Shown piece after piece: positions 1 through 29,832 of a stretch of DNA of 29,832 nt (the stretch's first letter is position 1; each line of letters begins with the position of its first letter). Source of the DNA: a virus; the IMG/VR virus record IMGVR_UViG_3300022920_000025, positions 1-29,832 of that record. The stretch is one strand, 5' to 3'. Below the pieces are notes generated by a model, which made no database searches, had not been told where the DNA came from, and saw only the letters and a program-made list of their open reading frames with translations. Made by a program: the position numbers and the translations under genes.

Positions 1-157
1 GAACACAGACAAACGACACATCGACATCAGTCATATCGTCAACAGAATTATTATAGAGAAATGGATCAATCAACTGGATCTTATTCTTTTTAGTATTAAA
101 GCCATATTCGCATGCCTTACCGACATAACCATGACCAACGATAGCAATCTTTTTCAT
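1..157 (-). CDS. nucleotide-sugar dehydrogenase, N-terminal part (runs off the window)
   Basis: Only the first 52 codons are present. They read MKKIAIVGHGYVGKA near the start, a Rossmann-fold GxGYVG dinucleotide-binding loop as in the UDP-glucose/GDP-mannose dehydrogenase family, followed by a beta strand (IQLIDP) and a segment DVDVSFVCV typical of that domain. Family enzymes oxidise nucleotide sugars to uronic acids using NAD. The ATG at 157 is preceded by AAAGG about 8 nt upstream. It lies downstream of the zinc-finger gene and may share its transcript. The substrate cannot be told from the fragment; another Rossmann NAD-binding enzyme is possible. Confidence 0.7.
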   Translation of the reverse strand, partial: MKKIAIVGHGYVGKACEYGFNTKKNKIQLIDPFLYNNSVDDMTDVDVSFVCV

Positions 158-203
158 ATTTTACCTTTCTTTGTACGCACTGTATATAGCGCAATCAAAA
201 TTT

Positions 204-506
204 CTAATCTTCATCAAAAAGTGTAGCAACAGGTTGTAGTTCTTTATCGACGTGCATACCCTTATCTCTGCGCAGTTTTATTTTAGCATCAGTGAGACGC
301 CGAGCATCATCACATTTAATGCAATGACCAAATGGTTTTGGGGTTTTTCCAGTAAGGTTGAAATAAAAATCCGATGTGGGTTTATGCTCTCCACATTTGC
401 TGCAACGTTTTCCTTCTACAGTAGATTTACCAAAAAGATTATTAACTAATTTAGGTTTTGTAAATCTGTTTGCAACAGGAGTGTCGCCACGAGTTTTATT
501 AGACAT
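204..506 (-). CDS. small Cys4 zinc-finger protein
   Basis: This is a 100-aa protein with two CxxC pairs, C35/C38 (CSKCGEHKPTSDFYF) and C62/C65 (HCIKCDDARR), spaced as in the zinc-ribbon often found in phage endonuclease VII-like and HNH-associated proteins. No catalytic HNH motif is visible, so nuclease activity is not supported. Flanks are basic at the N-terminus and charged at the C-terminus, consistent with nucleic-acid binding. The ATG is 3 nt from the stop of the upstream GIY-YIG-like gene, so the two are probably co-transcribed from the promoter at 1052-1080. The precise role is unknown. Confidence 0.7.
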   Translation of the reverse strand: MSNKTRGDTPVANRFTKPKLVNNLFGKSTVEGKRCSKCGEHKPTSDFYFNLTGKTPKPFGHCIKCDDARRLTDAKIKLRRDKGMHVDKELQPVATLFDED

Positions 507-509
507 GAT

Positions 510-1025
510 TTAAACTTTCTGCGTACAGAACATAAGGTTAATACCCTCAGCTTCTGCTTCTGCTGTTAAGTGAGTTTCTACCTGATGATTACGAGGTAGA
601 TCAATAGATACAGTGCCATTAGTTACTGGGCAAAAGTATTCTGAGTGTACACGTGATACTGAGATACCATAAACATCAACACGAGTTTCATATGTAAAGT
701 CTTCTTTTAGATGAGTGATGATCTTACGATTGGTTGCTTCGCCTTTAGGATCGACACCATATGTACCGATACGTCCAGCCCAACCATTTGTTGATCCAGC
801 TTTACCAATCTTGACCAAGCTGTCGTTAACATACATACCATATACAATATCACCCATTGCTTTATAGTCACGTGTTTCCATACCATCAGCTTTAGTAAAA
901 ACCAATTTCTCAAATGTGCGAGAAGGTTTATCGTTACTGATGTTTGTGGTGTGCTCAGCAATTGTAAAGTAACCAAGGTAAGTACCAGCTTTTTTAATTG
1001 CAATCTCAATAGAAGGCTTTCTCAT
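510..1025 (-). CDS. GIY-YIG-like (T5orf172-type) protein, probable nuclease
   Basis: This is a 171-aa protein. Its middle part reads VYGMYVNDSLVKIGKA, then an AGRIGTYG segment, and near the C-terminus NHQVETHL. That is the expected order for a GIY-YIG fold: two tyrosine-type strands, a conserved Arg on the helix and a metal-binding Glu. The first strand motif is degenerate, so the assignment is tentative. The reading frame stays open to a TTG at 1040, but the ATG at 1025 is preferred because GGAG sits 9 nt upstream of it. The gene has its own strong sigma70-type promoter directly upstream. It could be a homing-type or host-DNA-attacking nuclease, or an inactive relative. Confidence 0.5.
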   Translation of the reverse strand: MRKPSIEIAIKKAGTYLGYFTIAEHTTNISNDKPSRTFEKLVFTKADGMETRDYKAMGDIVYGMYVNDSLVKIGKAGSTNGWAGRIGTYGVDPKGEATNRKIITHLKEDFTYETRVDVYGISVSRVHSEYFCPVTNGTVSIDLPRNHQVETHLTAEAEAEGINLMFCTQKV

Positions 1026-1051
1026 AATATAAATCTCCAAGTGTTGTAAAC

Positions 1052-1080
1052 ATTATAGCATAAAGAGAGGGCTTTGTAAA
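1052..1080 (-). promoter_or_regulatory. early sigma70-type promoter for the 510-1025 gene
   Basis: On the minus strand TTTACA (1080-1075) and TATAAT (1057-1052) are separated by exactly 17 nt. This matches the pattern repeated before gp45, gp44, gp43, gp55 and the glycosyltransferase gene. The -35 hexamer lies in the loop of the hairpin at 1065-1087. Confidence 0.8.
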
Positions 1081-1087
1081 CCCTCTC
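1065..1087 (-). terminator. hairpin terminator of the 1095-1457 gene, overlapping the next promoter
   Basis: Minus-strand GAGAGGG and CCCTCTC form a perfect 7-bp stem around a 9-nt loop TTTACAAAG, starting 7 nt after the stop codon. It is followed by TTTA only, so the U-tract is weak. The loop carries the -35 element of the following promoter. Confidence 0.65.
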
Positions 1088-1094
1088 AGTTGAA

Positions 1095-1457
1095 TTATAT
1101 AAATTCTGCTAATTTCATTGAGAAAGGAATCTTAGTTTCTAACCAAGCAATTGCTTGAGTAGGAGTATCGAATTCCTTTTCATCAGATGTGAAGCCATCT
1201 TTAACTTCGATTAACCAATCTCCGTTAACACAACCATTAGGCTTAGCCTTAACATTCTTAAAACCAAATTCTGCAACAGCATCTTCATATGATAGACCTG
1301 TTTGCTTCCACTTAGGATCTTCATAAGAAGCAACCCAACCAATACATGCTACTTGCTCTAAGTAACAAGGTACAGATGAGTTAGTAGCTTTATAGAAGTT
1401 TTCGATTTTAGTAGTTGAAAATTCCATGTTTGATGAAAATACGTTTGATTTTGACAT
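1095..1457 (-). CDS. hypothetical protein, 120 aa
   Basis: I do not recognise this protein. It is 120 aa, soluble-looking, with no signal peptide or membrane segment. Aromatic-rich stretches (YEDPKWKQTGLSYEDAV, NGDWLIEVKDGF) suggest a compact alpha/beta domain, and the tail TPTQAIAWLETKIPF looks helical. Three cysteines are present but not in a metal-binding arrangement. The ATG has AAGGA 9 nt upstream. It is a single-gene unit with its own promoter (1490-1518) and terminator (1065-1087), which suggests early expression and an accessory, host-directed role. Confidence 0.75.
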   Translation of the reverse strand: MSKSNVFSSNMEFSTTKIENFYKATNSSVPCYLEQVACIGWVASYEDPKWKQTGLSYEDAVAEFGFKNVKAKPNGCVNGDWLIEVKDGFTSDEKEFDTPTQAIAWLETKIPFSMKLAEFI

Positions 1458-1489
1458 AATATAATTCCTTAGTTATTGTTTCTATAACT

Positions 1490-1518
1490 CTTATACTACA
1501 AACAAACACAGATGTAAA
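1490..1518 (-). promoter_or_regulatory. early sigma70-type promoter for the 1095-1457 gene
   Basis: Minus-strand TTTACA (1518-1513), 17-nt spacer, then TATAAG (1495-1490). This is one base off the -10 consensus seen in the other copies. The gene starts about 33 nt downstream. Confidence 0.7.
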
Positions 1519-1564
1519 GTGTTTTCTTTACTTTTTTTAACTTTTTTTGTATTTAATGCGATAT

Positions 1565-1582
1565 TGTAACATATTTGTTACA
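1565..1582 (-). repeat. perfect 7-bp inverted repeat at the end of the membrane-protein ORF
   Basis: TGTAACA-TATT-TGTTACA straddles the stop codon at 1578-1580. A poly-T run follows only after about 20 nt, so it is at best a weak terminator; a protein-binding dyad is also possible. Confidence 0.4.
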
Positions 1583-1772
1583 CTATTATTAATATTATTA
1601 TTTGTAGTAATACCAGTAAGCACTGGAATATACTTACACATATAACCAGAACCTTTACCGAATATTCTAATTTTTTATGACGAGTTATACCATTTAGATA
1701 TGTTTGATACGCCCAAGTTATGGATATCGTACAAAGAGCCAATAAAATTGTAAGCCAAACTATTGTTTGCAT
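1578..1772 (-). CDS. small two-helix membrane protein, 64 aa
   Basis: The 64-aa product has two hydrophobic segments, about residues 3-22 and 40-64, joined by a short polar basic loop (NGITRHKKLE). This is a hairpin topology like that of small holins or inner-membrane modulators, but no family is recognisable and length alone does not prove a holin. The ATG lies inside the end of the 45-aa basic ORF (13-nt overlap). Only a weak AGG precedes it. It closes the transcript that begins at the glycosyltransferase gene. Confidence 0.5.
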   Translation of the reverse strand: MQTIVWLTILLALCTISITWAYQTYLNGITRHKKLEYSVKVLVICVSIFQCLLVLLQIIILIIV

Positions 1773-1897
1773 GATCGAGACCTACGAACCTTTCTCATTT
1801 TTGAATACAATCTTTCGGTCTTCTCTTCAATGACAGTCTTTAATTTTTTACGACGGATACGTGCTTTTTGAGATTTAGCAATTCTTTGTGCTTTCAT
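1760..1897 (-). CDS. 45-aa highly basic small protein
   Basis: A short frame starts with ATG overlapping the upstream stop as TAATG. The protein is about 40 percent Lys plus Arg (MKAQRIAKSQKARIRRKKLK, then further KMRKVRRSRS), with no membrane segment. It probably binds nucleic acid or acts as a charged accessory to the adjacent primase-like protein. GGAA lies 7 nt before the ATG. The TAATG coupling and the tight fit between neighbours favour a real gene, but a shadow frame cannot be excluded. Confidence 0.5.
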   Translation of the reverse strand: MKAQRIAKSQKARIRRKKLKTVIEEKTERLYSKMRKVRRSRSCKQ

Positions 1898-2829
1898 TAT
1901 AGTGTTCCATTTCTGTAAATATACTCAAGTGCCCTATCGGCTTCAGTCTCCAATGGGCGGTTCTCATACCAGTTACCATTCTCTACATCAAACTGTTTAC
2001 ATAATTCAGCAATCTGTGCTGATGATATAGGATAGCCTCTGTATGTTGCGTTGCCTGCTACCTTAACCATAATAGCATACATCTTAGAATACCAACCAGT
2101 GTCTGATATGGTTAGATATTCACCAGCCAAATCTTTTGGCCAGAACGGACAGTCACGATAACCAGACCATTTATAATCGTGATTGTTTAATTTATTCTTT
2201 TTATATAATAAGACTTGTTCTTTTAACTCGTCTGGCAATCTATCTAAAAAGGAAGTGGAATGTTGCCTATCGTCATAGGGATGGGCAGCCATAAGGGCAT
2301 CCACATCAAGGCAATCGCCAGTATTACTAAAGAAAAAGTTGTTAGCACCAGCATAATCTGCAGGGATATAATACATCCTTGATAGGTCTTTAGTCTGCGA
2401 ATCTCCAATTTCACCAAGCTCTTTGTTAAGGGCGTGCCAGAAACCTCTGATATTTTCTGCGACAATCTTTCTGCCAAGGTCAAAGACAAGTCTGAACTTC
2501 GGTAAATCGTCCGTGCTGCTAGCAGTGCTATAACAAACAAAATTATACTTACCAAAACGAGAACGTAATACATTTTCTAAATTCCCCTCGAAGACATAAT
2601 CATCAACATCAACAGCAGCCCAATTTGCCCAATGTAATACATTTTTGTTGGCTCTTGTAGTACCATCCGTATATACAGCCGGTGAAATAAGCTCAGCATC
2701 TTTCTTACCTTTCTTAGGTGCTTGGGATAACTTGAACAAAAAATCCTTGAACTGATCCCAGGTTTGAATTTCAATTTGACGATGTGTCTTGTTGTCAAAC
2801 TGGCTTTTAAATATCGTCAGTTGATACAT
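1897..2829 (-). CDS. archaeo-eukaryotic primase (AEP)-like replication protein
   Basis: The 310-aa product contains AAVDVDDYVF, an hDhD-type metal-binding strand, followed by CYSTASSTDDLPKFRLVFDL, which resembles the S-x-(H/S) and K/R-R strand of phage and plasmid AEP primase-polymerases. Next comes a conserved-looking LSRMYYIPADYAGANNFF block. The C-terminal part (ENRPLETEADRALEYIYRNG) resembles the helical PriCT tail of such proteins. The frame stays open to 2910, but the ATG at 2829 has GGAG 7 nt upstream and overlaps the upstream gene by only 23 nt. Family members make primers or fill gaps. The first metal motif is clear; the rest is by analogy, so function is tentative. Confidence 0.5.
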   Translation of the reverse strand: MYQLTIFKSQFDNKTHRQIEIQTWDQFKDFLFKLSQAPKKGKKDAELISPAVYTDGTTRANKNVLHWANWAAVDVDDYVFEGNLENVLRSRFGKYNFVCYSTASSTDDLPKFRLVFDLGRKIVAENIRGFWHALNKELGEIGDSQTKDLSRMYYIPADYAGANNFFFSNTGDCLDVDALMAAHPYDDRQHSTSFLDRLPDELKEQVLLYKKNKLNNHDYKWSGYRDCPFWPKDLAGEYLTISDTGWYSKMYAIMVKVAGNATYRGYPISSAQIAELCKQFDVENGNWYENRPLETEADRALEYIYRNGTL

Positions 2830-3112
2830 TTGCTTTCTCCGTAGTGTCTTCATCCATCCAACGCAATAGGGTGGCATCATTCTCGCCACGAGCTGGATAA
2901 TAGACACCACGGGATCGAATAGAAATACTAGGCTGATCCATCAGTTGACGAAATTTAATAAAGTCTTGCTCTGTTCTAAATGCAATGTTCATAGAACCAT
3001 AGATGTCTAGGTCCGGTTGGTCAAACGCTGGCATGTCTTCCCAGTGTTGTACGTTCCATTCTTCTTCTGTACCATCTAGTACAAATAAACTTGATGCTGT
3101 TGATTTAGCCAT
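2807..3112 (-). CDS. conserved-looking phage protein, 101 aa
   Basis: This soluble acidic protein has the pattern W-x2-HWEDMPAFDQPD, then NIAFRTEQDFIKFRQLM, then GVYYPAR. I recall the same pattern from short phage proteins found near ParB-like or DNA-modification genes, but cannot name a family. The ATG at 3112 has GAGGA 8 nt upstream, embedded in the last codons of the glycosyltransferase gene (8-nt overlap). A longer reading to 3226 is rejected because it would lie inside that gene. Its place between a glycosyltransferase and a primase-like protein suggests a DNA-linked role. Confidence 0.6.
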   Translation of the reverse strand: MAKSTASSLFVLDGTEEEWNVQHWEDMPAFDQPDLDIYGSMNIAFRTEQDFIKFRQLMDQPSISIRSRGVYYPARGENDATLLRWMDEDTTEKANVSTDDI

Positions 3113-4046
3113 AATATCTATCCTCTGTATTTCCAAATGTTTCTTTATGCTTGATATGTTGATCTTTAGTGAGTCTGACCATTTGCATACCCATCTCGTT
3201 GACTCCAGCTTTCTTTTCATAGTCATCTCTGAATATAAGTTTATTCTTAGAAAAACCAGAATAATCTACATGATGATGCCAACGATTGTAGCGCCAAACA
3301 ACTTCTGTAATATCCGGATGTTGTTCTTTAAGTGCTTCTGCAAAGGTACGGCGATTATCACCATCAATATAAACATTGTCTGTATTGCCGCCACCCATAA
3401 CTAGGGTAGTCATCTTACCACAAACAAATGCATTAAAAAGAATAGAGCAATGATCATCTTTTAGAATACGCAGACTTAAATCTGTGTCTTCATTATATTT
3501 ACCACGCCATCGGTGCGGTAGATCATTACGCAGTAGAATACAAGAATAAACCCTAGTATTAAGTGTATAAGGTCTTTTCTTTTGAGATGCTGGTACAAAG
3601 TATTGATAATTCATACCAGACATTGCAACATTAGTAAAGCGATCAGTAAACTCTTCGCAAGCACGGATCACATTACCATTAGTTACAATAGTTTTCTTAT
3701 TCTGGTGTACACGATAGAAGTGACGAATGTTATCATCCATAATCCAGTGACGTTTAGCACCAGTTGAGATAGCATGCTGCCATACAAAATTTCTTGCTGG
3801 TATACTACCACCAACTCGCCCTGCAGCATCACCAAGAGCTAGTTCAGGATCCTCTCGGAATCCATCAGGTAATGTAAGAATTTTGCTAGGGTGTATGTTT
3901 TCTGCATAAGCATCATACTCATCTTTTTCGATAACAATATGATACGGCACATTTAATTCGTCCAATGTCTTAGAGGTAAGGCGAGAGTCTGCCCTACCTT
4001 TAGAGATAATATAGATTGGATATTTTGGTTGATTGTAGTTAGTCAT
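3105..4046 (-). CDS. TET-associated-type glycosyltransferase (TAGT-like), putative DNA-base modifier
   Basis: The 313-aa product has a GT-A-like N-terminal layout: YPIYIISKGRAD (residues 10-20), a K-T-L-x2-L helix, PYHIVIEKDEYDAY, IPARNFVW (ARN at 84-86), then HWIMDDNIRHF with a DDN metal/sugar-nucleotide motif at 104-106, and YNEDTDLSLRIL (186-190) as the second acidic site. This order matches phage TET/JBP-associated glycosyltransferases, thought to add sugars to hydroxymethylated bases in DNA. No TET/JBP gene or hydroxymethylase lies in the window. The ATG has GGAG 5 nt upstream. It leads a transcript from its own promoter at 4071-4099. A role on another acceptor cannot be excluded. Confidence 0.6.
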   Translation of the reverse strand: MTNYNQPKYPIYIISKGRADSRLTSKTLDELNVPYHIVIEKDEYDAYAENIHPSKILTLPDGFREDPELALGDAAGRVGGSIPARNFVWQHAISTGAKRHWIMDDNIRHFYRVHQNKKTIVTNGNVIRACEEFTDRFTNVAMSGMNYQYFVPASQKKRPYTLNTRVYSCILLRNDLPHRWRGKYNEDTDLSLRILKDDHCSILFNAFVCGKMTTLVMGGGNTDNVYIDGDNRRTFAEALKEQHPDITEVVWRYNRWHHHVDYSGFSKNKLIFRDDYEKKAGVNEMGMQMVRLTKDQHIKHKETFGNTEDRYYG

Positions 4047-4070
4047 GTGTACTCCATAATATATAAAACC

Positions 4071-4099
4071 ATTATAACATATTTAGCGCCTATTGTAAA
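4071..4099 (-). promoter_or_regulatory. early sigma70-type promoter for the glycosyltransferase transcript
   Basis: Minus-strand TTTACA (4099-4094), 17-nt spacer, TATAAT (4076-4071). The -35 lies inside the last codons of the MazG-like gene. A four-codon ATG-GAG-TAC-ACA-TGA frame precedes the glycosyltransferase and its stop overlaps that gene's ATG. Confidence 0.8.
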
Positions 4100-4389
4100 T
4101 CACTTTCTTTCACAAAAACGCCATCAATCATCTTTCCTTTACGATCTTTGATATCATCATATGCTACTTGTAGGCATTCCTGCATAGACAAGTCATTACG
4201 AGCCATAATATTAATTAGAACCACCATCATATCACCAATATCATCACGAATATCCTTACCCTTACAGATGCTATCTGATAGTTCACCAGCCTCTTGTATA
4301 AGTTTAAGGTACTGATCTTTATCAGTAGAACCCTCAATTAGGTTGCGGTCGTGATGCCATTGCTCAATTAATTCGACAAGATTTTCCAA
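4090..4389 (-). CDS. mazG: MazG-like nucleotide pyrophosphohydrolase
   Basis: The product is about 99 aa and all-alpha. It carries the MazG metal-binding pattern: LIQEAGELSDSI on one helix and DIRDDIGDMMVVLINI on the next, i.e. the E-x2-E and D-x2-D acidic pairs that bind Mg. MazG enzymes hydrolyse NTPs or dNTPs (or ppGpp) to monophosphates; phage copies are usually linked to nucleotide-pool control or exclusion of unmodified nucleotides. No ATG fits the N-terminus; TTG at 4389 is chosen because GGAG lies 6 nt upstream, giving a 22-nt overlap with the HAD gene. A TTG at 4401 is the alternative. Confidence 0.8.
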   Translation of the reverse strand: MENLVELIEQWHHDRNLIEGSTDKDQYLKLIQEAGELSDSICKGKDIRDDIGDMMVVLINIMARNDLSMQECLQVAYDDIKDRKGKMIDGVFVKESDLQ

Positions 4390-5051
4390 GTGTGTCTCCA
4401 ATCATCTACTTGATTTACATTTTTAAATTCTAGTGCTGCAGCAAGATCATAATCATTGCCACCTTCCATAGTCTTATCACCAAAGAATGTGATAGGACCT
4501 TTTAACCATTTAAGGATCTGTGCTTTACCTTTACCCACTGGAGTGATGTCAAGACCAGTTTCTCCAGCTACAGTAGCTCGCACTTCCTTACCAAACTTCT
4601 TATTAAACTCCGTTGCAATATTAGAGCGCTCTTCAAACATTTCATCAAACCAAATATAATCTTGTCTTTGATATGGACCAGCATTTCTACCTACAACACT
4701 GAAGTTGCATAATCCAGGTCTATGATCAAAGTGCTGCCCTGTTCTTATTCCGTATTGAGATGAATGCAACTTATCTAATAGAAAGATATTTTGTTCATGA
4801 GATAACATCCATTCGTCTTTATGAATTTCTCTATTCTGTTCAAAGATATGATTACCCGAACATTGGAATACTTTCATACAAGAGTCATAAACACTTGCAG
4901 GTACTTGTTCCTTAGTTTTTACACGATCACTACCAGTCACCAGATAGCAAGCATTGTGAGTTGTAAAGTGTTCCATCCAATTTGCAAACTCCTTATCCAT
5001 TTCTCCACGGCTAGGCGTTAGAGTTCCGTCAACATCAAATACATAGTTCAT
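4368..5051 (-). CDS. phosphomannomutase-like HAD-superfamily enzyme
   Basis: The 227-aa product begins FDVDGTLTPSRGE, with the HAD nucleophile D6 and acid/base D8, then LVTGSDRVKT (motif II) and FFGDKTMEGGNDYDL at 189-203 (motif IV). The last block and the NFSVVGRNA segment (116-124) are close to eukaryotic-type alpha-phosphomannomutases (NVSPIGRN, GDKT-x-GGNDYE). Such enzymes convert mannose-6-P to mannose-1-P, or glucose equivalents, feeding nucleotide-sugar synthesis. The start at 5051 overlaps the gp43 stop as ATGA and uses a GGAGGA site inside the gp43 C-terminal codons. The neighbouring glycosyltransferase and sugar dehydrogenase fit a sugar-donor role; simple phosphatase activity is the alternative. 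Confidence 0.75.
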   Translation of the reverse strand: MNYVFDVDGTLTPSRGEMDKEFANWMEHFTTHNACYLVTGSDRVKTKEQVPASVYDSCMKVFQCSGNHIFEQNREIHKDEWMLSHEQNIFLLDKLHSSQYGIRTGQHFDHRPGLCNFSVVGRNAGPYQRQDYIWFDEMFEERSNIATEFNKKFGKEVRATVAGETGLDITPVGKGKAQILKWLKGPITFFGDKTMEGGNDYDLAAALEFKNVNQVDDWRHTWKILSN

Positions 5052-7540
5052 ACAAAAAAGTCCTCCAAAGTCATTTGATCCTCTGCTGACCAACCAATAG
5101 CTTCCAGAATTGGTGTAATTGGGTCGATAAATGTTTTCTGAAATTGTTTATCATAGTCAACATATTTATGCAGGGTTGTCTCTTCAGGTAGATAATCAGG
5201 GAATGCAATTACATTCTCTTTAATAGGGTTAGGCAATTTTAGATAACAGAATTTAATCTTTTCTCCATTCTGAACTAAGCCATATCTTTTATCAAGAGAT
5301 AATCCTTTAATCGTATGATTATATAGCAAGCAACCACGAACATGAATTGGTGTACCTTTTTTGTATATCTTCTGATTGTCATGCCAGTTAGTAATATTAG
5401 ACACACCACGTGGAAAGGATACTTGCTCAACTGGTAAAGTTTTAAAGTGATTGCGGAAGTCTTCGATATACTTCTGCACCTTACGTTCGTCACCATCAAT
5501 AATAATATAGAATATTTCTTTAAACTTATCTCTTACAACCATAGGAGTGGATGACTTAATAGCCTCAATACCCATGATCTTGAGTTTAGGCTCGTCATAC
5601 TGCACACCCTCTGAGTTATGTACGTTTAAGATGTATCTTTTCTTAGCAGTCCATATACCACGATCAGCAATTACTTCTCGCTCCATTACCATACGATTAG
5701 TAAAGCAATTCATCTTAGTGAACAAATCAGCATACGATTTCTCTAGGACAGACTCGAAGTGTTGTGAACATATCTTATCCAGAGCCTTAACGGGATCTGT
5801 TGGTTTAAGTTGGTCTACAATTGGTGCCATATTAATATAAAGTGAATCTGTATCGATTGCAATCACATAATCTTTATCATCAGATTTAAGTATCTTGTTC
5901 ATCTCTTGGTTGATTGCTTTCTCAGCCCACAAGATAGACAACTGGCCAGATAGTGTGATACCCTCAGCCATTCTCATATCAAAGTATCTAAAGTGTTTAT
6001 TGCCTAATGCACCATAAAGAGAATTGAGTAGGATCTTGACAGACATCTGTCTATTCTCAAGTTGGTTAATCTTTTTCTCAAGCTCATAAGTAGGTGCCTT
6101 TTCATAGGCTTGCTTTGTCTTGAGCATTTCTTTCTTAACAGCCTTACGCTCATTACCATAGTCAATAATAATCTTAGGCAATACACCTTGTTTAGACTTG
6201 GAGAACCTAGCACCGTTGGCGGCTACACAATGTTCATCATCAGTAGCTGGTCCATGTAGATAATGTTCGACACCCTGAGTTGTTAAACCTGGCATAAGTG
6301 TCTCTGGTGACATATTATATTGGACAATAAGATTTGGATATAGTGAGTTTAAGTCAAAAGAAACCACCCACTCGTGGAAACCAATATCTGGATCTTTAAC
6401 ATAACCACCAGGATAAGGTTGTTTAATATTCTGGTTAGATGGCGGAATGATAATGTTGCTCTGAGCCAACTCTCGACAGATGATTGAATCCCATATCGCA
6501 GTAGTACCAAAGGTATCTGATAAGTTAACACCACCTTTATATTGCATAGTCATACAGAGTTCGATCAAACCCATCTTATCATCGATACGTTGTACTAGCT
6601 GAACATCTTTAATATTATAGTCAATAAACTTCTGGTGATCACGTTCGTACAAAGTAAATAGATTACCAAATTCTTCATATGATAATTTCTTCTCGCCGAG
6701 TACCGTATTTGCAACATGATCTAGTGTATACTTTTCTTGTGTGCCATATGCATAACCAAACTTCTTAAACAATTCAATATAATCAGCTTGCTGGATACCA
6801 ACAATTTCAAAGCCTTGCTGAGGTCTACCCATGACGGTGACATTTCTCTCGTTCACTAAATTCCATGGGCTTAGTCTTTTTACTGCCTCGGCACTACCTA
6901 CTCTCGCAATGCGATTCACCAGATACGGAACGTCAAAGAAACGTATATTCCAACCAGTAATAATGTCTGGACAATTCTTATGCCAATAGCCTAGAAACTT
7001 AGCCAGTAACTCTTCCTCTGACGAACAGCGGTGGTATTGGATAAGATCATCACCCATATCAAGTTCAGTTTTCTCAAAGTCGTACTCATCAAGACCCCAC
7101 ACTTGGTAGACACCAGATAGACTTGACTTGAGAGCAATAGAGATTACAGGATATGCAGCTTCCTCTGGGCGAGGGAAGCCTTCATCAGAAGCAACCTCAA
7201 TATCAAAGTTAACCACATTAACGTGGCTAGGATTAAACTTGATGTTGTCTGGAAATCTTTCTTCTATGAATTGTTGTACATAGTTAGTATTACCATAGAT
7301 TTTAAATCCTGGCACTTCTTTGTACATATCAATAAATTCTTTTGCCTCTGACATCTTGCCAAACTTCATGGCTTTAAGAGGCGATCCATCAAGACCAGTA
7401 TATTTTGTACCAGCTTCTTTAGAAGGCAAATATAATGTTGGTTCGTATTTAATACGTTTACTTATTGCATGACCAGTGTCATTATATCCACGATAAAGTA
7501 AAGAGTTGCCGTAGCGATTAACAGAAGTGTAGAATGACAA
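5048..7540 (-). CDS. 43: DNA polymerase, family B (T4 gp43 type)
   Basis: This is the 830-aa replicative polymerase with 3'-5' proofreading. The exonuclease motifs are NFDIE (D113/E115), WNIRFFD (N198/D203) and YNIKD (D312). The polymerase motifs are A DLNSLYP (396-402), B KILLNSLYG (502-510) and C DTDS (563-566), followed by AKKRY. The last residues, QMTLEDFFV, match the Qxx(L)xxFF clamp-binding box, expected to dock on gp45. There is no in-frame ATG at the N-terminus; TTG at 7540 has GGAG 7 nt upstream and aligns with the T4 gp43 start. T4 gp43 is 898 aa, so this one is somewhat shorter. It has a dedicated early promoter with an overlapping terminator hairpin. Confidence 0.98.
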   Translation of the reverse strand: MSFYTSVNRYGNSLLYRGYNDTGHAISKRIKYEPTLYLPSKEAGTKYTGLDGSPLKAMKFGKMSEAKEFIDMYKEVPGFKIYGNTNYVQQFIEERFPDNIKFNPSHVNVVNFDIEVASDEGFPRPEEAAYPVISIALKSSLSGVYQVWGLDEYDFEKTELDMGDDLIQYHRCSSEEELLAKFLGYWHKNCPDIITGWNIRFFDVPYLVNRIARVGSAEAVKRLSPWNLVNERNVTVMGRPQQGFEIVGIQQADYIELFKKFGYAYGTQEKYTLDHVANTVLGEKKLSYEEFGNLFTLYERDHQKFIDYNIKDVQLVQRIDDKMGLIELCMTMQYKGGVNLSDTFGTTAIWDSIICRELAQSNIIIPPSNQNIKQPYPGGYVKDPDIGFHEWVVSFDLNSLYPNLIVQYNMSPETLMPGLTTQGVEHYLHGPATDDEHCVAANGARFSKSKQGVLPKIIIDYGNERKAVKKEMLKTKQAYEKAPTYELEKKINQLENRQMSVKILLNSLYGALGNKHFRYFDMRMAEGITLSGQLSILWAEKAINQEMNKILKSDDKDYVIAIDTDSLYINMAPIVDQLKPTDPVKALDKICSQHFESVLEKSYADLFTKMNCFTNRMVMEREVIADRGIWTAKKRYILNVHNSEGVQYDEPKLKIMGIEAIKSSTPMVVRDKFKEIFYIIIDGDERKVQKYIEDFRNHFKTLPVEQVSFPRGVSNITNWHDNQKIYKKGTPIHVRGCLLYNHTIKGLSLDKRYGLVQNGEKIKFCYLKLPNPIKENVIAFPDYLPEETTLHKYVDYDKQFQKTFIDPITPILEAIGWSAEDQMTLEDFFV

Positions 7541-7566
7541 TGAATATCTCCATAATATATGTTAGT

Positions 7567-7595
7567 ATTATATACCAAAAAAGGAGGTCTGTAAA
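7567..7595 (-). promoter_or_regulatory. early sigma70-type promoter for gene 43
   Basis: Minus-strand TTTACA (7595-7590), 17-nt spacer, TATAAT (7572-7567). The -35 lies in the loop of the terminator hairpin at 7578-7605. The TTG start of gene 43 is 27 nt downstream of the -10. Confidence 0.85.
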
Positions 7596-7605
7596 CCCCC
7601 TTTTT
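7578..7605 (-). terminator. intrinsic terminator of the hsp20 cassette, overlapping the gene 43 promoter
   Basis: On the minus strand AAAAAGGGGG pairs with CCTCCTTTTT (10 bp including one G-U) around an 8-nt loop TTTACAGA, and runs into a T6 tract. It lies 18 nt past the stop of the 56-aa gene. The loop holds the next promoter's -35. Confidence 0.85.
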
Positions 7606-7622
7606 CAAATTTTTATGTGTTT

Positions 7623-7793
7623 TCACAAGTCTTCGTTGTCAGTCAACATTAGATACTTTGCTTCATCATAGTAACCCATTCTATGAAGCTCAGCTGCTGC
7701 CTTTGCTTTTCCTACGGATAGGAAGAAATTGTTAAATCCACTAAAGAGTCCACCAACTGGTGCAAATGCAAATTTCATTACTGATTCAGTCAT
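7623..7793 (-). CDS. 56-aa small protein of the late stress cassette
   Basis: The ATG overlaps the DUF1127 stop as TAATG, indicating translational coupling. The N-terminal half is apolar and glycine-rich (FAFAPVGGLFSGFNNFF), and the C-terminal half is a helix GKAKAAAELHRMGYYDEAKY. This AAELxRxGxxDEA pattern resembles short host-type proteins seen next to DUF1127 genes, which is a recollection rather than a search result. A short amphipathic or membrane-associated N-terminus is possible. Function unknown. A strong terminator follows. Confidence 0.75.
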   Translation of the reverse strand: MTESVMKFAFAPVGGLFSGFNNFFLSVGKAKAAAELHRMGYYDEAKYLMLTDNEDL

Positions 7794-8023
7794 TAGAAAC
7801 GTCTCCTTATATCGTCATGCTTATGATGAGCGACACTCCAGATGTCTCCACGACATAGACCAATATCAGTTAAGTCTGCATCAGATAGTTTATTCAACTC
7901 TCTAATAGTCGCCTTAGCTTCTGAAATTTCCTTGCGTGTTGATTTTATGTCTTTAAATAAATCTAACAGAGCGTTAATTGCGTTCTGTAAGAAGTTGGCT
8001 TGTAGTATTATTAGTTGGTTCAT
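7793..8023 (-). CDS. DUF1127-domain protein
   Basis: The 76-aa product ends with an amphipathic helix and the DUF1127 signature: RELNKLSDADLTDIGLCRGDIWSV. DUF1127 proteins are small Arg-rich, mainly proteobacterial proteins; in Alphaproteobacteria some act with small RNAs or in RNA turnover and stress or phosphate responses. The frame stays open to 8086, but the ATG at 8023 is preceded by GAGGA 8 nt upstream and limits the overlap with hsp20 to 50 nt. The gene is sandwiched between hsp20 and a coupled 56-aa gene under a late promoter. It is most likely of host origin. Confidence 0.85.
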   Translation of the reverse strand: MNQLIILQANFLQNAINALLDLFKDIKSTRKEISEAKATIRELNKLSDADLTDIGLCRGDIWSVAHHKHDDIRRRF

Positions 8024-8447
8024 TTTGTGATTCCTCGTTTTGACCAATATTGATTTTACGAGGACGCTGATCTTCTGGAATGACATATTTCAGTTCAACT
8101 GCTAGAATGCCATCTTGAATATCTGCTCCGTGAACTTCTACGTTCTCAGACAGTCGAAAGGTTCGCTTAAACTTCTTAGTGGAAATTCCACGGTGAATGT
8201 AATCACGACCTTGCTTTTTATGCTCACCTGTTACAGTAAGCGTTCGCTGGTGATATTCGACTTCAATACCTTCTTTACTAAATCCAGCAACAGCAATCTC
8301 AATGAGGTAATCTTCCTCACTGGTTTTGATGATATTATGTGGGGGATAGTGATCTTGTGCATGCTTTGTTGTCCATTCTAATTCGTTGAATAGATGGTCA
8401 AAGCCCACAAAGGCGGAAGAGGGGAATAGTGTTTTCATGCCTGTCAT
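7974..8447 (-). CDS. hsp20: small heat-shock protein (Hsp20/IbpA type)
   Basis: The 157-aa product has an alpha-crystallin domain at about residues 40-125: YLIEIAVAGFSKEGIEVEY, LTVTGEH, KFKRTFRLSENVEV and DGILAVELKYVIPED, followed by the C-terminal I-x-I anchor (RKINIG). These ATP-independent chaperones hold unfolding proteins, and Hsp20 genes recur in marine T4-like phages next to the replication cluster. The ATG at 8447 has GGAG 7 nt upstream. A T4-type late promoter precedes it, so it is probably made during virion assembly. The Asn/Gln-rich tail is poorly conserved and overlaps the DUF1127 gene. Confidence 0.93.
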   Translation of the reverse strand: MTGMKTLFPSSAFVGFDHLFNELEWTTKHAQDHYPPHNIIKTSEEDYLIEIAVAGFSKEGIEVEYHQRTLTVTGEHKKQGRDYIHRGISTKKFKRTFRLSENVEVHGADIQDGILAVELKYVIPEDQRPRKINIGQNEESQNEPTNNTTSQLLTERN

Positions 8448-8504
8448 ATTTTTTCTCCTTTTAACAGCAAGAATGGTTCATAGCCCTTTACGGCGCTACA
8501 ATAG

Positions 8505-8512
8505 TATTTATA
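8505..8512 (-). promoter_or_regulatory. T4-type late promoter for hsp20
   Basis: A perfect TATAAATA octamer on the minus strand, 57 nt before the hsp20 ATG and in an intergenic gap. It would be read by gp55-RNA polymerase with gp45. The expected mRNA 5' end falls at a bulged hairpin TAGC/GCTA. Confidence 0.75.
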
Positions 8513-8519
8513 AACTACA

Positions 8520-8540
8520 GCTATTCATTTTCAGAATAGC
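8520..8540 (-). terminator. possible terminator or 3' hairpin of regA mRNA
   Basis: Minus-strand GCTATTC and GAATAGC form a 7-bp stem with a 7-nt loop just after the regA stop at 8548. There is no T-tract, so it may be an mRNA-stabilising or weak terminating structure. Confidence 0.4.
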
Positions 8541-8547
8541 AGCTAGT

Positions 8548-8961
8548 CTATTTGTTTCCGATATTATATTTCGGACATAGTTCCCATTTATCTTTATCTT
8601 TAAATGGGATAATTTTAATCTGTCTGAGAGGTGCAACTGGTTTTGGATTTTGTTCGCCTTGTATACTTACAAGACCCCAATCCGACATAAGTGTCGCAAT
8701 TGTATTTCTTCTACCAATATCATTCTCTTCCAGATTACTCTTTTTGCCATCAAGCAAAAATAGTTCTTTAAAGTGCACTATAAAATATCTACCTTGTTTA
8801 TGTAGAATATGGCACGATTGGAATAATTTGTTATCTTTACGACTAGCAACACCAATACGTGTTAATGTTTCTCTAATCTTTAAAAAGTCATCTGGCTCGT
8901 TGAGGACAATCTCAAGCATATCACTTGGAGTCCACTCAACTATATTATTTTCTTTTTCCAC
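8548..8961 (-). CDS. regA: translational repressor RegA
   Basis: The protein closely follows T4 RegA: DFLKIRETLTRIGVASRK, QSCHILHKQGRYFIVHFKEL, DWGLV and the C-terminal PKYNIGNK. RegA binds the initiation regions of early phage mRNAs and represses their translation. The GTG at 8961 has AGGTGA 6 nt upstream and gives 137 aa; an ATG at 8919 would give 123 aa, nearer the 122 aa of T4, but lacks a good ribosome site. The gene overlaps the gp62 stop by 17 nt and ends the gp44-to-regA transcript. Confidence 0.95.
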   Translation of the reverse strand: MEKENNIVEWTPSDMLEIVLNEPDDFLKIRETLTRIGVASRKDNKLFQSCHILHKQGRYFIVHFKELFLLDGKKSNLEENDIGRRNTIATLMSDWGLVSIQGEQNPKPVAPLRQIKIIPFKDKDKWELCPKYNIGNK

Positions 8962-9331
8962 CTTTACTCACCTTTGTTTTTATAATTTTTATTTGTTCAG
9001 GTGATAATAGTGTCAAAGCTTGCCTAGCTTTCTCATTGCTATATTCATAGTATTCTTTGACAGCATCAATATCACTTTCAGGTTGAGCCTTAGCCCATTT
9101 AGAGAAGCGTTTCCGCTTTCTAGTGATATTTATAAGAAAGTCAAATTGTAGACGATTGTCTAGGTGGTGATACCTATTCATCTCATTAGCAAAAGCAACT
9201 GTATCTGGAAAGTAAGATAAGCCACGATTGACCATAAATGGTGCATAACCTTTCTCAGCTTGATCATCCATCATGATGTCTTGCTTAGTAAAGTTAATAG
9301 AGTTTAGATAATCAAAAGGGCTAACGGACAT
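8945..9331 (-). CDS. 62: clamp loader small subunit (gp62-like)
   Basis: The 128-aa product matches the core of T4 gp62: YAPFMVNRGLSYFPDTV, then an FANEMNRYHHLD helix, then FDFLINITRKRKRFSKWAKA. T4 gp62 is 187 aa, so the C-terminal part is short here. With four gp44 subunits it opens and loads the gp45 clamp. The ATG at 9331 has GGAGG 8 nt upstream and overlaps the redoxin gene by 11 nt. In T4, 44 and 62 are adjacent; here two genes separate them. Confidence 0.85.
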   Translation of the reverse strand: MSVSPFDYLNSINFTKQDIMMDDQAEKGYAPFMVNRGLSYFPDTVAFANEMNRYHHLDNRLQFDFLINITRKRKRFSKWAKAQPESDIDAVKEYYEYSNEKARQALTLLSPEQIKIIKTKVSKGGKRK

Positions 9332-9584
9332 CTTCAATACCTCCGTCCATACCTGGCCACATTACGCGCTCCATTCTTTCCAAAAGAACTGCTTCAGTCA
9401 CATCTGTTGATGCACCTTTTTGCACATCAGTATCTCTATAATACAACTGAGGGTAAGTTTTATGACCATCTGGTAAAGGATGGTTGTTTAGTATTACATA
9501 TTCTATATTCCACATATCAAGTTTTTCTTGTAGCATGTGGCAATATACACATCTATCTTTAGTAAATAAAGTCAATCTATCCAT
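9321..9584 (-). CDS. nrdC: glutaredoxin/thioredoxin-like protein (NrdC type)
   Basis: The 87-aa product has the redox motif CVYC at residues 12-15 after a beta strand (LTLFTKD), and the cis-proline loop TYPQLYY at 43-49. T4 NrdC has the same length and CVYC motif. It would donate electrons to ribonucleotide reductase or reduce other disulfides. The C-terminus is less typical (glycine-rich MWPGMDGGIEDVR). The ATG has AGGA upstream, 3 nt after the exonuclease stop. It is an insert within the clamp-loader operon. Confidence 0.85.
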   Translation of the reverse strand: MDRLTLFTKDRCVYCHMLQEKLDMWNIEYVILNNHPLPDGHKTYPQLYYRDTDVQKGASTDVTEAVLLERMERVMWPGMDGGIEDVR

Positions 9585-9587
9585 AAT

Positions 9588-10172
9588 CTATCCTAACGCT
9601 AATGCTAGTGTCTGTAGTCTCATCACATCCATAACAATATCATGCTGTGGATCATGTGCAACAAACACAGATTCCAAACCTTCTGGTATAAATCCATTTC
9701 TTAGATCAATACCCCAAGACATACCTTCGATCATTGATCTAGTATCACGAACAACCCAATGTGGCCAAGGTACGATTTGCTTACACTGTTCGGCAATATA
9801 ATCTATAATAATAGGATCAAATGTATTACCACGAGTATAAACTTTATCTAACTTTTTCTTTGTATGGGTGTTGATAAATGGTATTGCTTGGTCAATATCT
9901 ACATCAAGCTCAGTTGGCTTTAGTTGCCTTTGAGCATCTTTAGATTGTTCTCCCCACCATTTTAACGTATCCTGATTGATTTGTCTACCATATTTTTTAA
10001 CTTGACTTTCAACATCAAATTTAATATATCGTGAACTTTCTAACAATTCAGTATAAGAATATTGCTCTTTAGGATTAAATCTGCTTTCTTCAAACTCAAG
10101 TACAGCCATTGAAAGCAGTACACCATTTACTCTATCTACAGATAAGGTTTCAAAGTCAAAGATTATAGCCAT
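9588..10172 (-). CDS. dexA: DexA-like 3'-5' exonuclease (DEDDh)
   Basis: The 194-aa product opens with IIFDFETLS (D6/E8, exo motif I), carries TRGNTFDP (D119, motif II) and ends with HDPQHDIVMD (H177 and D182, motif III). This is the DEDDh arrangement of DnaQ/DexA-type exonucleases. T4 DexA (227 aa) degrades DNA from 3' ends. The WW in LKWWGEQSK also fits this family. The start overlaps the gp44 stop as TAATG, so it is translationally coupled to the clamp loader. It could help in host DNA degradation or in end processing during replication. Confidence 0.85.
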   Translation of the reverse strand: MAIIFDFETLSVDRVNGVLLSMAVLEFEESRFNPKEQYSYTELLESSRYIKFDVESQVKKYGRQINQDTLKWWGEQSKDAQRQLKPTELDVDIDQAIPFINTHTKKKLDKVYTRGNTFDPIIIDYIAEQCKQIVPWPHWVVRDTRSMIEGMSWGIDLRNGFIPEGLESVFVAHDPQHDIVMDVMRLQTLALALG

Positions 10173-11107
10173 TATACAAACTCCACATTAGCCATGATCT
10201 CAGTCATACAAGCAACTACATTTAGTTCATGATCTGCAACAAAGGCATTCTTATATTGATAGTCGGCTAATATAAGAACAAGTTGTGGTATAGATTGTGG
10301 TTGAACTAATCCATTCATACCATCATATACACCACGGAAGATTGAAGATGCATCAACATCAATATTATTAACTACCCAAGACCGCATCTTTTTGAAGTCT
10401 TTATCTTTAAGGAGTTTAATTAGATTAACATACTGATCGCCAGTAGAAACCATCCTAGTGCCAGGAATAAGAATGCCGCTAATTGAAAACCTTTGTAGTT
10501 CGTTGAGAATACGGCGCCAATCAGGGGCATGAGCCAAGATAATTTCAGCAAGTTTAGGTTCTTCATATTCAATCCCTTCTGTTTCTAATACAAACTTAGC
10601 CCGTGCCATAAACTGTGCGGCAAGACCAGCCATATCTTTCTTAGATGTATTAAATTCATATACACCACAACGAGAATGCAGTGGCTCAATGATACGATTT
10701 TTAAAGTTACAAGTTAAGATAAACCTACAATTGTTTGCAAATTCTTCTATAAAGCCACGTAGGGCTGGTTGTGTACTTTGTGGATTAAGATAATCAGCCT
10801 CGTCAAGAATAACTACTTTATAGCCACCTTGCAGAGATACTGTAGAAGCAAACTGTTTAATCTTACCACGTAGTGTGTCAATGTTACCTTCTTCGGATCC
10901 ATTGATCATAATATAGTCAAGCTCTAGTTCATTACATAGAGCCTTAGCAACAGTTGTCTTACCTAGACCAGCAGTACCGCATAACAACATGTTAGGTAAA
11001 TCACCAGTATTCACCAATTGCTGAAATGTTTCTTTTAGGTCTTTTGGTAAGACACTGTCACTAATTTTTTGTGGCCGATATTTTTCGGTCCATAGGAAGT
11101 CAGTCAT
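10172..11107 (-). CDS. 44: clamp loader AAA+ ATPase (gp44)
   Basis: The 311-aa product (T4: 319) has Walker A CGTAGLGKTT (43-52), Walker B VVILDEAD (98-105), sensor-like FILTCNFKN, and the SRC arginine-finger motif (145-147) typical of RFC-type loaders. The N-terminal WTEKYRP is also diagnostic. Four copies with gp62 load the gp45 clamp. The ATG has GGAG 7 nt upstream. It leads the operon 44-dexA-nrdC-62-regA from the promoter at 11134-11162. Confidence 0.97.
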   Translation of the reverse strand: MTDFLWTEKYRPQKISDSVLPKDLKETFQQLVNTGDLPNMLLCGTAGLGKTTVAKALCNELELDYIMINGSEEGNIDTLRGKIKQFASTVSLQGGYKVVILDEADYLNPQSTQPALRGFIEEFANNCRFILTCNFKNRIIEPLHSRCGVYEFNTSKKDMAGLAAQFMARAKFVLETEGIEYEEPKLAEIILAHAPDWRRILNELQRFSISGILIPGTRMVSTGDQYVNLIKLLKDKDFKKMRSWVVNNIDVDASSIFRGVYDGMNGLVQPQSIPQLVLILADYQYKNAFVADHELNVVACMTEIMANVEFV

Positions 11108-11133
11108 TTACAATCTCCATATTCAAGAATTTC

Positions 11134-11162
11134 ATTATATAATATTTTGGACAAATTGTAAA
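11134..11162 (-). promoter_or_regulatory. early sigma70-type promoter for the gene 44 operon
   Basis: Minus-strand TTTACA (11162-11157), 17-nt spacer, TATAAT (11139-11134). It starts 6 nt beyond the stop of the 66-aa gene and 27 nt before the gp44 ATG. Confidence 0.85.
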
Positions 11163-11167
11163 GTTTA

Positions 11168-11368
11168 TTATGACTTATTGGCCTCATATGCTTCAGATGT
11201 AGAGATAGCTTGAATACACTGGTCTCTGAGGGTGCCGATTGTGGATAATTCTTCACCACGAAAGCCACCACGTTGTACGACTGCATCAATTACAGCAACC
11301 GTGCTACGACTAATCTGTGCCATTAAAGCATAGCTTGCATCGTGTTCATTATTTTCTTTTTTAGACAT
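11168..11368 (-). CDS. 66-aa helical protein between genes 45 and 44
   Basis: I do not recognise this protein. It is predicted largely helical (SYALMAQISRSTVAVIDAVV, then LSTIGTLRDQCIQAISTSEAYEA) and without cysteine clusters or membrane segments. The ATG at 11368 has GGAG 8 nt upstream, inside the last codons of gene 45, so it is co-expressed with the clamp. In T4 this place is held by the RNA-polymerase-binding RpbA; the sequence here does not clearly match it, and a comparable role is only a guess from position. Confidence 0.75.
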   Translation of the reverse strand: MSKKENNEHDASYALMAQISRSTVAVIDAVVQRGGFRGEELSTIGTLRDQCIQAISTSEAYEANKS

Positions 11369-11371
11369 CAA

Positions 11372-12049
11372 TTAAACTCCGTATGTAGATGTTTTTTCAA
11401 AGGCGATCCAATAAGAAATACCATATTCCGTATTAGTCCATTTAGAGATAAGTTTAGAGGAGATTTCAACATTATAATCTCCAGCAATTACCTTTAGATT
11501 TGAGATATTTAGAATAAAGTTAAAATCTACTCCATCATCAAATTCTCCAGCAACGTCAATAGAATAAGCATTAGATGTTTTATTCTTACTATCAACAACA
11601 GAGATACTTAGTACACCATCTTTGCCGGTGATTGATACCTCATTGTGACCTAGTGCTGTTGAAGCACGTTTAATTCTACCAAGTGTATCTGCATCTAGTG
11701 TAAAAGATACGTCTGCATTTGGCATATTTACATTCTTGCCTGGCTTTGTTAGCATGTCAGGATCAGAGAAGAAATATTTTACTTTACTGCGACCAGAGGA
11801 ATCTCCGACAGTCACATAGTCTTGTTGAAATACTAGGTTAGGTGTATCCACCAAACTTAGAACCCCAAGGAATTCATTTAGATCATAGATACCAAATGAT
11901 TGTGGAAAATCTTCCACGATAGAAGCGGTAGACATAACATTCTTTGCCTCCGAGATAGTTTTAACAGTATTGCCTTTTTCTATCACAATGTTGGAATTGA
12001 TACCAGCAAAGTTTTTAAGAATAGAAAGAGTGTTTTCAGATAATTCCAT
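11372..12049 (-). CDS. 45: sliding clamp (gp45)
   Basis: The 225-aa product (T4: 228) matches gp45: MELSENTLSILKNFAGINSN, then EDFPQSFGIYDLNEFLGVLSL (FGIYDLNEFL is a hallmark) and VSFTLDADTLGRIKRASTAL. The trimer encircles DNA, tethers gp43 and, with gp55, activates late promoters. The ATG at 12049 with GGAG 6 nt upstream is chosen over the longer reading to 12079, which would include the -10 box. It has its own strong early promoter. Confidence 0.97.
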   Translation of the reverse strand: MELSENTLSILKNFAGINSNIVIEKGNTVKTISEAKNVMSTASIVEDFPQSFGIYDLNEFLGVLSLVDTPNLVFQQDYVTVGDSSGRSKVKYFFSDPDMLTKPGKNVNMPNADVSFTLDADTLGRIKRASTALGHNEVSITGKDGVLSISVVDSKNKTSNAYSIDVAGEFDDGVDFNFILNISNLKVIAGDYNVEISSKLISKWTNTEYGISYWIAFEKTSTYGV

Positions 12050-12077
12050 AATATACTCCAGTTGAATTAATATGACC

Positions 12078-12106
12078 ATTATATACCATATTGGTCAAGT
12101 TGTAAA
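12078..12106 (-). promoter_or_regulatory. early sigma70-type promoter for gene 45
   Basis: Minus-strand TTTACA (12106-12101), 17-nt spacer, TATAAT (12083-12078), starting 5 nt past the gp46 stop. The spacer holds a perfect dyad ACCA-ATA-TGGT, a possible operator. Confidence 0.85.
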
Positions 12107-12111
12107 CCATT

Positions 12112-13827
12112 TTATTTAATTTTACTAAAGTTTTTTTCTTTAGTAAATTCAATCTTGCCTTCAAACTTATCATCTAAAATTTCTCCTTTATGTGATATAA
12201 CAAAGACATTAGCATCATCACCAAGCGAGTAGATGATTTTCATTAAGTTACCAACACCTTCATGATCCAATGAACTGTCAAAGGTCTCATCAAGTATTAG
12301 TAAATTGGTTGCCACCGAGTTCTTCATCTTAGCAATTTGTCGCCAAGTAAAGAGTAGTGCCAAGTCAATACGTTGCTTCTCACCCTCAGAGAACGAGTCG
12401 TATGAGAAGTTGTCACGATGTCTTGAGCGGATAGTCTCTTGGAAACTCTCATCAAGATTAAAGTGGACAAAAAAGTCTAGGATTTGTAGGTACTGATTAG
12501 TAAGTTTATTAATGACTGGCAAGTATTCTTTGACAATCTTAGTTTTAATACCAGTATCTTTTAGCATCTCTGCCATAGCCAAGTTGTAAGATAGTTCTTC
12601 ATTCTTGACAAGTTTAGTCTCAGTTAGATCATTACGGCTTTCTACAAGTGTCTCCAGTGATTTCTTTTCTACACTTAGATCACCATCAGTACCTTGTATC
12701 TTTTGGATAGCTTCGTTAGAGGCTGTAATGACACCTTGCAGCCTAGTAATTTCTCTATTATTACCACTAATAGTTGTAGTACGATCTCTAATCTCGTCCG
12801 TGATAGTATTAAACTTTGTAATATCTTGCTCAACCTTAGTAGATTGATCAGAGACATCGTTTAAGGCATTCTGTAGTTCTGTTGCTTTTTCTTTACCTAC
12901 AGATAGCTTTTCTGATCTAAGGTCTTCACTAATAGTTTGTGAGCATGTTGGACAGTCAGCATTCTCTTCATAGAATTTTGTTTCTTTAACAAGTACCTTA
13001 ATCTTTTGATTAAACTCTGCCTTAAACTGTAATAGACTTTGTTTCTTATCATTACTTGCTTTAAGATTTTCTTTAAGACCATTTTGTCTTTCATCAATCT
13101 CATTTGATAATAAGGTATTTTCTTCTTGATACTTTTCTATATCTGCAAGTGCTGCTTCTATTTCTATTACTCTAAGATCAACTTGATCATTACTTAGATT
13201 TTCTACATCACGTATATACTTACGTTGTATATCAATCTTTTCTTTTGTAAGCTCAATATCATATACAACATTCTTAATCAAGTCTTTAAGTGATGATGAC
13301 TTTTCTTTTACAAGTGAATTCATCTTACTAAAGATATTAATATCCAGAAGATCCTCGATCACATCTCGCCTGTGTTGTGATGCAAGCTGCATGAAGGGAA
13401 TGAAGGATGATGAGCCTAGTACCACAATCTGATGAAATGATTTATGATTCAACTTAATGATATTCTGCTCGAGGATCTTCTGGTACTCTTTGGAATGAGA
13501 TGCTTGATTAATCATAACACCATCTTTCCAAATTTCAAAGATGTTAGGTTTAATGCCTCGTACAACTTTAAAGTGTGCTTTACCAATAGTGAATACAACT
13601 TCAACAACACTATCTTTCTTATTGATAGAGTTTACTAATTGGCTTTTATTAATATTTCGGTGTGGTTTGCCAAATAAAGCAAATGATAGTGCATCAAGCA
13701 TACTTGATTTACCAGCACCGTTATGACCAATAACCAGAGTTGATTTTGTCTTTGTATAGTCAATATCAACCCACTTGTTACCAGTCGATAAGAAGTTTTT
13801 ATATTTTAATGTTCGGAATATGATCAT
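12112..13827 (-). CDS. 46: recombination nuclease SbcC/Rad50-like subunit (gp46)
   Basis: The 571-aa product (T4: 560) has Walker A GHNGAGKSS (34-42), a long coiled coil interrupted by the zinc hook CPTC (292-295), the ABC signature FSEGEKQR and Walker B LLILDETFDSSLD near the C-terminus, then a VISHK switch His. With gp47 it resects DNA ends for recombination-dependent replication and host DNA breakdown. The ATG overlaps the gp47 stop as ATGA, indicating coupled synthesis of the two subunits. Confidence 0.97.
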   Translation of the reverse strand: MIIFRTLKYKNFLSTGNKWVDIDYTKTKSTLVIGHNGAGKSSMLDALSFALFGKPHRNINKSQLVNSINKKDSVVEVVFTIGKAHFKVVRGIKPNIFEIWKDGVMINQASHSKEYQKILEQNIIKLNHKSFHQIVVLGSSSFIPFMQLASQHRRDVIEDLLDINIFSKMNSLVKEKSSSLKDLIKNVVYDIELTKEKIDIQRKYIRDVENLSNDQVDLRVIEIEAALADIEKYQEENTLLSNEIDERQNGLKENLKASNDKKQSLLQFKAEFNQKIKVLVKETKFYEENADCPTCSQTISEDLRSEKLSVGKEKATELQNALNDVSDQSTKVEQDITKFNTITDEIRDRTTTISGNNREITRLQGVITASNEAIQKIQGTDGDLSVEKKSLETLVESRNDLTETKLVKNEELSYNLAMAEMLKDTGIKTKIVKEYLPVINKLTNQYLQILDFFVHFNLDESFQETIRSRHRDNFSYDSFSEGEKQRIDLALLFTWRQIAKMKNSVATNLLILDETFDSSLDHEGVGNLMKIIYSLGDDANVFVISHKGEILDDKFEGKIEFTKEKNFSKIK

Positions 13828-14885
13828 GCAATCTCTGATGCCTGTGCTTCTGTTAACAAGTCACGCATCTTACCTTTCAGTCTATCTTTATCCAGTTCAG
13901 TATCAACACCATCAACATAACTATCAAGCAATTGTGTGGTATCTTCCACAGAGATTGCTTCATCATCAACAGCATCACCAAGAAACTCATTAAAGTTTTC
14001 TGCAATCTTTAATTCGTGAATTGGCCTATTCTGTATTCTATCAACAAACCGGTCAAAAGTAAATAGGTCTTCCTTATTAATTACAACTATTTTAACAAAT
14101 TTATTTTCTACTTGAGTTAGATCATAATCCATGTAGTCACGTTTAGAGTCATCATATACAATCTTATGATATAAACCATGTGGATTACGAATAGGTTCTA
14201 CTATTCTTGTTTCCGTATCGAGTATATGAAAATACTTAGGGTCGTGAGCATCACTCCAATTCATCTCTATTTGAGAACCAAGGTAGTGAATATTATCTTG
14301 ATTAGATTTAGTATGAAAATGTCCAGACATAACCATTTCAAATCTACTGAAAAGATTACGATCAAGACCATGATCACATTTAATACCTTTCATCATCTCA
14401 TAACCAATGATATCAAAGTGTCCACCAATAAAGTCTGCTTTACAGTTGGCAAGAAAGTCAAGTGATTGTTTCTCATTCTCTGCGCAGATCCATGGCACAA
14501 GACCCATCTTGAGAGAACCATATTCCATAACCTTAGGCTTGCTAATGATGTTTACTTCATTCATATAATGTCCTAGCAACTCTTTCAAGCTGTTTAGTTC
14601 ATTAGTATTCTTATAGAAAGTGTCGTGGTTACCACAGATAATATCCATAGTAATGCCATAATCTCTTAACGGTTTAAGAAAGTGTTGACGATTACGGTTA
14701 AGAGCACGGAAGTTGATAAACTTCCGGTTATCGTAATAATCACCAAGATGCACGATATGCTGAATACCATGTTCCAAAAGATAAGGAAAAAATACATCGC
14801 TGTAAAATTTCTCCGCATTATCGAGAAATATGTCAGAGCTATTGCGGATACCACAATGAGTGTCATTTATGATTGCTACCTTCAT
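13824..14885 (-). CDS. 47: recombination nuclease SbcD/Mre11-like subunit (gp47)
   Basis: The 353-aa product (T4: 339) has the calcineurin-like phosphoesterase motifs in order: INDTHCGIRN (D8/H10), HLGDYYDNR, CGNHD, GGHFD and SGHFHT. These bind two Mn ions and form the nuclease centre of the gp46/47 complex. The ATG overlaps the gp55 stop as ATGA, and the downstream gp46 overlaps it likewise, so 55-47-46 form a tightly coupled operon from the promoter at 15499-15527. Confidence 0.97.
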   Translation of the reverse strand: MKVAIINDTHCGIRNSSDIFLDNAEKFYSDVFFPYLLEHGIQHIVHLGDYYDNRKFINFRALNRNRQHFLKPLRDYGITMDIICGNHDTFYKNTNELNSLKELLGHYMNEVNIISKPKVMEYGSLKMGLVPWICAENEKQSLDFLANCKADFIGGHFDIIGYEMMKGIKCDHGLDRNLFSRFEMVMSGHFHTKSNQDNIHYLGSQIEMNWSDAHDPKYFHILDTETRIVEPIRNPHGLYHKIVYDDSKRDYMDYDLTQVENKFVKIVVINKEDLFTFDRFVDRIQNRPIHELKIAENFNEFLGDAVDDEAISVEDTTQLLDSYVDGVDTELDKDRLKGKMRDLLTEAQASEIA

Positions 14886-15475
14886 TCAATAAATCCACTC
14901 AAATCTGAGTCTACTTTGACCTCTCGCTTCTTGCGCTTTTCTTTTTTAACCAACTCCTTGACAGCTATGTCAGTATCTTTAACTTTATCAATACGATCCT
15001 TTAGCTGGTCCACAAAGTTAGAAGCTACGATATGCTGAAACTCTCCAACATCACCAACATTCATAAAGGCTTCTACGCCACTATTGGTTAGATACTTAAA
15101 TTTAATATCTTGTTGCTTTTTCTCTTTAGCAATGCGTCTTAGAAACGCATACCAACTAATCTGTGTAAAGTAAGCAAATGCATTAGGCTTACCTGTACGA
15201 GTAGCTGCCTCAAGGTTATAGTTCTCAATAGCTTTCAGACAATTCTCAACCGCATCCATTACCATTTCTTCGCGATATGTATAGCGAATAAAGTTTGACT
15301 TGTGAGACAAGCCTTCAGCGATCTTTAGAAAACACTGAGCAATATAGTCTGGTACAATAGGTAGGTTAATTTCGTCTGCTTTTGCTTTTTGAACAACAGT
15401 AACATATTCAACTACTGCAGCAGAGAAGTCTGCATTATTAACATAGTGAATGGATTTTCTTTTTGTTCTTGCCAT
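14882..15475 (-). CDS. 55: late-transcription sigma factor (gp55)
   Basis: The 197-aa product (T4: 185) has a sigma region 2-like block, REEMVMDAVENCLKAIENYN, followed by FAYFTQISWYAFLRRI, which binds core RNA polymerase and melts the TATAAATA late -10 box. The C-terminal DSDLSGFIE is short, acidic and hydrophobic, like the tail through which T4 gp55 contacts the gp45 clamp. The basic linker KKEKRKKREVK precedes it. The ATG has AAAGGA 7 nt upstream and a strong early promoter is directly upstream. It explains the TATAAATA boxes elsewhere in the window. Confidence 0.93.
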   Translation of the reverse strand: MARTKRKSIHYVNNADFSAAVVEYVTVVQKAKADEINLPIVPDYIAQCFLKIAEGLSHKSNFIRYTYREEMVMDAVENCLKAIENYNLEAATRTGKPNAFAYFTQISWYAFLRRIAKEKKQQDIKFKYLTNSGVEAFMNVGDVGEFQHIVASNFVDQLKDRIDKVKDTDIAVKELVKKEKRKKREVKVDSDLSGFIE

Positions 15476-15498
15476 GATATAGTCCTTTCAATATTTCC

Positions 15499-15527
15499 AT
15501 TATACTACATTTTAAAAAGGTTGTAAA
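15499..15527 (-). promoter_or_regulatory. early sigma70-type promoter for the 55-47-46 operon
   Basis: Minus-strand TTTACA (15527-15522), 17-nt spacer, TATAAT (15504-15499), about 24 nt before the gp55 ATG. Confidence 0.85.
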
Positions 15528-15561
15528 CAAGAAAATAATTAAAAATAATTCATTTTGGGGG

Positions 15562-15590
15562 TTTACAGATTGACGGATCTGTGTTATAAT
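15562..15590 (+). promoter_or_regulatory. plus-strand sigma70-type promoter with no plus-strand gene
   Basis: Plus-strand TTTACA (15562-15567), 17-nt spacer, TATAAT (15585-15590). It is back to back with the gp55 promoter, their -35 boxes about 35 nt apart. Transcription would run antisense into the 15625-16026 gene and uvsW. The preceding GGGGG plus TTTACAGA is identical to the gene 43 promoter. Only a four-codon frame follows, so a regulatory RNA is the likelier product. Confidence 0.65.
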
Positions 15591-15605
15591 AAGCTAACAG
15601 CTTTT
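15591..15605 (-). terminator. weak hairpin downstream of the uvsY-uvsW unit
   Basis: AAGCT-AAC... reads the same as a 5-bp stem on both strands (AAGCT/AGCTT, 5-nt inner spacing) and is flanked by T-rich sequence. A second dyad ACAGAT/ATCTGT lies at 15564-15581. The 149-nt gap at 15476-15624 holds these, two promoters and no gene. Confidence 0.3.
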
Positions 15606-15624
15606 AGGGGTAGATGGTATACAA

Positions 15625-16026
15625 CTAGTGCATTTTATCCTTTGGGAATTTTAAGACTTTTCCTAATACTTCATCGATACTATCCTCTGGTTCTAAATCA
15701 ATAGGTCCTTCAGTTGGCTCGTCTAATTGGTTTGCATTAAGAAAAAAGTCTACAGTCTCTTGCCAATTAGCTTCTGTCTCCATAGCTGGTTTGGCATCAG
15801 CAACAATATGATTAGCACTAAGAGTTTGAAAGAAATCATTCTGTACTTGTTGCAACATCCAAGGCCTCATAGTGCACATTCTGTAGGAATCTTTAACTAT
15901 ATATTGTATTTCTACAGCGTGTCTAACGACAATCAAATCAGTTTCTTCATCATTCCATTCAAGGATTTCACATATGATTTCTTCTCCAGTGGTTAGTTTA
16001 AACTGTCTTAAATAAGGTTCGCTCAT
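15625..16026 (-). CDS. small protein with Sm-like N-terminal domain, 133 aa
   Basis: The N-terminus (FKLTTGEEIICEILEWNDEE, then LIVVRHAVEIQYI) has the pattern of an Sm/Hfq beta-barrel: the L-x2-G-E-x-I-x-(A/C)-E-I Sm1 strand followed by an acidic turn and V-x-x-(P/A) strand. The C-terminal half is acidic and probably disordered, ending DEVLGKVLKFPKD. No family name can be assigned with certainty. The ATG overlaps the uvsW stop as ATGA, so it is co-translated with the helicase. An RNA-binding role is only inferred from the fold guess. Confidence 0.7.
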   Translation of the reverse strand: MSEPYLRQFKLTTGEEIICEILEWNDEETDLIVVRHAVEIQYIVKDSYRMCTMRPWMLQQVQNDFFQTLSANHIVADAKPAMETEANWQETVDFFLNANQLDEPTEGPIDLEPEDSIDEVLGKVLKFPKDKMH

Positions 16027-17537
16027 GTTTTTAACTCGATTTCGTAAATTTTATAGTTAAAGGATTCTTTTGCATATATCTTAATGCGTTCGGCACTGTG
16101 TACTAAAGTGTAATTCTTTCTTGCTTTCCAGTGTAGATCATCGGCAATATCATATAATGTGGTTGTTCTACCATCATCTGATTGTCTAAGCCCTCTGCCG
16201 ATAGATTGCAACACTTTAATTTGGGATTTACTAGGAGAAGCAAAAACAATATTATGAAGATTACGAATATTGATACCGGTACTAAAGGTACCCAAGCTCG
16301 CAACAATAATAGAATTTTTCTGTTTCTCAACAATTTTTCTTATAGCCTCTCTATCTGAAGTTTCTGTCTCACCACTTACAAAGAATACTTTTCTTCTTTC
16401 GTGTGCGGCATTTCTAATTAAATCAAATAATACTTTACCATGCTTATCAACTAACTGAAATAAAACTAATGTATTACCTTCTTGATCTATTGCTAAATTC
16501 TTAATTAAATTATTTCTTGCATCATTAGTTACAATATAATCTATTTCATCATGGTATTGCTTTTTACCAAATGCTTTTCGTACTTCATCTGGATATTTTA
16601 AAAGCATCACCTTAATATCTAAAGCTGCAAGGGTCTCATCATCTTGTAACTTTTTTGTGGTGGTTACATTATATATCTTACCAAAAAGACCTTCTAATAC
16701 AAGCTTGTGTGTTTGAGTACCATCTAAGGTACCAGTGGTGCCAAATCTATATGTTGCTTCCCTTGACTTATTCATAATTCCAGTCAGAGATTTAGACTTG
16801 AATCCATGAACCTCGTCTCCAAAGACTGTACCGAACTGCTCAAACCAAGCACCAGGCAATTTATAGACAGATTGCCATGTAGAGATAAACACACGTTGGC
16901 TCATATTCATCTTAGGTTTACCAGAATAAATTCTATGGCATTCAGTTTCAGGATTCCAACTATCGTCATACGCAGAGTAATCTTCAAAGTCAGCATACAT
17001 TTGTTGCACTAGACTTGTTGTTGGTACAATAATCAATACCTTTTTCTGAGTTCTTTCTAATAGATACCTCATAAGCAAATAGATGATAAGAGATTTACCA
17101 GAACCAGTAGGGCTCAACAAGATAGCACGCTTTCTATGGATACCTTCTAGTACAGCTTCCAACTGATAGTCTCTGGGCTTAATTTTTTTACCACGTGACG
17201 ATAGATTTAATTCTTCTACAAACTTTACAAACTCATCTATGTCAACATCAATAGTTGAACCAGGAATTCCATAGAATGCATCGTGATCAACTTCTACTGT
17301 ATACTGTCTAGGTCCTGCAAACTCTTGCAGATACGGAAACAAACCTACTGGCAGTTCACAGCTTTGAGCATTAAATAATCTTACCTTACCATCCCATACC
17401 CTATTCTTATATGCAGGCATAAATTTATATCCAGGGACAAAGAAGCTAAAAAAATCAGACAACTCATTTGATATACCCATATCAGTACCAACATGTAGTA
17501 CCGATTCATTCTTTTTCTTTACATAGATATTATCCAC
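16023..17537 (-). CDS. uvsW: RNA-DNA and branch-migration helicase UvsW
   Basis: The 504-aa product (T4: 503) has the N-terminal DNA-binding domain found in T4 UvsW (DFFSFFVPGYKF, WDGKVRLF), then SF2 helicase motifs: Walker A SPTGSGKS (142-149), motif II GDEVHGF (DEVH 241-244), TGTLDG (motif III), and SIGRGLRQ (motif VI). UvsW unwinds R-loops and recombination intermediates and helps switch T4 from origin- to recombination-dependent replication. No ATG fits; GTG at 17537 aligns with the T4 start and overlaps the UvsY stop by 8 nt. Confidence 0.96.
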   Translation of the reverse strand: MDNIYVKKKNESVLHVGTDMGISNELSDFFSFFVPGYKFMPAYKNRVWDGKVRLFNAQSCELPVGLFPYLQEFAGPRQYTVEVDHDAFYGIPGSTIDVDIDEFVKFVEELNLSSRGKKIKPRDYQLEAVLEGIHRKRAILLSPTGSGKSLIIYLLMRYLLERTQKKVLIIVPTTSLVQQMYADFEDYSAYDDSWNPETECHRIYSGKPKMNMSQRVFISTWQSVYKLPGAWFEQFGTVFGDEVHGFKSKSLTGIMNKSREATYRFGTTGTLDGTQTHKLVLEGLFGKIYNVTTTKKLQDDETLAALDIKVMLLKYPDEVRKAFGKKQYHDEIDYIVTNDARNNLIKNLAIDQEGNTLVLFQLVDKHGKVLFDLIRNAAHERRKVFFVSGETETSDREAIRKIVEKQKNSIIVASLGTFSTGINIRNLHNIVFASPSKSQIKVLQSIGRGLRQSDDGRTTTLYDIADDLHWKARKNYTLVHSAERIKIYAKESFNYKIYEIELKT

Positions 17538-17973
17538 CGGCTTCGAACTGCCTCCATTTAATCATATTACCAACTGTCTGGTGTCTCCAGTTTAGATTGG
17601 TTACTATTTCAGTTAGTGTTTCAATAAGGGTTTTATAGTAAGTTAGTTTTTCTTCTGACTTCTGAATATCTATATCTGAATTATAATAATATTCCATCTC
17701 ACCTTTTAATACTTTAAGCCCATTAAAAGGATCAAACTCCCAGCCTAGTTCGACAATTTCTTCTTGGCTCATCTTACCATTATAGTAAAGCCATTTTTTA
17801 TGAAGTAAAGATTTTTGTGTGTGTTCAGCTTTCTTCATTTGCAGTTTAGCAATAGAAAGCAATTCTAAGTATTTTGCATGCAACTGTGGTGTGTTGCGGC
17901 TAGTCTCATCAAGATTATACTGTTCAATCTGACTATCTTTTTTCCACATCTCCAGAACGGATTCTAGGTTCAT
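17530..17973 (-). CDS. uvsY: recombination mediator UvsY
   Basis: The 147-aa, mostly helical product (T4: 137) matches UvsY in length and in place before uvsW: LESVLEMWKKDSQIEQYNLD, then HAKYLELLSIAKLQMKK, LHKKWLYYNGKM and NLNWRHQTVGNMIKWRQFE. UvsY loads the UvsX recombinase on gp32-covered single-stranded DNA. The ATG has GGAG 8 nt upstream. It is probably read through from the late unit that begins with the tube-like gene, since no separate promoter is visible. Confidence 0.93.
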   Translation of the reverse strand: MNLESVLEMWKKDSQIEQYNLDETSRNTPQLHAKYLELLSIAKLQMKKAEHTQKSLLHKKWLYYNGKMSQEEIVELGWEFDPFNGLKVLKGEMEYYYNSDIDIQKSEEKLTYYKTLIETLTEIVTNLNWRHQTVGNMIKWRQFEAGG

Positions 17974-18001
17974 AATATATCTCCATCATAATCATAACTA
18001 T

Positions 18002-18496
18002 CTATACGATATCAAAGTAAGTAAATGCAAAGCCCATCGGCACATTAATATAAGCAACATCAGTCACATTAGAAGACATTTGTACACCACCGATATTTGT
18101 TGGTATACAGTCTCTGTAAATAAATTGTTTAGTAACATTATTATGACTGGATAATAGGGTCAAAGTTATATCAGCAGTGGTAGGCACTTGTAGAGGTCTC
18201 TCAGAAGCACCTCGAACCTTATCCTCGACTAATCTCTTTAACCAATTATGCATCTCAATATATGCATTCATATCTTCATCTAAGAGTAAATCAAATGTAA
18301 CTTCATCATAAACTAGCTTATCACCAGGCATGAATACACTTGCTCTAGGATAACCTACATCTGTCATTGGAACAGACACCGATGGATGCTGTACAGATTG
18401 TACAAAGAATTCAAGGTTAGGATAATTAACCCTTTCTATTGTAATCTTATAACCAGTTGGTTGTAAAAAGTTTTGGTTCTTTGTTAGCTCAGCCAT
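18002..18496 (-). CDS. tail-tube-fold structural protein (gene 3-like position)
   Basis: The 164-aa product starts NFLQPTGYKITIERVNYPNLEFFVQSV, with the strand pattern and P-G-DKL-x-Y-D-x-V-T-F-x-L-L-L-DED block of the gp19/gp54-type tail-tube fold. This differs from the true gp19 in the window (23796-24323). In cyanophages the gene directly after 23 is usually the gp3 tail-completion protein, and tube-terminator proteins share this fold, so gp3 or a tube-end or baseplate-junction protein is likely. It has its own late promoter and a GGAGG site 5 nt before the ATG. Confidence 0.7.
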   Translation of the reverse strand: MAELTKNQNFLQPTGYKITIERVNYPNLEFFVQSVQHPSVSVPMTDVGYPRASVFMPGDKLVYDEVTFDLLLDEDMNAYIEMHNWLKRLVEDKVRGASERPLQVPTTADITLTLLSSHNNVTKQFIYRDCIPTNIGGVQMSSNVTDVAYINVPMGFAFTYFDIV

Positions 18497-18517
18497 AATG
18501 CCTCCAATTTATAATAG

Positions 18518-18525
18518 TATTTATA
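18518..18525 (-). promoter_or_regulatory. T4-type late promoter for the tube-like gene and uvsY
   Basis: A perfect TATAAATA on the minus strand, one base after the T8 tail of the gp23 terminator and 22 nt before the ATG, giving a very short leader. Confidence 0.85.
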
Positions 18526-18526
18526 C

Positions 18527-18554
18527 AAAAAAAAGGGCCGTCCGAAGACAGCCC
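18527..18554 (-). terminator. strong intrinsic terminator of the gp23 unit (UUCG tetraloop)
   Basis: Minus-strand GGGCTGTC and GACGGCCC form an 8-bp stem (one U-G) closed by a TTCG loop and followed by eight T. This is the clearest terminator in the window. Confidence 0.95.
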
Positions 18555-18563
18555 AGTTTAGGT

Positions 18564-18584
18564 AGGAGAGGTTAACCCTCTCCT
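18564..18584 (-). terminator. second hairpin between gp23 and the main terminator
   Basis: AGGAGAGG and CCTCTCCT form a perfect 8-bp stem with a 5-nt loop, 12 nt after the gp23 stop. It lacks a T-tract, so it may protect the 3' end of the abundant capsid mRNA. Confidence 0.6.
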
Positions 18585-18596
18585 CTTTATGATTTC

Positions 18597-19910
18597 TTAT
18601 GTGTCTAAGATATTGTCAACACGGAAGATTCTGTAGTATTGGTTAGTCTTAGCTGTTGCAAGACCATCTGCAGGAGAAGCACCAACGAATGGGTTAGAAG
18701 CCATGCCGTAGCGAGTCTTAAAGCCGATTTTTGGTTGGAAGTTGTTTTCACCAACTGCACGCATCATTGTTAATGGTACATATGGACAGTAGAATACACC
18801 TGCGTCATATGGGTTAGTACCCTTATAACCTACAGTTACATAGTCTGTTGTTGCATATGGATCAATAAACACTTTTGTGCGCCCGTTAAGAACACCAGCA
18901 AACAAGTTGCCTGTATCATCAACATTTAGGTTAGCAGAAATCGCTGGTGTATAGTCCAACATTCCAGCTGCAGCAAGTGCAGTAGCAACATCAGATGAAC
19001 ACATGATTACGTTACCTTTACCTCTACGAGTTTCTTTCGCAATGGTGTTAGCTTCGCGCTCAATCTGTACCATCAAGCCTTTAAACTTCTCAACTGACCA
19101 ACGGCCGTCTGCATCAGATGTTAGGTCGAATACGCCTTTTACTGTACAGTTGCTTGTTTGAGCACCGTTTTTAGCTTGTGAGTTGATTGTACGGATAACT
19201 TCACGGTTAATTTCCGCTAAGATTTCTGTAGACAAGATGTTAGCTAATTCTGATTCAGCATCCAAACCGTGGATTGCTTTCAAGTCTTGAGCTAGTTCTA
19301 GTGAGTACTCAGCTTTCAAAGCACGTGACTTAGCTGTCACAGTTGCTTTTTCAATTGAGAAACCCATTTCGTTGAATGCGTTACCAGCTGCATCGCCAAG
19401 AGCTTCAGCAGAGTCTGTACCCATACCAGTACCAGTGTGACCAGTTACACGATCAGAATCGATTGTGTGTGGTGAGTTAGGATTGCCTACATCTAAACCA
19501 GATGGACCAGCAGCACCGTTTGCACCAGCAACTTGTGTACCAGAGAATGCTGTGTCTGCTTCGTTGAATAGAGCCTCTGTACCACCTTGTGATGTGTACT
19601 TTGACTTCATTGCGAAGATTAGTCCTGTTGGACCAGACATTGGTTGAACACCAGCTAAGTCATATGCTACCAAGTTTGGAGCTGCACGACGAACCAATGA
19701 GATCAAGATTGGATCCCAGTTATTGATGTTTCCGCCAGTTGAGTTTGTAGGAGCTGCTTCTGTGATCATACGCTCTTCGTTTAGAGCTTTTTCTGTATTC
19801 TCGAGCATAACAGCAGTTACTGCACGTTTGTGCTTGTCGCTAATGTTGCCAGCTGACTCTTCGTTCAGTACTGGGTTCCATTTTTCGACTAGATTGTCAT
19901 AAGATTGCAT
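18597..19910 (-). CDS. 23: major capsid protein (gp23)
   Basis: The 437-aa product follows the gp23 pattern: an N-terminal helical prohead segment (residues 1-51), then ITE followed by AAPTNSTGG, where I49-T50-E51 fits the gp21 cleavage rule (I/L)-x-E, then NWDPILISLVRRAAPNLVAYDL and GPTGLIFAMKSKY. The C-terminal VGENNFQPKIGFKTRYGMASNPF is also typical. It is shorter than T4 gp23 (521 aa), like the marine relatives. The start has GGGAAT upstream. No separate gp24 vertex protein is seen nearby. Confidence 0.97.
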   Translation of the reverse strand: MQSYDNLVEKWNPVLNEESAGNISDKHKRAVTAVMLENTEKALNEERMITEAAPTNSTGGNINNWDPILISLVRRAAPNLVAYDLAGVQPMSGPTGLIFAMKSKYTSQGGTEALFNEADTAFSGTQVAGANGAAGPSGLDVGNPNSPHTIDSDRVTGHTGTGMGTDSAEALGDAAGNAFNEMGFSIEKATVTAKSRALKAEYSLELAQDLKAIHGLDAESELANILSTEILAEINREVIRTINSQAKNGAQTSNCTVKGVFDLTSDADGRWSVEKFKGLMVQIEREANTIAKETRRGKGNVIMCSSDVATALAAAGMLDYTPAISANLNVDDTGNLFAGVLNGRTKVFIDPYATTDYVTVGYKGTNPYDAGVFYCPYVPLTMMRAVGENNFQPKIGFKTRYGMASNPFVGASPADGLATAKTNQYYRIFRVDNILDT

Positions 19911-19924
19911 CTTTTGGATTCCCT

Positions 19925-20947
19925 TTATTTAGATGTATTTCTGATTGCAGAAAGATATGTTTCCATCATTGCTGACACTTCAACACTAGCTTCGCCAGCA
20001 TCTTCAGTTTCTTCTGCGATTGTGGATTCTACAGTTTTAGGCTTGAAGTGTGTTTCTTTAATAATAGCAACTTTGTCTGCAAAAGTTTCCTCATTATCGA
20101 ATTCAATGCCTTCTACCAATTTGGCAAGTTTCTCAACTTGTGTTTCAGCTAGGTCACGAGACGCCTCACGGATAACCGCACTACGTTTCATTGATTCCAA
20201 CTCGCTTGCTGTTTCCATTGCTTCTTCAGTACGTTCGTTAAGAGCTGCTTCCAGTTCTTGTACTTGTTCAGCAAGATCGTCAACCATGTCAACTTTCTCA
20301 TCTGGTACTACAATGTAAGACTCCTCGAACACGTCTTTCAACTTGTTCATGAAACCTTCAGCGATTTCTGTACGTAGGCCAGTATGGATTGCAACTTGGT
20401 TGTCTTCCATCCATGATTCTACGACATAGTTTAGGTAGCTATCAACTTTTTCAACCAAGTCAGTTTTCAAAGTAGAAACTTCCTCAGCTAATTCAGTTGC
20501 ATATGTTTCTTCCAGACGATCGATTTCTTCTGAAAGTTTTGTTTTAATAGCCGACTCAAAGATTATTGCTGTTTTCTCTTTGAACTCTTCAGAAAGAGTT
20601 GCTTCAGATTCAACCAATGCATCGAGTTCAGTTGTATAATCGAATTGTACTGCAGCCATTGCATCTTCTGCAACAACATTAGTTTCATCCGCTTCTACTT
20701 CTTCACCCATCATTTTGCCGTATGATGCAGTCAAAGATGATTTATTCATCTTTTTCATTTTACCATACATAGCATTGATCATTCCAGCTTTTGTCTTTGG
20801 AACCGGGGCTTGTGTTTTAATTGCTTTAGCAGCAGCGTCGACTGAATCGACTGACTGTACTTCGGCATTCTTTGGATCATGAGCTTCTTCCATAACGTCC
20901 TCGTCATGGAGTTCGGCTTCGATGATCGCGTTTTCTTGATCAGCCAT
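19925..20947 (-). CDS. 22: prohead core scaffolding protein (gp22)
   Basis: This 340-aa strongly acidic, helical protein lies between protease 21 and capsid 23, as gene 22 does in T4 (269 aa). It is dominated by coiled-coil heptads (LAEQVQELEAALNERTEEAM, TYATELAEEVSTLKTDLVEK). It forms the assembly core and would be digested by gp21; several (I/L)-x-E sites are present. The N-terminal 110 residues include a basic patch KAGMINAMYGKMKKMNKSS inside the acidic stretch. The ATG has AAGGAG about 6 nt upstream. Confidence 0.9.
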   Translation of the reverse strand: MADQENAIIEAELHDEDVMEEAHDPKNAEVQSVDSVDAAAKAIKTQAPVPKTKAGMINAMYGKMKKMNKSSLTASYGKMMGEEVEADETNVVAEDAMAAVQFDYTTELDALVESEATLSEEFKEKTAIIFESAIKTKLSEEIDRLEETYATELAEEVSTLKTDLVEKVDSYLNYVVESWMEDNQVAIHTGLRTEIAEGFMNKLKDVFEESYIVVPDEKVDMVDDLAEQVQELEAALNERTEEAMETASELESMKRSAVIREASRDLAETQVEKLAKLVEGIEFDNEETFADKVAIIKETHFKPKTVESTIAEETEDAGEASVEVSAMMETYLSAIRNTSK

Positions 20948-20956
20948 TTTGACTCC

Positions 20957-21619
20957 TTACATGCTTTTTGTTTTGAGTAACGAGAGGAAATTCTTAAACT
21001 CACGTGTCTGTGTCTCATAAAGATCAGCACGTGGAGCCTTCTTAACTTCAGTCTCCATTCTTTCAATTTCTCTTGCTTCAATAATGCCGTTATTCCATAC
21101 CCAGTCTACACCTTCCATAATTCCATTTACGAAAGCATTCGGTGCGGATGGATCTTGTACGATATCAACCGTATTAAGAATAAAGTCGTCTTTGACAACT
21201 TGTGCGCCATTTTGTTGCATGAGGCTACCCATACCACGAGTTGACACTCCTAGTTGAACACCGCCATCAAGTAGACCTTTTACAATCTTTCCCATTGGTG
21301 TATCCAATATTTGTGCCTTACCCATCACATTATTTCCCTCAAATTTGAGATCAGTAATAAGATGGGATACCTTATCTAAGTTTACTGTTGGCCCCTCAGG
21401 GTGATTTAACTCTCCAACAGATCGCTTAGTTTTTACTTGTTCAGTAACGTATTTGTTTACCGCTGCTTCCATGATTGGTTTAGGGTAAACTCTTCCGTTT
21501 CTGTTTTTAGATTCAGCCATTGCAAAAATGCCTTCGATGACATAGTTCTTAGAACCGTCTTCTTTGGCTTCTACGATGCAGTTAACATCTGTTTCAGTAT
21601 ATTCTGTAATCAGCTTCAT
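20957..21619 (-). CDS. 21: prohead core protease (gp21)
   Basis: The 220-aa product (T4: 212) is a U9/S77-type serine protease: GIFAMAESKNRNGRVYP, then GELNHPEGPTVNLDKVSHL (catalytic His73) and LGVSTRGMGSL (Ser126). It matures the prohead by cutting gp22, gp67, gp68 and the gp23 N-terminus. The start at 21619 has AAAGG upstream and lies 5 nt after the gp68-like stop. Confidence 0.95.
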   Translation of the reverse strand: MKLITEYTETDVNCIVEAKEDGSKNYVIEGIFAMAESKNRNGRVYPKPIMEAAVNKYVTEQVKTKRSVGELNHPEGPTVNLDKVSHLITDLKFEGNNVMGKAQILDTPMGKIVKGLLDGGVQLGVSTRGMGSLMQQNGAQVVKDDFILNTVDIVQDPSAPNAFVNGIMEGVDWVWNNGIIEAREIERMETEVKKAPRADLYETQTREFKNFLSLLKTKSM

Positions 21620-21623
21620 CTAA

Positions 21624-21839
21624 TTAACCTTTATATTGTTTTACAAATTCAAGCCCAGCTTTTTTAGCTGAACTGAGGTCACGAAAAGTATCAAGTTTTT
21701 CACGATCCACATAAACAGAAAACTTACCGCCTTCTTTGTGTACCATTACTTCAATGCCTTTTACTTTAGTATCGAATACGTGAGTACCTTTAGGCATGCC
21801 TTTCGACATCTTCTCGCGTAACTGTAAAAAACTTTTCAT
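21624..21839 (-). CDS. 68: prohead core protein, gp68-like by position
   Basis: This 71-aa basic protein (MKSFLQLREKMSKGMPKGT, then a beta-rich KGIEVMVHKEGGKFSVYVD and a helical end) sits where gene 68 is found, between 67 and 21. T4 gp68 is 141 aa, so similarity is positional rather than by length. The ATG at 21839 has AAAAGG 7 nt upstream. Two tandem late promoters precede it, suggesting strong late expression. Confidence 0.6.
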   Translation of the reverse strand: MKSFLQLREKMSKGMPKGTHVFDTKVKGIEVMVHKEGGKFSVYVDREKLDTFRDLSSAKKAGLEFVKQYKG

Positions 21840-21860
21840 CACATAACCTTTTGTTACATT

Positions 21861-21868
21861 TATTTATA
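21861..21868 (-). promoter_or_regulatory. T4-type late promoter, proximal copy, before gp68-like gene
   Basis: A perfect TATAAATA, 21 nt before the ATG at 21839 and 8 nt from the second copy. Confidence 0.8.
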
Positions 21869-21876
21869 CAAAGAAC

Positions 21877-21884
21877 TATTTATA
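21877..21884 (-). promoter_or_regulatory. T4-type late promoter, distal copy, before gp68-like gene
   Basis: A second perfect TATAAATA, overlapping the stop codon of the gp67-like gene. The two copies are 16 nt apart start to start. Confidence 0.7.
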
Positions 21885-22155
21885 CTGGATGCCCGTCAAT
21901 ATCAGGCATTTCTTCTTCGTCCTCAGAAGTTTCTACTTCATCAAATTCCATTTCTACTTGTTCTGGTTCGTCACCGTTATAGATTTCTCCAGCAACTTTG
22001 ATCTTTTCTGCATCTAATGCATCATTCATACGATCAGCCATTAATTCTTTAAAAATAGGATCTGCAGATGCATAATCTTTATCTACTACTGCATCAATCC
22101 AATCACCAATACCAGTTGAGGCAACAACTGGATCTACTACTTCTACTTCACTCAT
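21880..22155 (-). CDS. 67: prohead core protein (gp67-like)
   Basis: The 91-aa product has a helical middle, DWIDAVVDKDYASADPIFKE then DRMNDALDAEKIKVAGEIYN, followed by a very acidic tail (EDEEEMPDIDG). T4 gp67 (80 aa) has the same plan: a helix with A-x4-K-I-x-(M/V)-A and an acid-rich end. It is a core component cut into internal peptides. The ATG has GAGGA 7 nt upstream, overlapping the end of gene 20. Confidence 0.8.
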   Translation of the reverse strand: MSEVEVVDPVVASTGIGDWIDAVVDKDYASADPIFKELMADRMNDALDAEKIKVAGEIYNGDEPEQVEMEFDEVETSEDEEEMPDIDGHPV

Positions 22156-22158
22156 GAT

Positions 22159-23730
22159 TTATTCCTCATCATCTTTTACAATTTTAACAGGTGTAGGCTG
22201 TGGAGCTTCTTGCTCTTGTGGTTCATCATCTTCATCATCTGTCTCACCACTTGCTTGCTCTTCAGTCATTTCTTTCTTCATCTGTTCGATTTCTTCCTCG
22301 TTCAGATTCAATATATTCTTATATACCCACTCTTTAGAATAGAACTCGCCAACATACTGTTGAGTCATATCCAAGGTCTGCAATCTTTCTCTTACAAGTT
22401 CTGCATTTCTTAGTTCTGCAAAATGATTATCTGATGCATATTCAACAATAATATTATTGCGCCATGCTTCCCAGTCTTCACTAGTAATAATGCCTTTCAG
22501 CATCAATTGCTTCCTAAGAACCTCTAAGAATAATGTAGAGAACCTACGGCGTAGTCTATCAACAAACTTTTGGAATTTAAGTTCATCACGGTTGATCTCA
22601 GTTGATCTACCTAATAGCCCTGCAGCTTGCTCTTGCTCTAGTCTTGATACGGGTACGTTTAAAGATTTATATAGCCTCTTTTGGAAGTATATAATATCGT
22701 CTATCTGTCCTAAGTTTTCACCACCTGGCAGTGTAGAGATTTCTGTACCTCTTCCGCCTTCACGTCTTGGTAGCCAGAAGTCTTCCAACATAGACATATG
22801 TTTACGATCATCTTTTAGTTTACCAGTGTTTGCATCATATACAAGTTTATTACGATACTTGGTCATAATGTTTTTCATATATTCTTCGGCTTTACCTCTT
22901 GGTAAGTTACCAACATCAATATAGAAAATACGACGTTCTGGTGCTCTTGACAATCTATAAATCACCAGACTATCTTCCATCATCCTTAACTGGTTGATGG
23001 GTTTGATCGCTTTATGAAGATAGGACACAACTTTTTTCCGTTGGTCATCCAACAAACCAGATGTCACATAACTGATCGAATCAGTAGTAAGTTTGACACC
23101 ACTTGTTTGTTGGCCTGGTTTTTCTTGATAGATGAAGTGTTCATCTACCCTTTCAATGACTTTAGCACCAGTTACTGGATCTTTCTTTGACTTTATTTCT
23201 TTCACCTTACGGATCTTAGTTGAGTCAATATGTCTGATCTCTTGTATACCAGCTTTAGTATTTGATTCGTTAACAACTAGGTGGTGATAAATTCTACCAT
23301 CTACATACCATCTGCGGAAGATGTCATGACCTAGATCATTAAACTTTAACATAGAAAGAATATTTTTAAACTCTTCCTGAATTTCTTTTTTAATTTTATC
23401 AGAAGTTTCCACATTATCAAGTACAACCTCGATTGCGGATTTATTATCTTCAATAGTAATAGACTCATTAACAATGTCTTCTACTGCTGCATCCACTTCT
23501 GGGTGCATAGCAATACCACGATATTGTTTAACAAGTTCTGAGTTGTCTTTGGATTCGTCGCCATCAAGATTAATATATTGTCCAAAGTGTGAACCAGATG
23601 CAGTTACATATCCTGCACCATCATCATCTGTTGGTGGAACGATAGAATCAAGTTTACTCTTTGCGCTAGTTTGTTGTCCAGCACGTCGAATCTCAAATCC
23701 AAATAATTTTAGTCCTCGATTATCTGCCAT
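22159..23730 (-). CDS. 20: portal protein (gp20)
   Basis: The 523-aa product (T4: 524) matches gp20: YRGIAMHPEVDAAVEDIVNE, RRWYVDGRIYHHLVV, IRHIDSTKIRKVKEI, YRLSRAPERRIFYIDVGNLP and DFWLPRREGGRGTEISTLPG, LLGRSTEINRDELKF. It forms the dodecameric vertex ring through which DNA is packaged. The acidic C-terminal tail is variable. The frame is open to a TTG at 23745, but the ATG at 23730 is preferred because it gives the T4 length. A late promoter and a leader hairpin precede it. Confidence 0.97.
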   Translation of the reverse strand: MADNRGLKLFGFEIRRAGQQTSAKSKLDSIVPPTDDDGAGYVTASGSHFGQYINLDGDESKDNSELVKQYRGIAMHPEVDAAVEDIVNESITIEDNKSAIEVVLDNVETSDKIKKEIQEEFKNILSMLKFNDLGHDIFRRWYVDGRIYHHLVVNESNTKAGIQEIRHIDSTKIRKVKEIKSKKDPVTGAKVIERVDEHFIYQEKPGQQTSGVKLTTDSISYVTSGLLDDQRKKVVSYLHKAIKPINQLRMMEDSLVIYRLSRAPERRIFYIDVGNLPRGKAEEYMKNIMTKYRNKLVYDANTGKLKDDRKHMSMLEDFWLPRREGGRGTEISTLPGGENLGQIDDIIYFQKRLYKSLNVPVSRLEQEQAAGLLGRSTEINRDELKFQKFVDRLRRRFSTLFLEVLRKQLMLKGIITSEDWEAWRNNIIVEYASDNHFAELRNAELVRERLQTLDMTQQYVGEFYSKEWVYKNILNLNEEEIEQMKKEMTEEQASGETDDEDDEPQEQEAPQPTPVKIVKDDEE

Positions 23731-23755
23731 ATTTCTTTCGTCCAAATTAGAGTTA

Positions 23756-23777
23756 GGTGGAGAGTTTCCCCTCCACC
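23756..23777 (-). promoter_or_regulatory. leader hairpin at the 5' end of the gp20 mRNA
   Basis: Minus-strand GGTGGAG and CTCCACC form a 7-bp stem with an 8-nt loop. It starts about 5 nt after the late TATAAATA, so it would form the very 5' end of the transcript. No T-tract follows, so it is not a typical terminator of gp19. Confidence 0.6.
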
Positions 23778-23781
23778 CGAG

Positions 23782-23789
23782 TATTTATA
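23782..23789 (-). promoter_or_regulatory. T4-type late promoter for the gp20 head unit
   Basis: A perfect TATAAATA on the minus strand, in the 65-nt gap between gp19 and gp20. Confidence 0.85.
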
Positions 23790-23795
23790 TACACT

Positions 23796-24323
23796 TTAAG
23801 AAGTTGTATCTGATTCCCAGTATTGGATTTGGAATTCAACAGTGAATTCTTCAATCTGTCCTGTTGCTTCGTAGTTAAGATCAATTGGTGAAATCGCTGT
23901 AGGGAAACAACCTCTAAAGTTATATGTCTTTAGAATAGTTTCGTCACGATCCAATTGGTCTACAACTAGGTCTGCTTGATAGTCTGCTGGGTTAACAAGA
24001 CCAACGTTAGTTGTATGACCGTTAATTCCGTTCATCCAACGTTCCATTGCATCTCTAACAACAAAGTCTGTGTCGTTAATAATTGTTACAGTCCATGGTT
24101 CAAAAGTTCTATCACCTGCAATCTGCAATTGTCTACCTCTAAAAGAGATAGGCAACGGTGCTATATTTGAACCTGGAAGTTGTGCGCCTTTACACATGAA
24201 AGACGTTTGTTCGACATCTCCGCCTGCATATGCTGGAAAGTTTACCGTAGCCTTGAAAAGGTTAGGGCGTGCTCCACCACCTGCAATTTTGGCTTTAAAG
24301 TCATCTACTCCGAGAATAGCCAT
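23796..24323 (-). CDS. 19: tail tube protein (gp19)
   Basis: The 175-aa product (T4: 163) has the gp19 pattern: PNLFKATVNFPA, then TSFMCKGAQLPGSNIAPLPI, SFRGRQLQIAGDRTFEPWTV and NDTDFVVRDAMERWMNGING. It stacks in hexameric rings inside the sheath and conducts the DNA. It follows the sheath gene directly, as in T4. The ATG has GGAAAGG upstream. Confidence 0.95.
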   Translation of the reverse strand: MAILGVDDFKAKIAGGGARPNLFKATVNFPAYAGGDVEQTSFMCKGAQLPGSNIAPLPISFRGRQLQIAGDRTFEPWTVTIINDTDFVVRDAMERWMNGINGHTTNVGLVNPADYQADLVVDQLDRDETILKTYNFRGCFPTAISPIDLNYEATGQIEEFTVEFQIQYWESDTTS

Positions 24324-24346
24324 TTATTTTTTTCCTTTCCAGTTAC

Positions 24347-26068
24347 TTATACTGTACCAACAACTTCTTCAAACTCAACACCTGATCTAACTGCCACAAA
24401 GTTCAATGTGATAAAGTTAATGGATCTTGCTGGTTTAATGAAGATATTTGCTACAAATTCATTTCGGTCGATTACGGCTGATGTGTTATTAGTTTCATTA
24501 CACACAACTTTAAAGTCTGTAATACCACGTCTACCCTTGATTTCTCTCAAGAATGGCTCTACAATATTAACAAACTCAGCTCTTGTAAATTCGTCATTAA
24601 GTTCGAACATTACATTTTTAGCTGCTTCGCCGATAGCTCTTTCAACAGTTAAGAATAGTCTGCGAACATTGATTCTATCAAATGCTGATGGTCTATTCAT
24701 ATGTGTTTTATCACCAAACAATAATACTCCTTGACCAGGGATATTAGCAACTGGGTTAACACTTGCTTTATACAATGTGTCTCGTTGTGCTTTTGTTGGG
24801 CTATAAGCCAAGTTGGTTACACCTAAGTAAGCACCACGTCTTGCGCCTGCTGGTGATACCCATGGAGCTGCATTAGCATCTGATGCAGACATAATACCTG
24901 CTGTAGATGATGCCGCTGGGATATGAATATACTTATCGTTGTATTTATCATATACCTTTAAGAAGTTAGCATCTGCAATTAAGTATGAAGTTGGTGTAAA
25001 AGTATCTGCTGTAGTTTCGATATTAGTTGTAATAGTGGATGCATCTGCAAGCCCTACGACATCTGATCTTGCTGGAGAAGCAACTGCAACACAGTCTTTT
25101 CTAGCAATAGCAATAGCTGCAAGATCATTAACAACAGTTGTCTGATCTGTTCTACTACCCATTGATGGTGCAATTAAGAAATCAACTTCTACTGTATCTT
25201 GATCTTCATATAGATCAAAGCCTGTTTGAACATTTGCTGCTGTAAGAGCAGCAGAGTTTGTGCCTGTAACCATTTGATACTCTTTGACTGCTGGAGTCGA
25301 TAGAATAAAGTCATCTGCGTTATCTGCTGTAGTACCTGCACCTTGAGTTGTGAATACTGACTCAAAGCCTGCCATCCAAACATATTGAGAAGCATTGTTA
25401 ACAACGTCTACTGAATAGTTTGTTGAGCCATCTGATTTTTTAGAGTTAGTAGCCAAAGACACAAATGGGAATGTTTCTAGTACAGCGCCTTTAGCACCAA
25501 ACTTACCACCTTCGTCAATAACTGCGATGTGAATCTCATCGTTAGATGCACCTACATCTGTTGCAGTGGCTGATGTGCCTGGTTGATTGTCAAAGCTTGA
25601 CTTATAAGTCCAGCCTGCAAATGATGCAGTGTGAGCAGGACATACGGAAACTTTAATTGAGTTACCCATGTCTCCTGGCCATTTTGCAATGAATGTGTGT
25701 CCGTCAGAATCACGAGCTGCAATCTGGGCATCCCAGTCATCTCGGTTCTTAACTACTGGATTGTCTCCAGTTGCTGAAGCATCATGTGCGTTAACAGCGC
25801 CATTAACTGTTCTAGTGACAGTTAAATCTGAACTATATCGCAAGTAGTATGCTGCAGAGTGAAAATCTATAGAGTGTGCATCGTCTGGGTTACCGAATGT
25901 TGCTGCGAGCTGAGATTCATCGCTGATTCTTTCTCTCGTTTCGACCGGTCCCCAACGATAGTTGCCGACAATTGCACCCATGGTAGATTGAACATTAGGC
26001 ACTACACCTGATAGATCAACTTCCTTGATAACAATCGCTGGACTTTGGGATGGTGTTCCAATTGCCAT
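24347..26068 (-). CDS. 18: contractile tail sheath protein (gp18)
   Basis: The 573-aa product (T4: 659) starts SPAIVIKEVDLSGVVPNVQS, a typical sheath opening, followed by GAIVGNYRWGPVETRERISD. The C-terminal part holds PGQGVLLFGDKTM, FDRINVRRLFLTVERAIGEA and FNDEFTRAEFVNIVEPFLRE-like text, then ARSINFITLNFVAVRSGVEF. The middle, serine-, alanine- and threonine-rich, is the surface domain that varies between phages. It contracts during injection. The ATG has AAAGG upstream and a late promoter about 60 nt before it. Confidence 0.97.
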   Translation of the reverse strand: MAIGTPSQSPAIVIKEVDLSGVVPNVQSTMGAIVGNYRWGPVETRERISDESQLAATFGNPDDAHSIDFHSAAYYLRYSSDLTVTRTVNGAVNAHDASATGDNPVVKNRDDWDAQIAARDSDGHTFIAKWPGDMGNSIKVSVCPAHTASFAGWTYKSSFDNQPGTSATATDVGASNDEIHIAVIDEGGKFGAKGAVLETFPFVSLATNSKKSDGSTNYSVDVVNNASQYVWMAGFESVFTTQGAGTTADNADDFILSTPAVKEYQMVTGTNSAALTAANVQTGFDLYEDQDTVEVDFLIAPSMGSRTDQTTVVNDLAAIAIARKDCVAVASPARSDVVGLADASTITTNIETTADTFTPTSYLIADANFLKVYDKYNDKYIHIPAASSTAGIMSASDANAAPWVSPAGARRGAYLGVTNLAYSPTKAQRDTLYKASVNPVANIPGQGVLLFGDKTHMNRPSAFDRINVRRLFLTVERAIGEAAKNVMFELNDEFTRAEFVNIVEPFLREIKGRRGITDFKVVCNETNNTSAVIDRNEFVANIFIKPARSINFITLNFVAVRSGVEFEEVVGTV

Positions 26069-26129
26069 TTGTTTTTCCTTTAAGCTAATAATAATTGATC
26101 ATAATACGACGGGATTTCAATATTAATGT

Positions 26130-26137
26130 TATTTATA
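26130..26137 (-). promoter_or_regulatory. T4-type late promoter for the gp18-gp19 unit
   Basis: A perfect TATAAATA on the minus strand, in the gap after the gp17 stop (26143) and 62 nt before the gp18 ATG. Confidence 0.85.
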
Positions 26138-26142
26138 AGTTA

Positions 26143-27741
26143 TTATAAATCTGGATCCCACACTTCACTTATGCCCCAACCTACTCTCATTGGGTCTACT
26201 TGAGGTAAGTCTGGTACTCCATCGTCGATAAAACCAAATGGTAACACATCATTTTCTATTTCATTCATTCTTTGTTCAAATAGCATACTCTTTAAATTAA
26301 TATCAGTCATCTCTGAGAAGTATGTAGAACCAGCAAAGTAACCAAACATGACAAAGTTCATTACTAAGTCATCGTGGTTACCATTAGATGCTTCAAAGGA
26401 TTGACCTTTTGCTTCGAATGTTGATATTTCTATAATAGTTTGTTCGTCAACAATATCTAGTTTATTGTTTTCAATAATATCTTTGAAAGAAGAACAACCA
26501 ATTCTTTTTACTTTTCTATCCATACGGACACCAAGACCATTAGCCTTAACCATTGACTCAAGGTGCATATTTTCATACTCTAAGTCATGGTATAATCCAT
26601 TACACACAACAGATCCTTGATCATTATTCTCAATTACAACATAAGCATTATTGTAGGCTTTAGCAAATTTATAAATAATATCAGGGAAGAGGATAGGAGA
26701 TATAGTGTTATTGCGATATACAGCAACCTGTTTAAAAGGTCTTTGGCTAATGTCGATCAAATTAAAAGTAGAATAATCTTGTCCTCTTCCTTGTGCAACA
26801 TCAACGCACATAACATATTCATGCTTTGCTATAGTTTCTTCATAGATTAAACAATCTCCATTCACTCTTATAGGATCTTTTGCTCTTAAAGATAGAAGTG
26901 TCTCAGCATTAATTAAGGTATCTCCGGTACCAAAGAATGTATTTCCAAACTCTTGGTCAAACTGTAGTTTAGAAGTGTTGTTTATTGTTTGCTTTTTCCA
27001 TTTATCATCTCGCCCCGGCACATCCCACCAATCAACTCGCATTGGTTTAAATTCGTTCGTCTTTTGCATTGCGCCTTCCCATATCTTATGGAAGACATTA
27101 CCAATACCATTTGCTGTAGAAGTAATAATAACTTTAGTTTCTCTACCAGCCGAGATAACCGGATATGTAGATGTAAAGAAGGTAGCATCATTCTCAACAA
27201 AAGCAAACTCGTCTAAGAATAAAAGGTTGATAGACATACCACGAATAGATGAGCCACTAGTAGCAGCTGCAATGATTCTACTATTATTAGAAAATTCAAG
27301 TGAACCTTTATTAAGTGCTTTAGTGCCTGGCTGTAGAAAGAATGGTAAGTTCTCTAACATAAGTGTAATACGTGCCAACATCTCACGTGCAGTCGCACCT
27401 TTGTTAGCTAGGATTGCAACAGTCTTTTCTGAATGGAATAAAGCATACCAAAGAATATATGCTACTGATGAAATAGATTTACCTGATTGTCTACAAGCTA
27501 ATACAATAGAGAAGCGATTAGTATTAAAGTGATCAAACATTTTTTCTTGATAGGGATAAAGATTAAAGTTAACAAGCCCATCATCTAAAGATATGACTTT
27601 ACAATATCTCTTTGCAAAGTGAACAGGGTCATCCATACACTTTTTATATTCTAGTATTTCTTCTTGAGTCCAGTTACTGACAATTCCGTCACGTTTTACG
27701 TTGACGTTGCCAAGATAACCATCAGTGTTGTTCGTCATCAT
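26143..27741 (-). CDS. 17: large terminase, ATPase-nuclease (gp17)
   Basis: The 532-aa product has an ATPase centre with Walker A CRQSGKSI (83-90) and Walker B NLLFLDEFAF (171-180), TSTANG coupling motif (207-212), and an RNase H-like nuclease with VMCVDVAQGRGQD (D313), VVIENNDQG and GNHDDLVMNFVMFGY. It packages and cuts concatemeric DNA at the portal. T4 gp17 is 610 aa, so the N-terminus is shorter. Two in-frame ATGs lie at 27741 and 27738; the start overlaps gene 16 by 20 nt, without a good ribosome site, so coupling is likely. Confidence 0.97.
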   Translation of the reverse strand: MMTNNTDGYLGNVNVKRDGIVSNWTQEEILEYKKCMDDPVHFAKRYCKVISLDDGLVNFNLYPYQEKMFDHFNTNRFSIVLACRQSGKSISSVAYILWYALFHSEKTVAILANKGATAREMLARITLMLENLPFFLQPGTKALNKGSLEFSNNSRIIAAATSGSSIRGMSINLLFLDEFAFVENDATFFTSTYPVISAGRETKVIITSTANGIGNVFHKIWEGAMQKTNEFKPMRVDWWDVPGRDDKWKKQTINNTSKLQFDQEFGNTFFGTGDTLINAETLLSLRAKDPIRVNGDCLIYEETIAKHEYVMCVDVAQGRGQDYSTFNLIDISQRPFKQVAVYRNNTISPILFPDIIYKFAKAYNNAYVVIENNDQGSVVCNGLYHDLEYENMHLESMVKANGLGVRMDRKVKRIGCSSFKDIIENNKLDIVDEQTIIEISTFEAKGQSFEASNGNHDDLVMNFVMFGYFAGSTYFSEMTDINLKSMLFEQRMNEIENDVLPFGFIDDGVPDLPQVDPMRVGWGISEVWDPDL

Positions 27742-28111
27742 TTAATCTAGGAGTTATATCAATTACGTTATCTTTTAATTCTGTTGGTTTATTTGCTTGC
27801 TGCAACATCTTTTGTAAGTCTGCAGTCGAACCTATAAACATATTATTAGTTGTTTTTGATTCTACTGGTAAAGGAGTATCTTCCTTATTGATGTCTTTAT
27901 GTTTCTTATTTAGATCCATAACCTTATCATTTACATCAGCAATATTTTTCATTAGACCGGATAAGACTTCAAAGGCACGAGGATGCTCTGATTCTCTTGC
28001 TACTTCCATCATCATATCAAGAGCATCTTTACCCTTGTCAATTAGGTCGTAGTAAGTATCCCTTGACTTCTCATAGTCATTTTGTACTTTATCGTCACTA
28101 GGCTGAGTCAT
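27722..28111 (-). CDS. 16: small terminase subunit (gp16)
   Basis: The 129-aa helical protein directly precedes gp17, as gp16 does. Its core YYDLIDKGKDALDMMMEVA, then EHPRAFEVLSGLMKNIADVN and KVMDLNKKHKDIN, fits the coiled-coil oligomerisation region of gp16. T4 gp16 is 164 aa. It recognises viral DNA and regulates gp17. The ATG at 28111 is used; GTG at 28114 is an alternative. The gene overlaps gp15 by 14 nt. Confidence 0.88.
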   Translation of the reverse strand: MTQPSDDKVQNDYEKSRDTYYDLIDKGKDALDMMMEVARESEHPRAFEVLSGLMKNIADVNDKVMDLNKKHKDINKEDTPLPVESKTTNNMFIGSTADLQKMLQQANKPTELKDNVIDITPRLNDDEQH

Positions 28112-28880
28112 CACTAATTATATCCGCATAGTCATAGGTTGAAGTAAAACCATAGTCTGAATCATAATAGATTGTACTAGGGTTTGGTGTAGTAGTGGTT
28201 GTAAGGTGTTTAGTACCTTTTTCAAATTCAAATTCTGTAATTGCTTTAGTAATAACTTTACCTTCATTAATAGGACCACTAAAGTTAATTTTAACTTCAA
28301 AGTCAAGTACATACTGTACATACTGACGTGATTCTTGTTGACCTTCAAATTCGTTTATGAATGAAACTGATTGTAAAGTAATAGGAACATCTTCCTTTAT
28401 ACTAGGATGTTCTTTATATGGTTTGATAGTGACTGTATATTGTGGTGCAAAGTATGGTACGATCTGCTCTACAATCTGTAAGGCATCATCTTGGTTATTA
28501 GTATATACATTCAAAGAAAAGTTAATAATATATGGTGTAGATTGTCTAATCTTACTTCTACCAGTTGATGTGCCAGATGCACCACTAACTAGTGTATTAT
28601 TTGTTTTAGAAAGCTGCCTAGTTGAATCATATGATATTGCAGTCATTTCAAAAGACATACGTGGAAGTTTGATAGCAACAGTTTCATCACCAGGCAGATT
28701 TTCTACTTGTTCTAATCTTGCCAAAAACTTTGACCTAGGAGCATAAGATAAAGGTACTCGCACTTGATTAATACTAGCACCAGTACTTGTTGTTCTCATA
28801 ACATGAATCTTGGTAAACAGCGAACCAAACAAGGCAACTGTCTTTCTAATTCTTTCGTGGTAAAAATAAGTACCTAACAT
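28098..28880 (-). CDS. 15: tail sheath stabiliser / tail terminator (gp15)
   Basis: The 260-aa product (T4: 272) starts MLGTYFYHERIRKTVALFGS, the usual gp15 opening, then FTKIHVMR, RVPLSYAPRSKFLARLEQ and LPRMSFEMTAISYD, typical of this family, which caps the tail and joins it to the neck. The C-terminus is Thr/Tyr/Asp-rich. The start overlaps the gp14 stop as TAATG. Confidence 0.95.
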   Translation of the reverse strand: MLGTYFYHERIRKTVALFGSLFTKIHVMRTTSTGASINQVRVPLSYAPRSKFLARLEQVENLPGDETVAIKLPRMSFEMTAISYDSTRQLSKTNNTLVSGASGTSTGRSKIRQSTPYIINFSLNVYTNNQDDALQIVEQIVPYFAPQYTVTIKPYKEHPSIKEDVPITLQSVSFINEFEGQQESRQYVQYVLDFEVKINFSGPINEGKVITKAITEFEFEKGTKHLTTTTTPNPSTIYYDSDYGFTSTYDYADIISDDSA

Positions 28881-29779
28881 TAGTGTTCATGCGCTCCCGA
28901 TTGTGCTATTTCTCCAAATGGATTAGTTTCTGAGAAATCAACAAAGTCCTCTATTTCTATAGAGAATATATCATTCTGTGCTTGCTTATCTGCAGTCTCA
29001 GTTGCTTTAGTAATCTGCGCCCTAGCTGTACTTGTGTCTCCAGTTATAAAATATCCAGTGGCTGGTTCTTTGAAAGTGCCATTGTTTGTACCAAGCTGAA
29101 TAATATTTAACATATTATCTGAATCATTCCAAGTTGCTACTTGAGCAGTCATTATAGTACCATCACTAAGTGTATCAAATGTGATTGTTTCACCAGGAAC
29201 AAATTTACCATCACTATCAACACTCACTGTTAATGCATGTTTATAAGCATGGTCTAATTCAATTTGATCAATATCAGGTACACCAGTATCAATATTCTCG
29301 TCATTATATTCAAAGAGTTCACAACGCAACTTATAGATTGGCAAGTTGTTTAATTGATAGAATGGTTGTTCATGCTCAACGTGTTGAATTTGGAACAGTT
29401 TCTTAGCAAAAGGTGCATAGACAAGATCACCTTCAAGTGGTCTTGAAGTTGTAATTTCATTATCATATTTTAATACTGTTGAATTCCAACGTCTTTTAGA
29501 TAATACAAGTGTAACTGAGTCTCTAATCTCAACACCAAACTTGCTAAACAGATCACCTTCGCCATCAAAGCCATCTAAGTTCTCAACATACATTTCAACT
29601 TTATAACTTGAGTTAAATGATCCTACTGGATCTTCCTTAAAGACTGAATCCACATTTACTAGATCACGAGGCATATAATATAAATCATGACCATATATCT
29701 GCATTGCCTCTACGATTAAATCCTCGTGAAGTAATTGTTCTGGTCTATAGCCGTCTGAGAAATAAAGATTACGTGCCAT
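28880..29779 (-). CDS. 14: neck protein (gp14)
   Basis: The 299-aa product (T4: 256) begins ARNLYFSDGYRPEQLLHEDL then EAMQIYGHDLYYMPRDLVNV, and continues with FSKFGVEIRDSVTLVLSKRR and GDLVYAPFAKKLFQIQHVEH, diagnostic of gp14. It helps form the neck that seals the filled head and accepts the tail. An insertion near residues 190-260 explains the greater length. The ATG lies 2 nt from the upstream stop. Confidence 0.95.
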   Translation of the reverse strand: MARNLYFSDGYRPEQLLHEDLIVEAMQIYGHDLYYMPRDLVNVDSVFKEDPVGSFNSSYKVEMYVENLDGFDGEGDLFSKFGVEIRDSVTLVLSKRRWNSTVLKYDNEITTSRPLEGDLVYAPFAKKLFQIQHVEHEQPFYQLNNLPIYKLRCELFEYNDENIDTGVPDIDQIELDHAYKHALTVSVDSDGKFVPGETITFDTLSDGTIMTAQVATWNDSDNMLNIIQLGTNNGTFKEPATGYFITGDTSTARAQITKATETADKQAQNDIFSIEIEDFVDFSETNPFGEIAQSGAHEH

Positions 29780-29781
29780 GA

Positions 29782-29832
29782 TTATCCTATAAAGAAGTCA
29801 GCTGGAAGTTCATGAGTCAATCTAATTTCTTC
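29782..29832 (-). CDS. C-terminal end of an upstream neck gene, probably gp13 (runs off the window)
   Basis: The last 16 codons read EEIRLTHELPADFFIG and stop 2 nt before the gp14 start. Position alone suggests gp13, which precedes gp14 in T4-like genomes. Confidence 0.55.
   Translation of the reverse strand, partial: EEIRLTHELPADFFIG

Follow-up and report, generated by a model that had tools for sequence, protein, structure and literature searches.

Divergent and antisense promoters in phages and bacteria

In phage lambda, the small promoter pO is directed against the main transcript and gives rise to OOP, a defined short RNA that lies antisense to the preceding gene at its 3′ end; cross talk of pO/OOP with the sense promoter has been reported (PMC5869508, PMC3985674). 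Bacterial bidirectional promoters present another arrangement, in which a pseudo-symmetrical sequence accommodates polymerase in two orientations, such that divergent transcription issues from one short stretch (PMC12825309); the text of that account makes no mention of spacing, periodicity or phages. In T4, the origins oriF and oriG rely on MotA middle promoters and, downstream of these, an A+T-rich unwinding element, and the promoter RNA, made near uvsY/uvsW, could form an R-loop (PMC3016281). An antisense RNA has also been described in a T4-like cyanophage, namely CfrI of S-PM2, which the account cited in PMC5931967 places at psbA and not at gp55.

Here we consider the gp55 locus of a T4-like marine phage, represented by a 29,832-base IMG/VR virus record (hereafter, the window). 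Among annotated genomes, those of phage C48C1 and Prochlorococcus phage P-SSM3 come closest to it. Like pO, a small promoter at this locus is directed against the main transcript, in antisense orientation to the preceding gene’s 3′ end; unlike pO, it stands back to back and in helical phase with the sense promoter, the gene concerned encodes a sigma factor, and no terminator or structured RNA of the OOP kind was seen. As with bidirectional promoters, divergent transcription would arise from one short stretch, but here from separate -35/-10 sets at a spacing quantised by 10.45 bp. The window lacks the shared core of a pseudo-symmetrical promoter, and the two promoters overlap only in cyanophages, where one binding event should exclude the other (cf. 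PMC12825309). The promoter also resembles those of oriF and oriG in lying near uvsY/uvsW and in making an RNA that could form an R-loop, but neither MotA middle promoters nor a downstream A+T-rich unwinding element was seen at the gp55 site. Within the open literature, we found no account of a gp55 antisense promoter or of its phasing; an earlier mention elsewhere may exist.

A phage-type promoter stands back to back with the gp55 promoter

The leftward operon of the window runs uvsY, uvsW (16023–17537, minus strand; Pfam UvsW_N), the gene X for an Sm-like protein (15625–16026, minus strand), gp55, encoding the late sigma factor (14882–15475, minus strand; PHROG 234, E 3.6e-51, and tblastn), gp47, gp46 and the sliding clamp gene. 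C48C1 has the identical annotated order, which is largely kept in cyanophages, pelagiphage HTVC008M and Sinorhizobium phage phiM12. No tRNA was found. The first-pass annotation had described a 149-nt gap between X and gp55 (15476–15624) amid genes that all lie on the minus strand, and had placed in it a rightward promoter divergent from that of gp55; both descriptions are borne out, the latter by the window sequence and by strong conservation.

The rightward, or opposite, promoter (TTTACA-N17-TATAAT, 15562–15590, plus strand) comprises a -35 hexamer TTTACA at 15562–15567, a spacer of 17 bp and a -10 hexamer TATAAT at 15585–15590. It matches the E. coli consensus at 11/12 positions, carries TG ahead of the -10, and has an expected transcription start near 15597. 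Back to back with it lies the gp55 promoter (TTTACA-N17-TATAAT, 15499–15527, minus strand), such that 80 bp separate the two -10 hexamers and 34 bp the two -35 hexamers. In its hexamers, a spacing within 16–18 bp and its retention among relatives, the opposite promoter is of the sigma70 type, and its -35, TTTACA rather than TTGACA, is that of the window phage’s own promoters. The exact sequence TTTACA-N17-TATAAT occurs seven times in the window, six times on the minus strand and once, as the opposite promoter, on the plus strand; with up to two mismatches allowed, 26 matches are found where 10.7 are expected, a number that none of 100 shuffles reaches. On these sequence grounds we judge the rightward promoter to be a real, phage-type promoter as opposed to a chance match, and its very strong conservation supports the view that it is functional.

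The opposite promoter recurs among T4-like phages

Conservation of the gap in relatives, which the first-pass annotation had proposed as a check, was followed in gp55 loci gathered as 80 per query gp55 (window, HTVC008M, Syn19 and Melnitz-3) together with eight annotated phage records; removal of near-identical elements left 178 of 323 loci. The opposite promoter recurs far above shuffled expectation in four phage groups: at a threshold of at least 11/12, it lies upstream of gp55 in 50/56, 32/49, 19/32 and 18/36 non-redundant loci, where shuffled sequences would give 5.2, 3.8, 1.5 and 2.8, and the counts for groups C and D are lower bounds because the promoter thresholds miss some of their loci. 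A control scan farther off, within the upstream gene, returned 8/49 for the second group and none for the other three. A divergent sigma70-type promoter thus stands beside gp55 in T4-like cyanophages, pelagiphages, Methylophilales phages, C48C1 and phiM12, with Syn19, S-CAM3, ACG-2014a, P-SSM3 and HTVC008M among the individual phages that carry it. T4, a vibriophage and Stenotrophomonas phage Ps15, judged by layout, have another gp55 arrangement or nearly no gap.

The opposite promoter is dispensable in some phages, since a C48C1-like clade, represented by many contigs, has no intergenic space and is without it. Five C48C1-like loci that miss the usual gap (L378, L380, L382, L384 and L529) keep the gp55 promoter and lack the opposite one, and so constitute a natural deletion. 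In a further set (L042–L048, L064, L066, L085 and L088), X and gp55 are separated in some loci by a different gene of about 215–250 codons, and it is gp55 that the promoter pair accompanies. The -35 type (TTTACA, TGTACA or TTGACA) matches between both gp55-region promoters in most phages (L040–L119 and others); it is shared partly with further promoters in the same locus, as though entire phage lineages had switched type.

The facing -35 hexamers are spaced at whole helical turns

Across 121 non-redundant loci, the gap between the facing -35 hexamers clusters at 1–5, 14, 25, 35, 45 and 53–57 bp, and gaps of 6–10, 19–22, 28–31, 39–42 and 48–52 bp are absent. The best period for these gaps is 10.45 bp, at a Rayleigh R of 0.69; without the commonest gap class (33–36) R is 0.58, and a jitter null reaches a maximum R of 0.25. 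As a control, distances measured from the gp55 start codon to each of the two promoters give R = 0.11–0.15 at 10.45 bp. A fresh set, drawn with two further queries and confined to loci sharing few 12-mers with the first set, yielded 33 gaps that, at the period set in advance, give R = 0.83 (p < 5e-5, jitter) and a phase of 3.28, compared with about 3.3 in the first set; it retains one 31-bp gap (L454), apparently a chance match inside a gene.

Kinship does not account for this phasing, because the gp55 tree requires at least 48 changes of turn number, because R is 0.70 among 62 representatives (tree distance >0.3), and because sister phages differ mostly by near-whole turns or hardly at all. 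Among 42 sister pairs, gap differences are 0–3 bp in 20, 9–12 bp in 12 and 18–22 bp in seven, with 25, 29 and 53 bp in the other three, and no pair differs by 4–8 bp. Where the promoters overlap, in cyanophages, the gap takes one of two fixed values, -16 in 49 loci or -7 in 16 loci, with TTGACAnnnnTGTCAA as a typical sequence; the -7 class is in phase and the -16 class about 1.5 bp off phase. The gap is quantised, and is held in fresh loci and in sister phages, and the promoters are therefore evidently kept on one face of the helix: the gap lengths show the predicted opposite -35 to stay on the same face as the gp55-promoter -35 over 0 to 5 turns.

The DNA between the promoters

In the window, the A/T-rich DNA between the -35 hexamers spans 34 bp (15528–15561), and the length of this interval falls at whole helical turns among phages. 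Upstream of the opposite -35, the A/T tracts are concentrated at distances of about 7, 17 and 27 bp, with a phase coherence that 0/500 rotations match; on the gp55 side, tract phasing is weaker outside the 35-bp class. In an UP element, contacts by the polymerase alpha subunit would fall at such A/T-tract positions upstream of a -35.

Phasing of this kind could also arise if a phage or host regulator had sites at or between the -35 regions and needed both promoters on one face, with the polymerases themselves never touching. A bending or bridging protein would explain a phase held over 0–5 turns, the A/T tracts are phased, and from phage to phage the two promoters switch their -35 hexamers jointly. 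However, we found no sequence motif between the -35s that is conserved across groups, and the -35 type also changes, at least partly, in other promoters of the same loci; we consider such a regulator unlikely to be the explanation.

A TGCATTTTAGGGG-like sequence lies just upstream of the opposite -35 in nine loci (L041, L046, L050, L075, L077, L079, L099, L111 and L117). Its window counterpart, TCATTTTGGGGG at 15548–15561, may be part of an extra motif carried by many phages of the window’s group. A palindrome in the promoter spacer, ACAGAT-N6-ATCTGT, was rejected as a candidate feature: its arms are kept only in close relatives of the window, including L008, and spacer stems are near the shuffled level and no commoner than in gp55-promoter spacers.

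An inverted repeat and conserved sequence at the predicted start of transcription

Directly after the -10 hexamer of the opposite promoter begins an inverted repeat, AAGCT-AAC-AGCTT (15591–15603, plus strand), whose arms covary between phages; elsewhere it reads, for example, AACGG-TGT-CCGTT, AGACT-ATGT-AGTCT, AAACC-GTGTAGA-GGTTT or CAGGA-ATG-TCCTG. A stem of at least 4 bp exactly after the opposite -10 is present in 35% of 178 loci, compared with 0–10% at the slid positions tried. When arms were cross-paired between loci, own partners scored 63 against a mean of 24 and a maximum of 34 in 1000 permutations. The repeat belongs to one promoter of the pair, following the -10 in 43/121 loci at the opposite promoter and in 3/121 at the gp55 promoter. 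With the usual sigma70 spacing, transcription would start about 7 nt beyond the -10; the first base of the repeat lies 6 nt ahead of that point, so its first arm would fall outside the plus-strand RNA. A candidate pairing between the -10 flank and TATACC further downstream showed no covariation.

The repeat could instead act in the leftward operon RNA as a hairpin that terminates weakly or serves for processing, with the plus-strand promoter only part of the same sequence. Covarying arms would fit a hairpin, and AUUAUA follows on the minus strand. Yet the stems are of 4–5 bp and no run of U follows them, in contrast to the terminator-like site at 18554–18535; in a strand test, G-U asymmetry does not favor the minus strand (14 plus-type versus 7 minus-type); and an RNA hairpin requires neither the conserved -35 nor the conserved spacer length. 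Taken together, these points make an operon-RNA hairpin extremely improbable.

Beyond the repeat, the predicted transcribed region starts purine-rich, as AGGGGTAGATGG and then GTATAC (15606–15622, plus strand). This stretch is conserved in related phages, taking the form of a purine-rich stretch and then TATAC across the window’s group, and ends just ahead of the stop codon of the Sm-like gene. Such a start, with a G content of up to 0.60 in group A, is one reason to think of an R-loop replication origin, in which the plus-strand transcript would stay hybridised and prime replication like T4 oriF (PMC3016281), and for which uvsW, adjacent as is uvsY, would supply the R-loop helicase. Against this idea, G-richness is weak in groups B and D, the GC skew of C48C1 does not turn at the site, and, in place of the downstream A+T-rich unwinding element of T4, the downstream DNA starts purine-rich, and the most A/T-rich DNA lies upstream. 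An origin of this type strikes us as very unlikely.

The case for an RNA product

The first-pass annotation had proposed that transcription would run antisense to the Sm-like gene at its 3′ end, possibly yielding a trans-acting small RNA, with an Sm-like protein next door. The antisense geometry and the Sm-like neighbor both stand. AlphaFold2 models the neighbor at a mean pLDDT of 82, and its best PDB match is 3by7 (‘similar to Sm/LSM’; Foldseek E 2.7e-5, profile E 1e-6), which places it in the 3by7 Sm-like family by fold and by sequence relation; it also matches PHROG 471, and Pfam Sm_like at E 0.0017, below the cut-off. Among 40 homologues, E16, P80 and the C-terminal H133 are invariant.

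The proposal of a trans-acting small RNA fared less well. It is not supported, since RNA folding of 15596–15720 is no better than shuffles (z 0.03), Rfam returned no relevant match, and no plus-strand terminator-like site lies between 15600 and 18564; sequence conservation, moreover, extends only about 30 nt past the start, up to the neighboring gene’s stop codon. For want of such a site, a plus-strand transcript could in principle reach uvsW. RNAalifold gave no consensus structure for plus, minus or transcript-only alignments, the free alignments being poorly anchored. A conserved small plus-strand ORF was also considered and set aside: the phages differ in their ATG/GTG-stop combinations, and where start codons lie close to the stop of the Sm-like gene, they derive from that gene’s own last codons.

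There is nonetheless a version of the RNA idea in which a productive antisense transcript, short or long, covers the Sm-like 3′ end and upstream operon and represses them early, perhaps bound by the Sm-like protein. The promoter is strong, its antisense position and purine-rich 5′ end are conserved, the neighbor has an Sm-like fold, and lambda OOP over cII sets a precedent (PMC5869508, PMC3985674). Conservation that stops about 30 nt past the start, with no structure, terminator or Rfam family, argues against it, as does the persistence of the element in phages such as some of L042–L048, where a different gene adjoins gp55; nor would an RNA product need helical phasing with gp55. We regard a productive antisense RNA as rather doubtful. 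A short-lived or Sm-bound antisense RNA is compatible with these results, the Sm-like neighbor leaving room for an RNA role, but on the best reading such an RNA would be no more than a by-product, or would play a secondary regulatory part.

A proposed cis-acting promoter pair

Helical phasing and the start-site repeat, both missing from the first-pass annotation, point to a role at the level of the DNA. The reading we prefer, and to which we would give about an even chance on sequence evidence, is a cis-acting pair of back-to-back promoters: polymerase bound at the antisense member would modulate the promoter of gp55. Host RNA polymerase at the opposite promoter would act on its neighbor by one of two routes. 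The first runs through shared upstream contacts, whether by docking of alpha subunits on the phased A/T tracts or through curved DNA. The second would apply to cyanophages with overlapping promoters, where the first polymerase excludes the second, and the overlap itself favors exclusion there; the same physical contact could hardly operate both in that overlap and at a 5-turn spacing. A possible role for the start-site repeat and the purine-rich start, no more than a guess, is to delay promoter escape and hold the polymerase at the opposite promoter. The outcome would be control over the timing of gp55, and hence of late gene expression.

The effect on the gp55 promoter may be positive or negative, and the partners may be polymerases or a bridging protein; the phasing would fit each of these. 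More specifically, and as a tentative possibility, a poised polymerase at the antisense promoter could serve as a cis activator or brake of the gp55 promoter through phased DNA contacts, thereby timing the early-to-late switch. It is gp55 that sets the late-transcription switch, and T4-like phages are abundant in the sea. If the poised-polymerase reading holds, coupling of polymerases across whole turns would time the late switch in many T4-like marine phages. Whole-turn spacing, maintained through at least 48 changes of turn number, is evolutionary evidence for mutual influence, on one face of the DNA, between divergently bound polymerases, or proteins at them. The pair thus offers a testable case of promoter–promoter coupling and of late-phase timing control, which is little understood in cyanophages and pelagiphages.

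Two smaller observations concern the surrounding region. Cyanophage records label the PHROG 471 protein ‘methylamine utilization’; the protein is related to the Sm-like structure 3by7, and this annotation in phage records looks unhelpful. Terminator-like sites lie back to back on both strands at 18535–18584, GGGCTGTCTTCGGACGGCCC followed by T8 on the minus strand and AGGAGAGGTTAACCCTCTCCT on the plus strand.
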